From positions 5,777,257 through 5,841,256 of the forward strand of contig NZ_CP042913.1 of the NCBI RefSeq assembly GCF_008065115.1: a DNA stretch of 64,000 bases, in the 5' to 3' direction. This document shows positions 1 to 64,000 of this stretch, in pieces; the stretch's first letter is position 1, and the number at the start of each line of letters is the position of its first letter. The DNA comes from Bythopirellula goksoeyrii. GTDB lineage: Bacteria > Planctomycetota > Planctomycetia > Pirellulales > Lacipirellulaceae. A program made the position numbers and the translations under genes. The notes beneath the pieces are model-generated. The model had not been told where the DNA came from, did not search any database, and worked only from the letters and a program-made list of their open reading frames with translations.

Positions 1-561
1 TTGAAGGGAGGCTTCTTGGCATTGCAATCGGATGCATGGGACCCTTTGCAGTCGCAACTGGGTCTGACCCAATATATGGGAAACTCTGGCGTTTGGGGGC
101 AAGTTAGCCCTAATCTTACATACAACATGGGGTCAGGAAGCCGCAATGTCAACGACGATCTTGTGGGGGTATTCGGGGTACGATCCAAGATACGCATGGG
201 ACAAATCACAGATGGAACTTCCCAAACGCTGATGTTCGGCGAAGCACCGGGAAGCATTGGAACTGAAATCCCCGACGACTTTTTGTCGGGAAGATATTCG
301 GGCTACACCCAAGGGAATGCCTGGGCGGGCTTCGGTACGCTTCCCGCCGCCTTTGGGTTAGATCTGGCCAACGAAAACCGCAACGGGGCTCAGTTTGCTA
401 CGAAGTGGTCCTACTACGGTTCATTACATACGGGGGATGTGGTGCAATTTTGTTTTGTGGACGGATCGGTCCATACACTCAACAAAAACGTCGACAGAAC
501 TGTTTTCCAATCCCTCTCGACTATTCGAGGCGCTGAAGTTGTCGATGAATCCAGCCTCTAA
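1..561 (+). CDS. DUF1559 domain protein, C-terminal part (5' end outside window)
   Basis: The frame is open to the first base of the window, so the gene starts upstream and the TTG at base 1 is probably not its start. The visible 186 residues match the C-terminal half of the planctomycete DUF1559 (SBP_bac_10) family: a 'FGEAPGS' stretch, an H-T-G-D segment and the family's typical ending 'CFVDGSVHTL'. Family members start with a prepilin-like N-terminal helix, which is not visible here, and are probably surface or periplasmic; their exact role is unknown. A small lipoprotein gene follows 31 bases downstream, a common arrangement for this family. The family call is firm; the function is not. 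Confidence 0.85.
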   Translation: MKGGFLALQSDAWDPLQSQLGLTQYMGNSGVWGQVSPNLTYNMGSGSRNVNDDLVGVFGVRSKIRMGQITDGTSQTLMFGEAPGSIGTEIPDDFLSGRYSGYTQGNAWAGFGTLPAAFGLDLANENRNGAQFATKWSYYGSLHTGDVVQFCFVDGSVHTLNKNVDRTVFQSLSTIRGAEVVDESSL

Positions 562-592
562 CGAATGTTAACTAGCACAGGTTAAAGACCTC

Positions 593-802
593 ATGGCTCC
601 AATTTTATTTTCGCGAAGCGTACGATGCGTACTGGTCACCTTAATATTGCTGTGTGGAACTACTCTCTCTGGCTGTGGTAGCGATGAAAATGAGATCAAC
701 ATCCCCGAAAACCCTCTCCCGATCCCAGGCCCCGAGGCTCGCCTGAGTCGAGGGACAGATCAATCAGCAAACGATACTGAGCAATCGCAAACGGCACCTT
801 GA
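593..802 (+). CDS. Small lipoprotein following the DUF1559 gene
   Basis: A 69-residue protein with a basic start, a hydrophobic segment (about residues 10-25) and a lipobox 'LSGC' followed by charged, proline-rich sequence without a recognisable domain. It should be a lipid-anchored protein of about 45 mature residues. It lies 31 bases after the DUF1559 gene on the same strand, so the two are probably cotranscribed. Small lipoproteins of this kind are often found next to DUF1559 genes in planctomycetes. No enzymatic function can be assigned. Confidence 0.7.
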   Translation: MAPILFSRSVRCVLVTLILLCGTTLSGCGSDENEINIPENPLPIPGPEARLSRGTDQSANDTEQSQTAP

Positions 803-839
803 GTAGGGAAGTGAGAACCTGTTCCCGATGTGTCGCCGA

Positions 840-1037
840 TCAAGAGGAGTCGCGTCGGTTTCGATAGAGCTGGGGATCCACTGCCGCAGACATGGCGGTA
901 GCGTCTAGGTGGCCACCAAGAAACTCGTTGAGCTCCATCGCGGCAGAAAGTGGATCGGCTACCAATTCTCCGTAGTCCAGACGGAGAACCTTGAGATTAT
1001 TCTGCGCAGGTAGCCATTGCTCAAGCTTTTGTAAATG
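840..1037 (-). pseudogene. 3' fragment of a sulfotransferase-like gene
   Basis: Reading leftwards from about 1037, one frame encodes about 65 residues ending in a TGA at 842-840. It contains 'VLRLDYGELVADP', then 'FLGGHLDATAMSAAVDP' and 'LYRNR', which match the C-terminal end of bacterial sulfotransferase-family proteins (a tyrosine/aspartate segment, a helix ending FLG, and a final VDP-LYR motif). An in-frame stop lies just upstream, next to the hairpin at 1042-1070, and there is no start codon or P-loop. I read it as the remnant of a truncated gene. The family assignment rests on my recognition of the motif and has not been searched. Confidence 0.55.
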
Positions 1038-1041
1038 CGAT

Positions 1042-1070
1042 CACTGCTGTCCGTTAGCCGGACAGCAGTG
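1042..1070. repeat. Perfect 12-bp inverted repeat (hairpin)
   Basis: CACTGCTGTCCG at 1042-1053 is exactly complementary to 1059-1070 around a 5-base loop. No T-run follows on either strand, so it is not a standard terminator. It sits exactly where the sulfotransferase fragment is cut off, so it may be an element end or a REP-like palindrome. Confidence 0.75.
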
Positions 1071-1139
1071 TTGCTATCTGGCAAATTAGCCGAATGTTGG
1101 CGAGATTTCGCTGGAAGGAGTTGAATCAAAAAAGCCTGA

Positions 1140-1192
1140 GTTGCTTCAGATTGCCATTCCGAAGGTCGTGGGTTCGAATCCCATCAGCCACC
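1140..1192 (+). pseudogene. 3' part of a tRNA (anticodon arm, T arm, acceptor strand)
   Basis: Bases 1168-1184 form a T arm (GTGGG, loop TTCGAAT, CCCAT), followed by the acceptor-like sequence CAGCCACC. Bases near 1141-1163 can fold as an anticodon arm with a 7-base loop carrying GCC in the anticodon position and one stem mismatch. I could not find a matching 5' acceptor strand or a D arm at the right distance (about 1115-1140), so this looks like a tRNA fragment rather than a complete gene. The antisense translation contains 'GFEPTTFG', a typical signature of tRNA T-arm sequence read as protein. Confidence 0.55.
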
Positions 1193-1290
1193 CTTTCTGA
1201 TTCGCGGGAACAAATCGATCGCACGGCCTATCTCCAGAGCTTGGCGGGTCTGAGTAGACCTTCGCTGTCGAAAGAGCGGTTTCAATCTTC

Positions 1291-2700
1291 TCACAATTGC
1301 GCCAGCGTCTCCCAGACTTTCTCGCGAAGATCAAAGATCGGTTTGGCGGAGCCAATGTAGCCGTTTGCTAAGAGTGAGAATGCTAGCAGGCGCCCGCTCG
1401 GAGTCTTGAGGTAGCCGGAGATTGTCGAGACGCTGGCCATGCCGCCGGACTTTGCCGCCACGAGTGGCTGCATCTTGCCTGCGACGTTCACCTCATAGGT
1501 TTTCAGGGCGGAATAGAAGGTATCCGCGTGCTCATGATCGTGCATGAACTTAAGCAGTCGAACTGACGAATCTGCTGAGATGAGGTTGTAGCGAGACAAT
1601 CCTGATCCGTCGACTAAGCGGAAAGAACCCGGCTCGAGGCCTCCACTTTCCGCAAGCCATTTGGTTATTGCCGCTGCACCATCAGGCCAGCAGGGTTTCT
1701 TAGTTCCCTTGGCAATGGCGACTTCGTGAAGCAGCACTTCACCGATGGCATTCTCACTCTGGTTGTTAAAGTGGGTCAATGTTTTCGCCAGCGAAGGTCC
1801 GAGGTGATTTAGCTCTGTTGAACCTGCCGAGGCTGAAGCGCGATTGATTTCGTCTGGCAGTGAAAACCGCACGCCTCGATCGGCAAGCATTGCTGTAAAC
1901 ATGCCATGTACCCATGCTCCCGGGTTTTGCATGGTAAGTCGCAAGTCCTTCGGTTCATTGAGGTGTCCGTTCTGGGCAATTAGGAGGGGATGTGTAAATG
2001 GTCGGCGAGTTGCCAACGTGTCGCCGCTAAAAGTGCTACGCGAGAGGAATTTGATCTCGGGGTAACTGGAGGGTATTACCAACTGTGCTGCAACTCCCTC
2101 ATCGCTCGGAGTCAGTCGCAACGCCAGTACATTAAAGTCGACCATTAACGGAGTAATGGACATGTTGTAATAGTCGGGGTCATCATCCCACATCCAACCA
2201 GGACCCTTTAATGGCGAAGCGTAGCGCGAATTGTCGACCACAACTTTGCCACAAATCTCGCTGATTTTGAGCTCACTTGTAACGCGATCTGCCAATTTAG
2301 CCAGATCACTACTATTGAACATCGCGTCGCCACCGCCCGTGAGCACCAGATCACCATGGAGTACGCCGTTCCGCAGATCTCCCTTGGTAGTAACTTTGGT
2401 TTGAAATTGATGTTCTGGGCCGAAGCAGTCTAACGCACAGGCCGAAGTATAGATTTTCAGATTAGACGCAGGTGTAAGAAGTCGATCACCGCCGCGATCA
2501 TAGAGCACTACGTCTGTATCAAGATCAATCACCTTGAGGGTCACGGTGGTCTGACGCGCCGTGGCGTGGTTCTCGAGCACAGCGTCTAGCTGGTTGGACA
2601 GGTCTAGATCAGGGGGAGTTGCAGCAGATGCACAGCTAATTGCAAATGCGATCTTGGCCAATGCAAACAGACCTGCAACTCGGAGGCAGTGATACAGCAT
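1291..2700 (-). CDS. dacB: D-alanyl-D-alanine carboxypeptidase/endopeptidase, PBP4 type (peptidase S13)
   Basis: A 469-residue exported protein with an N-terminal signal peptide ending near 'ISCASA'. The three penicillin-binding motifs of family S13 are present: SxxK in 'TPASNLK' with the catalytic serine, SxN in 'NQSENAIGE', and KSG in 'VAAKSGGM'. Length and the large insert between the first two motifs fit PBP4/DacB. The enzyme cleaves D-Ala-D-Ala termini or peptide cross-links of peptidoglycan in the periplasm, consistent with planctomycetes having a thin peptidoglycan layer. It stands alone, with decayed sequence downstream and about 400 bases without a clear gene upstream. Confidence 0.92.
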   Translation of the reverse strand: MLYHCLRVAGLFALAKIAFAISCASAATPPDLDLSNQLDAVLENHATARQTTVTLKVIDLDTDVVLYDRGGDRLLTPASNLKIYTSACALDCFGPEHQFQTKVTTKGDLRNGVLHGDLVLTGGGDAMFNSSDLAKLADRVTSELKISEICGKVVVDNSRYASPLKGPGWMWDDDPDYYNMSITPLMVDFNVLALRLTPSDEGVAAQLVIPSSYPEIKFLSRSTFSGDTLATRRPFTHPLLIAQNGHLNEPKDLRLTMQNPGAWVHGMFTAMLADRGVRFSLPDEINRASASAGSTELNHLGPSLAKTLTHFNNQSENAIGEVLLHEVAIAKGTKKPCWPDGAAAITKWLAESGGLEPGSFRLVDGSGLSRYNLISADSSVRLLKFMHDHEHADTFYSALKTYEVNVAGKMQPLVAAKSGGMASVSTISGYLKTPSGRLLAFSLLANGYIGSAKPIFDLREKVWETLAQL

Positions 2701-3173
2701 ATTGGGTTCCGAAAATACTATTGTGGAAATCTTCTTGCGCTTGGTGTTGATCCAAGTTGGTCAGGAATTTTGGTAGGGTGTTTAGCGGGCCAGTTGGCTC
2801 TCCACAATTTTAGACTATTACTGGGTTCAATCCTATTATCCACCCTCTCTAGATCTCAGGTCGTTGTAACAAGCTATGCAGGAGTGCTATGTTGGGGGGA
2901 ATACTGTGGAAGCACAGCGTGGAGTTCTTTATGGAGGGATGGGTTACTCCGGAGGTTAAGAGGCCTTTCAAGGGTCATCCGGGAGCCGAGAATAAGTAGT
3001 GGAAACTCACCGGCAGCTTGGAGGAAGTTTATGCTATCTGGCTCTCAGGCAGAGGCCATTGTTAACAACACGAGATCCCTTACGGTTTTCTCTCACTAGT
3101 GAATGCGTGGTCTTGCTACAATGGGTTTGATATTCGCAGCGTAACCCTACCCAATTCTTTCAAGGATATCCCT
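2701..3173. other. Intergenic stretch without a supported gene
   Basis: The region between the divergent dacB and glutathione peroxidase genes contains only a 136-codon plus-strand frame of atypical composition, with no domain and no ribosome binding site. It presumably carries both promoters. I saw no repeat or RNA gene. Confidence 0.5.
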
Positions 3174-3779
3174 ATGATCCGAGATCGTCTTTGTTATCTT
3201 TTGTTGTCCGTCTACTTGCTGGTCGTGTCCGGCTGTGGAACAACGGTTGAAGGAGTCCAACAGGAGGGTCCCGTGCTGAAATACAAAATGCAAGCGTTGG
3301 ATGGGAAAGAAATCGACCTTTCCAGCTATGAAGGAAAAGTGGTGATGGTGGTAAATGTGGCCAGTAAATGTGGATTCACTGGTCAATATGAACAACTTCA
3401 AGAGTTGCACGAAAAGTATGCTGACGAGGGTCTGGCAATTCTTGGATTCCCTTGCAACCAGTTCTTGGGACAAGAGCCAGGTACTGCGGAAGAGATCGAA
3501 CAGTTCTGCCGTGCCAACTATGGAGTGGCCTTCCAGATGTTTGCAAAAATAGACGTAAAAGGGGAAAAGGCATGTGAGTTCTATCAGGAACTGACCTCGA
3601 TTGATACAAAACCCAAAGGGGCAGGAAATATCAGCTGGAACTTTGAGAAGTTTCTGATAGATCGCAATGGAAAGGTAATCGCTCGATTTGGCTCACGCAC
3701 TAAGCCTGACGCACCCGAGGTGGTAGAGATCATCGAAAGAGAATTAGCCAAAGAACCTATTGAGAAACCTTCCAGCTGA
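3174..3779 (+). CDS. Glutathione peroxidase family lipoprotein
   Basis: The 201-residue product begins at ATG 3174, preceded by an AAGGAT ribosome binding site; an upstream in-frame ATG at 3099 would bury the signal peptide. It has a lipoprotein signal with lipobox 'VSGC' and then the whole thioredoxin-fold GPx domain: 'NVASKCGFT' with the catalytic cysteine (codon TGT, not selenocysteine), 'LGFPCNQF' with the second conserved cysteine and the glutamine, and the tryptophan/asparagine motif 'WNFEKFLID'. Such Cys-type enzymes usually reduce peroxides with thioredoxin. It should be membrane-anchored on the periplasmic side. Together with the next gene it fits an oxidative stress role near the light-response operon. 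Confidence 0.92.
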   Translation: MIRDRLCYLLLSVYLLVVSGCGTTVEGVQQEGPVLKYKMQALDGKEIDLSSYEGKVVMVVNVASKCGFTGQYEQLQELHEKYADEGLAILGFPCNQFLGQEPGTAEEIEQFCRANYGVAFQMFAKIDVKGEKACEFYQELTSIDTKPKGAGNISWNFEKFLIDRNGKVIARFGSRTKPDAPEVVEIIERELAKEPIEKPSS

Positions 3780-3815
3780 TTCAAGTAGATTCGAGAGTAG
3801 CAAAGGAACCCCATC

Positions 3816-4601
3816 ATGAATCTTACATTTCTTGCGTTTTTCGTCACAACTGCCCTATCTGGAGAAACAAACGAAGGGTTCGCCCCTCCTCAAGGACCTG
3901 CGATGGAGGCAATCCAGTTACTTCAGAGTGCCGAATCGCAAACTGAGATCGAGGAAATAGAGGGTCTTCTCGAACAGGCAGTAACGCTATTGGGACCTCA
4001 AAGCCCGGCAGCTGACAAGCTCAGGCAAGCACTGACGAAACCTGCGGAGATAGGCGACTTGCGTCAAGCTGGAAATGAAGTATTGGAGATGCTTACCTTT
4101 GTTCCTCGCTATGAAGCGGATCTTCCGGAAGGTTTTCCAACTTATACTCCTGCGGGTGTCATTGAGTTGAAAGTCTATCCCAAGAATCGACGAGCCATAG
4201 CCAAGCAATTCTTTACACTCTTTGGTCACATCACTCGCAATCAGATTGCCATGACTACGCCCGTGCGCATGGAATTTGACCGTGGCAAGAATGGCAAACT
4301 GAAGCAGGAATCGATGGCCTTTTACTATGGCAAACCAACAATCGGTTCTGTGGGAGTTCAAGGCAATGTTCAGGTCGTTGAGCAAGCGGGCGAAATGGTG
4401 GTTGCATTGGGCCATCGAGGATCTCGTGACAAGAAAGTAATCGCTGAGGGAGAGCGACGGTTGCGAGCCTGGTTAGCGGAGCATCCCGAATATGAATCCA
4501 ATGGCAATCTCGTTGTCATGGGCTACAACAGCCCCATGGTGCCCGCCAAATCACAATTCTTTGAAATCCAACTTCCCGTCAAGCAAAACTCGGCACCATA
4601 A
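3816..4601 (+). CDS. SOUL heme-binding family protein
   Basis: 261 residues: a short hydrophobic start, an acidic helical segment (about residues 25-95), then a SOUL domain recognised by 'VPRYEADLPEGFPTY' near its start and 'RNQIAMTTPVRM' in the middle, ending in 'NSPMVPAKSQFFEIQL'. SOUL proteins bind heme or tetrapyrroles; in bacteria they often sit with light- and oxidative-stress genes. The gene lies 36 bases after the glutathione peroxidase gene on the same strand, so they probably form an operon. It converges with the DUF2867 gene, whose stop is about 75 bases away. Heme binding in this protein is inferred from the family. Confidence 0.85.
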   Translation: MNLTFLAFFVTTALSGETNEGFAPPQGPAMEAIQLLQSAESQTEIEEIEGLLEQAVTLLGPQSPAADKLRQALTKPAEIGDLRQAGNEVLEMLTFVPRYEADLPEGFPTYTPAGVIELKVYPKNRRAIAKQFFTLFGHITRNQIAMTTPVRMEFDRGKNGKLKQESMAFYYGKPTIGSVGVQGNVQVVEQAGEMVVALGHRGSRDKKVIAEGERRLRAWLAEHPEYESNGNLVVMGYNSPMVPAKSQFFEIQLPVKQNSAP

Positions 4602-4675
4602 ACTTCCAGTCGAGCTTTGCGATCGAAAGCGAAATATCCTTCAACTGGACTACAGATTTGTGTCTCAATAAAGTC

Positions 4676-6202
4676 CTACTTTGTAATAGGCGGCAAATCG
4701 GGGATTCGCGATTCTTTGGTCAATTCTTCGTGCTGCTGATAATCCTCTTCAGAGCTTACAAGTTCCGCAGCACGACCGATACTTCTTAGCATCCCGGCAA
4801 ACACGATTTGGTGCAGCGGATAGATGCCATACCAATAGCTCAAGCCCAAGATCCCCAGGGGATCGAAAATAGCCGTTTGGCGAATTCGGCTCCCTTGCTC
4901 GCACGGCGTGACTTCAAACTCCAGCCAGGCGCGGCCGGGGAGTTTCATCTCGGCGTAGAGCCGCAGTCGATGGGGCGGCTCATAGAGTTCGACTCGCCAG
5001 AAATCGACTGCGTCGCCAACTCGCAAGCTTTGAGGATCTCTGCGACCTCGGCGCACGCCGACGCCTCCGACGAGTAGGTCGAGAAAACCACGCAGCGACC
5101 ACAGCCAATCGCCGTAGTACCAACCTGCTTCACCTCCAATGCGACGAATAGGGGCAAAGGCCTTGACAGGAGGAGCTTTCACTTCGATGGTGCGCGAATC
5201 AACGAGCCTGGAACCAAATCGCTCCCCACCCCACACACGGGGTGCCCCGGCAGAGGAGTAGGCGTCGGACCAGCGTGTTTCAGCGAACTCACGATCTTCA
5301 TTGACCATCGCCCGAGCAATCGCTTCCTGCACTGAGCGAGGTCGAATCGAAAATGTTGTTTCCGCCAGATTATTTGAGATCAACGTGGGGTTTCGCAGGC
5401 TTTCTACAAGTTTACGTCCCACACGCGCATAGATGGGCGTCACAAGTCCCAGCCACAGACTCGACAGATAAGGCGTGAGCAGTGGCACTGGAATCATCCA
5501 CCGTATTAGACCTCGTTGGCGGGCATACTCTTGCATCAGTTGCCCGTAAGTGACCTGGTCAGGACCGCCGATTTCGTAGATCTGTGGCGACCCATCGGTG
5601 TTAGCTACCGAGGCCAAGAGATAACTCAGCAGGTCCTCGACTGCAATCGGCTGAGCTTTCACCTGAACCCAGCGCGGACAGATCATTACCGGCAACCTCT
5701 CCACAAGTGCGCGGATCATCTCGAAAGACAAGCTGCCGGAACCGATCACGATCGAGGCACGAAACTCGACGACATGTCGATGGTGTGCGCGAAGCACATC
5801 GCCAGTTTCCTGGCGACTGCGGAGATGCTTGGACAGCTCCTGATCGGAGCTTCCGAGTCCACCAAGATAAATGATTCGACGAACCCCAGCAGCCGTTGCG
5901 GCCTTTGCAAAGTTTTCTGCCGCGATTCGATCCTGCTTTTCAAAATCTCGGTCGGCACCCATCGAGTGGATAAAGTAGAGAGCTGTATCAACACCCGCCA
6001 AAGGACCGCTGAGTGACTCTGGTTCGAGCACATCTCCCGCCACAACTTCAGTGGAGGGGGCAACAGTTCCCTCGAGTGTTTCCGGACGGCGGGCAAGGCA
6101 ACGCACATGGAAGCCTCGCTGCTCTAGGAGCGGCAGCAGACGACCACCGATGTAGCCGGTTGCACCTGTCAGCAGGATTTGTTGCTTCGAATTCTGGTTC
6201 AT
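4676..6202 (-). CDS. NAD(P)-binding SDR-family protein with C-terminal DUF2867 domain
   Basis: 508 residues. The N-terminal half is an atypical extended short-chain dehydrogenase fold with nucleotide motif 'LLTGATGYIGGRL' at residues 10-22, then 'YFIHSMG' and 'YLGGLG', typical of NmrA-like or epimerase-like proteins. The C-terminal part (from about residue 330) is DUF2867, ending with 'GLSYWYGIYPLHQIVFAGM'. Proteins with this fusion are common beside photolyase-like genes. It is the last gene of a minus-strand run beginning with the regulator at 10324; the gap to the photolyase gene is 45 bases. Substrate unknown. Confidence 0.88.
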   Translation of the reverse strand: MNQNSKQQILLTGATGYIGGRLLPLLEQRGFHVRCLARRPETLEGTVAPSTEVVAGDVLEPESLSGPLAGVDTALYFIHSMGADRDFEKQDRIAAENFAKAATAAGVRRIIYLGGLGSSDQELSKHLRSRQETGDVLRAHHRHVVEFRASIVIGSGSLSFEMIRALVERLPVMICPRWVQVKAQPIAVEDLLSYLLASVANTDGSPQIYEIGGPDQVTYGQLMQEYARQRGLIRWMIPVPLLTPYLSSLWLGLVTPIYARVGRKLVESLRNPTLISNNLAETTFSIRPRSVQEAIARAMVNEDREFAETRWSDAYSSAGAPRVWGGERFGSRLVDSRTIEVKAPPVKAFAPIRRIGGEAGWYYGDWLWSLRGFLDLLVGGVGVRRGRRDPQSLRVGDAVDFWRVELYEPPHRLRLYAEMKLPGRAWLEFEVTPCEQGSRIRQTAIFDPLGILGLSYWYGIYPLHQIVFAGMLRSIGRAAELVSSEEDYQQHEELTKESRIPDLPPITK

Positions 6203-6247
6203 AACTATATGCCCAAGAGTGCTTTCCAGTATCTTACCTAACCACGA

Positions 6248-7714
6248 CTAATTACCATGCAGTTGCTCGAGATAATCTTCTGCCACACGAAGATGAATCT
6301 TCAAGCGATCCCCCATGCGATCTGCTTGAGAAACCATGAGCGCCATGCGAGGATTAGTCTTAATATAGTCTCGATTTTTATCGATAAATCGCCAGTAGAG
6401 ACCATCCCAAATCTCACACCAGGGACCTTTGCTGAAATTGCTCATTTTCAAGATATAGTTCGAACCACTTATGTACGGTTTGGTAGTAATCAGCCCGCCA
6501 TCGGCGTGTTGGCTCATGCCGTAGACATTTGGCACCATCACCCAATCGTAAGCATCGATGAAGAATTCCATGAACCACTTGTAGATCGCATTGGGATCAA
6601 TTTCGCAGAGCAGCATGAAATTACCGAGAACCATAAGTCGCTCGATGTGATGGCAGTAGGCATATTTCTCCACTCGCCGAATCACTGTATCGACGGGTAC
6701 GATGCCAGTGGACGCATCGTAGAATGATGCTGGCATGGAGTAATGGTGGTCCCAAAAATTCCTCGTTCGCTGCTCTCTGCCAAAATGAATGTAAACACCC
6801 CTCATATACTCGCGCCAACCAATCACTTGCCGCAAGAATCCTTCGAGTGAGTTCAGCGGCACGTCATCCGTGTATTCAAGCGCCTTGTCAACGACGCGCC
6901 GCGGCGAGATCAGCCCACAGTTCATCGCCGGCGTCAATACAGAATGAAAAAGGTAGGTTTCTTGTTCACAGATCGCGTCTTCGTAGTCTCCAAAATGGGA
7001 AAACCGATTCTCGAAAAAATCTTGCAAGCAAGCTTCGGCCTGTTCTGATGTAGTCGGATAGCAGAAATCTTTCGTATCGCCGATGGATTCAGGAAAGTAT
7101 TTCTTGACATATTCCTCTGCAGCGCAAACCACGGAGTTGGGCTGTGGCCACTCAACAACAGGGATTGTCAAATCGCGAGGCAGCTTTTTTCGATTTGCAG
7201 CATCGTAGCTCCACTTACCCCCGACAGGCTTATCTTGCTCGGTGAGCAAGACTTTGAGCCGTTTTCGCTGCAAGACGTAGAAATCTTTGAAGAGCAGATT
7301 CTCGCTCTGTAACACATAATCGCTGAAGATTGGGAGAGGGGTCAGAAAGTGAGGATCATCGAACAATGTTAACTCGATACCCGCCACTTCAAGGGCAGAT
7401 TCAAGTCGTTTTCCGAGCCAGTCATCACAGGGATCGACGACTTGCACTTGAGTCACACCAAGTTCAATAAGAATGCCCGTTAACTCCTCAGTTGAATTGA
7501 GTTGATGTGAATCGACATAACTAACCTTGAGGCCCAATTGTTTGAGTTGGCTGGCATAAGATTGCATGGCAGCCCTCATGAGCATCAACTTTTTGGCGTG
7601 AAATAGATACTGAGTGAACAGCAAGGGTTCTTCAATCAACACACAAATGTCAGCATCTCTGGCTGCAGGATGATCCGGATACAACTGGTGAGGATAGATG
7701 AGTGCGGCACGCAT
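6248..7714 (-). CDS. Cryptochrome/photolyase family protein of the FeS-BCP (PhrB-like) group
   Basis: 488 residues with the N-terminal Rossmann-like antenna domain and the C-terminal FAD domain. Diagnostic segments include 'GFLRQVIGWREYMRG', 'YCHHIERLMVLGNF', 'DAYDWVMVPNVYGMSQHA' and 'LYWRFI', as in PhrB-type photolyases that repair (6-4) photoproducts. These normally hold a 4Fe-4S cluster with four cysteines. Here the cysteine in 'YCHH' (about residue 354) and one in 'GPWCEIWDG' (about 433) remain, but the CxxC pair expected near residue 425 is replaced by 'NFSKG'. The cluster may therefore be absent. DNA repair or photoreception are both possible. Fourth or fifth gene of a light-response-like operon. 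Confidence 0.9.
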   Translation of the reverse strand: MRAALIYPHQLYPDHPAARDADICVLIEEPLLFTQYLFHAKKLMLMRAAMQSYASQLKQLGLKVSYVDSHQLNSTEELTGILIELGVTQVQVVDPCDDWLGKRLESALEVAGIELTLFDDPHFLTPLPIFSDYVLQSENLLFKDFYVLQRKRLKVLLTEQDKPVGGKWSYDAANRKKLPRDLTIPVVEWPQPNSVVCAAEEYVKKYFPESIGDTKDFCYPTTSEQAEACLQDFFENRFSHFGDYEDAICEQETYLFHSVLTPAMNCGLISPRRVVDKALEYTDDVPLNSLEGFLRQVIGWREYMRGVYIHFGREQRTRNFWDHHYSMPASFYDASTGIVPVDTVIRRVEKYAYCHHIERLMVLGNFMLLCEIDPNAIYKWFMEFFIDAYDWVMVPNVYGMSQHADGGLITTKPYISGSNYILKMSNFSKGPWCEIWDGLYWRFIDKNRDYIKTNPRMALMVSQADRMGDRLKIHLRVAEDYLEQLHGN

Positions 7715-7738
7715 TGCATTGTAAGCTTGTTTGATAGT

Positions 7739-8482
7739 TCAGGTTGGCTGTCTTCGTCTCGGCAGGAGACTTGAAAGTCCTCCGTCTACACCGATGACTT
7801 GGCCAGTAATCCAACTGTTTGAGGGATCCAGCAACCAAACTGCGACCGCAACCAAGTCTCGAGACTCTCCGAGCCTCCCCAATGCGTGCATCTCGGTTGA
7901 AGCTGCGGCGGCAGCAGGGTTACTCCATATTTGTTTTGTAAGGCTGGTACGCACTAATCCGGGGCTGATGACATTGACACGTATCTCTTGGGCAGCATAG
8001 GTCGCAGCCGCAGAACGCGCCATGCTGATGACTCCTCCCTTGGCGGCCGCGATTGCTTCGTGATTGGGAATCCCAATCTCGGCTGCTGCCGAGGCAAATA
8101 AGACAATTGACCCACCGGATCTCCGCAGTACTTTGCCCCCTGCGCGAATGGTCGAAAATGTCGTAAACAGATTGGCATGGATAGTTTCGCGGAATTCTTC
8201 GTCCGAGGTGGAATGAGCTGGTTTCAGCAACATAGAACCGATGCAATTCACGATTCCTTGATATCCGCCACATTGCTCTGAGTTTTTCAGCAAAGCGTCC
8301 TCCAGACTTTGCGAAGCGGAGAAATTGACCTCGGTAAAGGGCTGATCTAGTTCAGCTGCCAGCGCTGCCAGTCTGTCATGGTCTCTGCCAAGCAGAAGTA
8401 CTTGCTTCGCTTCGGCGACCAAATGTCTTGCCAGTGCGGAGCCGATTGATCCAGTGGCTCCAAGTATCGCGATGGTTGACAT
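7739..8482 (-). CDS. Short-chain dehydrogenase/reductase without the catalytic tyrosine
   Basis: Start chosen at ATG 8482, giving 247 residues that begin directly with the nucleotide motif 'ILGATGSIGSAL' (TGxxxGxG-like, residues 6-17). A longer frame adds 29 residues with no homology to the fold. The family serine is present in 'SIVLFASAA' (about residue 131), but the YxxxK motif reads I-A-A-A-K (residues 144-148), so the tyrosine is replaced by isoleucine while the lysine remains. The C-terminus has the usual 'SPGLVRT' and 'ITGQVIGVDGG'. The oxidoreductase activity is thus uncertain. It lies 24 bases upstream of the photolyase gene in the same operon. Confidence 0.88.
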   Translation of the reverse strand: MSTIAILGATGSIGSALARHLVAEAKQVLLLGRDHDRLAALAAELDQPFTEVNFSASQSLEDALLKNSEQCGGYQGIVNCIGSMLLKPAHSTSDEEFRETIHANLFTTFSTIRAGGKVLRRSGGSIVLFASAAAEIGIPNHEAIAAAKGGVISMARSAAATYAAQEIRVNVISPGLVRTSLTKQIWSNPAAAAASTEMHALGRLGESRDLVAVAVWLLDPSNSWITGQVIGVDGGLSSLLPRRRQPT

Positions 8483-8538
8483 AGTTTGAGTAGGAGAAGG
8501 TAAAGGGATAGGGTCCAGGAGGATGAGCCTGGGAGACT

Positions 8539-8988
8539 CTATGAGACATGAACCGTCATCGACCAGCAAAGTTCACCGATAAGAATGCCGCGGATGCTCC
8601 AGGCGATGGTACGTGGCCAATTAGTGCTTACTAAGTGTCGTATCCGCTTTTCGTCATAACCCGCCAAAAGCGAATGATGGATCGGCATTTGCCAGAAAAT
8701 GGTTGAAAACCAAGCGACGCCCAACAAAATCGTCGCAGCCAAGAAAACTGCGGAACTTCTGATTGAGGGATACCAAACCAGCAACAAGATCGCTGTGAAG
8801 ACCTCGACAAGCATCGGTCCAGCCACGACCAGAGTCGTGAGGCGTTGATGCAATTTCGAGTACATCGGAAATAGCCCACTTCCAACGTGAGCCATCAGCG
8901 GGTAATGCACTATCTGTACAAACCAGATGATACCGACCATGATCAGAGTCGAGATCAAATGGAGATAGAGCAGAACCGTATCGCTCAC
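8539..8988 (-). CDS. Four-helix integral membrane protein
   Basis: I place the start at GTG 8988, which follows a GAGGAG ribosome binding site by 9 bases and leaves 17 bases to the upstream DCC gene; the ATG at 9057 would overlap that gene by about 50 bases. The 149-residue product has four predicted transmembrane helices (about residues 3-25, 50-72, 78-98 and 125-145) and conserved-looking histidines and tryptophans ('VQIVHYPL', 'FWQMPIHH'). It resembles small membrane proteins (DUF4149- or DUF1772-like) but I cannot name the family. It sits between the DCC and SDR genes of the light-response-like operon. Confidence 0.75.
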   Translation of the reverse strand: MSDTVLLYLHLISTLIMVGIIWFVQIVHYPLMAHVGSGLFPMYSKLHQRLTTLVVAGPMLVEVFTAILLLVWYPSIRSSAVFLAATILLGVAWFSTIFWQMPIHHSLLAGYDEKRIRHLVSTNWPRTIAWSIRGILIGELCWSMTVHVS

Positions 8989-9005
8989 AATAGGACTCTC
9001 CTCGA

Positions 9006-9422
9006 TCACCGAGAGGTTGAAGCTGTGTGCTTGGTCGAACATGCTTGTGCTGAGCAACGTCCTGTCAGGCGGAGCCGATTTCGCGCGAATATCCGATATC
9101 CGAAGTCCAAAACTTGAGAGATCAGCGGCAAGCGACTCAAGGCAGTCAGCCGTTTAAAACCTACGACTTCGTAAAGGCGTCGAAAGACCTCGACCCCTAC
9201 CAGCCATGTGCCGTCGGGAAGTCTGGCGTGCATTCTAGCCATGAGTTCTTGGTAGCTTTTCCCAATCTCATCAGCTTCGAATGAAGGGGCGTCGATATCC
9301 GTGAAACGAATCTTACTCCGCTTATCCCAACGGTGAAGCATAGAGATTTCACGCAAACACAGTGGACACCCTCCATCGTAAAAGACTTCTATTTCGTAGT
9401 TAGGAGTCGTTCGGTCTGGCAT
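9006..9422 (-). CDS. DCC-family thiol-disulfide oxidoreductase-like protein (DUF393)
   Basis: 138 residues starting at ATG 9422, preceded by an AGGAGG site 11 bases upstream. The N-terminus carries the family signature 'YDGGCPLC' (D-x-x-C-x-x-C) followed by 'RFTDID', and further on 'WLVGVEVFRRLY'. DCC proteins have a thioredoxin-like fold and are predicted redox proteins; their targets are unknown. The C-terminal tail 'CSAQACSTKHT' adds two cysteines. The gene is second in the operon, 20 bases after the regulator, a neighbourhood also seen for LitR/CarH-type regulators. Confidence 0.88.
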   Translation of the reverse strand: MPDRTTPNYEIEVFYDGGCPLCLREISMLHRWDKRSKIRFTDIDAPSFEADEIGKSYQELMARMHARLPDGTWLVGVEVFRRLYEVVGFKRLTALSRLPLISQVLDFGYRIFARNRLRLTGRCSAQACSTKHTASTSR

Positions 9423-9442
9423 TGATACGATGCCCTCCTTTC

Positions 9443-10324
9443 TCAACTTTGTTGCTGCCCGACCCCGGCTTGCAATGTGTCAACAAACGTTACCATGTGT
9501 CGCAAGTTGTCGCAGAAAGCGGAATAGACCATCTCCTGCCGGATCTCTGTGCTCAGTGCTCGGCCCCCGACGACTACCGCTGCACCCACCTCTTCGGCAA
9601 CACGATGGATCTCAGCATAGTCTTCCAAAAACTGAGCAGAAGATGCGAAAGATGAAATGCTCAACCACAATAATTTTGGTTCGTTATCGTGGAGTGCTTC
9701 AGCAAACGTAGTGCTCGGCAACTCCGTTCCTAGTGACGTAGCTTGCCAGCCCAACTCGCGCAGTACGACTTCAATCATGGCTGTCGGAAGTCGGTAGGGA
9801 TCTGACTGCATGGTTCCTCCGATGGCTTGCGGAGCATCCACGCGAGGAGTAGGCATGGCGCTTCGAAGCTCATGCAGAGCTCTTGAGCCTATCTCGCAAG
9901 CTCTTCGTTCACGATAAATGGACACCTCGCCGCACTCCCAGCGGTCTCCAATCTCATGAAACGCCTCAGCTAACACGCGATCACAGATTTCGCAGACGGA
10001 CTGCCCGGCCAAATAAAGATCCAACACGATCCGCCGACATTGCTCTTCATCTCCGGTGACTAATGCAGCACTTATTTGCTCCCGAGCCCTGGTGAGGACA
10101 ATTTCACCACGCCCGGTGTTCGAAGGGAGGCCCAGCAATTCAGGGCGTACCAATTCTTGATCAGACCGCCGCAAAAACTGAAATACCTCGTCCAATGCCA
10201 GACGACGATGACCACCTGCCGTGCGAATCGTAGCCAACAATCCTTTATCGCACCATCGTTTGAGCGATGATTCGCTCACACCAATAGCTTGCGCCACTTG
10301 CTTGGGAGTTAAGAGTCTTGTCAC
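9443..10324 (-). CDS. MerR-family regulator with B12-binding domains (LitR/CarH-like)
   Basis: 293 residues starting at GTG 10324 after a GGGG-containing site. Residues 1-55 form a MerR helix-turn-helix ('LTPKQVAQAIGVSESSLKRW', then 'AGGHRRL'). Residues about 75-160 resemble the B12-binding helical domain and 165-290 the Rossmann-like B12 domain ('LPTAMIEVVLRELGW', 'GAAVVVGGRAL'). In CarH the axial ligand histidine lies in an E-x-H-x-x-G motif; here that segment reads 'SDPYRLP', with tyrosine 177. The helical-domain E-H pair reads E-R ('YRERRA'). Cobalamin binding is therefore doubtful. It heads a six-gene operon and probably controls it and the divergent fasciclin gene. Confidence 0.88.
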   Translation of the reverse strand: MTRLLTPKQVAQAIGVSESSLKRWCDKGLLATIRTAGGHRRLALDEVFQFLRRSDQELVRPELLGLPSNTGRGEIVLTRAREQISAALVTGDEEQCRRIVLDLYLAGQSVCEICDRVLAEAFHEIGDRWECGEVSIYRERRACEIGSRALHELRSAMPTPRVDAPQAIGGTMQSDPYRLPTAMIEVVLRELGWQATSLGTELPSTTFAEALHDNEPKLLWLSISSFASSAQFLEDYAEIHRVAEEVGAAVVVGGRALSTEIRQEMVYSAFCDNLRHMVTFVDTLQAGVGQQQS

Positions 10325-10369
10325 AGATACCCCAGATTACCCGCTCTGAAGGGCCAAAAAAGCAAAAAT

Positions 10370-10388
10370 GATCGATTGGAACGAATTA
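10370..10388 (+). promoter_or_regulatory. Operator-like repeat, copy 1
   Basis: GATCGATTGGAACGAATTA resembles the two repeats at 10477 and 10535 (core GAT-TGGA-CGAATT with one base shifted). It lies 46 bases upstream of the regulator start, so it could mediate autoregulation. Confidence 0.35.
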
Positions 10389-10476
10389 TAGATTCTCACA
10401 GACTGGTTGTCTAGCCAGGAAACCGCTCATTTCGCAACAGGACAGCACCTATAAAAAGCAGAAGAAAAATCATTTT

Positions 10477-10495
10477 GAATGATTTGGATGATTTT
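10477..10495 (+). promoter_or_regulatory. Operator-like repeat, copy 2
   Basis: GAATGATTTGGATGATTTT ends three bases before the -35 box at 10499. It matches the copy at 10535 at 16 of 19 positions. The position fits binding by the divergently encoded MerR-type regulator. Confidence 0.45.
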
Positions 10496-10498
10496 CTG

Positions 10499-10527
10499 TT
10501 GACAACCGTTCCAACCCTCGGTATAAA
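10499..10527 (+). promoter_or_regulatory. Near-consensus sigma-70-type promoter for the fasciclin gene
   Basis: TTGACA at 10499-10504, a 17-base spacer and TATAAA at 10522-10527 form an almost perfect housekeeping promoter reading right. Transcription would start near 10534, giving a leader of about 185 bases before the fasciclin start. Operator-like repeats flank it on both sides. Confidence 0.7.
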
Positions 10528-10534
10528 CACTAGA

Positions 10535-10553
10535 GAACGATTTGGACGAATTT
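10535..10553 (+). promoter_or_regulatory. Operator-like repeat, copy 3
   Basis: GAACGATTTGGACGAATTT begins at the expected transcription start of the promoter at 10499-10527, 58 bases after copy 2. Binding here would block initiation or elongation. Confidence 0.45.
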
Positions 10554-10719
10554 CGCGAGACCCAGTCAGGGGCACGCAGTCAAACTTTATGACGCCTGCA
10601 CCTCTGACGTCCCGCAACGCCTGTCCGGATGGTGGCCACCAGGACCCGCAATTTCATCAAATCGCTTCAAAGAACTATTGAACGAAACCTTGAAACCGAA
10701 TTTTGAAAAGGAACCTACC

Positions 10720-11274
10720 ATGTTGTATGCACTGAAACACTCTATCGTCTCGACAGTTGCCTGCTCTCTGTTGGTTGCACCGTCACTGGTGAATGCTGGT
10801 GAGCACTGCTCTCAAAGCACGGCCCAAGCAGGACATGTCCAAACTGTTGCTTATACGAAGGAAGCCAAAATGGACATCGTCGACACTGCTGTAAGTGCCG
10901 GATCGTTCACCAAGCTGGCCGCTGCATTACAAGCAGCTGGATTAGTTGAGACTCTAAAGGGTGAGGGGCCATTTACTGTCTTTGCGCCTACCGATGAGGC
11001 CTTCAGCAAACTACCTGCCGGAACGGTCGAATCGCTGCTGAAACCTGAGAGCAAAGAGAAGCTCACCGGCATCCTGACTTACCATGTAGTCCCTGGCAAA
11101 GTAATGGCCGCGGATGTAGTGAAACTTCAAAACGCTAAAACCGTCCAAGGCTCTGATGTTGATATCAAAGTTGAAGACGGCAAGGTGATGGTGGATGGTG
11201 CAAATGTCGTGAAAACCGACATCGAGTGCTCGAATGGCGTGATTCACGTCATCGACGCTGTGATCCTTCCGTAG
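10720..11274 (+). CDS. Secreted fasciclin (FAS1) domain protein
   Basis: 184 residues from ATG 10720, which follows an AAAGGA site; an upstream ATG at 10678 would add 14 residues before the signal peptide. A signal peptide ends near 'SLVNAG', followed by a single FAS1 domain (about residues 50-184) with its two conserved blocks: '[19 protein letters not shown]' (H1) and '[13 protein letters not shown]' (H2), plus '[10 protein letters not shown]'. FAS1 proteins are extracellular adhesion-type proteins. In other bacteria they can be induced with light- or stress-response genes; here the gene is divergent from the LitR-like operon and has its own strong promoter. Confidence 0.92.
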
Positions 11275-11303
11275 TTTCAAACTAGCTCTCCGCTGTAAAC
11301 CTA

Positions 11304-11339
11304 GAGGCGTCCACTTTCGAACAGAGAAGTGGGCGCCTC
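11304..11339 (+). terminator. Hairpin after the fasciclin gene
   Basis: GAGGCG-T-CCACTT (11304-11316) pairs with AAGTGGGCGCCTC (11327-11339) with one mismatch around a 10-base loop. There is no T-run, so termination is likely but unproven. Confidence 0.5.
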
Positions 11340-11523
11340 GATGTAATTCGAGAGCAATCGTTATGAACCCTACTATGGACTTTCCTACCATGGAAAAGTA
11401 GAGAAAGTAGAGTAGGTTCCGGCAATGCACTTCCTTTCACTCCATTGACTTCTCAAGAATTCCGAGTTACGGTTCGATTCATTATCCGAACGAATTACAC
11501 CATTTGAGAACAATGAGGGTGAG

Positions 11524-13014
11524 GTGATTTCTCTACTTGTCACGCTTAGAACTGCCTGCCTTTTTCTTGCTCTACTGTCTCTAGTTGGGCTTTCCTCGGT
11601 GAACGGGTTCGCCGCACCGAAACCCAACGTCCTGTTTATCGCTATCGACGATCTGAATGATTGGGAGGGTTGCCTCGAAGGGCATCCTCAGGTGCAGACG
11701 CCGAACATCGATGCCCTGGCTTCGCGCGGCACGCTATTCACCAATGCCCATTGCCAGGCCCCGCTTTGTAATTCATCGCGGACGAGCCTGCTGCTTGGCT
11801 TGCGTCCCTCAACGACTGGCATCTATGGACTTGCCCCTTGGTATCGCAAAGTCCCTGCGCTGGCGGAGAAAGTCAGCTTACCCAACTATTTCCGGCAGCA
11901 CGGATATCGCGCTTATTCAGCAGGAAAGGTTTACCATGGGAACTTTGGAAGATCGCCCGGCGTGGAATTCGACGAAATTGGTGCGCCCCCTTCCTTAGCT
12001 CCCTTTCCTCCGAAAAAGTTAGTCGATACCCCCTCACCCCATCCCCTCGTAGATTGGGGCCAATTTCCCCACCGTGACGAAGATAAAGGTGACTGGCAGG
12101 TCGCCAGTTGGGGTGTTGAGCAATTACAGCAACAACACGATCAACCTTTTTTCATGGCACTCGGTTTCTCATTGCCGCATGTGCCATGTTACGCCGCGGA
12201 AAAATGGCTTGCGCTTTATCCTGAGGACACACTTCAACTCCCAGAAGTTCGCCAGGACGACCGAGACGACACCCCTCGGTTCTCTTGGTACATGCACTGG
12301 CGCTTACCGGAACCACGCTTGAAGTTCCTGAAAGAAGCCGATCAATGGAAGAACCTGGTACGCTCCTATTTGGCCTGCATCAGTTTCGTCGATAGTCAGG
12401 TGGGCCGCGTGTTGACTGCCCTCGAAAAGAGTGGGCATGCCGACGACACGATCGTGGTGCTCTGGTCCGATCATGGCTGGCACCTCGGCGAAAAATTGAT
12501 CACGGGAAAGAATTCGCTCTGGGACCGCTCGACCCGCGTGCCGTTGATCTTCGCAGGACCGGGGATCACGGAACATGCAGTGTGCAACCAGCCGGTCGAA
12601 TTACTCGACATCTATCCAACGCTGCTCCAATTGTGCGATTTGTCAGCGAAGCAGGGACTGGAAGGCGTCAGCCTGGTCCCCCAGTTACAGGACGCCAACA
12701 CAAAGCGCGAACGTCCTGCCATTACTACCCACAATCCCGACAACCACGGTGTTCGTACGGAGAAATGGCGATATATCGTCTACGCCGATGGGTCCGAGGA
12801 ACTTTACGACATGGTCAAAGATCCCCATGAATGGGAAAACCTGACTGATCGCCCTGAACTCGAAGCGGTGAAGGCGGAACTTCGGGAATGGTTGCCCGAG
12901 CAGAGCGCACCACATGCACTGGGAAGCAAGCACCGCATTCTGGAATACCACAACGGCGAAGCCGTGTGGGAAGGAACGCCGATTGAACCGAAAGAGCCGG
13001 TGCCTGAGTTGTAG
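11524..13014 (+). CDS. Secreted sulfatase, iduronate-2-sulfatase type
   Basis: 496 residues from GTG 11524, preceded by GAGGGTGAG. A signal peptide is followed by the alkaline-phosphatase-like sulfatase fold: 'PNVLFIAIDDLNDW' with the metal-binding aspartates, the formylglycine motif around residue 82 ('CNSSRTSLLLG'), 'FFMALGFSLPHVPC', and 'VVLWSDHGWHLGEK' with the second metal site. Normally the cysteine is followed by x-P/A-x-R; here the third position is serine. Such enzymes remove sulfate from polysaccharides and are abundant in planctomycetes. Substrate not predictable. The stop codon lies inside the left arm of a palindromic repeat (13011-13097). Confidence 0.92.
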   Translation: MISLLVTLRTACLFLALLSLVGLSSVNGFAAPKPNVLFIAIDDLNDWEGCLEGHPQVQTPNIDALASRGTLFTNAHCQAPLCNSSRTSLLLGLRPSTTGIYGLAPWYRKVPALAEKVSLPNYFRQHGYRAYSAGKVYHGNFGRSPGVEFDEIGAPPSLAPFPPKKLVDTPSPHPLVDWGQFPHRDEDKGDWQVASWGVEQLQQQHDQPFFMALGFSLPHVPCYAAEKWLALYPEDTLQLPEVRQDDRDDTPRFSWYMHWRLPEPRLKFLKEADQWKNLVRSYLACISFVDSQVGRVLTALEKSGHADDTIVVLWSDHGWHLGEKLITGKNSLWDRSTRVPLIFAGPGITEHAVCNQPVELLDIYPTLLQLCDLSAKQGLEGVSLVPQLQDANTKRERPAITTHNPDNHGVRTEKWRYIVYADGSEELYDMVKDPHEWENLTDRPELEAVKAELREWLPEQSAPHALGSKHRILEYHNGEAVWEGTPIEPKEPVPEL

Positions 13015-13097
13015 GCCAGAACGAGTGGAGCGAGTACCGGCATTGCGATACATTTCGCGCTGTCCTGCCGGAACTCGCAGAACTCGTTCCGGCCTAC
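13011..13097. repeat. Palindromic repeat, GTAGGCC-GAACGAG type
   Basis: Left arm GTAGGCCAGAACGAG (13011-13025) and right arm (13083-13097) are complementary except for one base. The inner part carries TGCCGGAACT, shared with a similar element near 16144-16178, which marks a dispersed REP-like family. The sulfatase stop codon TAG (13012-13014) lies in the left arm. Confidence 0.65.
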
Positions 13098-13140
13098 GCT
13101 TTGACCAAAAGGAAAGGCATTTTTCGCGGAATTCACCTTG

Positions 13141-13170
13141 CTTGACTAATAACTTGACTTATGCTTGACT
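13141..13170 (+). repeat. Three copies of CTTGACT in front of the fic gene
   Basis: CTTGACT occurs at 13141-13147, 13153-13159 and 13164-13170, about one helical turn apart, ending 6 bases before the ATG at 13177. The spacing suggests a binding site for a regulator, but it could be chance. Confidence 0.35.
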
Positions 13171-13176
13171 TACAAG

Positions 13177-14184
13177 ATGGCCTACCAACCGCAATTCACG
13201 ATTACTTCGCCGCTACTCTCGCTGATCGAAGAGATCGCAGTTCTGCGCGAACGCGTTCAATCTGCGACAGTTGAACTGGCGTGGATCCCCGCATTGCAGA
13301 AGGATAGCCGCTCGCGAAATGTGCATGCTTCAACGGCCATCGAAGGGAATCCACTCACGCTCGAACAAGTACGTGCCTTGGAGGAAGGTCGCGAGCTGGA
13401 GGCTTCCGATCCTCGATCTGAGCGCGAGGTCCTCAATTATTTTGCCGGCCTCCGCTACGTGGAAAAACATGTGAGTAAAAAGACGCTCAAGCACGAGGAT
13501 ATTTTTGCCCTGCACCGTATTCTGGCAAAAGGGGTGATGGATCAGGGCGAGACGGGCTGCTACCGCAGTATCAGTGTGCAAGTCGGTGATTTTGTTCCCC
13601 CCGCATCAGGTGAAGTTTCGGGCTTGATGTTTGAACTTCTCGAATGGTGGAACAATGATTCACAAGAGCTTTCTCCCGTTATGAGTTCAGCAATCCTGCA
13701 TTATCGTTTTGAGAGTATCCACCCCTTTGCAGATGGCAACGGACGTACGGGGCGAGCCCTGGCCTTGTGGGAACTCTATCGACGCGGTTTCGATACCCAC
13801 CACATCTTCTCCGTAGACGAATATTACTGGGAAGATAGACCTCGCTATTATGCCGCTTTAAAAGAAGTCCGAAGGGAAGGAGAAGACCTCACCAACTGGC
13901 TCATATATTGTGCTGAGGGCTTACGGCACACACTCGATCGAGTGTGGCTAAGAATTCAGGCTTTCCAGCCTAGATCCGTGGATAAACTTGTCTTGCGTCC
14001 CAAGCAGGAACGATTGCTACAACTCTTGCAAGATCACGGCAGCATGACTCCTGCAGAAATCTGGGCCGCGCTCGAAGTTTCGCGTCAAGGGGCGATGGAC
14101 CTGCTTAATCCATTGCTCGACGCTGGATTGGTCGAGAAAATTGGCGGCAAGAAGACGGGGCGTTATACTTTGTGCAAACTTTGA
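13177..14184 (+). CDS. Fic-domain protein (AMP-transferase family) with N-terminal inhibitory motif
   Basis: 335 residues from ATG 13177. The Fic core carries the complete motif 'HPFADGNGRTGR', so it should be able to transfer AMP (or another nucleotide moiety) to target proteins. The N-terminal helix has the class II auto-inhibitory motif in 'STAIEGN'. A C-terminal winged helix (about residues 265-335, 'MTPAEIWAALEVSRQGAMDLL') suggests DNA binding. This Fic plus winged-helix layout is widespread and often acts in stress regulation rather than as a classical toxin. No separate antitoxin gene adjoins it. Confidence 0.92.
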   Translation: MAYQPQFTITSPLLSLIEEIAVLRERVQSATVELAWIPALQKDSRSRNVHASTAIEGNPLTLEQVRALEEGRELEASDPRSEREVLNYFAGLRYVEKHVSKKTLKHEDIFALHRILAKGVMDQGETGCYRSISVQVGDFVPPASGEVSGLMFELLEWWNNDSQELSPVMSSAILHYRFESIHPFADGNGRTGRALALWELYRRGFDTHHIFSVDEYYWEDRPRYYAALKEVRREGEDLTNWLIYCAEGLRHTLDRVWLRIQAFQPRSVDKLVLRPKQERLLQLLQDHGSMTPAEIWAALEVSRQGAMDLLNPLLDAGLVEKIGGKKTGRYTLCKL

Positions 14185-14204
14185 ACCTTCACACATAGCA
14201 GTCG

Positions 14205-14687
14205 ATGCCAAGCTACGAATTCACATATAATGCCACCCCGGAGCTTGCTCGACAGGCTGCTCTTCGATACATCTGGCGATGTGCCGGATGGTGGTTGATT
14301 TTTCTCGTCATCGCCGTCTTATTCTGTCTTATCTCGCTGCTAAACGGAGACCACAGTTGGTACGTCATCTTATTACTGACAGCTGCATCAATCAAGATTT
14401 GGGTATGGATCAGGAGTTATCTCAAGGCGGGCTCAACAGTCCAGGCTGTCGCAAATCCTAAAGTAACAGTATTTGTAGATGACGAGCATCTCGAGATGAA
14501 ATACGCAGAGACTGACACCAAGGTAAACTGGAAGGCTCCCATAGAAATCTGGCGGTTCAAGGAGATTTGGCTGATTACCCACCTCGACACAAAGACCAGC
14601 ACTTACATTCCCACCAATGTACTTCCGGACGATGTGCAACGGTTTATCGAAGCAAAAGTTGTTGAGAATGGTGGCAATATCTCCTAA
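14205..14687 (+). CDS. YcxB-like membrane protein
   Basis: 160 residues: a short N-terminal strand region ('YEFTYNATPELAR'), two adjacent transmembrane helices (about residues 28-48 and 52-70), and a C-terminal soluble domain ending in 'STYIPTNVLPDDVQRFIEAK', the usual layout of YcxB-family (PF14317) proteins. Function unknown. It starts 20 bases after the Fic gene and may be transcribed with it. Family call from layout and the C-terminal motif only. Confidence 0.7.
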   Translation: MPSYEFTYNATPELARQAALRYIWRCAGWWLIFLVIAVLFCLISLLNGDHSWYVILLLTAASIKIWVWIRSYLKAGSTVQAVANPKVTVFVDDEHLEMKYAETDTKVNWKAPIEIWRFKEIWLITHLDTKTSTYIPTNVLPDDVQRFIEAKVVENGGNIS

Positions 14688-14739
14688 GTATCAATAGTAT
14701 TTTCACAGGCTAATTCGTGGTACCGCTTCAGCAAGAATT

Positions 14740-15378
14740 GTGAAATTATCATTCCTCACGCTACGAATTACACAACTATTAGCATGCTCGCTCGTGCTCC
14801 AGACGACGATTGTCGTTCTGCTCACGATCCGCGATTACTTTCCACCCAACTTTCACTCCGATTTCTTGAATGGACGATCCAGGTACTTCTTCGGTGCTTA
14901 TCAGTGGGCGTTCTATGCTCATATACTCTCAGGCCCGTTTACGCTATTCGCTGGGCTAGTCCTACTTAGCGATTCCGTGCGACGACGATTCCCTGCATGG
15001 CATCGTCGACTGGGACGCGTCCAGGTGTTATGCGTGCTCTTACTGGTAACGCCTAGCGGATTGTGGATGGCTAGGTTCGCCGCCACGGGCGCAGTTGCCG
15101 GAGTCGGTTTTGCAATGTTGGCGATCGCGACGGCACTCTGTGCTGCAATGGGCTGGCGTAGAGCAGTACAAAGACGCTTCGACGAGCATCGCCAGTGGAT
15201 GCTAAGGTGCTACGTACTCCTTTGTTCGGCTGTCGTGTTGAGGAAAATTGGCGGACTCTCAGAAATACTGGAGGTCGAAGGAACTTATCCAATTGCTGCC
15301 TGGATTAGCTGGTTGTTGCCTCTGATTGTACTTGAGTGTCTATGGCTCAGGAATCGTTTCTCCACCGTCAATCGTTAG
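14740..15378 (+). CDS. DUF2306 family membrane protein
   Basis: 212 residues from GTG 14740, with six predicted helices. Features of DUF2306 are visible: a first helix, then 'YAHILSGPFTLFAGLVLL', 'WHRRLGRVQVLCVLL', and 'DEHRQWMLRCYVLLCSAV' (H-R-x-W-M-x-R). Conserved histidines on the membrane suggest possible cofactor or metal binding, but no function is established. Its 3' end overlaps the convergent DUF1559 gene by 39 bases. Confidence 0.8.
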   Translation: MKLSFLTLRITQLLACSLVLQTTIVVLLTIRDYFPPNFHSDFLNGRSRYFFGAYQWAFYAHILSGPFTLFAGLVLLSDSVRRRFPAWHRRLGRVQVLCVLLLVTPSGLWMARFAATGAVAGVGFAMLAIATALCAAMGWRRAVQRRFDEHRQWMLRCYVLLCSAVVLRKIGGLSEILEVEGTYPIAAWISWLLPLIVLECLWLRNRFSTVNR

Positions 15379-16059
15379 CAGGGCCCGGAGGACTTCCTGG
15401 TCGACTTCCTGTTGGATCGAGCTAACGCGACCGTCGAGGAATGCAACGTTTATGGTCCCAGGGTGATTCGTAAGAGAATCCCGGACGAAAACTTTTTCTA
15501 CGATCTCATCTACACTGGTGTCATTGGGCGACATCCAAGGGACTGCCAAATCAGAATTTACCTCAATCAGCATGATAGATTTCTCTGGGCCATCGGTAGC
15601 CTCTGACAATTCTCGAGGAGTAGAATCAGAAAACGCACAAAAGGAACCAACGACAGCAAGGTAATTAGTCAGTCCATCTGCTTCATCGGAACTGGGGCAT
15701 TGATATACTTCCACGACCGTCTCCCTCGCTTTCGCGTTCGCTGGAGCATCCCATGGTTTGGTGAGATCAATACTCTCGTAGAGCTTTGATTGTTCCATAT
15801 ATGGTAGGATTAGCGTTCGCCAACTATGAAGGCGATTGCCATCTTCGTCCACAGTATATTCAGGAGGTAGAGTACCATTTTCAGACTCGTAATTGAGTAT
15901 GGCAAGTGAGATCTGCTTCAGATTGTTCATGCAGGAATTGCGCCGAGCCGCTGGCCTTGCTGTTCGGACAGCCGGCAGAAGTAAAGCAACAAGGAGTACA
16001 ATGATCGCGATTACTCCCAGAACCTCTAATAATGTGATCGCAATTCGAGATCGTTGCAT
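15340..16059 (-). CDS. DUF1559 family pseudopilin-like protein
   Basis: 239 residues. The N-terminus has a hydrophobic helix typical of type II pseudopilins ('LLEVLGVIAIIVLLVALLLP'), but the expected glycine before the cleavage site is missing (Ile-Ala-Ile-Thr instead of Gly-Phe-Thr). Next come 'RRNSCMNNLKQISLAILNYES', the family's typical block, and the C-terminal 'NVAFLDGRVSSI'. It is shorter than most DUF1559 proteins (about 300 or more residues). Likely a surface-associated protein. Its last 13 codons overlap the convergent DUF2306 gene. Confidence 0.85.
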   Translation of the reverse strand: MQRSRIAITLLEVLGVIAIIVLLVALLLPAVRTARPAARRNSCMNNLKQISLAILNYESENGTLPPEYTVDEDGNRLHSWRTLILPYMEQSKLYESIDLTKPWDAPANAKARETVVEVYQCPSSDEADGLTNYLAVVGSFCAFSDSTPRELSEATDGPEKSIMLIEVNSDLAVPWMSPNDTSVDEIVEKVFVRDSLTNHPGTINVAFLDGRVSSIQQEVDQEVLRALLTIDGGETIPEP

Positions 16060-16143
16060 GGTTTTCTCCAGAGGGGTCTTAGGAACGAGCTGTACAATCC
16101 TACCTGTGTAGGCAGGTCGAGCCTACTCCTAGCTGAGACGGAA

Positions 16144-16178
16144 ATGCCGGAACTGCGCACGGCTTGTTCCGGCCTACG
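16144..16178. repeat. Second copy of the TGCCGGAACT / TTCCGGCCTACGC repeat
   Basis: TGCCGGAACT and TTCCGGCCTACGC occur in the same order and spacing as in the element at 13011-13097. The left side (about 16078-16113) is degenerate but includes GTAGGC-GCCTAC as a small inverted pair. It lies between the divergently reading repeat neighbours DUF1559 and DUF3999. Confidence 0.5.
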
Positions 16179-16188
16179 CGTTACTCAA

Positions 16189-17571
16189 TCACCCCACCCC
16201 ATCCAGATTCCGAGTCGCCCGGTACAACCCTACGGCCAGCAGCACCACCAACACGGCGATGATCGCCGTTAGCAAGGGGCCGTTGTTCAAGAGTCGCTTG
16301 ACAAGTGGCTCACCCGGGGCGGGTGCTACCTCGGATTCAACTTCCGCACCAAGCGAGGCCGTGATAGGTGTGAATCCTTCGCGAAGCGAAGCGTTGAGCG
16401 CTGCCGTGTCGAAGTTGGGGGCATCCAGGGTCTCGCTGCCGTAGGCAAGGCGGTATTCCCTCTTCGACTCTGCGAGAAACACGGCTTCGTATGTATTGCC
16501 CCGTGCGGTGACATTCTTAACTTCCAGCGGTGGGCTATCGCGGTTTTCAATCACCAGCCGATATTCCTTTTCGCGATGCTCTGGAAAACCGATTGAGAGC
16601 GACTCACGTTTCAGGCTGCGGAAATCGAAGTGGGTGAGATTGGCCGAGCCGATTGGATGCCACGTCTCTTTCCCACCAGACTCTTGCTTCACTTCAACTC
16701 GGGCAGCCCGACTAAAATTGCGATTCGGGGTTTCTATATTCAACCGTGTGAGCGGCTCTCGGTGTGATTTCAGGTAGACGTGTGTTTGATGAGTCTCGGT
16801 GTCCTGCTCGGTTCGATCAATTGTGAGCGCGTAGTCCACTTTCTTGTCTCGCACCGTGTCGAGCTGCATTTCGTCGTGCCAGAACTCGATGCGGTCGATG
16901 CGAAATGGCTGGCGCTTGATCGTCTGCCGCTCGGTGCGACTGGTCTCTTCGTCGTCCTGCAAGTTGCGAGTCAGTTCTAAGAGTTGCGACTGTTGCTCTT
17001 GGGTAACATCCGCAATGGTAATGCGATACCAGGACTGCTTGTTTTCTTTATTTGAGGGCAACTCGAGTGAGAGGTTCTTCACATCCATGAACTGGGAATA
17101 GTCAAAAACCAGACCGTCCTCGACAAGCAGATTCCAGCTCTCACCATACGCAGATGATTCGATTCGCACTTGATGCTCAAAGTTACGCAGGGGTGTGATG
17201 AGACGAATTCCCTGAGGTTGCTCGGGATGCTTCTCAAGGTCAACACGGACGGTAATCTCCAGGCCGCCATCTTCAAGCGGATTTAGCGAAATGTCTTTGG
17301 CAGTCCAAAACTGCTTGACATTGCGACCTACTTTGGTTGATTGCTTTCGAATCACAAAAGCCACTTCATCGTCGGTGACAGCAAGAATTCGCAAATCGGG
17401 ATAGCTCCGTCGGGTGGAGTCGTAGATGGCACTATCGAATGGCACCGCGACTAGCTCTTCACTTTCTTGAGGCGCAATCTCCACTGGTTTAGCAAAATGC
17501 AGTTGGTTCTGCGCCAAGGTCGAAGTGGCTGTCAGCAAGCCAAGGCAACTGGTCAATACAAATCGTTTCAT
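16189..17571 (-). CDS. DUF3999 family membrane-anchored protein
   Basis: 460 residues: signal peptide, a long beta-rich extracytoplasmic region with repeated 'RIE'/'HVYLKS' strands, and one C-terminal transmembrane helix ('[18 protein letters not shown]'). DUF3999 genes are typically paired with DUF2339 membrane proteins, as here: the start codon overlaps the DUF2339 stop by four bases (ATGA), so the two are translationally coupled. Probably part of an envelope complex; function unknown. Confidence 0.85.
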
Positions 17572-20087
17572 GCTTCCTCCTCTCCGGCATCACCTTCCTT
17601 AGTGTCGGCAATCGCGAAATCCTCACGATACTTGAGATACACAAACGAACCCGCCATTAACAACACACCCAGCACTCCAAATGCTACGATTCGCCAGAAT
17701 TGGTCGAGCCTTGCCAGATCGACGAAGAAGACTTTCAGCGACACGATAGTAAAAAGCAAGAGCCCTAGATAACGTAGGGCAACAATATTCTTGCCGATGC
17801 CACGCAAGATCAGCGCCAATGCAAACACGGCCCAGAGGATTGACACACCGCCGGCCCGTAGTCCTTCGTAATGGTGGTAAAGATAACTATTCACTTCAAG
17901 GGTGAGATAGACAAACAGCATCGCCAGACTGGCGAAACCAAGCACGCTACGAATCTGATCGCCAGTTCCGCGTTTCGCCATCAGTGCGTAGGCACCGCCA
18001 AGGAAGCCAATAATTGCTCCAAAGTCGATCAGCCGCATCAGGGCATCGCGGAAGGAATACGGTTGCATGTAGAGCATCCGCTCGTTCACCCCCCATGAGG
18101 GAAGATCGAACAAGACAAGTTTTGATACGAGTCCCACCACGGCCAGGCCCAATAGTGCGAGCAAGACAACATGCTCTCGGCGTGAGTATTCATAAAGCAA
18201 GAAGCCGCACAACCCGATCCAGAGAATGGTAAGAATCGGCAGCCGCGCGGGGGTGTAGAAATGTCCCATCGTGCGGTTGAGTTCTAAGTGCAAGTACAGA
18301 AATGCCATCGAGAACGCAGCAAATACCAGCATGCGAAGAGTGGTCGATCCACCAAGCCAAGGCTCCACGTCGTTCTCGGAAGTGACAACCGTCGCATTGG
18401 ACGGAGGGGGCTCTTTCTCCAGAATGCGGTAAGCCAGACCAAACGAAGCGATCGGAATTCCAAAGGCGATCACTCGCTCAACGAGAGCGCGCAGGTAGTC
18501 GGAGAGCGGAAGATCGGCTGTCGAAGCGACTCCGCCACTGAATTGACGACCGAGATCGTAGAAACAGAACCGAGCTAGTACTACGGCAAACAGAATCAAT
18601 GCAACCTGGCGGACAAAGTTACTGCTGAGTTTTTGCGCTACCCACATCAGTACAACCGCCTGTATTGCCCAACTGGCAGTAATCCACTCGCGCGACAGCA
18701 CCAGTGGCATTGTGATCGCCAGGAAGAACGTCGCCAGTCCAATCATCGTGACCAGCAACTCGCGATCAACCAACTTGCGGCGGAGAAAGTAGTAGATGTG
18801 GATCGTGTAGAACGCAGTCAGGCCGAGCGACAAAGCGGCGATCCACTTACGACCGTAGACTTCGTCGATCAGTCGATATCCTACCGCAAAGAACACGCCC
18901 GCATTGACAAACATGGCAATCAAATCGAGCAGATTCGACTTGGTATGCCGCACGATTTTGTACATCACGGTCATTGCCGAAAACAACACAAAGAAAGCGA
19001 TCATGAAGGGAAACACTTCCCAGAAATGGGTTGCGTCGTATTTCTGCATCGCGGCAAAGAACAAGGCGTACGTGGCGAAGAAGCTGAGATAATTCACCAG
19101 CGGCCAGTTCTTCCAGTAACAGATGCCCAGCACGCCGATTCCCAGCACGAGCATGTAGCCGAACAGGCCAGGGAAGTTCACTACACCTGTCGAGAGCATC
19201 ACCGGCGTGAGATAGCCGCCGATGATACCCAGCACGGCCACGAGCATCGAATCAAAGCGGACCGCGATTCCGCCGGCGAGTACGGTCACTAACCCCATAA
19301 GTACAAACGCGGGCGTGGCGGATATCAAGTGAAACAGATTCGAAGCGGCGAACACGCTGAAATAAAGCGTCGCCAAACCGGCTCCCAAGAGGCCTTGCCC
19401 TAGCACATGGTATTTCTTTCCCAGGATGCGAGTACCAGCAATCAATAGTACCAAGCCCGTGATCACCGAAAGGGCCACCCGGGCTTGCGGACCGAGCAGT
19501 CCTCGATCGATGGAGTATTTTAGAAAGAATCCAATTCCCATCACTAACACCAGCACACCGATTCGTAGCAGCCACTGGCTGGCGACGGCGTACTCCATCG
19601 ACACCCCTGCCGGGACATGCTCTTCGCCGACGATGATCCAGTTCCAGATTTTCTGCAGCGTTTCCTTGGCGGCGATTTCAAACTTGCTCGGCTCTCTGGG
19701 CTCAACCGGTTCGCGCACTGGTTGGGGAACTCGCATTTTGGGTGGAGGTTCCTTAAAGAACGCTGCCGGCTGCATGGCTTTCTCTTCCTCGATAATCGAC
19801 ATCACCGGTTCGAGCGGCTCGCTCGGCGCCGGCACCTCCGATTCAACGGGCTTTGGCTCGGCTGGCGAGGGAGGCGTCTGAGCCGACTCCGATGTCGGCG
19901 GCGGCGCGACACCCTTGCGAAGTTCGGCGACCTGACTGCCGATCTTGTTCAAATCGATCCGCAACGAGCGAAAGCGGTCGGCCTGATCTCGCTCGATCCG
20001 CTTGACGATCACATACGTTGCAATCGGCGCGAGAAACACCACGGCCAGCGCCGCAAGGGCAAGCAGCATGAAGAAGAGTTCTTCCAT
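17568..20087 (-). CDS. DUF2339 multi-pass membrane protein
   Basis: Start placed at ATG 20087 (839 residues) because the product then begins with a transmembrane helix ('[19 protein letters not shown]'); an ATG at 20126 would add 13 residues. A helix is followed by a proline-rich cytoplasmic linker (about residues 50-150) and then roughly 25 transmembrane segments, the usual DUF2339 layout ('[16 protein letters not shown]', '[12 protein letters not shown]'). Its partner DUF3999 follows directly. The pair is conserved across several phyla without an assigned role. Confidence 0.88.
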
Positions 20088-20349
20088 AGCTAAATCTCTC
20101 GCGAGACTCCAACGAGTGAAGAGCACAAATCGAGAAGAGCGTTCATCCCTCGATTATCACCTGCCGGGGGAGAAACTCCAAGCGAGAAAATGGTGCGAAC
20201 CTACAACTGCAATACCTTGTCCCCCTTGCACGTACGTCTAATACTCCTATCAGAGCTGGATTCCAGCAAGAGGTGACCCATGTGCCACGCATCGAACGAA
20301 AAACGATTCAGCGACGAACTCTCCTTTCGAGCCAAATTCTCGCGAACCA

Positions 20350-20545
20350 ATGAGCAAGCGTCGCCGCGGCTACCCATCTGAAACGCGGGTCCAGGCTGGC
20401 GTGCGCGTCGTCCACGGCGAAAAACTCCTCGAAGAAAAACTCGGCCGCAACGACCTCTGTCCTTGCAATAGCGGCTTGCGCCTCAAACGCTGCTGTCTGA
20501 AATCAGGGCGCTTTTGACGGCGTGAATCGCGACGAGTACTTTTAA
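20350..20545 (+). pseudogene. SEC-C motif zinc-binding protein, interrupted by a one-base frameshift
   Basis: ATG 20350 opens a 55-codon frame rich in basic residues near the start and ending with '[18 protein letters not shown]' (C-x-C-x8-C-C), the SEC-C zinc motif. It stops at TGA 20515-20517 inside a T4 run. Removing one T keeps the frame going through 'DGVNRDEYF' to TAA 20543-20545, which is the ending I expect for this small family. So the gene appears to be one base out of frame. Stand-alone SEC-C proteins of this size are probably zinc-binding accessory proteins of unknown role. No clear ribosome binding site precedes the ATG. Confidence 0.6.
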
Positions 20546-20560
20546 GGAGAAATGAGATCG

Positions 20561-20599
20561 AGCCGTTTCCCCCGCGTCGTTTGACGCGAGGGGACGGCT
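20561..20599 (+). terminator. Hairpin after the SEC-C gene
   Basis: AGCCGT-TT-CCCCCGCGTC pairs with GACGCG-A-GGGG-ACGGCT around a short GTTT loop, with small internal bulges. The following bases (GAATTCTTTCG) are only partly T-rich. Confidence 0.5.
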
Positions 20600-21004
20600 G
20601 AATTCTTTCGATTACACTTTAATCAGTTAGACTATATCTACCATCATATCTGGGAAAGCTTTCGTCAAATGAGCGTTCCAATAAAAGCAGTTCAATAAAA
20701 ACGCTTCCAGACAGTCGCGAACCTCATCGGGATCCGTAGATATGAATCAAGCGTTAACGAGGTGACCGACAGCACACCTAGGAGAGTACTTGCACTGCGA
20801 ACTAAGCCCTTGTTAATGCTCCAATGAATTCGCAAATTGTAGGTTTTGAAACGCAATTTCGACATGAAACCGCTTGCAGCTGCAAGTTCGCGCTGTTAGG
20901 CTCACCTTAAGGGGCGGAAATAGAGCTCTCAACTAAACTTTTCCCGTAGCTTGACCGTCTGTTCTAATTCTTATTTCACCGTTTCTTTATTGAAGGAGTG
21001 TCTC
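20600..21004. other. Intergenic stretch before the PEP-CTERM genes
   Basis: No gene or repeat was recognised. It probably contains the promoter of the PEP-CTERM gene at 21005. Confidence 0.4.
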
Positions 21005-21718
21005 ATGAGATGGCAACTAACTCTGCTGTGCGTATTAGCCACGGCAACCCCTGCGTCCGCGCTCACGATGTCGTTTGACTTCGGCAACAACGCCCGGCTA
21101 ACAAACCTGCCCGGCTGGAACGACGTTTTCCACGCCAGCGGCTCTCCGACGGATACGCTTTTTGTCGTGAACGATAGTAACGGCAATCCTGTTCCTGGCG
21201 TTACTTTAGTAGAGACTGATCCGTTCTATATCGTAGGTCAACCTTCGCAAGGTGGCTCTGAGAGCCCCTCGGGCGCAGCGGCTGGTTTTCCCGTCGACGC
21301 GACGGACGACTATTACTTCGGTCACACCGGTGCCTTCGGCGGGGGCGACGACAACCCGACCGGTGGCTTCAAGCTCACCGGGCTGAATCAGAGCCTCGCC
21401 TATGACTTCACCTTCTTTTCCTCGCGCACCGGCGTGAATGACAACCGCGAGACCGCCTTTAGCGTTACAGGAGCCAATAATGGCAGCGGCGTAACCGCGA
21501 CTTCGAACAACAATTCGGAAGTTCTTCCGATCAATGGCATCATGCCCGACACCAACGGTGAAATCTCAATCGTAGTGTCGGCTGGAGCAAATAACGACAA
21601 CGGCAATGGCTTCTACTACATCAACTTGATGCAAGTCTCTGCCATCCCGGAACCAGCGACTGGCCTGCTGCTCGCCCTGGCAGGTGGTTTCGCGGCGTTC
21701 GGTCGTCGCCATCGCTAG
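21005..21718 (+). CDS. Secreted protein with PEP-CTERM sorting signal
   Basis: Start at ATG 21005, after AAGGAG; the longer frame has no ribosome binding site. 237 residues: signal peptide ending near 'TPASA', a glycine- and asparagine-rich beta domain, and a C-terminal PEP-CTERM signal ('IPEPATGLLLALAGG', then FGRRHR). PEP-CTERM proteins are processed by exosortase/archaeosortase-type enzymes and become surface-associated. The adhesive or structural role is inferred from the family. It stands beside a second PEP-CTERM protein. Confidence 0.85.
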   Translation: MRWQLTLLCVLATATPASALTMSFDFGNNARLTNLPGWNDVFHASGSPTDTLFVVNDSNGNPVPGVTLVETDPFYIVGQPSQGGSESPSGAAAGFPVDATDDYYFGHTGAFGGGDDNPTGGFKLTGLNQSLAYDFTFFSSRTGVNDNRETAFSVTGANNGSGVTATSNNNSEVLPINGIMPDTNGEISIVVSAGANNDNGNGFYYINLMQVSAIPEPATGLLLALAGGFAAFGRRHR

Positions 21719-21815
21719 AAAGACTTCTCGCACCCCAGCTCACCTGGGGTGCGAGCGTTTTCACTTCAAGTGTCTCCACGCCTGTTGCAGTTCGATCTGG
21801 AAAGGGAGCGGTTCA

Positions 21816-22736
21816 ATGAATCTTAACATATGTCGGGGTGCGCTCGTCGTGCTCGTCCTCATGGCGGGGTCGGCAAAAGCTCAGCCACTCAACATCATTT
21901 TTTACGGCAACAGTTTTACCTTTGGGGCTGGCAGCTCTCGGTCGGTGGACGCTATCGTCCGCGACCTTGCCACCATCGCTGGGCACGATCGTCCCTTCAC
22001 GATCAGTGCGGCGGTCTCCGGACAAGATTTAGAGTGGCATGTAGGGAACAACACGAACCGGATCACCACATCGATAGCTCCGGGGAATAACTGGGACTTC
22101 ATCGTCATGCAGGAGCACTCGACGAAGCTCACGAGGGCGTACGATGGTCAGCCATTGTTCCCGGCGAGCATCGAAGAGTCGAAAACGACTGCAGTGCAGC
22201 TCCACAATATCGCCAAACAGCACAGCCCCGATGTTCGGCCTGTCCTTTATGAGACGTGGGCTCGCGGCACTGGCCACGCATTTTTCACCGGCGCCACCCC
22301 CCTCTTTACCGGTCCTGACGAGATGCAGGAGGAAATCCGCGCCGGGTACGACATGCTGCACGAGGCGCTCGACGACGCGGCCGGCGATGATGTTACTCTA
22401 CTGGCCCCGGTCGGAGATGCCTGGCAAGAAACCAACTTCGACAATCTGCACTCGGGCGATTTGTGGCATGCTCAAAATCGAGGAACCTTGCTCGCTGCAC
22501 TTGTGATCTACGGCACGATTTACGGCGACTACAATACTAGCGACCTCGATCTGACGGATCGCAATTTGCTGGAATCGCTAAATCTGACCGTTGCCGACGG
22601 TACCTTCCTCACCGCCGCCGCCGATGCTACGCTCCGTGCCGAAAATGTTCCGGAGCCTTGCGCCGCAACCGTCACGATAGGAATTATGCTCCTTAGCGCC
22701 TCCTCTTGTCGAGCGAATATTCTACGGCACCGATGA
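21816..22736 (+). CDS. SGNH-hydrolase-like secreted protein with PEP-CTERM-like end
   Basis: ATG 21816 follows AAAGGGAG; the product has 306 residues. After a signal peptide, 'IIFYGNSFTFGAG' matches block I of SGNH/GDSL esterases (catalytic serine within GNSFT), and 'DNLHSGDLWHAQ' could provide the Asp-x-x-His of block V. The C-terminus 'VPEPCAATVTIGIMLL' ends in a basic patch (RANILRHR), a PEP-CTERM-like sorting tail with cysteines. Probable exported carbohydrate esterase; substrate unknown. It follows the other PEP-CTERM gene by 97 bases. Confidence 0.8.
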   Translation: MNLNICRGALVVLVLMAGSAKAQPLNIIFYGNSFTFGAGSSRSVDAIVRDLATIAGHDRPFTISAAVSGQDLEWHVGNNTNRITTSIAPGNNWDFIVMQEHSTKLTRAYDGQPLFPASIEESKTTAVQLHNIAKQHSPDVRPVLYETWARGTGHAFFTGATPLFTGPDEMQEEIRAGYDMLHEALDDAAGDDVTLLAPVGDAWQETNFDNLHSGDLWHAQNRGTLLAALVIYGTIYGDYNTSDLDLTDRNLLESLNLTVADGTFLTAAADATLRAENVPEPCAATVTIGIMLLSASSCRANILRHR

Positions 22737-22769
22737 GCACCTTATCGCTTGTAGGTTGCTTTTAGCAAT

Positions 22770-22805
22770 AATGCCCCATTAAAGCATGTCTTGCTGGGGC
22801 ATTTT
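22770..22805 (+). terminator. Rho-independent terminator after the SGNH gene
   Basis: AATGCCCCA (22770-22778) and TGGGGCATT (22795-22803) form a perfect 9-bp stem with a 16-base loop, followed by further T residues. Confidence 0.8.
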
Positions 22806-22949
22806 CTGCTGGCTCTGGCAAGCCATGGACGTTGAGGTTTGCATCATCGACGAACACCTGTTGGCTTGCCGGACCACCGAAACTTGGAAAGGTTTAAAGG
22901 ACGTGAGCAGCATTGCCCAATTGGGAACGTTCCGGCTCGCTGCGCTTGC

Positions 22950-24773
22950 CTAAAGAATCGTATCCAACTCATCCACGAGCGATTCGAAACGCTTCAGAGC
23001 AGTATTAACCGGAGCGGGCTTTTCCATATCGACGCCGGCGTCGCGCAAGAGGTCGAGGGGGAACTTGGAGCGGCCCCCTTTGAGGAAGGATAGGTAGTCA
23101 TCCAGTTCCTGGGAGCCTCCTTTGAGGACCCGTTCGCTCAGGGCGATGGCGGCTGAGAGACCGGTTGCGTATTTGTAGACATAGAACGCTCGGTAGAAGT
23201 GTGGGATCCGTAGACATTCGAGTTGCAGTTGGGGGTCGATTACAAAGTCGGGACCGAAGTACACCTCCAGCAATTTGGTGTACTCGCTCTTGAGGCAATC
23301 GATCGTGAGCGGTTCGCCACTTTCGGCCAAGGCGTGGATGATCTTCTCGAACTCGGCGAACATTGTCTGGCGAATGATCGTGCCGCGGATGGCGTCGATG
23401 TCGCGATTGATGAGGTAGGCTCGTTCTTCGGTGCTGCCAGCTTGGTCCATCAGGTGGCGACTCAGGAGTTGCTCGTTGAATGTGCTGGCCACCTCAGCGA
23501 CGAATATTGTGTAGTCGTAATATTGAAACGGCTGATGCTTGGAAGAGTAGTAGCTGTGCATCGAATGCCCTGCCTCATGCGTCAGTGTGAACACATGGTC
23601 CAGCACAGCGGGTTGGTAGTTCATCATGATGTAGGGCGAACCGTCGAAGGTGCCGCAACTGAATGCCCCGCTCTGTTTGCCGCGATTTGGGTAGCGATCG
23701 CACCAGCGATCGGTTGTCAATCCACGATCAAGGGTGCAGACATAATCGCTGCCCAAAGGTTCAAGTGAATCAACCACTGTCTTGACAGCTTGCTTCCAGG
23801 TACGCTTCTGGTCGAGATCGCTAAGAATTGGCACATAGGTGTCGTAGTGATGAATATCCTTGAGCTTCATCTTGCGACGGCGGAGATCGTAATAGCGATA
23901 CAGAGCAGGCAGCTTGCTTCGAACTGCAGCGATGAGATTGTCGTAAACGCTCATTGGGACTTTGTCATGAAACAAGGCCGACTCGATGGCACTCTTGTAT
24001 CCACGGGCCTTGGCGTAATAGACATCGCGTTCGACGGAGCCACTCAAGGTAGCAGCCAAGACGTTCTCGTGGTTAGCAAACACCTCGTAGAATTGGTGAA
24101 ACGCCGTCGAGCGAACGGTGCGCTTCGGCGAGTGTAGGAGTGCCGAAAACGAAGATTGCGACAACTCGATCGTCTCTCCTTTATCGTTTTCGATCATGCC
24201 GAACTTGAAGTCGGCATCGGTCAATTGACGGAAGGCGTGATTGGCCGTGTCTGACATCTGGCTCTGCATGGCCAGAAGTTTCTCCTCGGAGTTGGAGAGT
24301 GTGTGAGGTCGGTAACGGACGATTTTCTCAAGCAGCAACCGATAGGGCGCGAGCGATTTTTCCTGGAGGAACTTGGATAGTTTCTTGGCAGGAATCGCCA
24401 TGATCTCCGGGCGAATAAAGCTGGCCGCCTGTCCGGCTTCGCTCGCAGCATGTTGGTAGCGACCGATCATCCGTTGATAATCGCTGTTGGCCGTGTCCTC
24501 TGTGGTTTTAAGAAAAGCATAGCTGCCGATCCGCTCAGCTCGACGATCGAACTTGTTGTCGAAGTCCAAACACTTGGCAAGTTGATCGGCACTTTTGCCC
24601 AGAGTCCCTTCAAAAGCGGCATAGCGTTTGATCTGCTTTTCCCAGGCAAGAAAGTCCTTTTCCCAGGCTGAGTCGTTTGGGTAGAGCGATGTGAGGTCCC
24701 AAGTGTCAGCAGACTTGACTCTGCTGCGCGGCGGGAGGGTGGAAGTCTTGGGTTTTTTCTTAGTTGTAGGCAT
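22950..24773 (-). CDS. pepF: Oligoendopeptidase F (M3 metallopeptidase)
   Basis: 607 residues without a signal peptide. The zinc motif HExxH is present in 'LTHEAGHSMHSYYSSKH', with the downstream glutamate in 'FVAEVASTFNEQLL'. Overall length and the N-terminal helical region match PepF. The enzyme hydrolyses short peptides in the cytoplasm. The start at 24773 begins with a lysine/proline-rich stretch; ATG positions further in are less likely. It is a single gene on the minus strand with a terminator from the SGNH gene converging on it, and the GxxExxY element upstream. Confidence 0.93.
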   Translation of the reverse strand: MPTTKKKPKTSTLPPRSRVKSADTWDLTSLYPNDSAWEKDFLAWEKQIKRYAAFEGTLGKSADQLAKCLDFDNKFDRRAERIGSYAFLKTTEDTANSDYQRMIGRYQHAASEAGQAASFIRPEIMAIPAKKLSKFLQEKSLAPYRLLLEKIVRYRPHTLSNSEEKLLAMQSQMSDTANHAFRQLTDADFKFGMIENDKGETIELSQSSFSALLHSPKRTVRSTAFHQFYEVFANHENVLAATLSGSVERDVYYAKARGYKSAIESALFHDKVPMSVYDNLIAAVRSKLPALYRYYDLRRRKMKLKDIHHYDTYVPILSDLDQKRTWKQAVKTVVDSLEPLGSDYVCTLDRGLTTDRWCDRYPNRGKQSGAFSCGTFDGSPYIMMNYQPAVLDHVFTLTHEAGHSMHSYYSSKHQPFQYYDYTIFVAEVASTFNEQLLSRHLMDQAGSTEERAYLINRDIDAIRGTIIRQTMFAEFEKIIHALAESGEPLTIDCLKSEYTKLLEVYFGPDFVIDPQLQLECLRIPHFYRAFYVYKYATGLSAAIALSERVLKGGSQELDDYLSFLKGGRSKFPLDLLRDAGVDMEKPAPVNTALKRFESLVDELDTIL

Positions 24774-24792
24774 ATTCTACTCCATTTTTGAA

Positions 24793-25272
24793 AACGCAGA
24801 GTTCGCGGAGGCGCAGAGGGAAGAAAGATCAAGTAGCTTCTTCGCTAAGTTTGTTGACGACTCGACTCACGCCATCAACCAATTTGGGGACATTGAAATT
24901 GATGATGATTCCAAGGTGTACATCCATCAGGCGAAGATACGTTAGCAGTTTTTGTTTGTCGATCGGATGAATTTCTGATTTTGATTTGTTGTCCACTATC
25001 ACTTTCCCCTCAACGATCACGTCAAGCCGCAATGGTGATTCGAGTAAGACAGCCTTGTACTTTATTGGTACCTGAATTTGTCGCCTGAATCGGAGACCCG
25101 CTCGAGCAAGTTCGAAACATATAGCCTCTTCATAGACAGATTCCAACAAACCAGGTCCTAGTTGACGATGGACCTCGATAGCGCAACCAATTATCTTGCT
25201 CGAAATATCGTTCTCATGCACCTCTTCTTCCTCTCTGCTTTAAGAACTCTGCGCCTCAGCGATCTCTGCGTT
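24793..25272. mobile_element. 480-bp element with CGCAGAG inverted repeats enclosing a GxxExxY nuclease gene
   Basis: The ends (24793-24818 and 25247-25272) are imperfect inverted copies of one 26-base sequence, AACGCAGAG-TCGC-GAGGCGCAGAG, agreeing at 24 of 26 positions. The only gene inside encodes a GxxExxY-family protein. A gene-less copy of the same ends is found at 51158-51241. This is consistent with a small non-autonomous mobile element, but no target-site duplication was examined. Confidence 0.55.
24829..25221 (-). CDS. GxxExxY-family protein (PDDEXK_3 nuclease fold)
   Basis: 130 residues. The motif 'GPGLLESVYEEA' supplies G-x-x-E-x-x-Y, and the following strands 'RLDVIVEGKVIVDNKS' fit the Asp...(D/E)-x-Lys core of PD-(D/E)XK nucleases (PF13366). 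The family is small, often multi-copy and of unknown role. The gene occupies nearly all of an element bounded by inverted repeats. No ribosome binding site stands out upstream of the start at 25221. Enzymatic activity is inferred from the fold. Confidence 0.85.
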   Translation of the reverse strand: MHENDISSKIIGCAIEVHRQLGPGLLESVYEEAICFELARAGLRFRRQIQVPIKYKAVLLESPLRLDVIVEGKVIVDNKSKSEIHPIDKQKLLTYLRLMDVHLGIIINFNVPKLVDGVSRVVNKLSEEAT

Positions 25273-25286
25273 AAAAACACCTTGAA

Positions 25287-26306
25287 TTACCAGCGCAGGG
25301 CCATGGTGCCCCAGGTGAGGCCGCCGCCGAAGCCGCACATGAGGAGATTCTGGCCGCGATGGATGCTGCCCGCGCGGTAGGTCTCATCGAGAGCGATGGG
25401 AATGCTTCCCGCCGACGTATTGCCGTAGCGATCGAGATGCATGACGACTCGCTCTCGGTCAATTTCTAGGGCTTCGGCAGCCGCATCAAGGATGCGAACA
25501 TTGGCTTGGTGAAAGAGCCACCAATCAATATCGCTCAGTTGGAGTCCTGCCGCATCGACGATCTGCCGCGAGCTTTCGTCGACCAGTCGCACGGCCCACT
25601 TGAAGATAGGGCGACCATCCATTGTGACAAACCAATCCCGGTCACTGATGTGCGCCGGGTCGAAAGGCTTGGTAGCGCCTCCTGAATTACGACACAAGAG
25701 ATCGGCGCCCGATCCATCCGAACCCAGCGTGTAGCAGAGTGCCCCCTGTTCTGGAGAACCGGGCCCCAATAACACCGCACCGGCACCGTCGCCAAAGAGC
25801 GGGTAGGTTTTCTTATCTGTCGGATCAAGCACGCGCGAGTTGGCATCGGCTCCAATCACAAGCACCCGCTGGCACGAACCCGTAGCGATGAATTGCATCC
25901 CTGTCGCTAATGCATAAACAAAGCCCGTGCAGGCCGCTGCCAGATCCATCGCCCCGCAATTCAAACCTAAAGCGTCTTGCACCATCGGCGCAGTTGCCGG
26001 AAACAAGCGATCAGGAGTAAAGGTCGCCAACAGCAGAAGATCAACATCGGCTGCATTCAAGTTGGCCGATTCGAGACATCTTTTGGCGGCCTCGGTGGCC
26101 ATGTGACTGGTAGACATCCCTTTTGGCACATGCCGCCGTTCGCGGATACCAGTCCGCTGGATAATCCACTCGGCATCGCAACCCAACGAGATCAAGTCTT
26201 CGTTGGTGACAACATTATCAGGAACAAAACTCCCGGTCCCCACGATCTGCACTCCCATGAGTTTGCTCAGGGGTGTTTTTCGGAGCCGGGCAACGGGTTC
26301 GCTCAT
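25287..26306 (-). CDS. fabH: 3-oxoacyl-ACP synthase III
   Basis: Start chosen at ATG 26306 (339 residues), near the FabH length of 320-330; a TTG at 26357 would add 17. The catalytic triad is visible: cysteine in 'AAACTGFVYAL', histidine in 'WWLFHQANVRIL', asparagine in 'YGNTSAGSIPIAL'. The N-terminus has 'VGTGSFVPDNVVTN'. It condenses acetyl-CoA (or another starter) with malonyl-ACP to start fatty acid synthesis. It lies alone, downstream of a toxin-antitoxin pair; the hairpin at 26368-26403 may separate the two units. Confidence 0.93.
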   Translation of the reverse strand: MSEPVARLRKTPLSKLMGVQIVGTGSFVPDNVVTNEDLISLGCDAEWIIQRTGIRERRHVPKGMSTSHMATEAAKRCLESANLNAADVDLLLLATFTPDRLFPATAPMVQDALGLNCGAMDLAAACTGFVYALATGMQFIATGSCQRVLVIGADANSRVLDPTDKKTYPLFGDGAGAVLLGPGSPEQGALCYTLGSDGSGADLLCRNSGGATKPFDPAHISDRDWFVTMDGRPIFKWAVRLVDESSRQIVDAAGLQLSDIDWWLFHQANVRILDAAAEALEIDRERVVMHLDRYGNTSAGSIPIALDETYRAGSIHRGQNLLMCGFGGGLTWGTMALRW

Positions 26307-26367
26307 CAAGGCAGCCTTATAGGGATCGGCCGACGGATTCAACCCGGGGCCGCTCAATGTCTATTCG

Positions 26368-26403
26368 GGGAAAGATGAATCTTAGCAGATTCGCATCTTT
26401 CCC
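26368..26403 (-). terminator. Hairpin between the PIN toxin and fabH
   Basis: GGGAAAGATGAATC (26368-26381) pairs with GATTCGCATCTTTCCC (26388-26403), with a two-base bulge. Positioned to end the toxin operon transcript; no T-run on the minus strand. Confidence 0.4.
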
Positions 26404-26442
26404 ACAGCGCCTCCATCCTACTAGTAAAATCAGCCGGGGAGG

Positions 26443-26871
26443 TCACAGAGAATCAGGCAACAGATGGAGCGGTTGCCCAGATTGCCTACGGAAAACCGAA
26501 AAGTGCCTCCGATCAAGGGTGAAAACTGCACTGATTCCTTCACGATTTGCTAAGTGCAAGAGTGCGGCATCAGCTAAATCAAGCTGCTGATCCCGATAGG
26601 TTTGAAAGATATCACGCACCTCCTTTAGATCACCATCACGAAGCGAAAGGAGCAACAGGTCTCCATCAATAATTGATTGCAGAAGGTCGTCTCTTTGAGC
26701 AGGATGATGACGCAACATGTAAGCCGCTTCTGTCACAACAGGCCAACATGTATATGTCTTTCCAACCGGAAGCTTTCCCAGCTGATCGATACACGCACTG
26801 TGATGTAAATCATCCGAGCTATAGATTGAAATCAACGGACCTGTATCGATGAGCACGGGTTCATTGAGCAT
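26443..26871 (-). CDS. PIN-domain ribonuclease toxin (VapC-like)
   Basis: 142 residues. The acidic residues of PIN nucleases are visible: aspartate in 'VLIDTGPLISIY', glutamate in 'VVTEAAYMLR', aspartates in 'LDLADAALLHLA' and 'FTLDRRHF'. This is a likely RNA-cleaving toxin. It overlaps the antitoxin gene by 11 bases (26861-26871), as expected for a translationally coupled pair. The PIN family is also used for rRNA and tRNA cleavage; the target here is unknown. Confidence 0.85.
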   Translation of the reverse strand: MLNEPVLIDTGPLISIYSSDDLHHSACIDQLGKLPVGKTYTCWPVVTEAAYMLRHHPAQRDDLLQSIIDGDLLLLSLRDGDLKEVRDIFQTYRDQQLDLADAALLHLANREGISAVFTLDRRHFSVFRRQSGQPLHLLPDSL

Positions 26872-27109
26872 CGGAATTCTTTCCGAAACCGTCTAGATAA
26901 TCAGGATTTGTACTCCAATCGGCAGGCTCACCTGAAATAGAACCAATTAGACCACGTCTCTGCAATGCCTCAAGAATCGACTGCGTTTTGGCATTACCAT
27001 TCGAATGGACAACTTGGCGATGCTCCAATTCACTGATCAGCTCACCACGCTGTTCATCGGTAAGTTGATCGAAACGTTTGATGATTTCATCGATAGGATC
27101 ATGTGACAT
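26861..27109 (-). CDS. Putative antitoxin partner of the PIN toxin
   Basis: I place the start at ATG 27109 (82 residues); the annotated longer frame begins 28 residues earlier without a domain. The product is acidic, starting 'MSHDPIDEIIKRFDQL' and ending with 'PADWSTNPDYLDGFG', a disordered tail that could wrap the toxin. No known DNA-binding fold is obvious. The call rests on position and the 11-base overlap with the toxin gene. Confidence 0.65.
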   Translation of the reverse strand: MSHDPIDEIIKRFDQLTDEQRGELISELEHRQVVHSNGNAKTQSILEALQRRGLIGSISGEPADWSTNPDYLDGFGKNSDAQ

Positions 27110-27196
27110 AGTAGAAGCTCCTGATTTCTCAATTCTAACCTCTCCGAGTTGCTCTATCCAGGCCGATAGGACACTAGATGCCCCTTGCTTCAAGCT

Positions 27197-27871
27197 TCAG
27201 GCCGCACGTCGAGCGTGGCGGTAAAGAATAGCGTTCCCCTCTTTGCCAACCATGCGGATGCCGCCGGTTTCGCGCAGGCAGTAAGCGATCCGCTGGGCGT
27301 CAGCTCGGGAGATCTGCATCTCCTTAGCTAAGTGCCCCGTATGAAAAGTCGTTGGCAAGCTTCTGGGCAACATGCGGCGGAGGTCAGCAAGTGAGCGAAA
27401 TTTTCTTGTTTCGACGATTCCAACGAGCAGCTGATCGGCGATCTGAAAGTCCTTCTCACGTCGGCGACGCCGACGACCATGGCCGGGGTAGCGGTACTCC
27501 TCGATTTCGACCAAGGCGACTTCTAACGTGAGTCGCTTGTGAGGAAACACGCGTGTGAAATAGACCAACTCTTCGAAAAGATCCAAGAGTTTGCCGCGTT
27601 TGGGACTAAGACGGCGACTCACCTCGGGGCCGTTCTTCTTTGCCAGACTTACGAGCTTTTTGGTAGCGATGATCGGTTTCACAACCGTCACCCGATGCTC
27701 GACCAAGAGCGCTGCGATCTTGTCTCGAATTGCGGCCAACGAACCATGCTGGATTTCAATCAACCGGCCCCGACAAATCGCATCGATTCGATACCCCGCG
27801 CAAGCTACCTCCTGCAGGCTGGTATCCCCCGCATAGTATTCCTTCAATTGGCGATGAAGAGATGTTTCCAT
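27197..27871 (-). CDS. Conserved protein with nuclease-like N-terminal region and C-terminal winged helix
   Basis: 224 residues; I do not recognise a named family. The N-terminal part contains 'YRIDAICRGRLIEIQHGSL' followed by 'VTVVKPII', a pattern (Asp, Glu-x-Gln, then a Lys) resembling the core of PD-(D/E)XK nucleases. A basic stretch 'HGRRRRRREKDF' precedes a C-terminal helix-turn-helix-like region ('HLAKEMQISRADAQRIAYCL'). A nucleic acid binding or cleaving role is plausible but unproven. It follows the pyrE gene (68-base gap) and precedes the PIN module. Confidence 0.6.
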   Translation of the reverse strand: METSLHRQLKEYYAGDTSLQEVACAGYRIDAICRGRLIEIQHGSLAAIRDKIAALLVEHRVTVVKPIIATKKLVSLAKKNGPEVSRRLSPKRGKLLDLFEELVYFTRVFPHKRLTLEVALVEIEEYRYPGHGRRRRRREKDFQIADQLLVGIVETRKFRSLADLRRMLPRSLPTTFHTGHLAKEMQISRADAQRIAYCLRETGGIRMVGKEGNAILYRHARRAA

Positions 27872-27939
27872 GGAATGAATCGGGAATGCGGAGTGCGGAG
27901 TGAAATCTCATTCTGCAATCCGAATTCCCATTTCCGCAG

Positions 27940-28482
27940 TCAGTTGATTCCAAAGTCTTTAACAGTAAACAACGTCGTCAGTTCGTAGCCACGCTCGGCG
28001 AACGCTTCGCGGCCTCCTTCTAAGCGGTCGATGATGGCGAGCACCCGTTCGACCTTCAGACCGACTGCTTCACAATGTTCGATAGCCTTCAGTGACGAGC
28101 CACCCGTGGTGACAACATCCTCGACGATTACGAGTTGTTCGCCTGACTCATAGGGTCCTTCGACGTGCTTGCCGAGGCCATGGCCTTTGGGTTCCTTGCG
28201 GACCATCACGCCGCGCAACGGGATATCTCGAGTACCGGCCAGGGTAAGAATCGCAGCCGTGATAGGATCGGCGCCAATGGCCATGCCTCCCACGAGCTGC
28301 GGCAGATCTGCTTGAAGCAGTTCGAGCATCCCCGCACCAATGAGCTTGACCCCTTGCGAATCGAGTGTCACTTGTCGGCAGTCGAGATAGTAGGTAGCTT
28401 TTTTTCCCGAGGCGAGCGTAAAGTCGCCAAACTTGAGGGCTTGCTGGCGAATAAGATCGTGGAGTGCTTGGCGGTCGTACAT
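27940..28482 (-). CDS. pyrE: Orotate phosphoribosyltransferase
   Basis: 180 residues, the typical PyrE length. The PRPP-binding loop 'VIVEDVVTTGGSSL' and the conserved 'GKKATYYLDCRQVTLD' near the N-terminus are present. The enzyme makes orotidine 5'-monophosphate from orotate and PRPP in pyrimidine synthesis. It follows the LysM gene, from which it is separated by a terminator hairpin, so it probably has its own promoter in 28483-28545. Confidence 0.93.
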   Translation of the reverse strand: MYDRQALHDLIRQQALKFGDFTLASGKKATYYLDCRQVTLDSQGVKLIGAGMLELLQADLPQLVGGMAIGADPITAAILTLAGTRDIPLRGVMVRKEPKGHGLGKHVEGPYESGEQLVIVEDVVTTGGSSLKAIEHCEAVGLKVERVLAIIDRLEGGREAFAERGYELTTLFTVKDFGIN

Positions 28483-28545
28483 GGGCTTGTCCAGAAGGGA
28501 GTACTACAGGCGACAAACCGCATAGTAACCCGAAGCTCGGGCGAG

Positions 28546-28585
28546 GAAAATGCCTGAAGTGGTTCCCTCGCTTCCGCTTCAGGCT
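28546..28585 (-). terminator. Terminator after the LysM gene
   Basis: GCCTGAAG (28552-28559) and CTTCAGGC (28577-28584) form an 8-bp stem. On the minus strand the stem is followed by ATTTTCC, so it is a likely Rho-independent terminator for the gene ending at 28608. Confidence 0.7.
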
Positions 28586-28607
28586 ATTGCAAAAAATCTA
28601 GTGCTTC

Positions 28608-29978
28608 CTAACGACGGATAATCACTTGCGAGCCGAGTGAGAGAATGTCGTACACATCATGGACATCGGCATTCTTGAGCTGAATGACGCGACCAGCGGT
28701 ATCCGCAGAACCAGCTGCCGGAGTGGTTCCACGGAGGATAGCCACCTGATTGACACCGGGCTCCGAGCTCTTGAGCAAAATACTCTTATCTTCCGTCGCA
28801 GTGCTGCTCGCCGCGCCGGTGATACCGACATCGCCCGGTGTGAGCAACTTTTGATCTACCACCCAGTAACCGGCTTCAACAGAAGTCGACGGGGCGAAAT
28901 CCAGCGGGAACTTTCCCGCGTAACGGCGATCCAACATCAAGACCAGCGTTTGGCTGCTTAGATCGATCTTTGCCGTGAAGGGACCGCGGATTACCTTTAG
29001 TTGCTGTCCGGGTTGCAATTTCTCTGGATCGGCGATGCCGTTGATTTTCGCCAACAGTTGCCAAGGGACATTGAACTTTTGGGCGATGTCTTCCAGCTGC
29101 TCACCTGCCTGTACGAGATAGGGAGACTCGAGACGATGTTCGGTCGAGTAGATCACACTCCCGGCAAGTTGGCTCAGAAGTTCCTGTACCTCAGCCGCTT
29201 CACTCTCCGAAAGGGAGGGGTCGCCATACCAATCCGAAAGCAGCAACAATGCCTGCGAGAGTTCGCCCCGGTCGAGGGCCGCTTGAACGTTCAACCGCGC
29301 AGTCGAAAAAAGAGACGCTTGATTTTCTGCTGCTGCTCCTGTCGCAGGAAATGATTCGGTGGGAGTAACGGGAGACTGTGTCGCAAAGTCTGGAGCAACC
29401 TTCGAATCGACGGTCTCTGCTGGTGCTGAACTTAGTTTCTCAGACGGTGCCTGCGCTGCGGATTGAGAGGCAGAAGCTTGTGTTTGAGAAGGTTGTGTAT
29501 TCGTCTCGACCGTATCATAGCGATTCTCAGCAGATGGCAGTGCCGGAAGTGGCGGCAAGGGGGGCGTCGCGGTGGCGTTGGTGTCGGTCTCTGTCTGTGG
29601 CTCGGCTTGTGCGGATTTCACTTCTTGATTGGCGGCAGGCTCATCAAACTCTGGGAGAGCTGCATTCGGATCAAAGGCTGGCGGAGGTTCACTCTGAGTA
29701 CTCGCGTTGAAAGGAGGAGCTGATTCGAAGCTGGGGGAAGCACCATAAGCTGGCGCAGTCGTAGTCGGTACAGGCGCAGCTGCAGACTGATCTACGATTT
29801 GCGGTTCGAATTGTGCCAAACCGCCGCCATCCATGCCACCTACTTCAACATCGTCAGAGAGATTCCACTCTAGGGCAGCCTCGGGGATAACAGGTTCGGT
29901 TTCATTGATCTTCATGTACAGAAAGAGACCAACGATGGCCAAAAAACCAACAGTAATAAGTGGGCGAAGCGAATTCAC
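28608..29978 (-). CDS. Membrane-anchored LysM protein with inactive L,D-transpeptidase-like domain
   Basis: 456 residues: an N-terminal transmembrane helix, a long proline/glutamine/serine/threonine-rich linker (about residues 50-230), a LysM motif ('YLVQAGEQLEDIAQKFNVPW', about 300-345) and a C-terminal domain resembling YkuD-type L,D-transpeptidases. In active enzymes the histidine of IHGT and the cysteine of S-x-G-C-I-R are essential. Here the corresponding segments read 'LRGTTP' (Arg 416) and 'GRVIQLKNADVHDVYDIL' (Val in the cysteine place). The domain is probably a pseudoenzyme that binds peptidoglycan. A terminator follows. Confidence 0.8.
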   Translation of the reverse strand: MNSLRPLITVGFLAIVGLFLYMKINETEPVIPEAALEWNLSDDVEVGGMDGGGLAQFEPQIVDQSAAAPVPTTTAPAYGASPSFESAPPFNASTQSEPPPAFDPNAALPEFDEPAANQEVKSAQAEPQTETDTNATATPPLPPLPALPSAENRYDTVETNTQPSQTQASASQSAAQAPSEKLSSAPAETVDSKVAPDFATQSPVTPTESFPATGAAAENQASLFSTARLNVQAALDRGELSQALLLLSDWYGDPSLSESEAAEVQELLSQLAGSVIYSTEHRLESPYLVQAGEQLEDIAQKFNVPWQLLAKINGIADPEKLQPGQQLKVIRGPFTAKIDLSSQTLVLMLDRRYAGKFPLDFAPSTSVEAGYWVVDQKLLTPGDVGITGAASSTATEDKSILLKSSEPGVNQVAILRGTTPAAGSADTAGRVIQLKNADVHDVYDILSLGSQVIIRR

Positions 29979-30164
29979 GGCTTGTTCTCCATAACAAGCG
30001 GTTGGGATGGCAAACGATCATCTGGATCACGGCTCGATGTAAGGAACTAGCTCTCACACTCGACAAGACCCAGAAGGCGCGAGAATGATAGGCAAACTGA
30101 GTTGGCTCGGCTATATCAGTCTTGACTATTACCCCACTCCTGGAAAAAAAGGAAAAATAATGTG

Positions 30165-30836
30165 CTAGCATCGAGATTGCTCGACAACGCCATTCGCTGG
30201 CAGAAGCTGCTGCAAAGGACATTCATCGCACAACGGCGCTTTGCGGCAATGTGCTTTCCCAAGCTGTACCATCAGAGCATGAAACTCGTTGTAGATAGCT
30301 GTATCTACAGGCAATTCTTCTGCCAGATGCTGCTGAAGTGCATCATAAGATGTGCCATAGGGAACCCAACCATGGCGGGCGAATATCCGAAGTGTATAAG
30401 CATCGACTACCAGCGCAGGTTGGCCGACGGCATAGAGCAAGATTGAGTCGGCCGTCTCGGGGCCGATGCCATGCACAGAAAGCAACCGCTCTCGCAATTG
30501 ACGCAGAGGAACCTCCTGCATCGCGACAATCTCTCCGCCGAATTCGTCGACGAAAAACTGTACTAATGCTCTCAACCGCTTGGCTTTGTTCCGAAAGTAT
30601 CCTGCCGGGCGTATTAACTCTTGGAGTTTTTCCAGCTCCAATGCCAGCAATTCCTGCGGCGCCAAGACGGCGGCAGACTTGAGATTCTCAATGGCCCGTT
30701 CGACATTCTTCCAGTTTGTGTTTTGCACAAGTACCGCCCCGACCATTACTTCAAAGGGCGAATCTGCGGGCCACCATTGCTGGGGACCCCATGCTTGAAT
30801 GACCCGGTCGTACACTTGTTTAGCGATCGTGGACAT
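30165..30836 (-). CDS. Endonuclease III-superfamily DNA glycosylase, MagIII-like
   Basis: Start tentatively at ATG 30836 (223 residues); an upstream ATG at 30887 lacks support. The HhH-GPD fold is clear: 'LVQNTNWKNVERAIENL', the hairpin 'VHGIGPETADSILLYA', and the catalytic aspartate in 'VVDAYTLRIFARHG'. In endonuclease III a lysine precedes T-A; here it is glutamate, as in 3-methyladenine glycosylases of the MagIII/MpgII group. The iron-sulfur cysteines are partly present ('CRKAPLCDECPLQQLLP'): the fourth cysteine is leucine. Probably an alkylation-damage repair glycosylase. Confidence 0.8.
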   Translation of the reverse strand: MSTIAKQVYDRVIQAWGPQQWWPADSPFEVMVGAVLVQNTNWKNVERAIENLKSAAVLAPQELLALELEKLQELIRPAGYFRNKAKRLRALVQFFVDEFGGEIVAMQEVPLRQLRERLLSVHGIGPETADSILLYAVGQPALVVDAYTLRIFARHGWVPYGTSYDALQQHLAEELPVDTAIYNEFHALMVQLGKAHCRKAPLCDECPLQQLLPANGVVEQSRC

Positions 30837-31035
30837 AGTTTGAAATACATCTGCAAATGCTAGCAAATTAAACTCGATGATACTCAATCTGAGACTTACT
30901 CACTCCAGGTTTGTCAATACTGAATTCGGGGGAACTTGGCCAACTAAATTTTTCCCTTTGAGATGGTTGCAGTCGACAACTATAATCAAGGAATCATTCG
31001 ACAGTCATTCATCCTTTTACCAGGTGAGTATAAAC

Positions 31036-31575
31036 GTGTTATCCGTTCGACCAAAAGTTGCTGAGCTCGTTTGCCAACTCTATGGCAGATCGCTGCATCC
31101 CGAACTATTCGACATCCATCAAACGCAGTGTTACGAGCGGGGTCAATACAAGGCAACGGTTAGAATCACCAGCACCGGCCACTTGGTCACCTGGCAAATT
31201 GGCGATCTCTTGCTTACGGAGGTCACGACATCTGCCCATGCAGAACTTCCGCAGAAGCGAAGGTTGATGTCGAACCGCATCCGCGCATCCCGGGAAGATT
31301 ACCTGCAATGCAATGGCGGTATACGCTACGATTTAGCTTTTTCGCTTGAGGCCACCAACGCCGAAAAAATGCGGCACTACCAAAACGAGTTGTCCCTTCA
31401 ATCCACTCGTCAAGGAATCCTCCAGCGCTTCGAGGCCAGCGGGCGATTTGAGGCCGGGGCGCTCAGCTACGTTAATGTCGAGGCCCGCGACAAACTCTTC
31501 CGCGTTCAGGCGTTTCATACGTTTCCTGACGATGCCGCAGTGGTCCGGATTCAGTCGAAATTTCAACTTCCGTAA
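31036..31575 (+). CDS. DUF2617 family protein
   Basis: Start chosen at GTG 31036, after an AGGTGAG site at 31023-31029, giving 179 residues that begin 'LSVRPKVAELVCQLYGRSLH', the typical DUF2617 opening. The rest is beta-rich with 'WQIGDLLLTEVTT' and 'RYDLAFSLE'. DUF2617 proteins occur in actinobacteria and planctomycetes; function unknown. It is divergent from the glycosylase gene and converges with the alpha/beta hydrolase gene. Confidence 0.8.
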   Translation: MLSVRPKVAELVCQLYGRSLHPELFDIHQTQCYERGQYKATVRITSTGHLVTWQIGDLLLTEVTTSAHAELPQKRRLMSNRIRASREDYLQCNGGIRYDLAFSLEATNAEKMRHYQNELSLQSTRQGILQRFEASGRFEAGALSYVNVEARDKLFRVQAFHTFPDDAAVVRIQSKFQLP

Positions 31576-31613
31576 ACTGGATCACATGTCGCAGAGAGCG
31601 CCATGGCGGGCGG

Positions 31614-31653
31614 CTTAGCGGGTTACCCGGAGGCAGGTGTGCCTCCGGCTAAG
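31614..31653. repeat. Palindromic repeat between convergent genes
   Basis: CCGGAGGCA (31627-31635) and TGCCTCCGG (31640-31648) form a perfect stem with a 4-base loop, with outer CTTAG/CTAAG pairing interrupted. It may serve as a bidirectional terminator or as a repeat-family member. Confidence 0.6.
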
Positions 31654-31661
31654 GATTCATT

Positions 31662-32480
31662 TCATCCGCCAGTGATTTCCGCTACAAATCGTTGCAGCGA
31701 TTCGGTAACTGCACCGGGGTTCTCTAGCGTAGTCATGTGTCCAGACTCGGGGATCTCCACGAATTGCACATGGGGAAGCAATTCGGCCATGCCTCGCATT
31801 TCGGCAGGAGGACTAATCACATCCTCTGAGCCGACGATGATCAATGCAGGTAGCGTAATCTTGGCGAGTTCGCCCGTGACATCCTCACGTGCGGCCATCC
31901 CCCGCAGGGCTGCGGCAACTGCCGCCGGTTCACAAGACCGCATCATCTGCGTCACTTGGCTAACAACTTCAGGACGTTGGGTGAGCGTTACTTTGCTCAA
32001 CAACTTAGGGAGCATTGACTCGATAAGTGAATTTAGGCCCGATTCCATTACAGCTTCTGCCGTTTTGATTCTGCCTTCGCGAGCTTCATTGCTATCAGCC
32101 ACCGCGCGTGTATCGCAAAGTACGACTGCCCGGACGCGTTTGGGATAGCGGAGAGCGAACTGCCACAGAACGTAGCCTCCCATTGAAAATCCGCAGAGAA
32201 TCACTGGCTCTTTCAAACCGATCTTATCCAGCAATGCGGCGACATCCTCTGCATATTGGTGCATTTCGACTCCATTCTCAGCATCTTCAAGCGTGAGAGT
32301 GGATTGGCCGAAGCCACGTAAGTCCGGTGCAATGATGCGACATTCTTTACTTAACTCGGCAATCTGCGGAGTCCACATCGAGTGATCCAGCGGAAAACCG
32401 TGCAATAAGACCACGGGTTGCCCGCTGCCAGCGTCGGTATAGTTGATTTGGATCGAGTCGAGCTGAACAGATTTTATCAC
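31662..32480 (-). CDS. Alpha/beta hydrolase
   Basis: 272 residues. The core fold is evident: oxyanion segment 'VVLLHGFPLDHSMW', nucleophile elbow 'LCGFSMGGYVLW' (catalytic serine in G-F-S-M-G), acid in 'IIVGSEDVISPP', and histidine in 'ESGHMTTLENP'. It resembles 3-oxoadipate enol-lactonase-type or other small esterases; the substrate cannot be told. Its start codon overlaps the stop of the upstream secreted repeat protein by four bases (32477-32480), so they are coupled. Confidence 0.85.
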   Translation of the reverse strand: MIKSVQLDSIQINYTDAGSGQPVVLLHGFPLDHSMWTPQIAELSKECRIIAPDLRGFGQSTLTLEDAENGVEMHQYAEDVAALLDKIGLKEPVILCGFSMGGYVLWQFALRYPKRVRAVVLCDTRAVADSNEAREGRIKTAEAVMESGLNSLIESMLPKLLSKVTLTQRPEVVSQVTQMMRSCEPAAVAAALRGMAAREDVTGELAKITLPALIIVGSEDVISPPAEMRGMAELLPHVQFVEIPESGHMTTLENPGAVTESLQRFVAEITGG

Positions 32481-34333
32481 GGTTGCCCCTTGTCTTGTAA
32501 TTTGCTTTCTGCGAGTGCCTTTTCAAACGTTGTCAGTTGCCGCCGCATCACCTGAACCTGAGGGTGCTTCTCAACGGCCTGGCGCTGATACTTGATCGCA
32601 CTACCCAGATCACCGGCGGCATAATAGCAGCGACCCAACGTATCCAAATAGCTGGGACTATCAGGCGACAACTCCAATGACCGGTGAGAATAGCGAACTG
32701 CCTTAGAGAAGTCCCCTTCGGTGTTGCTTACCAGCCAAGCCCAATGGTTGTACCAGAGTGCTTCGTCGGGGTATTTCTCAATGAGTTGATCGACATCATT
32801 GGCTGCCTGACGAATACGCTCTTTTACCTTGGCACGGTAGGCCTCGTCCTGATTTGGCAAGCGATACATGGCGATCAAGATATCGGGGTCTTGCATGTCG
32901 GTCTGATAGGCATAGGCCAAATCGAGATGCTTTCGTTCGGCGGCATGGTCGCCTTTCTTGTTCAGATCGCAAGCAGTGAAAAACTCTCGGCTCTTGCGCA
33001 GATCGCTCATCAAATAACGCAACTCGTTGTCGTGCATGACGCGCTGCTTGAGCTGAGGGTCCGCATCGACCGCATCGCAAACTTCTGCCATCAGTTCTGC
33101 GGCCTCCTGATCTTCGCCTCGGTCGTGCAGACACCAGCTGGCCAGCGACCGGCGGGCGTCCATTGATTCCTGGCTAGCTACTTCAGAGTGATCAATAACG
33201 AATCGCCATTCCTTCTCCGCCCAATCGTGATGGCCATACTCGGCGATGATGTCGGCGATATTCGCCCGCTCAGCGTTGTCAGATTTCACTAGGTCAAAGG
33301 CTCGCCCTGCAATTTTCTTCGCATCGACGTCTTGTCCTCTCTCGGCACGTGCAATGGCTACCAAATACAGAAGCAACCGATCTTGCTTGAGCTGCTCACC
33401 ATAGTGGGCCTCCATCAATTCCAGGGCTTTCCACTCTTGTTCATTCATCGTCCAGAGCAAAGTCTTTGCTAAGATATCCCTGGGGGTGCCTCCTTGGTCA
33501 ACCACGAGATCAATCCGGCGCCGCAACGACTCGAATAATTCTGCGGGATGTTTCTCGTCTGCACACAATTGAATGTGAAATTGCATCAGTTGAATGACAA
33601 CGTCCAGGCTCGTTTCCTCTGGCTCGTCTTTCAGCAGAGCAGCCTCGGCATCAATCAACGATAGCCACTCCGGAGAAATGGACTCGGTATCTTGCAACTG
33701 ATCAGCATAGGTGCGCAGCCACCGAGCAGTATCCCTGGGGCTGTCACCTATCTCCTGGCGGATGCTCAGAGCAACTGTCTCGGCTAACTTGAGGTGCTTT
33801 TCCCTCGCCCCTAAAACTGCCAATGCGCCGAACTTGGCAAGTCGTGGAGACAACTCGAAATGCGAGATGCGACTCAAAGCTCCCACTCCCATGGCGTCAT
33901 TGAGAACCCCCAGTTGCCCAATGATCTCGCGCCGCTGGGCCAGCGACACTTTTGCATAGGATTTCATCAGTTCGCGAACTTCTTCAGGATCGTCGGAGCG
34001 AATCCAATAGTCCACAGTGATGCGGTGCAGCAGGTACTCAGCCTGCGTGGCAATCTCTAGATCAGCGTTGTTCTGTGCCTCTTGCAAGTGATCAAACGCC
34101 ATCGCCCCCATAGCGATAATCTGCGACTCCGCTTCGCGGCGAGTAAGAAAATCATCGCTCCCTAGTTGGGCAATGAGTTCTTTGATCTTCTGCAAATCGG
34201 CATCGTTGGTCGAAGTTGCAGATTGTGCTTCGGGGCGCACCGCGAGATTCTTGTCGATGGCCACAGCCGGCTCAAGAAACCCAACTAGGCCGGCGCTAAG
34301 CACGATGCTCCGAAATATCTTGCTATCTCGCAT
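32477..34333 (-). CDS. Secreted helical-repeat (TPR-like) protein
   Basis: 618 residues with a signal peptide ending near 'FLEPAVA'. The N-terminal part (about residues 40-130) is HEAT-like ('QLGSDDFLTRREAESQI', 'ITVDYWIRSDDPEEVRELM'), and the C-terminal part carries TPR-type helices ('ALWYNHWAWLVSNTEGDFSKA', 'SYLDTLGRCYYAAGDLGSAIKYQ'). It is a likely periplasmic scaffold of unknown function. It is transcribed with the overlapping alpha/beta hydrolase gene. Confidence 0.75.
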   Translation of the reverse strand: MRDSKIFRSIVLSAGLVGFLEPAVAIDKNLAVRPEAQSATSTNDADLQKIKELIAQLGSDDFLTRREAESQIIAMGAMAFDHLQEAQNNADLEIATQAEYLLHRITVDYWIRSDDPEEVRELMKSYAKVSLAQRREIIGQLGVLNDAMGVGALSRISHFELSPRLAKFGALAVLGAREKHLKLAETVALSIRQEIGDSPRDTARWLRTYADQLQDTESISPEWLSLIDAEAALLKDEPEETSLDVVIQLMQFHIQLCADEKHPAELFESLRRRIDLVVDQGGTPRDILAKTLLWTMNEQEWKALELMEAHYGEQLKQDRLLLYLVAIARAERGQDVDAKKIAGRAFDLVKSDNAERANIADIIAEYGHHDWAEKEWRFVIDHSEVASQESMDARRSLASWCLHDRGEDQEAAELMAEVCDAVDADPQLKQRVMHDNELRYLMSDLRKSREFFTACDLNKKGDHAAERKHLDLAYAYQTDMQDPDILIAMYRLPNQDEAYRAKVKERIRQAANDVDQLIEKYPDEALWYNHWAWLVSNTEGDFSKAVRYSHRSLELSPDSPSYLDTLGRCYYAAGDLGSAIKYQRQAVEKHPQVQVMRRQLTTFEKALAESKLQDKGQP

Positions 34334-34510
34334 GATACTGGCCGATGGTGGAGAAAGAGGGAGAACACTCGGTTTGGTCTGCTCTCATCATACCCATTTG
34401 GCACGACGCAAACTATGGCTGAAATGAAGTCGAGAGCCGATAGCCATGGATCGAGAGCAAGAAGCAAACTCCGGCTCTCGACACTTAGCACTTGACTCGG
34501 GACTATTAAG

Positions 34511-34951
34511 CTAGCGGGCCTCTTCCATTTCTTCGATGTAACGCCGCAACCGCTCTAGCTCATCGCTCATGCTGCGATGTTTGAGCATGAGTTCGACACG
34601 CTTGACGAGCTCCAGCTTATTGACAGGTTTGGAAAGAAAGTCATCCGTCCCCGCCTCGACAGCTCGTTCGATGTCGCCCAACTCGTTTAGCGCCGTGACC
34701 ATCAGGATCATAATACCGCTGGTCGCAGGCTCTGCTTTGAGTCGTTGGCAGACTTCGAAGCCGCTGAGTTTTGGCATCATGATATCAAGCAGAATCAGGT
34801 CTGGCTCAAAAGAGGCGACTTTGTCGAGCGTATCCTGCCCATCGACAGCAATGGCCGTCTCCACGTCCAACCCCGCCAGGTACGCCTCCAAGAGCTCGAC
34901 ATTGGCGTCGTTGTCGTCGGCAATTAGTACGCGGTGTTTGGTATCACTCAT
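34511..34951 (-). CDS. Stand-alone response regulator (receiver domain)
   Basis: 146 residues from ATG 34951; the longer frame adds five residues. All CheY-like positions are present: acidic pair in 'LIADDNDANVELL', phospho-acceptor aspartate in 'LILLDIMMPKLSG', the threonine in 'LMVTALNELG' and the lysine in 'DDFLSKPVNKLELV'. No output domain follows except a short coiled tail ('SDELERLRRYIEEMEE'). It probably serves in a phosphorelay or motility/signalling pathway. It lies 20 bases after the SHMT gene on the same strand, so it may be cotranscribed. Confidence 0.9.
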   Translation of the reverse strand: MSDTKHRVLIADDNDANVELLEAYLAGLDVETAIAVDGQDTLDKVASFEPDLILLDIMMPKLSGFEVCQRLKAEPATSGIMILMVTALNELGDIERAVEAGTDDFLSKPVNKLELVKRVELMLKHRSMSDELERLRRYIEEMEEAR

Positions 34952-34971
34952 TGCATTCGCCTTCAATTCTG

Positions 34972-36246
34972 TCAGGTGGTTCCAGCAACTAGTTCTTCAC
35001 ACAACGCCGCAGCGGGAACTGGGAACTGCTCACACATGTTGCGCACTTCGCCACGAATTCGTTCGTGGGTGGTCGTATCTTCCGGGGCCCGCAAGGCCTC
35101 CAATATCCAACGTCCCACCGAACGCATTTCTTCTTCTCCCATTCCCCGCGAGGAAAGTGCTGGTGTTCCAAGGCGAATCCCCGAGGGATCCATAGGTTTG
35201 CGCTCGTCGAAGGGAATCATATTCTTGTTGACCGTGATGCCACAGGCATCGAGCGCCGACTCGGCGAGCTTGCCACCAATCTCCATCGGAGTCACGTCGA
35301 CGAGCATCAGGTGATTGTCCGTGCCGCCGCTGACCAAGCGTAATCCACCGGCGGCCAACGTTTCAGCCAGCGCCTTGGCGTTGTCGACCACCTGCTGCAT
35401 GTATACTTTGAAGTCTCCCTTGAGCGCCTCGCCGAAGCATACTGCCTTGCCGGCGATCACGTGCATCAATGGCCCGCCCTGGATACCGGGAAACACTCGG
35501 CTATTAATCGTCTTGCTATACTCGGCCTTGGCTAAGCATAATCCTCCGCGCGGGCCTCGCAACGTCTTGTGTGTGGTGGTCGTGACAAAGTCGGCCAGGG
35601 GAACGGGGCTATTATGCAGGCCGGCAGCAACCAAACCCGCGTAGTGGGCCATGTCGACCATGAGTTTCGCCCCACAACTTTCAGCGATCTCGGCGAACTT
35701 GTCGTGGGGAATCTCACGCGGATAAGCGCTCGCTCCGGCAACGATTAGCTTAGGCTTATGTTCTTTGGCAAGTTGGGCTACCTGGTCGAAGTCGATGCGG
35801 TGATCTTCTTTCCGCACGCCGTAGCTGACAAAGTGGTAGAGCATCCCTGAGATGTTCAGCTTCATACCATGCGTGAGATGCCCGCCATGGGCCAAGTCCA
35901 GGCCCAACACTGTGTCGCCGGGTTCCAAGGCTGCCAGATAGATAGCCGTGTTAGCCTGCGAACCCGAATGTGGCTGCACATTGGCATACTCGGCTCCGAA
36001 AAGTTCCTTGGCGCGGTCAATGGCAAGATTCTCGGCCACATCGACATACTCACAGCCGCCGTAGTAGCGGCGGCCGGGATACCCCTCGGCATATTTATTA
36101 GTCAGCACACTCCCCGCGGCCTGCATCACGGCTGGGCTTGTGTAATTCTCGCTGGCAATTAATTCCAAACCATCTTCCTGACGCGTCATTTCGTCAGAAA
36201 CGGCAGCCCACACCTCGGGATCATTCTCAGCAAGAAAGTTAGTCAT
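34972..36246 (-). CDS. glyA: Serine hydroxymethyltransferase
   Basis: Start chosen at ATG 36246 (424 residues), since the upstream TTG adds 11 residues without support. The PLP lysine is in '[16 protein letters not shown]'; other family segments are '[15 protein letters not shown]', '[13 protein letters not shown]' and '[16 protein letters not shown]'. It interconverts serine and glycine with transfer of a one-carbon unit to tetrahydrofolate. A response regulator gene lies 20 bases downstream on the same strand. Confidence 0.95.
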
Positions 36247-36353
36247 TAGTAGGAGCGAGTCGTTAGGCGCTAGGCGCAAGTCAAAGGGGAGATGATAACC
36301 GCGATATTACAAGTCGCCGGTCTTTCCTATTGTTGAGACACCCTCCAGAAGTG

Positions 36354-37682
36354 TCAATCGCCGTGGAGCGATGAATTGACGGGTGCGATCCGCACGTTAA
36401 GCGCCCCTTCATTATCAGACAGCTCCGCAGGAGAATCGTTCACACGCAAGTAGAGAACCGCGTCATAAGCAGGTTTGATCGTCGTACCCAGTCCAATCGC
36501 CAGTGGATGGGCGAAGTCGGCCTGCTCATCTTGGCTGGATTTCACCGGCCGCAAGGCGCCAAGCAACATCCCCAGCGGCTGGCCGTCGTGATAACGGATT
36601 GTGACGCCTCCCGGCTCACACGGCCAAGGCTGGCCGACGTTGGCAATCAGGTATCGGCCCGCAGCGGACACCTGGTACTGAGTTCCTCCCCGCAGCAGCC
36701 AGGGGGTTGCCTGCCAACCGCGGTCCGCGGCAACCGTGATAGTAGCAGAATCTTCAAGCGGTTTTGCCTCTCCATGCTGCATCGCCATCCGGTCGGTGTC
36801 GTACCCGTAATCAAGCGTCGCCACAAATGCTGGCCATTCAACATTCAAGTCGGCCCACTCTTTGTGAAAGAGTTTGCGAAACCGAGAGTTAAAATCCGAT
36901 CGTTTCACTAGCCGCGGAAGTTTGCGAAACTTCTCGCTATACTCCGGATGCGAATCCAGGAATTTGCTCAGCGCCCAACACCAGGCATAGGCATCGGTGG
37001 AGAGCGATTGTCGATTGTCAATTGCCATCACCTGACCCAGCGACAAGGCCTTTCCAGATTGATGCGCATCACGGATAAGTTTGATCCGTCCCCACCGGGG
37101 CATTTGCTCTCGGTCGGCAGGGAAAACATTTAGCTCCAACAGATTCTCTTGCCAACGATGTGTTCCCAATAGCTCTGCTGTTCCCTCCATGTACCATCCC
37201 GGCCCGGCGCTGCCGAGAAACGCCAGCATGAAACTATGCGTTCCCTCATGAAGCAGAAGGTGCCGGCGGTAGTAGTCGCTCTGTTGGTCGTCGAGCCAGA
37301 GTTCATTCCCAACTGCATATCCATTGAGATAGTCATGATGCCCATCAGGCAACAAGCCGAGCGCGTCAAATTTCGCCCGTTCGCGAATCAAAAACCCCTG
37401 CACCTGCCAATCGGCGACTTGCTTTTCAGTTACACCAAAGTAGTTTGCCCACTGCGCGACTGCAGCATCAAACACTTGGGGTAGCTCATCTACAGCAGAG
37501 TTGGAGGGCACATCTGTCCATAGTCGTAAATGCTTGCCGGGGATTTCCCGGATGCCTACTGCGTCGGCGCGGGCAGGATTGACATGGCGGGGTGCGGGCC
37601 AATCTGCGGGCGACTGGGCAAAAGCTCTGTCGACCGATACCGAAAGAGTCCAGAGAAACAAGAGTAACAGTGTGTGATACAT
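36354..37682 (-). CDS. Secreted gluzincin-type peptidase-like protein
   Basis: 442 residues with a signal peptide ending near 'DRAFAQ'. The middle part has a metallopeptidase-like 'HLLLHEGTHSFML' (HExxH with two histidines) followed by 'GTAELLGTHRW', which could supply the third ligand glutamate, as in DUF1570/MA-clan planctomycete proteins. The C-terminal third is beta-rich ('VTIRYHDGQPLGMLLG'). Activity and substrate unknown. It is a single minus-strand gene beside SHMT. Confidence 0.7.
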   Translation of the reverse strand: MYHTLLLLFLWTLSVSVDRAFAQSPADWPAPRHVNPARADAVGIREIPGKHLRLWTDVPSNSAVDELPQVFDAAVAQWANYFGVTEKQVADWQVQGFLIRERAKFDALGLLPDGHHDYLNGYAVGNELWLDDQQSDYYRRHLLLHEGTHSFMLAFLGSAGPGWYMEGTAELLGTHRWQENLLELNVFPADREQMPRWGRIKLIRDAHQSGKALSLGQVMAIDNRQSLSTDAYAWCWALSKFLDSHPEYSEKFRKLPRLVKRSDFNSRFRKLFHKEWADLNVEWPAFVATLDYGYDTDRMAMQHGEAKPLEDSATITVAADRGWQATPWLLRGGTQYQVSAAGRYLIANVGQPWPCEPGGVTIRYHDGQPLGMLLGALRPVKSSQDEQADFAHPLAIGLGTTIKPAYDAVLYLRVNDSPAELSDNEGALNVRIAPVNSSLHGD

Positions 37683-37881
37683 TATTCCATTCTACCCTAT
37701 TAGATTCTTATCAGCTTCCCCAGCTGCTATGTGACACAAAAGCCTCTAATGAACAAATCTGTTGACTAGTGAGATCCTCGTTGCTAATCATAGAGAGAGA
37801 AGGCTTCGGATACCCGTTTCTGTCAAGTGTCTTATCTATGTCGTCTTTTCATGTGAACATTGATCTGGAGGTATGAATGCG

Positions 37882-38304
37882 ATGCATGCAAGTCAAGATG
37901 GCGAAAAAATCGGCCTGGAATTCTCGCTCCAACGTCCAGTGCAGCACGATGTAGACCGCATCCCCAAATCGCGCGATCAAGAAGGAAACGTCATCTATCC
38001 TGAGATGGATGCTGATGGGGACCATGTCCATTTTGAGATGGTCCCGATGGGGGGAGAAGCGATCCTGTGGTTAACTGTGCGGCGCGGAGTCACACCCGAA
38101 CTTGCTTCCAGTTCGCTGCGCAAAATAGCCAACCTAATCGATCGGCATGGTCAAGACTTGCTCAACCTTCTGGAAGGGAAGGAAGGGTCTTTCGATGAGT
38201 TGGGGGAAATGGTAGCAGGGCCACTCAAACTCGATTATGACGAGCATGGTGATCTTATATTTCCAGAACAGACGGAGAGTGCACAGAGTAAATCAATCCG
38301 TTAG
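37882..38304 (+). CDS. Unknown small acidic protein
   Basis: 140 residues from ATG 37882; the GGAGG at 37867-37871 is 10 bases upstream of this start but only 1 base from the ATG at 37873, so I prefer the later one. No domain is recognised. It is acidic, with a repeated feel: 'GNVIYPEMDADGDHVHFEM' and later 'YDEHGDLIFPEQ' (both with a G-(N/D)-(V/L)-I-(Y/F)-P pattern). No signal peptide. It is divergent from the peptidase-like gene and faces the AsmA-like gene. Confidence 0.6.
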   Translation: MHASQDGEKIGLEFSLQRPVQHDVDRIPKSRDQEGNVIYPEMDADGDHVHFEMVPMGGEAILWLTVRRGVTPELASSSLRKIANLIDRHGQDLLNLLEGKEGSFDELGEMVAGPLKLDYDEHGDLIFPEQTESAQSKSIR

Positions 38305-38329
38305 AACTTGATGTATTCAATGACTTTTC

Positions 38330-41300
38330 TCACCTCTGTTTGAACAACTTCTCCAACTGCCGATTGATCTCACCACCGATCGCCTGGCGGGCGGTTTCGC
38401 GCAGGAGTTGCTTGGTGAGGTTTGCCATGGCCTCTTGGTCGACACGGGGTTTTTCGAAGGTGCCGTAAATGGGGACTTGCAGGCTTTGGCCTGCGAGCCC
38501 TCTCAGCGCGTCTTCGCCATCGATCCAGCGGTCTTGGATGGGGATGTCGATCATCAGAGCCAGGCTTTGATCAAATCCTACTGATCCTTGCGAGCGGACC
38601 GGCACGTCGTCGATTGTGAAGACCAGATTCCGGTGATAGACGCGACCCTCCACGACTTGAAACTCAATCTGCTGATCGTGCATTGAAAGCAGCTTGGCAG
38701 GTTTAGGGGCGACTCCCCCTTGCAACAAATCTTTGCCCTTCTTGATGGCTTGAAGCTGCTGGATCGTAGTTGCCAGGTCAGCCACCATGGGGCCAGGAAG
38801 GACTGTCAGTTCATGCACCGCCAGTCTACCTGCGGTGTTGGCAAGCTTGGGGGCATCCAGTGGGATCTTGGATTCCGCCAAATCGACCGAGAACTTGCCA
38901 TCGACGCGCGTCGCTCCTGCAAGGATTGGGGCCACGTATTTGAGCATCTCCTCACTCACCGCTGGCGAAATCTGCACATCGGTAACCAACGGACCTGCGG
39001 GGATTAACAAATGTTTTGGCAGTGGATCGAATACCACGCGGGGACTTGCCGAGAATCTGCCCTCGCCGACTGCAATGTCCAGCGGTGCGATCACAAGTTG
39101 GCCCGCGCCGAGCGAACCCTGAAAATTGCCTGCCGTGATGGGCAATCCGAACACCGAGGCTTTGGACCACCCACCTTCGGCGGTCGCTTGCCAAAGCTGT
39201 GACCAGTGCGCCGACTCTCCTTTGGGCATTCTGCCACGCGCTTCGAATCGCACGACACGATCTCCTTCGATGCGCACACCAGGGCCGGTATAGTTGGCGA
39301 TCAACCGGTCGAGTGACTCGGGATCGTAGTGGGCAGTTCCTTGGACTGCGATTTCTCCCCCCTCAACCGGTTTGTCCCAGGTCGCCATGCCAGTAAGTTG
39401 CAGCGTTTGACCGTCGATGCTGAATTTCTCAAGCGCTACCTGCTCGTCGGCGATCTTATAGATTGCCTTTCCGGTGCTATGCAGTTGAGGCTCGGACCAG
39501 ACAACTACCGGTGGTTGGCGAGTCGAGTTCTTGCTTGTCCCTGCGCGAACTAACTGCAAACCCTCTGCATCCAAGGAAAAATCTGCCAGAATCTGTTCGG
39601 AGTTGGTTGCCAAGCGCAACACGCCTGTCGCTGCACCACGTGGCCAAGTCGAATCGCGTCCACTTACGAGGCCCGCCGCTGCTGCCAACCGTTCCAAATC
39701 AGTGCGATAGGCAATCTCACCGGTCACGATAGGCAACTCGCCGGCCGCCAAATCAATCCGCACATCCCGCGAGCGGAACGCGACGATGCTTCCGGCGAGT
39801 TGGAATTCTTGCGAGTGGTAGTTGTTCGCCGCTGCGTTCCAGCTGCAATCTCCCGAAAAGTCAATGTGAGGGTCATCCACTGCCATCGACCCTTTGCGAA
39901 TATGCAGTTTATCAATGCTTCCCGCCAGATCGCTCACGGCCAATTCAACCGGAGTGATTGCGAGCTTGGCCTGCAGTTTGGCTTGGCCTGCGAACTCGTC
40001 GGGGATACCCTGCATCCAAGGACGCAAGCGGCCCGCCCAGGAATCAACGGGACCCGTGCCATCGATTTTTACCAGCCAGTTGCCTGCAGCGGAAAGATCC
40101 ACGGCCTCTAAGAGGGTCACTGCCAATTCATCGCGATCCCCATGCAGTATCATGGAACTGGTAGCGAGCGACTTCGGTAGCATATGGTCTGCTTGGCCAG
40201 CAGCACGCCAGTCCACCACCAACTGGGGTTCCTCCCACAGGAGGCGCTGCCCCTGGGTGACAACCAACTCGCTGAGCTTGACGTCCGCTTTGGCCTCGAA
40301 TTCGGTATTGTGAGTCGTCGTGTATTGAAAGTTTCCTCGCGCGAATCCTCGGCATTCCAGATCGCGCATGTCGATAAACTGTCCTGCCTGCTCAGCCATC
40401 TCGGCGAGGTTTACCTGAAAATCTCCATGCATCCGATCATCAGTCGTTACCACGGTTGCTTCTGCGGAAGGAGCCGTGAGCGTGAATCGATCCAAACGGG
40501 GACCAGCAGGCGAGTCCTTCCATTGTGCGGCAATCTTCACAGGTTCCTGAGAGCGAATTGCCTTCTCCCCATCTTGGCCAGCCAGGTTGGCCAGCGCGGC
40601 GTCAGCAGACCAGGTAAAGGCACCATCACGCAGTCCGCTGTTGGCATTCCACTCCACCTCTCCTGCATCGATGCGAACTCCGTCGCGTATTTGCAGCACA
40701 TGAGGCAGCATCTGCGCAAGTCGCGCGAGCGACACTTTGCCGGTGAGCTTGAACTCCCGCTGTGGGAGGTTCGCGAGACTGAAGGTCTTGAGTTCCTCCA
40801 GCGCCAGCGCCCCTTGAGCAGCAACTTCAGCCCAATCGCATTTGAGTTTCAATTCACTGATGCCAACTTCACCATGGGCGAAGCTCGCCTTCCATGGAAT
40901 CTCGAGCCGAGAGCACTCCAAGCGGTCCCCTTGGAGAACTTCGCCCGAGAATGTAAGAGAATCGCACTCGGTATGTCCCCAAGTCGAAAGAGTCAGTGGA
41001 CCCTCATTTTTCGGATTCCACAGGACATGGACATCGAACGCGGCGACACCTGCCAATTGGCAATCACCCAGCGTACGAAGCAACAAGGGCCGCAACGGTT
41101 CAAGCAACAATCCCTCAGCAATCATGTCTAGTTGCTGATGATTGTCGGCGGCCTCCTGGACGCGGATTTTGACGCTCCCCGTTTGATCGTCCGCATAGCG
41201 CACAACCGCCGAACCGTCTGCTGAGATAAGCCCACGCTCTGCCGCAAGGACAGCTTTGAGATTGGTTTGATCGACTTGCCATTTAGACTCGGCAGTCGTA

Positions 41301-41824
41301 TCGAAGCCGTGCACACTTCCATCGACGATGTCGAGTCGCAACGAGATTTTCTCTACAAGTTTACTTGGATCACCTGACTCTGCGGGGATTGATGCTCTGC
41401 GTTTGTCGACGGCAGCCAAGAAATCTTCCAGATTACTTCCATCGGAGCGAGTCGTCACATATGCCACGGGCTGCACGAGACGCACGGCACCCAAGTCTCG
41501 CGAATGCAGCGCGAGCCCCACTAGGGAGCGTTCAACAGTAAGCGACTCGACCGTCAACAAAGGATTGCCATCGGGAGCAACGATGGCCACATTCGTCAAC
41601 GATTGAGAACCAATCCAGGAAAGGCAGCCCTGCTCACTCTGAATGTGCCACCCACCCTGTGGCATTTGCCAATTCAAAAGCGTATCGCGCAGCGGCGAAT
41701 AGGCGATCATCGTGGGGGCAGCGGAGACAGTCACCACAACCAAAAGCAAGAGAGCAAACATACGACGCTTGAACCGACTCTTGCGGCGCGGTTGCCCGTC
41801 GTTCGAATTGCGGCGCCGTGACAT
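38330..41824 (-). CDS. Large AsmA-like envelope protein
   Basis: 1,164 residues from ATG 41824; two ATGs upstream (41836, 41905) are alternatives that I cannot separate. After a basic N-terminus there is one transmembrane helix ('FALLLLVVVTVSAAPTMIAY'), then a long beta-strand-rich periplasmic region, ending in 'AFMIDIPIQ'-like strands and a C-terminal 'LRETARQAIGGEINRQLEKLF'. This layout is that of AsmA/TamB-like proteins involved in lipid transport across the periplasm of diderms. Conserved in planctomycetes; not experimentally characterised to my knowledge. Confidence 0.75.
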   Translation of the reverse strand: MSRRRNSNDGQPRRKSRFKRRMFALLLLVVVTVSAAPTMIAYSPLRDTLLNWQMPQGGWHIQSEQGCLSWIGSQSLTNVAIVAPDGNPLLTVESLTVERSLVGLALHSRDLGAVRLVQPVAYVTTRSDGSNLEDFLAAVDKRRASIPAESGDPSKLVEKISLRLDIVDGSVHGFDTTAESKWQVDQTNLKAVLAAERGLISADGSAVVRYADDQTGSVKIRVQEAADNHQQLDMIAEGLLLEPLRPLLLRTLGDCQLAGVAAFDVHVLWNPKNEGPLTLSTWGHTECDSLTFSGEVLQGDRLECSRLEIPWKASFAHGEVGISELKLKCDWAEVAAQGALALEELKTFSLANLPQREFKLTGKVSLARLAQMLPHVLQIRDGVRIDAGEVEWNANSGLRDGAFTWSADAALANLAGQDGEKAIRSQEPVKIAAQWKDSPAGPRLDRFTLTAPSAEATVVTTDDRMHGDFQVNLAEMAEQAGQFIDMRDLECRGFARGNFQYTTTHNTEFEAKADVKLSELVVTQGQRLLWEEPQLVVDWRAAGQADHMLPKSLATSSMILHGDRDELAVTLLEAVDLSAAGNWLVKIDGTGPVDSWAGRLRPWMQGIPDEFAGQAKLQAKLAITPVELAVSDLAGSIDKLHIRKGSMAVDDPHIDFSGDCSWNAAANNYHSQEFQLAGSIVAFRSRDVRIDLAAGELPIVTGEIAYRTDLERLAAAAGLVSGRDSTWPRGAATGVLRLATNSEQILADFSLDAEGLQLVRAGTSKNSTRQPPVVVWSEPQLHSTGKAIYKIADEQVALEKFSIDGQTLQLTGMATWDKPVEGGEIAVQGTAHYDPESLDRLIANYTGPGVRIEGDRVVRFEARGRMPKGESAHWSQLWQATAEGGWSKASVFGLPITAGNFQGSLGAGQLVIAPLDIAVGEGRFSASPRVVFDPLPKHLLIPAGPLVTDVQISPAVSEEMLKYVAPILAGATRVDGKFSVDLAESKIPLDAPKLANTAGRLAVHELTVLPGPMVADLATTIQQLQAIKKGKDLLQGGVAPKPAKLLSMHDQQIEFQVVEGRVYHRNLVFTIDDVPVRSQGSVGFDQSLALMIDIPIQDRWIDGEDALRGLAGQSLQVPIYGTFEKPRVDQEAMANLTKQLLRETARQAIGGEINRQLEKLFKQR

Positions 41825-42087
41825 TGCGTAGTCCATCGCTGGCAAGGTACGCAACGAAAGCCGCGCACAGATCCCTCTCGAAGAAACGATTTTCCGATGG
41901 CCCATTCTAGGACTGTGAGAGAATCGAGCCTAGAGCGAGTGAAGCGCTGGCGCTGCTAGCATGGGAACTAGACGTCATTCCGAGGGGAGACGTAAGACCC
42001 AAGGCATCTGGATTGTTGCTGCAAAACCTAAGTGCTGAGCTTTTGGCACCGCTTCTATCTGCCGCAAAGGCTGACTACAATGCAATC

Positions 42088-42303
42088 ATGGCGAGCGTAG
42101 TCTCAACTAATCCGAACGTCTTGGGTGGAACCCCTGTATTCACTGGCACTCGAGTGCCAGTTAACTCGCTATTTGACTATCTCAAACGTGGCAGAAATAT
42201 CGACTATTTCTTGGAGCAGTTCCCTACTGTTCAGCGCAGTCAGGTCGAGCACCTACTGGATGAAGTCAAGATTCAGGCACTCGCCTGTCAATCACAGTCA
42301 TGA
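42088..42303 (+). CDS. DUF433 protein (antitoxin-like)
   Basis: 71 residues from ATG 42088; an upstream frame extends by 25 codons without support. It contains the DUF433 signature 'NPNVLGGTPVFTGTRVPV' and 'FLEQFPTVQRSQVEHLL', a helix-turn-helix-like fold. Its stop overlaps the next start by four bases (42300-42303). DUF433 proteins commonly pair with DUF5615 PIN-like toxins, as here. Confidence 0.85.
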   Translation: MASVVSTNPNVLGGTPVFTGTRVPVNSLFDYLKRGRNIDYFLEQFPTVQRSQVEHLLDEVKIQALACQSQS

Positions 42304-42620
42304 AGCTGCTTCTGGATGAAAACCTGCCGCATTCTCTTCGTCATGAAATATCTGGGCACGAATGTTTCACCGTGGCATATATGGATTGGGCCGGGATTGA
42401 AAACGGTGAGTTACTATCGCTCGCAGCTTCGTCTGGCTTTGGTGCATTTCTGACAAAGGACGCCAACCTTCGATACGAGCAAAACCTGATTGAGATACCG
42501 ATAGCTGTAGTAATTCTTCGGGCAGCAACAAATGACATCGACGATATTCGCCCACTTCTGCCGCAATTGCTCAAAGCATTGAGCCACTTGCAACCCAAAC
42601 AGGTAACAGTTGTTGCCTGA
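42300..42620 (+). CDS. DUF5615 PIN-like protein (toxin-like)
   Basis: 106 residues. Family features: 'MKLLLDENLP' with the acidic metal-binding pair at the start, 'DWAGIENGELLSLAASSGF' and 'FLTKDANLRYEQNL' with aspartate. These PIN-like proteins are thought to be RNases partnered by DUF433 proteins. The ATGA overlap with DUF433 supports a pair. Toxicity is inferred only. Confidence 0.85.
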   Translation: MKLLLDENLPHSLRHEISGHECFTVAYMDWAGIENGELLSLAASSGFGAFLTKDANLRYEQNLIEIPIAVVILRAATNDIDDIRPLLPQLLKALSHLQPKQVTVVA

Positions 42621-42629
42621 ATAGGAACC

Positions 42630-44876
42630 CTACAAATCAAAATTAAACGTCCGCTTCAGATAACGATACAAGCGGCTCGCCAGAGTACGCGGTTCCGTCT
42701 TGATGCGCGCCGTGCCGGTGAGGCCGTTGCGAAAGATACCGAGGGAATTGTCTAATTGCACTTCGGCCTGGTAGGAGGTGTCGAGTGGTTTGACCTCGCC
42801 TCCGGGATCGTGTTGGGCGGGTACTGCGCCCCCCGAGGTGCTGGCCAAGCGGGGGCTGATGCTTTTCATTTCGTCGTCGGCCACCGACTGGAGGGTACTC
42901 ACGAAGACATGGTAGGCTGACTCGTTAAACATGAGACGCACCTCTTGCCCTTCGCGCACCAGATCCAAATCGCTCTGATTGATCACCAGCACGGCATCCC
43001 ACTGGTTGGGATCGCCAATCTGGCAAAATAGATTCTCTGATCCATCGGGCAAGAAAGTGGCGCCCAGATTCTTTTCTTCCATTGGCCAACCCGACCAACT
43101 GGCAAGTTCGACCTCCTGATTTGAGCGGGCATCAGGCCGATACGGAGGGGGAATCACGGTACCGGCGCGCGGGGCAGTCAGTTCGAGCCGATCGAGGTCG
43201 CGCTGTTTTTGTACGAGTTGCTCATCGAGCGATGCTAAGCGTTCGCGGACCACGTCGATCTGTAAGCCGGCGTTTTGATCATAGTGCTGCATATCCTTAA
43301 GACTATCGAATTGACGTTGGCTCGCTTCGCGCTGCCCCTGAATTTTTTCTATCTCTAGCTCCAAATCGATGTTGCGTAGGCGAGCAAGCAATTGGCCTTC
43401 TTCGACGTTCTGGCCCGGTTCGACCAGCACTTCTTCGAGTGTCCCTGCCACGTCGATGTAGACCGACTCTGACCCGCGCGGCTGGAGTTCGAATTCACAA
43501 GTCACGCTCGACGGGAAAGGGATGAAAAGAATCCCACCCACCACAGCGGCCAACAATGCCAGCGACGCAAACATCCGGACCTTTTTCACTTTACTCACCC
43601 TCCCCGGTACACGGAAAAACTTGAACACTTTCCAAAATGGCATCACGATCATGCCATACAAAGATGCCACTGCAATCGCTTGCCCCAGAATCTTGAGTCC
43701 ATACGGCTCGAACACTTTGTTGAGAAAGTACAGAATCGAGAGCAGCACGACCCAGCGATAGAAGAACGATGCGACCGTGTAGAGCGCGAACCACCCCTGA
43801 TGGCGATGCGGCAAGAACGGGTCGTCAGGCTCTTCGAGTCCCAAGCACCACCAGCCGAGCTTGCGATTGAGAATCGTACTGGCCTTTTGGCGCAAGTTGG
43901 GGATCTCCATGATATCGCTCAGAATGTAATACCCGTCATAGCGCAACAGCGGATTCGCGTTGAACACGATGGTACTCACAGAACTGACGAACATGATGTT
44001 CAGGCAGAGGTAGTTCAAGAAGCCGGGCTCGCTGAACCACCAGATAAACGTGGCGATCGAGGCGATGACCACTTCTACATACATCCCCGCCGCACCAATG
44101 GCCGCCCGATGCCAACGATTCGGCAACATCCAGGAGTCGGAAACATTGCAATAGAGGCAGGGTGTGAGTACCAACAGCATGATGCCCATCTCGTGACATT
44201 CGCCACCGAAATGCTTGCAGGAAAGGCCGTGACCAAATTCGTGAATGATTTTTGTGACCGCCAATACACCGGCGATCACCAGCCAGTTCTGGGCGGCAAA
44301 GAACGAGTGAAACGACGGTAGCTTTGATTGAAATACATCGAACTGCACAATGACCAGCGACAGGGCACTCAATGCCAGGATGCACGCACAGATGGTCGCT
44401 GGCACCGAGAAAAACCAACGGACCCAAGGATAGATCGCATTGAGAATTCCCTCAGGATCGATCCCCCGCATGCGAAACGACAAGATGTTGCTGAAGTTTT
44501 GGATCAGCTCCTGCTTGCGTTTTTCGTCACGTCGCTTCTTGAGCTGAACCCCCTGCCCCGCCGAGTCGGAGAGTACCAACCCACTGCGGTGCAACATGCC
44601 GATAAAGTTCTGGAGTTCCTCGACTCGGATCGTCTGGGGCGGAAAATCTTTCTCAAACCGCTCGGCGATCTCCTCGAGGCTCGATTCCCCGTCAAGCATC
44701 TGCAAGATGGCGAACTCTTCTTCCTCAAAACGGAAGTACTGTAACCCCACAGGATCTTTGACCACCCAATAGACCCGCCCCTGGTAGCGCTGCTTGCGAG
44801 CCTTCAGATCAGGCCGTACCCGTATCGCCAGCTTACGCGACGAACTCGAAACGATGCTTTGAGCAAGGGTGGCCAT
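42630..44876 (-). CDS. PqqD-like domain / site-2 metalloprotease / HlyD fusion protein
   Basis: 748 residues with three parts. (1) Residues about 20-110 look like a PqqD/RRE-type peptide-binding fold ('YWVVKDPVGLQYFRFEEEEF', 'LVLSDS'). (2) About 140-440 is a multi-pass site-2 protease: zinc motif 'IIHEFGHGLS' (H212, E213, H216) and the second site 'NPLLRYDG' (D314). (3) From about 450 a biotinyl-lipoyl/HlyD membrane-fusion part follows ('VEPGQNVEEGQLLARL', coiled coil, beta-barrel). It is the third gene of an operon of membrane fusion proteins. The layout recalls maturation and export of modified peptides, but no precursor was found. Confidence 0.85.
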   Translation of the reverse strand: MATLAQSIVSSSSRKLAIRVRPDLKARKQRYQGRVYWVVKDPVGLQYFRFEEEEFAILQMLDGESSLEEIAERFEKDFPPQTIRVEELQNFIGMLHRSGLVLSDSAGQGVQLKKRRDEKRKQELIQNFSNILSFRMRGIDPEGILNAIYPWVRWFFSVPATICACILALSALSLVIVQFDVFQSKLPSFHSFFAAQNWLVIAGVLAVTKIIHEFGHGLSCKHFGGECHEMGIMLLVLTPCLYCNVSDSWMLPNRWHRAAIGAAGMYVEVVIASIATFIWWFSEPGFLNYLCLNIMFVSSVSTIVFNANPLLRYDGYYILSDIMEIPNLRQKASTILNRKLGWWCLGLEEPDDPFLPHRHQGWFALYTVASFFYRWVVLLSILYFLNKVFEPYGLKILGQAIAVASLYGMIVMPFWKVFKFFRVPGRVSKVKKVRMFASLALLAAVVGGILFIPFPSSVTCEFELQPRGSESVYIDVAGTLEEVLVEPGQNVEEGQLLARLRNIDLELEIEKIQGQREASQRQFDSLKDMQHYDQNAGLQIDVVRERLASLDEQLVQKQRDLDRLELTAPRAGTVIPPPYRPDARSNQEVELASWSGWPMEEKNLGATFLPDGSENLFCQIGDPNQWDAVLVINQSDLDLVREGQEVRLMFNESAYHVFVSTLQSVADDEMKSISPRLASTSGGAVPAQHDPGGEVKPLDTSYQAEVQLDNSLGIFRNGLTGTARIKTEPRTLASRLYRYLKRTFNFDL

Positions 44877-44887
44877 GTATGTCCGTT

Positions 44888-44967
44888 GTCAGTGGTCAGT
44901 GGTCAGTGGTCAGTGGTCAGTTGCAAATTCAACACAACTGACCACTGGCGACTGACTACTGACTACT
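44888..44967. repeat. Tandem GTCAGTG heptamers with an inverted partner
   Basis: Five successive GTCAGTG/T units cover 44888-44922, followed 13 bases later by inverted copies (CAACTGACCACTGGCGACTG...GACTAC) to about 44967. The two halves can fold together. It lies between the two fusion-protein genes of the operon. Such short tandem repeats are common in planctomycete genomes; a regulatory role is unproven. Confidence 0.6.
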
Positions 44968-44974
44968 CTAACCT

Positions 44975-45865
44975 CTATTTCAAATGGATTGTCATTTTCG
45001 CGCGTTGGCCCATGCCTGGTTGCACGACCCAGAAGCCGTCTTCTTTGATGTTTTCGACTTCGGCTCGTACAATGTAGTTGCCGCCGCTTTCGATCAGTTG
45101 GCCTACATGGACCACTTTGCCGGGCAAAGTAATTTCACGGCCACGAGCACGGGGAATCGCCACGGTCACATCACGGCCCTGGAGTTCATTGCGATCATAA
45201 TTCCTGGCGGGGACTTGGGCCTCGACGTACAAGGTGTCAAACCGCATCAGGGTAAGAATCGGGTCTCCCGGATTAACCCACTCCGATTTTTCGCGGTAGA
45301 GCTTGACGACCTCTCCTGTGAATGGGGCATGGATAACTCGCTTGTTCAAAGCGACCTGGGCGGCTTCGAGTTCCGCCCGCTTGGTGTCGGCTTCCAAGCT
45401 GGCCATTACGCGGTCTTTTTGCGCTTTCTCGGTTTGGAGTTCCGACTTCTTTACGACCAACTCTTTCTGAGTGATCTCGATATCAGGGACCGAGAAGGGC
45501 GTTCGCACGTTCGCTTCCTGGCTTTTCTCCAAATCGATCCTGGCAACATCCGTTGCCGCTTTCGAATAGCGCTCTTCAATGTCGTCTTTGACCCGCTCCT
45601 CGGCCGCTCTCAAACCAGCCTGGGCAGCTCTTACCGCAGCCTTTGCTTCGCGGTCGTCGATTACGGCAATTGTCTCTTTTTCCTTGACCTGCGATCCCTC
45701 GATTACAGGCAGTTCCATGAGAACACCATCCTTTTGTGCGGGAATCTCCACCTCGTCTTTCACTTTGACGATACATCGTTCAAAAACAGGGTCGGTGGTG
45801 GACTCGGCGGCGAGCGCAAATGGATTCGCGACGACGAGCAACAGAAGTGACAACAACATTCTCAT
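44975..45865 (-). CDS. HlyD-family periplasmic adaptor
   Basis: Start at ATG 45865 (296 residues), after an AGGA site; the longer frame starts 23 residues earlier. Signal peptide, then the lipoyl half-motif 'EVEIPAQKDGVLMELPVIEG', a long coiled coil (about residues 75-190), the second lipoyl half ('VIHAPFTGEVVKLYREKSEW') and a beta-barrel with 'GQLIESGGNYIVRAEVENIK'. Such adaptors bridge inner-membrane pumps and outer-membrane channels. It lies between the GAF-HlyD and PqqD/S2P/HlyD genes; no pump gene adjoins. Confidence 0.85.
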   Translation of the reverse strand: MRMLLSLLLLVVANPFALAAESTTDPVFERCIVKVKDEVEIPAQKDGVLMELPVIEGSQVKEKETIAVIDDREAKAAVRAAQAGLRAAEERVKDDIEERYSKAATDVARIDLEKSQEANVRTPFSVPDIEITQKELVVKKSELQTEKAQKDRVMASLEADTKRAELEAAQVALNKRVIHAPFTGEVVKLYREKSEWVNPGDPILTLMRFDTLYVEAQVPARNYDRNELQGRDVTVAIPRARGREITLPGKVVHVGQLIESGGNYIVRAEVENIKEDGFWVVQPGMGQRAKMTIHLK

Positions 45866-45984
45866 GGCTAGTTTCCTAGATATTCTCTTACATGTTTTAG
45901 TAGCCCTCGCCGGAAGGCGGGGGTGAGCGATCAACCCCGCACCTTCCGGAGAGGGCTAGTAAAGTTGGTATTGTGGCAACGAAG

Positions 45985-48123
45985 CTAGAGCCTGAACAAG
46001 ATCCGCGACTGCACGAATTCAAATAAGTCGTGCAACATCACATAGCCCACAGGCTGCTTGCCGCATAGGATCTTGGCTTTTGCGTCGGCCCCCACTTTGA
46101 GTTGATTCGCCGGATCGTCGACCAAGCGTTTCAGGTCTTCCTGTGGAAAAGAGACCCGGATGCGAACCGTGTTGCCTTCTTCCCCCATTACTTCGGCGCT
46201 GGTGTCGATTTCTTCGACGGTTCCGGTGAGATGCTCGGCGGAGTGAGTCGCCAGGATGAACGAGACCTGCAACTTAGCGTCAGGATCTTTCTCGCGAAGT
46301 TTCTGCTGATACTCAATGACGTGCCCCATCTTAGCTTCAGGGAGATAAATCTCTAGCTCCCAATCCTGGGAAGGATCGGCCACCTCCATCAAGCGATTTC
46401 CCGGACTCACACGACGATTTTCCAGCTTCTCCCGCACGCGAAAGGTGGTCACTTTCCCATCGATGGGGCTCTCGACCGTGAGTCGTTCTTTTTTCTGCTC
46501 CAAGAGTTCGTACTGTTTCTCCAAACTGATACGAGTCGCCTCAAGCTGAGCCAAACGTCCGGTGAGTTGTTCCATGTCGGCAGGGTCTTCCTGCGGATTG
46601 TTCAGGTGCATTTGTCGCTGACGATCCGTGGTGGCAATCTCCTCCAACGTGCTTGCTAGCTCCCCTTGCAACTCGGCAAACTGACCATCAAGGTCCAAGC
46701 TCTGCATGACGGCTAACACGTCTCCCTTTTTGACGGACTCCCCATGATTGACAGGAACTTTAGTCACAAGACCATCGATCCCGGCAAAGACGTTGCGGCG
46801 CACTTCGGGGAGCAGCTTGCCATCGGCCACCATGGTAAAATCGTAGGGAACTGTACAGAGTGCGAAAATGGCCCCCGCAATGGCAATCGCAGCCAGGAGC
46901 GTCTTGGGCAAATTTCGTGCGGTCAAGAGAACCTTGGTTTTGCCCAAGGCTCGCCACAAGGGCAAAAGAAACAACCCTTCGAAGTCCTGGGCATTGGTCA
47001 ACGACGTTGCACTATGGCGGCGCACTACATCGATTCGCTGCAGCATCCCTTCGGGGGGCCGGCTATCGACGAGCTGCTCGATGACAATGGCCCCTAGGAT
47101 GTTCTCGCGGCGTTTGTCTTTTTTGTCCTCGGGAGTCTCCTCAAGATCCTTGTCCGATTCCCGCAAAGGCAACACGGCCAACTGCTTGGTGTGCGATTCA
47201 TCAACGTAGGCGTTGACCGCTTTCTCCACTTGAGGAGCCAGATCGGCCGTGTCACCGGTAAACCAGAGGTCTTCCCCTGTGCGTGAGACCGTGGTCGCGA
47301 GATTCTTGAGCAACCTGACCACATTCGACCGCTTGTCAAATGTATCCTGTCCGCTGATGGCCGAGACTTCGTACTTGGATCCCTTGCGCAATACCACCGT
47401 GACACGGTCGCAACCGATTAAGCGGCGTCCCTCGTTGGCAATTGTGTAGGCCGTTTCGCGTGAGTCGAGCGCCTTGTGTACAAGCGTCGTAAAAGCTTCG
47501 AGCTGCTCCCACAAGGTTTGCTTGGTGGCGAAATGCAAGAGACGACGATTCTTGAGGTACTCTCCTGCCAAGTCGCTGATCTGCACCAGAAATCGCAGAT
47601 AGCCACGCTGCGTGGTTGGCCGTCCCCCAGTGCGCTGAAAGACTTCCATCACCCCTTCGACTCCCCGATCGCTCACTATCGGCGCGAGCACCAAGAGATA
47701 CTCTGTGGGATTCGCGGCGGCCTCTTCGTTTTCAGCGTCGCCTCCTGAATAAGGAGGAATGATCGTCGGCTCTGCCTTGCCAATCACTTGCGTAAGCAAT
47801 CGGCCATGCTGAACCTGGGCTTCTTCGCTTTGAGCTAATCCAGTCTCACGAAGATTGACCTGATACTCAAGTTTTAACGGACCACCCTCTTCGAGCATCC
47901 AGACAACGCCACTGACAGCCGCTAACGCCGAAACGGTCTTGTCCATCGTGGCCGAGAAAAACTCATTCGGCTCGATTTCCGATTTGCTCAGCTGAACAAC
48001 TTCTTGGACAAGACTTTGAATCTCAAACTTTGCGCGCTGAATCGCCTCGTCATCGAGCGACGCGCCAGCCCCCTGGCCGGCAGTGGCTTGGGATGGATCC
48101 GAGGAAGAAGAAGATGTCGACAC
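45985..48123 (-). CDS. GAF-domain / HlyD fusion protein
   Basis: 712 residues. After a serine-rich start come two GAF-like domains (about residues 40-180 and 200-375), one transmembrane helix near 405-425 ('LLAAIAIAGAIFALCTVPYD'), then the HlyD half-motif 'VFAGIDGLVTKVPVNHGESV', a coiled coil and the C-terminal barrel. The cytoplasmic GAF part could sense a ligand and control the adaptor. First gene of the three-gene operon, reading away from the palindromic repeat at 48154-48224. Confidence 0.85.
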   Translation of the reverse strand: MSTSSSSSDPSQATAGQGAGASLDDEAIQRAKFEIQSLVQEVVQLSKSEIEPNEFFSATMDKTVSALAAVSGVVWMLEEGGPLKLEYQVNLRETGLAQSEEAQVQHGRLLTQVIGKAEPTIIPPYSGGDAENEEAAANPTEYLLVLAPIVSDRGVEGVMEVFQRTGGRPTTQRGYLRFLVQISDLAGEYLKNRRLLHFATKQTLWEQLEAFTTLVHKALDSRETAYTIANEGRRLIGCDRVTVVLRKGSKYEVSAISGQDTFDKRSNVVRLLKNLATTVSRTGEDLWFTGDTADLAPQVEKAVNAYVDESHTKQLAVLPLRESDKDLEETPEDKKDKRRENILGAIVIEQLVDSRPPEGMLQRIDVVRRHSATSLTNAQDFEGLFLLPLWRALGKTKVLLTARNLPKTLLAAIAIAGAIFALCTVPYDFTMVADGKLLPEVRRNVFAGIDGLVTKVPVNHGESVKKGDVLAVMQSLDLDGQFAELQGELASTLEEIATTDRQRQMHLNNPQEDPADMEQLTGRLAQLEATRISLEKQYELLEQKKERLTVESPIDGKVTTFRVREKLENRRVSPGNRLMEVADPSQDWELEIYLPEAKMGHVIEYQQKLREKDPDAKLQVSFILATHSAEHLTGTVEEIDTSAEVMGEEGNTVRIRVSFPQEDLKRLVDDPANQLKVGADAKAKILCGKQPVGYVMLHDLFEFVQSRILFRL

Positions 48124-48153
48124 AGGCGTTAAGCGTTGAAAATAAGGTTTTCA

Positions 48154-48224
48154 GTAGGGTGGGCACTGCCCACCAATTTCAAAACGAATCGAATATGGCT
48201 ATTGGTGGGCAGTGCCCACCCTAC
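48154..48224. repeat. 71-bp element with perfect 24-bp inverted ends
   Basis: Positions 48154-48177 and 48201-48224 are perfect inverted copies of one 24-base sequence beginning GTAGGGTGGGCACTGCCC. Each arm contains its own smaller palindrome (GGTGGGCA / TGCCCACC). This resembles the GGTGGGC-type repeats of planctomycete genomes. No coding potential. Confidence 0.85.
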
Positions 48225-48530
48225 GCTAATTCTATATTCTCTGCCCCAATAGAGTTACGTCAAACTCGCTCAGTACCTTTGAATGTCTCCACCTCCCCCC
48301 TGGAATCGTCAAAACCCTCGCAATTCGCCCTAAAGCCTCCCGAATAGGTGTCAAAAGCCAAATTCAAGAGACCTCATGGTTACCCAGCAGGACAGATAGC
48401 CTATCCATTTGCAGACGCCCACCTTGGTTTGTGGTATTAAAAATGGTAATATTAGAGAGCTTGGCGCAGTAACTCCCCACAGAGCGAATGTCAGGCACAT
48501 CGGTAACCAGTTATCTCACTCGGAGAATCT
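48225..48530. other. Intergenic stretch upstream of infA
   Basis: No gene or RNA is recognised. The AT-rich part near 48430-48455 (TTGTGGTATTAAAAATGGTAATATT) may carry the infA promoter, but spacing to a -35 box is not convincing. Confidence 0.35.
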
Positions 48531-48755
48531 ATGACGAAGCAGAAGGAAGAAGCCCTGGAAGTTGAAGGGGTAGTAACACAAGCCCTAGCAAATACCCGAT
48601 TTCGCGTCGAAATCGAGGGGGGGCACATTGTAACGGCCCACGTGGCCGGAAAAATGCGTAAACACTTTATCCGCATTGTTCCCGGAGACAAAGTCCGGGT
48701 AGAACTCTCGCCCTATGATCTCACCAAGGGCCGAATTACCTTCCGTGAGCGGTAA
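48531..48755 (+). CDS. infA: Translation initiation factor IF-1
   Basis: 74 residues with the S1-type OB fold typical of IF-1: '[20 protein letters not shown]', '[20 protein letters not shown]' and '[18 protein letters not shown]'. A GGAG sequence precedes the ATG. IF-1 binds the A site of the 30S subunit during initiation. It is a single gene here rather than in a ribosomal protein operon. Confidence 0.95.
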
Positions 48756-49041
48756 GCCGCGCCGGACAGACCATTCGACGCTAGCTTGAGCTTTTCTCGC
48801 GTCCGAACGCTCTAGTGGTGGCCTCCAGCCACCATCCCGTGTAGCCCATGGATGGATTCCACCGCTACTTTGCGGGAATTTCTGCCAATATTCTGGCAAG
48901 AACCTCGTCGTGGTGTGCGTATAACAGTATAACTAGCTCCCAGCATATTAAACTTTTGGCGGAGGCAGGAACTACATTCCTGTGTGCCGCGTAATGCAGG
49001 CAGCCCTTGCGGCCCCTATCTACAACCTACGGAGAATCACT

Positions 49042-50721
49042 GTGAAAATTCGAATGACCCGCTCACTCTGGCCGATGGCCTTATTACTCGCCTTTAGCTG
49101 TGTGTCCCTCGTCCAAGCACAGACTCAGCCTGCCGGTGAAATGAAGCCAATGGCTATCTTGACCATCTCTGGCTACGACGAACTCAAGGAAGACATCAAC
49201 TTCCTGGGCTCTCTGGCTGGGCAACCTCAGTTGGCCGCGCAGTTCGAACCTTTCATCATGGGGTTTGTGCAAGGACTCAACAAGACACAATCACTCGGCG
49301 TCGTGGTACAAACCGACGGCATGAACTTTGCCGGCGCCGTCTGCTTGCCAATCAAAGACTTTGCTACCTTCCTAACGAACCTCAAGGCCTTTGGAATCCA
49401 ATCTTCGGACGCCGGAAACGGAATCACGCAGATCTCGGCCAACGGCCAAACCTTGTTTGGCAAGCAGGGCAAGGATTGGGCCTACCTCTCGATGATGCCC
49501 CAGATGTTGGAGAATTTGCCGGAGAATCCCGACAGGATTTTTGCGTCGCTTACTGATGAGTACGACATTGGCCTCAGGGCAAATGTCCAAAATGTCCCTG
49601 AGGCCTATCGCCAGATGCTCATCCAGCAGATCAAGGCTGGCATGGAAGCAGGCATGAAGCCCATGCCGAACGAAAGCGATGAGAAGTTTCAAGCTCGCAA
49701 GCAGATGACCACGGTCCAAGTAGAACAACTCGAGCGAGCTATCAATGAAATCAACGAGCTGACGGTTGGGCTTGCGATCGATAGCAAACAGCAGCGTACT
49801 TTTTTCGACTTCGCCTACACTGCCGTGGCTGGTTCCCAGTTGGCAGAGCAACTTGCGGACATGGCGAATACGACAACTAACTTCGCTGGATTCTTTCAGC
49901 CCAATGCGGCCGGCATGTTGATGCTCGCCTCGAAAATGCAGGAAGCCGACATCGCGCAAATGGAGCAAATGGTTGGAGCTGCCCGCAAGCAAATTGAGAC
50001 AGCAATTGACGAAGAGTCCGACCTTCCAAACGATCAGGCCAAGGAAACCGCCAAGAGTGCGGCTAACGATTTCATTGACGCCATGGTCGCCACCTTCAAG
50101 GCAGGCGTCATGGACGGTGGAGCGGTTCTCAATCTCACACCTGAATCGCTTTCCCTGGTAGCGGGAGGCTTCATTGCTGACCCCGCCAAAGTGGAAAGCG
50201 GCTTAAAGAAACTCGCCGAGTTGGGTAAGAATGAACCCGACATGCCGACCGTGAATTGGAATGCTGAGAGTCATGCTGGGGTGAGCTTCCACACCTTGAG
50301 CGTTCCCACTCCGGACGAAGAAGAACCTCGTCAACTTTTCGGCAATACCATCGAAATGGCCGTCGGGATCGGCAAACAGTCGGTTTACTTTTCGCTAGGG
50401 CGTGATGCTATCGCAGCGGCGAAAAAAGTCATCGATGAATCCGCCGCCAATCCAGGCAAAGCGATTGCTCCCATGGAAATGAGCGTCTCCGTGGGACAGG
50501 TTTTGAAAACGGTGGCCGCCTTGAACCCCGAGGAAGAAACGGTGCAGATGATTTCAGACGCTTTGGAGAATGAGACCGCTGGTCGTGACCATGTGCGAAT
50601 CGTTGCCCAACCGATTGAGAATGGAGTCCGCTCCCGCTTCGAGATCGAAGAAGGCGTCATGCGAGCCATCGCCGTCGGCGTCCAGGCCCAACAGATGCAA
50701 GCCGCAGGTGCTGGTCGCTAA
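49042..50721 (+). CDS. Secreted planctomycete protein of unknown function
   Basis: 559 residues from GTG 49042, placed 7 bases after GGAG; the frame extends further upstream without support. Signal peptide ending near 'LVQAQ', then a mixed alpha/beta region without recognised domains ('ILTISGYDELKEDINFLGSL', 'GVSFHTLSVPTPDEEEPRQLF'), ending 'GVMRAIAVGVQAQQMQAAG'. It may be a large periplasmic or surface protein. A Rho-independent terminator follows at 50765-50800. Confidence 0.7.
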   Translation: MKIRMTRSLWPMALLLAFSCVSLVQAQTQPAGEMKPMAILTISGYDELKEDINFLGSLAGQPQLAAQFEPFIMGFVQGLNKTQSLGVVVQTDGMNFAGAVCLPIKDFATFLTNLKAFGIQSSDAGNGITQISANGQTLFGKQGKDWAYLSMMPQMLENLPENPDRIFASLTDEYDIGLRANVQNVPEAYRQMLIQQIKAGMEAGMKPMPNESDEKFQARKQMTTVQVEQLERAINEINELTVGLAIDSKQQRTFFDFAYTAVAGSQLAEQLADMANTTTNFAGFFQPNAAGMLMLASKMQEADIAQMEQMVGAARKQIETAIDEESDLPNDQAKETAKSAANDFIDAMVATFKAGVMDGGAVLNLTPESLSLVAGGFIADPAKVESGLKKLAELGKNEPDMPTVNWNAESHAGVSFHTLSVPTPDEEEPRQLFGNTIEMAVGIGKQSVYFSLGRDAIAAAKKVIDESAANPGKAIAPMEMSVSVGQVLKTVAALNPEEETVQMISDALENETAGRDHVRIVAQPIENGVRSRFEIEEGVMRAIAVGVQAQQMQAAGAGR

Positions 50722-50764
50722 TTTCGCCCCCGGCGAGCCTGCTTCAGCAGGCTGAGAGGTTCCG

Positions 50765-50800
50765 AACCGAGACTGGCAATTAGCTGGTCTCGGTTTTTTT
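50765..50800 (+). terminator. Rho-independent terminator
   Basis: AACCGAGAC (50765-50773) pairs with GTCTCGGTT (50787-50795), followed by a run of five T. A second stem (AGCCTGC-TTCA-GCAGGCT, 50737-50754) lies just before it. Confidence 0.9.
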
Positions 50801-51092
50801 ATTCTAAATTCGGTGAGTCGCCAGCCGGGGCAGATTGTGTACGAGGAGCAGGAGCCCCTCGCAACAAACCCTCAGTATTTAAATCTTCATCAATCTCAGG
50901 CCAATGAATACCATAGCCTCCTCCAGCAATCTCCCAGTTCTGGCGCTCCGCAGGTGAGGCATTCGCGAGGCGAGGATACCACAGCAATGGCACTGAAATC
51001 GACCGGCCATCATGCAGCGCAACTGAGAGCGTCTCGTCTGTGAATTCCACACCTGCGACCCGTTCATCAGCTCTCAACGCCAAAGTGCCCAT
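50799..51092 (-). CDS. DUF2442 protein (partner of DUF4160)
   Basis: 97 residues with the DUF2442 core 'DGRSISVPLLWYPRLANA' and 'WEIAGGGYGIHWPEIDEDL'. DUF2442 proteins are small, often paired with an upstream DUF4160 gene in a toxin-antitoxin-like module. Here that partner (51242-51468) is broken and separated by a repeat. The gene converges with the secreted protein gene and overlaps its terminator by a few bases. Confidence 0.85.
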   Translation of the reverse strand: MGTLALRADERVAGVEFTDETLSVALHDGRSISVPLLWYPRLANASPAERQNWEIAGGGYGIHWPEIDEDLNTEGLLRGAPAPRTQSAPAGDSPNLE

Positions 51093-51157
51093 GCCAAGCC
51101 TCCAACAACTCTTTGTGCTACTAACAGTTCAATTCTTCGCAGCCTACAAAAATTATC

Positions 51158-51241
51158 TAAACGCAGAGGACGCGGAGTCGCGAAGATACGCAGAGAATCC
51201 TTATAATCCCTCCTCTGCGCCTCGGCGATCTCTGCGTTTAA
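51158..51241. mobile_element. Gene-less copy of the CGCAGAG element
   Basis: The left end (51158-51195) and right end (51213-51241, reading inwards) match the ends of the GxxExxY element at 24793-25272, with an inner stretch of about 20 bases and no gene. It lies exactly between the DUF4160 remnant and DUF2442, suggesting insertion of a MITE-like derivative. Confidence 0.6.
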
Positions 51242-51468
51242 TTGATATTCGGTTGCGGTCACCGGCTGCGCTGGGATGATTGTGAATCAACTTCTGAATC
51301 TGCCTCAATTCATGTGCCCTGAAACCTAAATTACTTGCCAACGACACCGGGTCGAGCCAAAAACTTGACCGAGAATCGCTCACGATCCACATGGACATGC
51401 GGAGGCTCGCCAAGTTCATGGCTCCAAAAGTAGAATCGGTAGGGTCCACTCCGCAAGACTGTCGGCAT
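51242..51468 (-). pseudogene. DUF4160 gene broken by a frameshift and the CGCAGAG repeat
   Basis: From ATG 51468 the frame starts with 'MPTVLRSGPYRFYFWSHE' and 'EPPHVHVDRERFSVKF', the classic start of DUF4160. The second half ('FWLDPVSLASNLGFRAHEL') is in another frame: the T5 run at complement 51359-51363 has one T too many. After about 70 residues the frame runs into the repeat at 51158-51241, so the normal C-terminus is missing. It was probably the upstream partner of the DUF2442 gene. Confidence 0.7.
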
Positions 51469-51549
51469 ACGCTATATTCTACTTGGTACATGCTCACGAA
51501 GCCAGACAACTCCTCTTTACAGAAATTGTGGCGACCGAATAAGACCATC

Positions 51550-52068
51550 ATGCAAAAAACTTCTCTCGTACTGACAGTCCTGGGCCAAGATCATCCTGGT
51601 CTGGTCGATTCACTTGCCGCGATTGTGGCGGAACATGGAGGCAACTGGGTTGAGAGTCGCATGGCCCATCTCGCGGGACAATTCGCCGGAATCTTGCGCG
51701 TGGAAGTCGATCCCCAACAGGCCGAGTCACTCACTGCCGCCATCAAGAAACTCACCGCGAGTGGTTTGGAATCGATGGTGTGTGCCGATCCCATTGGGTC
51801 AAGCGTCGAAGGGGGCAACGTGATCGAGCTCGATCTTGTCGGCCTCGACCAACCTGGCATCGTCCGCAAAGTAAGTCAGGTACTCGCCGAACGCGGTGTC
51901 AATGTAGAGCAGTTAGCAACTGAGTGTCTTGCGGCCCCCAACACGGGTCAAAGCCTCTTTCACGCTACGGCGAAATTGCGCCTGCCGGAAGGCTTGGAAG
52001 AGGGCACCCTGCGAGGCGCGCTCGAGCAAGTCGCGGCGGACTTGATGGTGGAGTTGAAGCTGGAATAA
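51550..52068 (+). CDS. Two-ACT-domain protein (GcvR-like)
   Basis: 172 residues from ATG 51550; the upstream frame is not supported. Two ACT domains are visible: 'LVLTVLGQDHPGLVDSLAAI' near the start and 'IELDLVGLDQPGIVRKVSQVL' in the middle. This is the layout of GcvR-like regulators of glycine cleavage and related amino-acid-responsive proteins. The ligand is not known here. Confidence 0.8.
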   Translation: MQKTSLVLTVLGQDHPGLVDSLAAIVAEHGGNWVESRMAHLAGQFAGILRVEVDPQQAESLTAAIKKLTASGLESMVCADPIGSSVEGGNVIELDLVGLDQPGIVRKVSQVLAERGVNVEQLATECLAAPNTGQSLFHATAKLRLPEGLEEGTLRGALEQVAADLMVELKLE

Positions 52069-52175
52069 GGGATGTCAGGGTCAGACGTCACACAATGTGA
52101 CCTCACCCATGACTCGAAACTCGCCACCATTATTTTGGCCCTAAAGCACATTGTCGAGTTCGGTCATGAAATCAC

Positions 52176-53072
52176 CTAACGAGGCTTCACGGCAAAGATG
52201 CGGACGCTCGCAGCGAAATCGTTCACGTTGTACCGCCGCAGGAGGTCGGCTAACTGGGCGTGCACGTCGCCCGAGAGGGGCGGTGCTCCACAGCACTCCT
52301 GCGTTTCAAGAATTTCTATTCCATTGCCAGCGCTCGCCGCTGGGACGCAGCAAGCCGCATTCTCCGCTTGGGCGTAAGCGTTCAGGTCGGAACCCGTGTC
52401 TTGGATCTTGACCGCCCCGAAACCTGCCGCCTCAAGCTCGCTCTCATATTGGGCAATGGGTATCGCCCCGGCGATGCAGCCGATGTACGCCGGTAGGTTC
52501 TCGCTGACTTCGGCGGGGAGCGGCTTTTTTAGAGCGATATCGCTCACCGCGAACCGGCCACCCGGCTTTAGAACGCGATACACTTCGCGAAGCACCGCAC
52601 TCTTGTCTGGGGCGAGGTTGATGACACAATTGCTGATGACACAATCGACGGTGCCATCTGCGAACGGCAGGCTGTCAATTGTCGAAAGATGGAACTCGAC
52701 ATTTGCGAACGGCTTGCCTCCGTCTGCCTTCGCTGCATTGCGGCGCGCAAGATCGATCATCTCTTGGCTCATGTCGATGCCAACTGCTTTCCCCGTAGGG
52801 CCCACCTTGGGAGATGCCAAAAACACATCGAGTCCGCCCCCGCAGCCAAGGTCCACAACCACTTCTCCCGGTCGCAGCCCCGCGGTTGCCAAAGGATTGC
52901 CACATGAGAGTCCCATGTTGGCTTCAGCGGGAATTGATGCAAGTTCGTCTGCGGAATAACCAAACGCCTCGGCCACCGCCTTTACTCCCGCGTGGTCGCT
53001 CGACAGTCCCTTCGTGGCGACGGACGAATACTGAGTGCGAACTTCTTCGAGAATTGATTTGGAATCCGTCAT
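52176..53072 (-). CDS. arsM: Arsenite methyltransferase
   Basis: 298 residues from ATG 53072, preceded by GGAGAACC. The SAM-binding motif '[16 protein letters not shown]' is clear, and the arsenic-binding cysteines of ArsM are present in '[10 protein letters not shown]', '[13 protein letters not shown]' and '[10 protein letters not shown]'. It methylates arsenite to mono- and dimethylated species. The start codon overlaps the acr3 stop (ATGA), so it is the last gene of the arsenic operon. The C-terminal third contains additional cysteine pairs (ACC, ECC). Confidence 0.93.
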
Positions 53073-54172
53073 GATGGTTCTCCAGTACCTATTTGGACGT
53101 TTGAAAAAATGCGTCGTTGAAACCAAAACGCGACGCTGACTAAGCCAATCATCACCGGCACCTCGACCAAAGGACCGATGACCGCAGCAAACGCCACTCC
53201 AGAGTTGATGCCGAACACGGCGATGGCGACCGCAATCGCCAACTCAAAATTGTTGCTCGCAGCCGTGAAGGCTAACGTCGTGGTCTTGGAGTAGTCCGCC
53301 CCAATCTGGTGGCCCATGAAAAAGCTCACCAAGAACATGACCACGAAGTAAATGAGCAATGGTACCGCGATCAGTAGGACGTCGTAGGGAATGCGAACAA
53401 TCTGGTCCCCCTTGAGGCTGAACATCACCAGGATTGTGAACAGAAGTGCCACCAGCGTGAGAGGGCTGATCTTGGGTATAAAAACCTGCTCATACCAGTC
53501 ACGGCCCTTCGCCTTGAGGAGCACGAAACGTGTGACCATCCCTGCCAAGAAAGGTATGCCAAGATAGATAAATACACTCTCGGCGATCTGTCCCATACTG
53601 ACCACCACGACACTCCCTTCGAGCCCCAGCAGCGGTGGGAGCCAGGTAATAAAAAACCAGGCGTAAACACTATAGAACAGCACCTGGAAAACACTGTTGA
53701 AGGCGACGAGGCCAGCGGCATACTCGGTGTCGCCCTTGGCCAGATCGTTCCACACGATGACCATCGCAATACAGCGGGCCAACCCAATGAGAATCAGCCC
53801 CGTCATGTATTCAGGGTAATCGCGTAAGAAAATCACTGCCAATGCGAACATCAGCACGGGGCCGATCACCCAGTTTTGGACAAGCGAGAGTCCCAGAATC
53901 TTCCAGTTGCGAAAAACGTCCCCCAGTTCCTCGTACTTCACCTTTGCCAAGGGCGGATACATCATCAGAATCAGCCCGATGGCGATCGGCAGGTTCGTCG
54001 TACCGACTTGAAACCGATTGATGAATCCTTCGGTCCCTGGCAGAAAGTAGCCCACAGCAACGCCAACAGCCATCGCCAGAAATATCCAGAGCGTAAGAAA
54101 ACGATCAAGAAAACCGAGCCTGCCATGGGGGCAGCCGAGCGGCTCACATACCTCAGCTTTGACATCATCCAT
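53069..54172 (-). CDS. acr3: Arsenite efflux transporter, Acr3 family
   Basis: Start at ATG 54172 (367 residues), following a GGAG site inside the arsC gene. Ten transmembrane segments. The conserved cysteine is in '[19 protein letters not shown]', and other features are '[11 protein letters not shown]' and the final '[13 protein letters not shown]'. Acr3 exports arsenite from the cell using the proton motive force. It overlaps both arsC and arsM slightly, supporting one transcript. Confidence 0.93.
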
Positions 54173-54602
54173 GATTTGCATTCTCCAACGCACCAGGCAG
54201 CGAGGCAACAAAATCACGGATTTCGTCGCGGACACGCCGATAGTGGGCAATCCCTTCTTCCTCGGTCTCCGATTCGCGGGCCAGACGTGGTGGGTCGTCG
54301 AACGGGCAATGAATCACCCGAGCGTCTCCTGGAAACACCGGGCACGATTCAGCCGCGTTATCACAAACAGTCACCACGTAATCGAACTGAACGTGCTTCA
54401 AATCATCGACGTGCTGAGACTTTTGGTCTGTGATGTCGACGCCTGCCTCGGCCATTACCTTCACTGCATTGGGATTGAGCCCGTGGGTCTCGATGCCTGC
54501 CGAATAAGCATCAATTGTGTCAGCCTTGAGCTGACGGGCCCAGCCTTCAGCCATCTGGCTGCGACAGGAGTTTCCAGTGCAGAGGAAGAGTATCTTAGGC
54601 AT
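54165..54602 (-). CDS. arsC: Arsenate reductase, thioredoxin-linked LMW-phosphatase type
   Basis: 145 residues. The phosphatase-like loop '[13 protein letters not shown]' carries the first catalytic cysteine, and the redox cysteines are in '[16 protein letters not shown]'. It reduces arsenate to arsenite using thioredoxin. It lies 55 bases after arsR and overlaps acr3 by 8 bases. Confidence 0.93.
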
Positions 54603-54657
54603 TATTGTCTGGTTTTCTTATCAATTCGTGCTTGTTTTTCTAGGTTCACTGGCCACT

Positions 54658-55005
54658 TCAACAACAGTCGTCGCACTCATGGTGGGCAAGGCGATCGAGA
54701 TCCGTATTCAACGGTTCCATTTCTCGCAGGCAGGTCTTAACACACCTCAGTAGTGTTTTTCGCAAGCCACTCGCACCACGAGCGGCACGATAATATTTCC
54801 ATTTCCCCTCATCGCGAACTGTGACAAGTTCCGCTCGACGCAGATAGGCCAAGTGGCGCGACACCTTCGGCTGTTCTTCGTCGAGTAATTCACACAGGTC
54901 GCACACACACAACTCCTGCTCGACAAGAAGATTGAGCAATCGCAAGCGGGTGGCATCCGCAAACGCTTGAAATACTTCGGTCGAATCGGCTACTGGTGTT
55001 GTCAT
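54658..55005 (-). CDS. arsR: ArsR-family arsenic-responsive repressor
   Basis: 115 residues from ATG 55005, after GGAGG. Winged helix with the arsenic-binding motif 'ELCVCDLCELLD' (C-x-C-x2-C) in helix 3, and DNA-recognition helix 'QPKVSRHLAYLRRAELVTVR'. The C-terminus has extra cysteines ('HECDDCC'). First gene of the arsenic operon. An imperfect inverted repeat (CATATA / TATATG) overlaps its leader near 55003-55024 and may be its operator. Confidence 0.92.
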   Translation of the reverse strand: MTTPVADSTEVFQAFADATRLRLLNLLVEQELCVCDLCELLDEEQPKVSRHLAYLRRAELVTVRDEGKWKYYRAARGASGLRKTLLRCVKTCLREMEPLNTDLDRLAHHECDDCC

Positions 55006-55230
55006 ATACGCGCCTCCATATATGTTCTTTGTATTGCACAGGGGGACTACCGTCAAGTCGACTGTGTCGTTCTATAGGAGGTTTAGCCTGAATCCGTTTC
55101 TCACGGCGACACAAAATATACAGCTTAGGTGGGAGATTAAGAGACAAAGGGGGCAAACTTCACCAATGAATTCAGCTGCGTACCCTTTATCCCACCGGTC
55201 GATTGCTGAATGCCGTCGGATCATCGTCAC

Positions 55231-56211
55231 TCATTCAGCAGGGTCATGCTTCAATACCGTAGAAGCTAACACAAGTTGGTTCGTCACAAGAAACGCGATG
55301 CCTGGGCCGTTCTTGGGAAGCCCTCTTCTTGTACGCGTCCAGTTCCTTCCATGGTCTTTGGATACGTAGATTCCGTCTGATGCCCCGGCAAACGCTCGCT
55401 TGTCGTTTGCTCCTGCCTCCCACACGGGGGCATCACTTAGTATATCGGGAAATTTATCTTTGCCGCCAACATTTTTGCCAGTACCTTTGAACCATGAATC
55501 ACCTAGGTCATCGCTCCAATAGAGCCCCCCAGGATTGTGACCGGCGATCAAAGTATCACCACTTGAAGCAAGGACTAACGGCGAGACATTCCCTGACTTT
55601 GTCCAACGGCTATTCCCGTCATTCCAGACATAGAGCCCCTTGCTGTACAGGCCCGCGAACAATTTGCCTTTGACCACGGCCAAGTCAAAGACCTGAGCAT
55701 TAACGGGTAGTCCGCCTCCAAGTTTTCTCCAGCTCACGCCATTGTCGTCGGAGACGAACACGCCTTTGGTGTCAGCTCCCGCATAGAGCCTGCCATCCTC
55801 CAAGAGCAGAGAACGCACTTTTTGCACGGGTAACGATGCATTGCGAACCCAAGATTTCCCCTTGTCGGTTGACACTAGCATTCCATGGTCAGCTGTCCCG
55901 ACAAATACATTCGACCCGGCGGTCGCAATGCTAATGATGCGGCCTGAGCTGGTTGCCAATCCACCAGCAGCTTTCCACGGTTGAGACCTGTCATCGATGA
56001 AAAATAGACCAGAATCAGTACCCGCGAACAGAATTTCCCCCGAACACCCGAACGTATTAGTTCGAGTTGTCTGTGGAATCCCGGTATCGAAGCGAACCCA
56101 GGATTGACCGCCATCAAGAGATTTGAAGACTGCGTGTTCTTCTACCGCATTTGCGACGGCCCCAGAGAACAACACAAGTCCAACGCCGACGTAATATCGG
56201 GGCATCTGCAT
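55231..56211 (-). CDS. Secreted BNR-repeat beta-propeller protein
   Basis: 326 residues from ATG 56211, which has GAGG 6 bases upstream; three in-frame ATGs further upstream (56247, 56223) or just downstream (56205) are alternatives. A signal peptide precedes repeated Asp-box (BNR) motifs such as 'SLDGGQSWVRF', 'STDKGKSWVRN', 'SDDNGVSWRKL' and 'SKDHGRNWTRT', forming a beta-propeller. Sialidase-like catalytic residues are not obvious; a binding role is likely. It follows the arsenic operon on the same strand but about 175 bases away. Confidence 0.75.
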   Translation of the reverse strand: MQMPRYYVGVGLVLFSGAVANAVEEHAVFKSLDGGQSWVRFDTGIPQTTRTNTFGCSGEILFAGTDSGLFFIDDRSQPWKAAGGLATSSGRIISIATAGSNVFVGTADHGMLVSTDKGKSWVRNASLPVQKVRSLLLEDGRLYAGADTKGVFVSDDNGVSWRKLGGGLPVNAQVFDLAVVKGKLFAGLYSKGLYVWNDGNSRWTKSGNVSPLVLASSGDTLIAGHNPGGLYWSDDLGDSWFKGTGKNVGGKDKFPDILSDAPVWEAGANDKRAFAGASDGIYVSKDHGRNWTRTRRGLPKNGPGIAFLVTNQLVLASTVLKHDPAE

Positions 56212-56345
56212 CTGCAGCCTCATCTCGCTATTATGTTCTGGTTTCATCCATCATGGGTGCCAGTGCCATCGGCGAATGGCACTTGGATCTATTTAACTGG
56301 GGCAATACTTTGCCTAGTATTGAGGATGGTTTTTGATTGTGAATC

Positions 56346-56485
56346 CTAGTTGCTGTGAGGTTTACCCGTCAGCACACCCGCCTCTTTCAATCGTTTCTCT
56401 AGTTTCTGGACTCGGGCTAAAGCCGACAGCGCGAATATGAAGCCAAGCGTACCCATTGACATGCCTATGATTCCAAAGTTTCCAT
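56346..56485 (-). pseudogene. Small single-helix membrane protein, apparently frameshifted
   Basis: After an AGGAGG site (56491-56498) an ATG at 56485 opens a six-codon frame (ATG GAA ACT TTG GAA TCA TAG). In the other frame the sequence continues as a plausible small membrane protein ('FGIIGMSMGTLGFIFALSAL', then a coiled tail 'RVQKLEKRLKEAG') to TAG 56346-56348. Adding one base after the start codon would join the two. Either the gene is broken by a one-base loss or it uses the ATG at 56462 (38 residues) with a distant ribosome binding site. Confidence 0.4.
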
Positions 56486-56636
56486 ACTGTTACCTCCTAA
56501 AGAGTTTCGCAATAGTAAAGAAGCGAGCTTTCCGTACAGAACTTATTCGCCAGTATCGCACAACCTGCATTGAGTAGGCAGCTGATTATTACTGGTTGAT
56601 CGAATTAGGATGGAGTATCCTTATCCTGCTTAGCCT

Positions 56637-56837
56637 CTAGTTACTGTTTTTTCTTAAGACTTTTAGACTTTCCCCGATACTAATACCTATCCCAGCACCA
56701 ATAGCTATTCCTAAAGCCACACCTGTCCCAGAATTACCTAGCGCCGCACCAAGACCCGCACCCAAAGCAACGCCCAAGGCTATTCCGACCGCTGTATAAT
56801 GTTCGACTGGATCTTCTATTTTCTTCTGGTCACTCAT
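56637..56837 (-). CDS. Small glycine-zipper membrane protein
   Basis: 66 residues from ATG 56837, preceded by AAGGAGAG. The sequence is made of regularly spaced glycines ('ALGVALGAGLGAALGN', 'ALGIAIGAGIGISIG') flanked by charged ends, a glycine-zipper packing pattern typical of small membrane-inserting proteins. No family name. It lies among other small membrane and stress-type genes. Confidence 0.6.
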   Translation of the reverse strand: MSDQKKIEDPVEHYTAVGIALGVALGAGLGAALGNSGTGVALGIAIGAGIGISIGESLKVLRKNSN

Positions 56838-57210
56838 TTCATCTCTCCTTGTACACGCTGAATGGCAAACGTTTGTTAACGTTGACAACTCAATAGATGT
56901 CACAACATATACGATAGGGACCGGATGTTACCGCTGTGTTACCTCGGTGTTTCCAATAAGTCTTTTTTCTAATTGCTCGACAATCGCAGTTTTACAAAAA
57001 TCGTTACTGGGCACCAATTGATCCGAGCCATTTCACGCTTCAGCGTGCCAATCCTCGTAACTTAGCCGTGACTGCGTTTGGCGTCAGCAGACTATTGTTC
57101 ACTAGTTCTCGGTTTGGTAATTGGTTAGACTACCAAGTGCTGCTCAGAGATGCTTTTATGGACAAAGTCTGTCCTGCTAAACACTGAGCCCGGCTTCGGG
57201 AGGCCATGAC
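56838..57210. other. Intergenic stretch without a recognised gene
   Basis: Between the glycine-zipper gene and the small membrane protein gene I found no coding frame, RNA or repeat. Confidence 0.4.
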
Positions 57211-57417
57211 ATGGAAAACACTGTCACGCGGCTGCCATTTCGCATTTTAGCGGGAATACTTGGAGCGATTCTGCTTCTGTATTCCTTGCCTGTCTCTTTA
57301 CTCGAAGCTTCAACGGGTTCGCTAAGAGGCTGTTTCATGGCAGTTAGTTGCTTAGTCGGTGGAATCGGACTAACGCTCGGTGCATACACGGGCCGGTGGT
57401 TTAATTCACCTGCCTGA
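57211..57417 (+). CDS. Small two-helix membrane protein
   Basis: 68 residues with a good GGGAGG site 7 bases upstream. Two hydrophobic helices ('FRILAGILGAILLLYSLPVSLL' region and 'MAVSCLVGGIGLTLGAYTG') flank a short polar loop. No family recognised. It is of the same kind as the neighbouring small membrane genes. Confidence 0.55.
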   Translation: MENTVTRLPFRILAGILGAILLLYSLPVSLLEASTGSLRGCFMAVSCLVGGIGLTLGAYTGRWFNSPA

Positions 57418-57598
57418 TTGCAGATTGATGCCGCCATTGGAAGGCGACCCCAGTCGAACGCAAGCTACGTCGGCATGCCAAATCGCCGCCAAAAAGGAAC
57501 TTGCGGAAAAGCGACTCTCCCTCGGACTCATCTAGACGTAAAGCACTAACCTGAGGCGGGCTGGCAAGCCAGACTCCAACTTAACTTGGACCGTGGGA

Positions 57599-57979
57599 TC
57601 AAGCTGCCCGGACGCAAGGAGCCGCTGTCATCCTGAGTTGTGAGTTTGGATTGCGGTGAGGTGTTTCACAAGCCATATCCAAGACCGTAGAGACTCTACA
57701 ACGAAGTGGCTTTCCTGTCTTATCGCATTTCACGGCCACGTTGTCTATCAAGCGAATCACCCCAGCCACTCGGCTACAGCACTCGAAGCACAACCACTTG
57801 GCATGCTGAGATGGTAACTGGCCTCTCACGACCACGGTCCCCCTGTGGGCCGAAGTGTGGATGCCTTCACAACCAGGAACGTGCCGATGATAGAGGTAGT
57901 TAGCGACACGGTTTTCAAGACTGGCATCTTTTGCAGTACTGTAGGATATAACCCTCAAGCTTCCTTGTGAGGTATTCAT
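57599..57979 (-). CDS. BON-domain-like protein
   Basis: 126 residues from ATG 57979, with GGAGGAG upstream. The central part ('ENRVANYLYHRHVPGCEGIH', then 'GTVVVRGQLPSQHAKWLCFE') matches the BON (transport-associated) domain, which often binds phospholipids in the periplasm. No signal peptide is seen, and the extra cysteines are unusual. Domain assignment moderate. Confidence 0.6.
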   Translation of the reverse strand: MNTSQGSLRVISYSTAKDASLENRVANYLYHRHVPGCEGIHTSAHRGTVVVRGQLPSQHAKWLCFECCSRVAGVIRLIDNVAVKCDKTGKPLRCRVSTVLDMACETPHRNPNSQLRMTAAPCVRAA

Positions 57980-58651
57980 TGTGATCTCCTCCATGCAGAT
58001 CGGTCTGTGTGTGAAACCTATCTATGCATCATCAGAACTGAAGCATGTAGGTTTTGCACGAGAACTCTGCCGAGAGAAACAGCCTAACGACTTTGCCGCT
58101 CAAGGCAGAGCAAACTGCTCATCAAGACGGCTGGTCCACAGTGTGACACAATTCATTGGGAATATGTCGGTGGTCAACCGCCACTGCTTACTTATCGTCA
58201 CCGCTTTGATGAGATTATCAATAGAAACAGACGAACCACAAAAGTTGAGTTTCTAGCCAGCTAAGACAGCTTTCGAAGCTGAGGCTTTAACTGCCATCCA
58301 AGCATATTTGAGCTACAGTATTTTTCCCGTTCCTCCTCGGCGAACTCGTTCTGGACGGGCTCGCCTGCACTACGCGAGGCCCGCATCCTTGCCACCTTGC
58401 TGGCGGTCTCCCCTAGCCACCTTGTCGAGCGGTAGTGGCTGTCGCACAATCATGGACAGAAACACCGTTGGCTAAATTTCTTTGCACTTGTAGTTGCCTC
58501 GAATAAGCGTCGGTGACCGATATCCAAGTAAGTCCTTTCACCGCAGAAAGACTTATGAGATAACTGCTAACTGATTGCAGGACCAATTCGCTCGAATCCA
58601 CTCAATGGGGATTCTGGCCCTTTATAACATTTGAGCTTGGGAGAAGAAACG
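57980..58651. other. Intergenic stretch without a recognised gene
   Basis: About 670 bases between the BON and CBS genes. Frames here are short and lack ribosome binding sites or domains; I saw no tRNA or clear repeat. An undescribed RNA or decayed gene cannot be excluded. Confidence 0.35.
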
Positions 58652-59155
58652 ATGTGCGAGAAAACCTTTGTCACACTGACTGCCGACGATATTATGCAGC
58701 GTGATATCATCACCATTTCTCCCAGCAACACACTACGGGACGCAATGAGTCTGCTCACTGAGAACCATGTCACAGGGCTGCCCGTCGTGGACCAGCACTC
58801 ACGTTGCATCGGTCTCATCTCGGCCACTGATATCCTCAATTTCGAGCAAGAGCACTGTGAGGAGAGTGAAGAGGGCAATTCGGAAGAAGCCCGGTACTAC
58901 GACCCAGAGAAGGAGCGGTGGGAAAGCATCCGTCTGTCCTCGTTCGCCTTAGAGGAGTTCGGCGACGTGCGGGTTGAAGAAGTCATGGCGAGTAGTCTGC
59001 TCTGGGTCGAGCGAGAGACTCTAGTCCGGGAGGTCGCTGCCAAGATGTGTGAGGCGGGGGTTCACCGGATACTAGTCCTCGACGAAGGGGGCCAATTGTA
59101 TGGCATCATATCGGCAGTCGACTTCGTCAGACTGGTCGCTGGGGATACTCGATAA
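58652..59155 (+). CDS. CBS-domain protein
   Basis: 167 residues from ATG 58652, after GGGAGAAG. Two CBS domains: 'DIITISPSNTLRDAMSLLTE' ... 'GLPVVDQHSRCIGLISATDI' and 'LLWVERETLVREVAAKMCEA' ... 'RILVLDEGGQLYGIISAVDF'. Stand-alone CBS proteins bind adenine nucleotides and modulate partner proteins. An acidic linker separates the domains. Partner unknown. Confidence 0.85.
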   Translation: MCEKTFVTLTADDIMQRDIITISPSNTLRDAMSLLTENHVTGLPVVDQHSRCIGLISATDILNFEQEHCEESEEGNSEEARYYDPEKERWESIRLSSFALEEFGDVRVEEVMASSLLWVERETLVREVAAKMCEAGVHRILVLDEGGQLYGIISAVDFVRLVAGDTR

Positions 59156-59379
59156 AATAATCGAAAAGTCGTTGATGGGAAGCGAATGCCATGAGAGATA
59201 GCAATGGCAGGAATATTTGGCTGATCAATCTCCAATGATTGTACACCAATGCACATCTTGAAGGCCGAGTTCCCGAGGCGATATAACCGCCCTCCCATGG
59301 ATTTCCTTTTCACCGCGGTCTTCGGAATCAGGAGGAACAATCATGACCGACTCTCCCACTCGATCTGAGGGCGAACCCT

Positions 59380-59467
59380 GGGGACACCCATCTGTTGCAG
59401 CGCGAACCGGCTGTTCTAAGTCGTTCCGTTCGAAAGCGTTGCGTCACCACGCAAGACGGGTGTCCCC
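59380..59467. repeat. 88-bp palindromic repeat (TGGGGACACCC type)
   Basis: GGGGACACCCATCT (59380-59393) and AGACGGGTGTCCCC (59454-59467) are inverted copies with one mismatch. A smaller perfect inverted pair, TTGCGT-CACC-ACGCAA, lies inside near 59439-59454. REP/MITE-like; the overlapping 93-codon frame from 59343 is probably fortuitous. Confidence 0.7.
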
Positions 59468-59919
59468 AAAATGGATACTGTTTTCCTCCTCTCGCCGACT
59501 GCCGAAACTTTCCGCAAGTTTTTGGCCGCGCGATTTGTTAGAATCGGCGTTGCACGCGCCTGCGCTGCGCCGATCTTTGAAAATTGAACTGCTTCTCTAC
59601 GGGCCGAACAGCGGCATGGGCTAGAGATCCGTCTAGCGCCGATAGCCCTTGATGGCACGAAGCAATCCGCTTTGCGGGAGCGACCAGAGGGGTTTCGTTT
59701 TCAAAACCTCTTCAAGAGAACCGCACCGAAATCTGCGTAACCCCTGCTCTGCCAACGAGATGAGGCAATTTTTCACCGTGCCGAAATGGGGGGTTTTGTT
59801 TTGTAGGAAAAGTTTGCAACAAAACCAGCAGCTCGAAACTCCCTCTGCGGTGCGCAGAATCGAGAAAGGATTCTTGCCTTTGCCTAGGGCTTGTGGTGTC
59901 TGGTGTCCCGCACCCGCTC
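59468..59919. other. Intergenic stretch without a recognised gene
   Basis: Frames in 59468-59919 overlap the repeat or lack any domain. I see no RNA gene. The stretch lies between the palindrome and the DUF2585 gene. Confidence 0.35.
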
Positions 59920-60489
59920 TCACCCCAACTGCCACTGCTTAATCGCCTCGATGGGCCAGAACAGCATCAGCACGTTCAGCAGCAAGCTGTCGCGGATTGT
60001 AATCAGGAGCACGACTTCGATCGCGAAGAAGAGCACCCAGGTGGCATTCCAGCCGATTTTTTTGGCAACCACCAGTCCCAACCAACAAGCCAGCACGTCT
60101 CCCACGCTGTTGACGATGGAATCTCCCGTGTAGCCCAATGCGGCAGTCGCGTCCCGATAGCGGTTGATCACAAACTGGGTGTTCTCCAAAATCTCCCAGC
60201 CCGCTTCAATCGCAAGTGCCAGCCACACTTGCCAAGGCCACTTCCAATTTTTGGCCAACCAGCCCACGACAAAGCAGAGGACCAAGCCATGTTGAAAATG
60301 CGTGAAGGTAAAGGGATCCGCTAAATGTTGCGAGGTATGAGAACTCGCCGGGTCACTCACCCATGCCCGCAACGTTGCACACGAGCAAAACCACTCGCGG
60401 TGCTGCAAGCGGAGTTGCACGATCATCAGCACAATCGTGACGATCACTGCCAACAGTGGCCAATTCTTCCGCTCCAGGGCTCTGATCAT
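59920..60489 (-). CDS. DUF2585 family membrane protein
   Basis: 189 residues, about five membrane helices. Family features: 'LQHREWFCSCATLRAW', 'TSQHLADPFTFTHFQHG' and 'WEILENTQFVINRYRDATAALGYTGDS'. The conserved histidines, glutamate and aspartate in the membrane suggest an enzyme (VanZ-like), but the function is unknown. It lies 20 bases after the arabinofuranosidase gene on the same strand. Confidence 0.85.
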   Translation of the reverse strand: MIRALERKNWPLLAVIVTIVLMIVQLRLQHREWFCSCATLRAWVSDPASSHTSQHLADPFTFTHFQHGLVLCFVVGWLAKNWKWPWQVWLALAIEAGWEILENTQFVINRYRDATAALGYTGDSIVNSVGDVLACWLGLVVAKKIGWNATWVLFFAIEVVLLITIRDSLLLNVLMLFWPIEAIKQWQLG

Positions 60490-60509
60490 CTCTCTCCTAG
60501 GAATGTCGA

Positions 60510-62072
60510 CTAATTCGAGAGCGTTACTACAACTAACGAATGCGGCGGCAGTGTCGTGCTCAAGGTACTGTCGTTCAGAGAGACATCGGTAAACTCGCGC
60601 GGCTCAACTTGATTGGGCTGGTCGAACGTGTTGTGTGCATCGAGACTGTCGGCACTGAGCACTCGACCGGTAACTTTTTGGGCATCCACGCCCGCCAACT
60701 GGCATTTCAAGTTGATCGAGTCGTGGGCATGCGTATTGACGAAGGAAACGTACACCGTGCCATCGTCGCCCCGCGATGCAGAAACACTTACTGCAGGAAT
60801 CGCTGCGTCGCCGAATTTGTATTCGGGGGTCTCAAGTTCGACAGGCAGAAACTTGGTATCCTGATGCACCTTGCACATTTCGAAGGCATAGTACGTAGGA
60901 GTAAGCAGCATCTTTTCCCCTTCGGTCAGAATCATCGCCTGCAAAACGTTCACCGTTTGCGCGATGTTACACATTCGCACCCGCTGGTGGTGTTTTTGGA
61001 AGATATGGAAGTTGAGGCCCGCCACCAGGGCATCACGCAACGTATTCTGCTGGTACAGAAAACCAGGATTCGTCCCTTCTTCCACCTGATACCACGTTCC
61101 CCATTCATCGACATACAGACCCCGATAAATCTCAGGATCGGTGTCGTTCATGATCGCCTCGGTGGAGTTGAGAATATCATCCATTCGCATTGTACTGCGG
61201 AGAATGCCAAACCACTGATCCTCACCAAAGCCGGTTGCAGAGAGTTTGTCATGCCAGGGAGCGGCAAGTGTGTAATAGTGAAGCGAAAGAGCCTGAGCAT
61301 GTCCTCCTACCCGCGAGAAAACCACTTTGGTCCAGTTGTCATCACCACCATTCGGACCACAGGCGACTCGCATGAGATGGTTGCCACTGAAATCGCGGCA
61401 GAACGTTGCAAATCGCTTGTACAAGTCCGAGTAGAACTCGGGGGTCATGTTCCCACCACAGCCCCAGTTCTCATTGCCGACGCCGAAGAAGGGAATCTTC
61501 CAAGGTTCCTCCCGACCATTGGCGCGTCGTTCGTTGGCCAGCTCGCTCTCGCCAGCGAACGTCATGTACTCGATCCAGTCACGCATCTCTTGAGGCGACC
61601 CACTCCCCATATTGCCAGCAATATACGGATCCGCACCGATAATTTCGCAAAGGTCGAGAAACTCGTGCGTGCCAAACGCGTTCGTCTCGATGACGCCCCC
61701 CCAATGGATGTTGATCCGCTCGGGCCGCTTGTCTCGCGGACCAATGCCGTCACGCCAGTGGTAGTCGTCCGCAAAGCACCCCCCCGGCCAACGGAGATTC
61801 GGGCAATTCAGATCCTTCAGAGCAGCGATCACGTCGTTGCGAATCCCGCGGGTATTGGGAATCGACGATTCCTCGCCCACCCAAAGGCCATCGTAGATAC
61901 AGCGACCCAGGTGCTCCATGAAGTGTCCATAGATGTGCTTGCTGATCGTCCCTTGAGCCCGATCCCCATGAATCGTGGCGGTGGCCTCGAGTGCCTCGGC
62001 GACAGCAACCTTCTGCCCCTGAGATACAAGCAGACTCGAAAGTAGAATTAGGAGGAACTTGTTCATTTTCAT
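60510..62072 (-). CDS. Secreted alpha-L-arabinofuranosidase (GH51)
   Basis: 520 residues with a signal peptide; a start two codons later (ATG 62066) would fit the AAGGTAA site better. Catalytic residues: acid/base glutamate in 'FFGVGNENWGCGGN', nucleophile in 'GLYVDEWGTWYQV'. The N-terminus shows 'IYGHFMEHLGRCIYDGLW' and 'NLRWPGGCFADDYHWRDGIG'. The enzyme removes arabinose side chains from plant polysaccharides. It is followed by a DUF2585 gene on the same strand. Confidence 0.92.
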   Translation of the reverse strand: MKMNKFLLILLSSLLVSQGQKVAVAEALEATATIHGDRAQGTISKHIYGHFMEHLGRCIYDGLWVGEESSIPNTRGIRNDVIAALKDLNCPNLRWPGGCFADDYHWRDGIGPRDKRPERINIHWGGVIETNAFGTHEFLDLCEIIGADPYIAGNMGSGSPQEMRDWIEYMTFAGESELANERRANGREEPWKIPFFGVGNENWGCGGNMTPEFYSDLYKRFATFCRDFSGNHLMRVACGPNGGDDNWTKVVFSRVGGHAQALSLHYYTLAAPWHDKLSATGFGEDQWFGILRSTMRMDDILNSTEAIMNDTDPEIYRGLYVDEWGTWYQVEEGTNPGFLYQQNTLRDALVAGLNFHIFQKHHQRVRMCNIAQTVNVLQAMILTEGEKMLLTPTYYAFEMCKVHQDTKFLPVELETPEYKFGDAAIPAVSVSASRGDDGTVYVSFVNTHAHDSINLKCQLAGVDAQKVTGRVLSADSLDAHNTFDQPNQVEPREFTDVSLNDSTLSTTLPPHSLVVVTLSN

Positions 62073-62318
62073 TTACCTTGAGAAGACGGAGTCAAATAGT
62101 TAATAAGCAGAATTCTGCTGAGAAATAGCCCGCTCGCAAGTACCCAAATTGGATATGCAGGCTTAAAAGCTGCTTTAAGCTACTCGAAAAACCATAGTCC
62201 CGCTTGGCTATCGACCGATGGTAAGGTAAGATTGTGACAGATTTCACAATGTAATGCCCGGCGATGCAGTGCATCGCGGCTAGGACCCCAAGCTTCGCAG
62301 CTAACCCTACGAATTCTC

Positions 62319-62714
62319 ATGGCCAAACAAGGTCCCCGCAAAAAAGTCCCGAAAGAATTGGCGATCATCAACGCCGACAACTGCACAGGCTGCGAGTCCT
62401 GCCTGGAGGTATGCCCCGTTGATTGTATCGAATTGAAGTCCCTCAACGGAGGCATCCTCAAAGGCAACCAGCAGTGGTGCGAGATTGATCTGGAACGATG
62501 TGTGGGCTGCGAAGTGTGTGTCCACATCCCAGGCAAGAAATCGAACCCCTACGAATTGCTCGTCTGCCCCTGGGACGCCATCGAAATGGTTCCCACGGAA
62601 CAGGCTGCCCAAGTCATGGCTCAAGTCGGTGGACCGCCAGAGTACATCCACGACAACTGGGATCGCTTGGTGGGCACGGCACAAAAGCTAGCCGAACTAC
62701 GGGCTGCGAACTGA
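62319..62714 (+). CDS. Ferredoxin-like 4Fe-4S protein with an interrupted second cluster motif
   Basis: 131 residues. First cluster motif: 'NCTGCESCLEVCPVDC' (C-x2-C-x2-C-x3-CP). Second: 'RCVGCEVCVHIPGKK' with three cysteines, then a 16-residue insertion before the fourth in 'LLVCPWDAIEM'. It is preceded by a basic N-terminus ('GPRKKVPKELAIINADN'). Probably a cytoplasmic electron carrier; its partner is unknown. No strong ribosome binding site is seen before the ATG. Confidence 0.85.
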   Translation: MAKQGPRKKVPKELAIINADNCTGCESCLEVCPVDCIELKSLNGGILKGNQQWCEIDLERCVGCEVCVHIPGKKSNPYELLVCPWDAIEMVPTEQAAQVMAQVGGPPEYIHDNWDRLVGTAQKLAELRAAN

Positions 62715-62730
62715 GGACGTTTTCTTGGCA

Positions 62731-63567
62731 CTAGAAACAGGCGGCCCATACCTTCTGCATGTAGTCGATACTCTGCTTGGCAATCTCTTGTGGACTGGGT
62801 TCATAATTGAATACCTCCACGCTCACCCACCCTGTGTAATCGACGTCTTTGAGGGCTTCGAAAATCGGACCATATTCAACCTTGCCCATGCCAGGTCCTA
62901 GCAAGTTGGGATCGTTGGCATGGAAATGGACCAGCCAATCGTTGGATTCGCGAATGACTACGTCCGGCGAGTTCGGCTCGGTGGACATAGCTTTCACATC
63001 GAGATGGAGCTTGCAACTTGGGGAGTCAACTAACTTTGCCAGATCGATTGCCGTTTCGGCCGTAAGCATGAAATCACCCTCGGCAGGTCCCAGGGGCTCT
63101 AAAGCGATGGTTACTCCCAATCCTTCACATGTTGGCATGGCGGTGCGCAGTACCTCCGCGGCATAACTTTCCGCTTCGTCGTACCCCACTCCTGGAAGCA
63201 AGTTGCGTTGCTGGGGCGAGCCTAGTACCATCACTTTCCCCCCTAAATCGGCACACAACTGGGCAAGGGCCTTGAGATACTCTGCTGTCTCCTGCTGAAC
63301 GGCTTTCTCGGGACTTGTCAGATAGAATCCCGATGTTTTGGCCAGGATCCAATGCAGCCCGATGACCTCCAACCCCGCATCGGCGGCTTGTTGTTTCACT
63401 TCCGTGCGTCTTGCAGTAGATACCTCACGAACATCGACTGACTCGCTTACTGGCAAGAGAGTGAAAGGAGCGATCTCGATCCCCGTATAACCCAGTTTGC
63501 ATGCCTCAGCCCAGACTTTTTCAAATGGCTCGTCGCCAAACATTTCGTTGCAGAATGCGTATTTCAT
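62731..63567 (-). CDS. Sugar phosphate isomerase/epimerase-like TIM-barrel protein
   Basis: 278 residues. Xylose-isomerase-like TIM barrel with 'FCNEMFGDEPFEKVWAEACK' near the start, 'LGYTGIEIAPFTL', the metal-binding glutamate in 'ITIALEPLGPAEGDF' and 'SCKLHLDVKAMSTEPNS' further on, ending 'GWVSVEVFNYEPSP'. These enzymes isomerise or epimerise sugars or polyols; the substrate is unknown. It converges with the ferredoxin gene. Confidence 0.82.
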   Translation of the reverse strand: MKYAFCNEMFGDEPFEKVWAEACKLGYTGIEIAPFTLLPVSESVDVREVSTARRTEVKQQAADAGLEVIGLHWILAKTSGFYLTSPEKAVQQETAEYLKALAQLCADLGGKVMVLGSPQQRNLLPGVGYDEAESYAAEVLRTAMPTCEGLGVTIALEPLGPAEGDFMLTAETAIDLAKLVDSPSCKLHLDVKAMSTEPNSPDVVIRESNDWLVHFHANDPNLLGPGMGKVEYGPIFEALKDVDYTGWVSVEVFNYEPSPQEIAKQSIDYMQKVWAACF

Positions 63568-63684
63568 AGGGATCCTATCAAGATTAATGATGCGAATTGG
63601 TTTTCTTGGAGATTGAGCATTCTACCAGAGTACGATAACATGCGCCCACCGTTGTATTGTCTCACATCTATTAGCCGATCAAGT

Positions 63685-64000
63685 CATGACACTTAAATCA
63701 GGGAAGATACACCAGGGACATTGCATTGAGTTGATGCAGCGTATTGATGCTGGCTCGGTCGATCTGGTATTCGCCGACCCTCCATTCAATATCGGCTACG
63801 AATACGACCAGTATGACGATCGCCAGGATGACGAGAAGTATCTCGACTGGTGTCGTACGTGGATTGCTGAAGTCCATCGCGTGCTCAAGGCAACAGGCAC
63901 CTTTTGGCTGGCGATTGGAGACGAGTACGCGGCTGAATTGAAAGTAGCAGCCCAGCGAGAAATTGGCTTCACGACGCGCAGTTGGGTCATCTGGTATTAC
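63685..64000 (+). CDS. DNA adenine methyltransferase, N-terminal part (cut by window end)
   Basis: From ATG 63685 the frame is open to the end of the window (105 complete codons). It has motif IV '[20 protein letters not shown]' (D-P-P-F) and the following '[20 protein letters not shown]', typical of N6-adenine methyltransferases of the Hin1II/CcrM-like kind. The rest lies outside the window. Whether it belongs to a restriction system or is an orphan methylase cannot be said. Confidence 0.85.

Follow-up and report, generated by a model that had tools for sequence, protein, structure and literature searches.

An RRE-protease-adaptor operon of Bythopirellula goksoeyrii as a probable envelope component of SecA-linked secretion, with LEPR-XLL proteins as candidate cargo

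The window analysed here, 64,000 nt of Bythopirellula goksoeyrii contig NZ_CP042913.1 (positions 5,777,257 to 5,841,256), harbours three genes for membrane fusion proteins, all on the − strand. Their translations and Pfam domains agree with the operon of GAF-HlyD, HlyD and RRE/PqqD-S2P-HlyD proteins described in a first-pass annotation of this DNA. The gene at 45985-48123 begins with GTG and encodes a 712-aa protein that displays Pfam GAF and HlyD domains and a single hydrophobic segment (residues 404-433). Next to it lies a gene for an HlyD-type adaptor (Pfam HlyD), the ORF of which opens with TTG at 45934 and extends for 319 aa (44975-45934); the ATG at 45865 is the more likely start, as it would provide a signal-peptide-like N-terminus for the resulting product (44975-45865). 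The third gene, at 42630-44876, encodes a 748-aa fusion, recognised from the ORF, Pfam and NCBIfam, of an RRE/PqqD-like winged-helix domain (residues 18-103; 44568-44825), a membrane region corresponding to the S2P/M50 core (residues 151-460; 43497-44426) and an HlyD/MacA-like periplasmic adaptor domain (residues 453-731; 42684-43520), the last identified by both Pfam and structure searches. Pfam scores for this protein lie just above the respective cut-offs, at 27.4 bits for Peptidase_M50 (cut-off 27.2) and 22.5 bits for HlyD_3 (cut-off 22.2).

When translations were read by eye, no recognisable ABC, RND or TolC gene was seen at 36-54 kb of the window, and no SecA, TolC or LEPR gene adjoins the operon. 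None of the three proteins reaches the RND adaptor model TIGR01730 (42.0, 87.9 and 49.7 bits, with a cut-off of 94.9), and a PADLOC scan of three proteins returned no families. A number of other features in the vicinity were likewise recognised by eye. Downstream, and on the same strand, is a gene for a 1191-aa AsmA-like protein (38330-41905), whose family is seen next to the operon in 4 of 23 loci. A pair of small DUF433/DUF5615-like genes with a toxin-antitoxin-type appearance (42013-42620, + strand) is convergent with the S2P gene. Upstream of the trio are an IF-1-like gene and a 579-aa gene, as well as an inverted repeat, GGTGGGCACTGCCCACC / GGTGGGCAGTGCCCACC (48160-48225, upstream of GAF-HlyD), which resembles a small mobile or REP-type element. 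Genes for an ArsM-like methyltransferase and an ACR3-like permease adjoin at 52176-54250 (− strand), and are probably an arsenic-handling pair.

An AlphaFold2 model of residues 1-125 of the 748-aa protein, built from 27 sequences, contains three strands followed by three helices (mean pLDDT 85.4), which is the winged-helix arrangement of RRE/PqqD domains. Foldseek comparison of this model with the PDB returns TbiB1 and a lasso B1 protein (both with leader peptides), PqqD and TigE as its best eight matches, with probabilities of 0.99-1.00, but with E-values of 0.006-0.07, none being below 0.001. This ranking bears out the PqqD/RRE-type fold that had been suspected from the first reading. By sequence, the best PDB match for the region is TfuB1 (E 0.23, not significant), and the window protein scores 16.8 bits with Pfam PqqD (PF05402), below the gathering score of 23.4. 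Two of the three proteobacterial homologues scanned exceed that same cut-off (L068 and L071, with 28.7 and 24.1 bits, respectively), and the third, from Citrobacter (L069), has no Pfam match to PqqD. The domain is retained in all 27 aligned homologues, and its assignment as an RRE is well supported.

The membrane region of the fusion contains seven hydrophobic segments, a number that would make the RRE cytosolic and the HlyD domain periplasmic. Within it lie a HEFGH zinc motif (residues 212-216; 44229-44243), invariant in alignments, and a conserved NPLLRYDG sequence (residues 308-315; 43932-43955), the second zinc-site motif, which supplies the distal Asp expected of an S2P/M50 protease. The intact zinc site claimed at the outset is upheld by the alignment of 18 sequences, in which H212, E213, H216, N308, P309, D314 and G315 are all invariant. 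More broadly, HExxH is present in 104 of 104 planctomycete S2P ORFs of at least 650 aa, with the strict pattern for the second motif found in 99 of these, and in all 11 proteobacterial homologues, for six of which the second pattern is also found; the universal retention of HExxH argues that catalysis is under selection. The five lacking the second pattern derive from operons without a named SecA, on plasmids of E. coli, Citrobacter, Burkholderia, Thalassospira and Azospirillum. Residues 31-412 match the NCBIfam daptide intramembrane metalloprotease model NF041824 (E 4e-54, 184.2 bits), below its cut-off of 300 bits. This model is the best, or among the best, for all seven S2Ps scanned (139-184 bits; 139-173 for the six others), and in three of the seven the match begins after the RRE. 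A Foldseek search with the full-length 748-aa model gave only adaptor structures among the best 50 matches listed, and is thus uninformative on the S2P fold. Daptides were found as a class by way of such RRE-peptidase fusions, and PMC10036551 states in its discussion that MpaP, an RRE-dependent intramembrane peptidase, removes the leader; the precursors bear an ELExMEAP motif.

With regard to distribution, an S2P homologue at E ≤ 1e-90 occurs in 57 of 59 genomes of the order, B. goksoeyrii included, and so the trio is not a chance assembly; the remaining two genomes (G005 and G034) display weak S2P matches only. Across a phylum sample, S2P-HlyD is found in 66 of 294 genomes. The B. goksoeyrii genome itself contains two paralogous operons (L015 and L016), each adjoined by an OEP/TolC-type protein, and L016 additionally holds a 1915-aa cadherin-repeat protein with an N-terminal LEPRILLSA sequence. 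The locus scan of relatives covered the best 80 of 504, nearly all of them planctomycete by title, and is uninformative on other phyla; the count of upstream genes took in 79 of these 80 loci, one having been dropped for a low S2P score. Amongst 44 loci from named records with 6.5 kb of upstream sequence, a TolC-type gene appears in one. On plasmids of E. coli and Citrobacter (L238 and L069) the S2P, adaptor and TolC genes accompany one for a giant Ig-like/cadherin protein, with no linked SecA.

B. goksoeyrii encodes a short SecA of 647 aa (Pfam SecA_DEAD, 357.5 bits) approximately 2.3 Mb from the window operon, with no other gene of the system found in an 18-kb stretch around it. In the phylum sample, where a short SecA was defined as an open frame of < 800 aa, a definition that also admits canonical SecAs truncated at contig ends, 20 of 47 short SecAs lie ≤ 10 kb from S2P-HlyD among the matches listed, with 0.38 expected under uniform placement in 4.5-Mb genomes. 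For longer SecAs the corresponding figure is 2 of 103 among the matches listed, and both (G092 and G060) are perhaps short copies whose frames run on. Five of the 47 short SecAs among the matches listed occur in genomes without S2P, some of them perhaps being canonical proteins cut by contig ends. Within the order, a short frame of < 800 aa at E ≤ 1e-100 is present in 52 of 59 genomes by hand count, one copy (G011) containing a single stop. In three loci from other families of the order (L225, L226 and L227), the short SecA is located directly upstream of the orthologous GAF-HlyD/HlyD/S2P trio, which suggests that the window operon has lost its SecA link. Against a SecA partnership, SecA appears in only 8 of the 44 loci from named records that extend 6.5 kb upstream, and among the matches listed a short SecA is present for only 37 of 66 S2P genomes (G092 and G060 included).

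A short SecA at ≥ 45% identity was found on 12 plasmids, and 11 of these have an S2P ≤ 2 kb away among the S2P matches listed, as read by hand. In annotated alphaproteobacterial operons, the gene immediately following S2P is labelled SecA, 'DEAD/DEAH helicase', 'prepilin peptidase' or hypothetical, with the SecA-type gene of L235 being one gene further away. Three such proteins that were scanned are SecA-like, yet fall below SecA cut-offs and far below those for SecA2; six were included in the tree described below. No SecA is named near the operons on the E. coli, Citrobacter, Burkholderia, Thalassospira and Azospirillum plasmids. In a tree of 53 hand-picked SecAs, produced by a quick method, 35 planctomycete and 7 alphaproteobacterial short forms are divided from 11 canonical proteins by a 100%-supported branch, and the alphaproteobacterial forms nest amongst the planctomycete ones. 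Alignment of four short SecAs to E. coli SecA shows that the ATPase motifs and cross-linking regions are kept, and that coverage is 0% over what we take to be the borders of the helical wing and two-helix finger. For the operon family as a whole, a partnership with SecA is well supported. The claim of a system with no pump stands for 36-54 kb of the window, as read by eye, but not as a property of the system: in many relatives the operon also encodes a SecA-like ATPase, and in some a TolC-type protein.

Proteins with an N-terminal LEPR-XLL sequence emerge as the candidate cargo. The NCBIfam LEPR-8K domain, a weak model of 24 positions, scores above its cut-off in 53 of 59 genomes of the order versus 1 of 14 control genomes at a loose setting; at E ≤ 0.02 it is found in 31 of 294 phylum-sample genomes and in none of the 14 controls. 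S2P-HlyD is present in 29 of those 31 (Fisher p 1.5e-19, uncorrected for kinship), and a family-stratified comparison of 58 genomes from 11 families, hand-built from the tabulated subset of the 294, gives p 0.002. Eight of 95 LEPR matches fall ≤ 15 kb from S2P, with 1.1 expected on the same assumption of uniform placement. Counting against the link, 37 of 66 S2P genomes have no LEPR match at E ≤ 0.02. B. goksoeyrii contains ten weak LEPR matches, three of which are above the cut-off. Of nine giant proteins examined beside proteobacterial operons, five begin with a LEPR-XLL sequence: MEPRVLLSADP in Pontibrevibacter, LEPRFLLSADP in Pseudosulfitobacter, IEPRILLSADP in Thalassospira, LEPRVLLNADV in Methylosinus and LEPRLLLSADF in Mesorhizobium. 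Two more display what by eye appear to be variants (LEPRVVYDASV in Burkholderia and LESRQLFDGAA in E. coli), and those of Alisedimentitalea and Azospirillum have no leader at the annotated start. Co-occurrence, adjacency and common N-termini thus support LEPR proteins as the putative cargo of S2P-HlyD operons. The small peptide originally suggested as cargo does not fare well in this light, since the linked genes encode LEPR-XLL proteins, many of them giant.

Much of this gene arrangement has been noted before. Kamneva, Poudel and Ward (2015; PMC4452313) reported a secondary SecA_DEAD protein together with M50-HlyD, HlyD, GAF-HlyD and sometimes OEP in Planctomycetes and Proteobacteria; SecA is suggested there as the ATPase and M50 as the pore, a regulatory and sensory role is suggested for the GAF protein, which the first-pass annotation also saw as a possible sensor, a locus in Methylobacterium extorquens AM1, an operon of four genes, is named, no ABC transporter was found, and the broader role is termed "completely unknown". 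The window trio likewise encodes M50-HlyD, HlyD and GAF-HlyD together, and the secondary SecA_DEAD protein of B. goksoeyrii is not adjacent, as with the unlinked copies that the paper describes for some genomes. The window operon therefore belongs to the 2015 locus, and its SecA gene lies elsewhere in the genome. The initial statement that the system is not characterised accordingly holds in the experimental sense, within the literature searched, but the locus itself had already been described in 2015. That paper names neither an RRE domain nor a cargo, and PqqD and LEPR each have zero occurrences in its main text. The RRE domain, LEPR-XLL proteins as the likely cargo, and the conserved zinc site are what is newly added here. 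An LEPR-XLL protein of ~8000 aa is termed novel in PMC10868602, in a passage that does not name TolC or HlyD, and PMC9611531 is a second LEPR-XLL paper; a link to S2P-HlyD operons was not found in print within the literature searched.

Taken together, we consider it probable that the operon encodes the envelope components of a type-I-like system, driven by SecA, that secretes giant surface proteins. The cytosolic RRE of S2P-HlyD would bind the N-terminal LEPR-XLL leader of the cargo, as fold and linkage suggest, and the intramembrane zinc protease, judging from its family and intact zinc site, would then cut that leader much as MpaP is said to do for daptides. The short SecA paralogue, encoded elsewhere in B. 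goksoeyrii and linked to the operon in relatives, would drive the chain with ATP across the inner membrane, either through SecYEG or through a portal built by S2P, and the S2P-HlyD, HlyD and GAF-HlyD adaptors, by virtue of their families, may dock a TolC-type outer-membrane channel. We infer leader cleavage and the order of these events. In B. goksoeyrii an OEP of the TolC type stands beside both paralogue operons and is lacking beside that of the window. Such a system would share HlyD adaptors, a TolC-type channel and giant repeat-protein cargo with HlyB-HlyD-TolC type I secretion. The signal for type I secretion is C-terminal, whereas that proposed here is N-terminal, and the proposed system has a SecA-like ATPase in place of an ABC transporter, none of which was recognised by eye at 36-54 kb of the window or by name inside annotated operons.

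Somewhat more tentatively, with a confidence falling a little short of even, these operons may constitute a distinct secretion class. An RRE would read the LEPR-XLL leader on proteins of up to ~12,900 residues, the protease would remove it, a stripped-down SecA would replace the ABC transporter, and adaptors and TolC would form the duct. This would be a core machine of the planctomycete order of B. goksoeyrii, one that Alphaproteobacteria share, and present on enterobacterial plasmids without a linked SecA. If so, two loose ends would be joined, namely the conserved secretion-like locus of 2015, without a known role, and the LEPR-XLL domain, and some of the largest bacterial proteins would acquire both an export route and a signal. 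RRE-leader recognition would likewise reach beyond the small (RiPP) peptides that have been its known setting so far, and SecA would be used outside of the standard translocon. The proposed tag and cargo also make the role of the locus testable.

The alternative that survives best, although we regard it as unlikely, is that S2P serves structurally, as an inner-membrane portal fed by SecA, with proteolysis secondary or absent. Because it is fused to an adaptor, the membrane domain sits at the foot of the duct; five of the 11 proteobacterial homologues give no pattern match for the second zinc motif; and the single SecY match in the B. goksoeyrii genome implies that there is no dedicated SecY2. 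Against this, the complete conservation of HExxH in planctomycete and proteobacterial S2Ps alike argues for selected catalysis, and S2P folds are not known to act as protein-conducting channels. Such a portal was proposed by Kamneva et al. (PMC4452313).

Considerably less probable is a role of the trio in the maturation and export of a small RiPP-like peptide, with S2P as its leader peptidase. The RRE fold and the kinship of S2P to daptide and epipeptide proteases do point this way, and both the window protein and MpaP/DapP (NF041824) fuse an RRE to an M50 (PF02163) peptidase. The window S2P nevertheless attains just 184 of the 300 bits required and has an extra HlyD domain, and neither daptide enzymes nor a short precursor were recognised near the operon. 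Amongst ORFs of at least 60 aa, no family of < 160 aa is shared by more than 3 of the 23 loci, and no RiPP-modifying enzyme was recognised by name amongst annotated operon neighbours. The occurrence of S2P across nearly all of the order is also unlike that of a patchy RiPP cluster, and the genes that are linked encode LEPR proteins.

That the trio supplies the adaptors to an ABC or RND exporter of small molecules or lipids whose genes are scattered, with LEPR and SecA links being confined to paralogue operons, is just as doubtful: only the trio is linked in the window, the 32 HlyD_D23 match stretches in the genome indicate many other adaptors, and SecA is scarce beside related loci, but a short SecA directly precedes the orthologous trio in L225-L227, the RRE is kept throughout the 27 aligned homologues, and no ABC or RND transporter is named inside annotated operons (a peptide/nickel-type ABC set in L066 lies ~8 kb beyond the operon). 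A classical accessory Sec system (SecA2/SecY2), which similarly employs a second SecA and is proposed for large surface proteins, was rejected on account of the single SecY, the absence of the wing and two-helix-finger regions from the short SecA, and scores for three short SecAs far below the SecA2 cut-offs.

Finally, both Alphaproteobacteria and Planctomycetota have loci in which a gene for a small DUF3467 protein neighbours the operon (L068, 12863-13144; L225, 6074; L227, 6672), and B. goksoeyrii possesses one DUF3467 gene, situated away from the operon.
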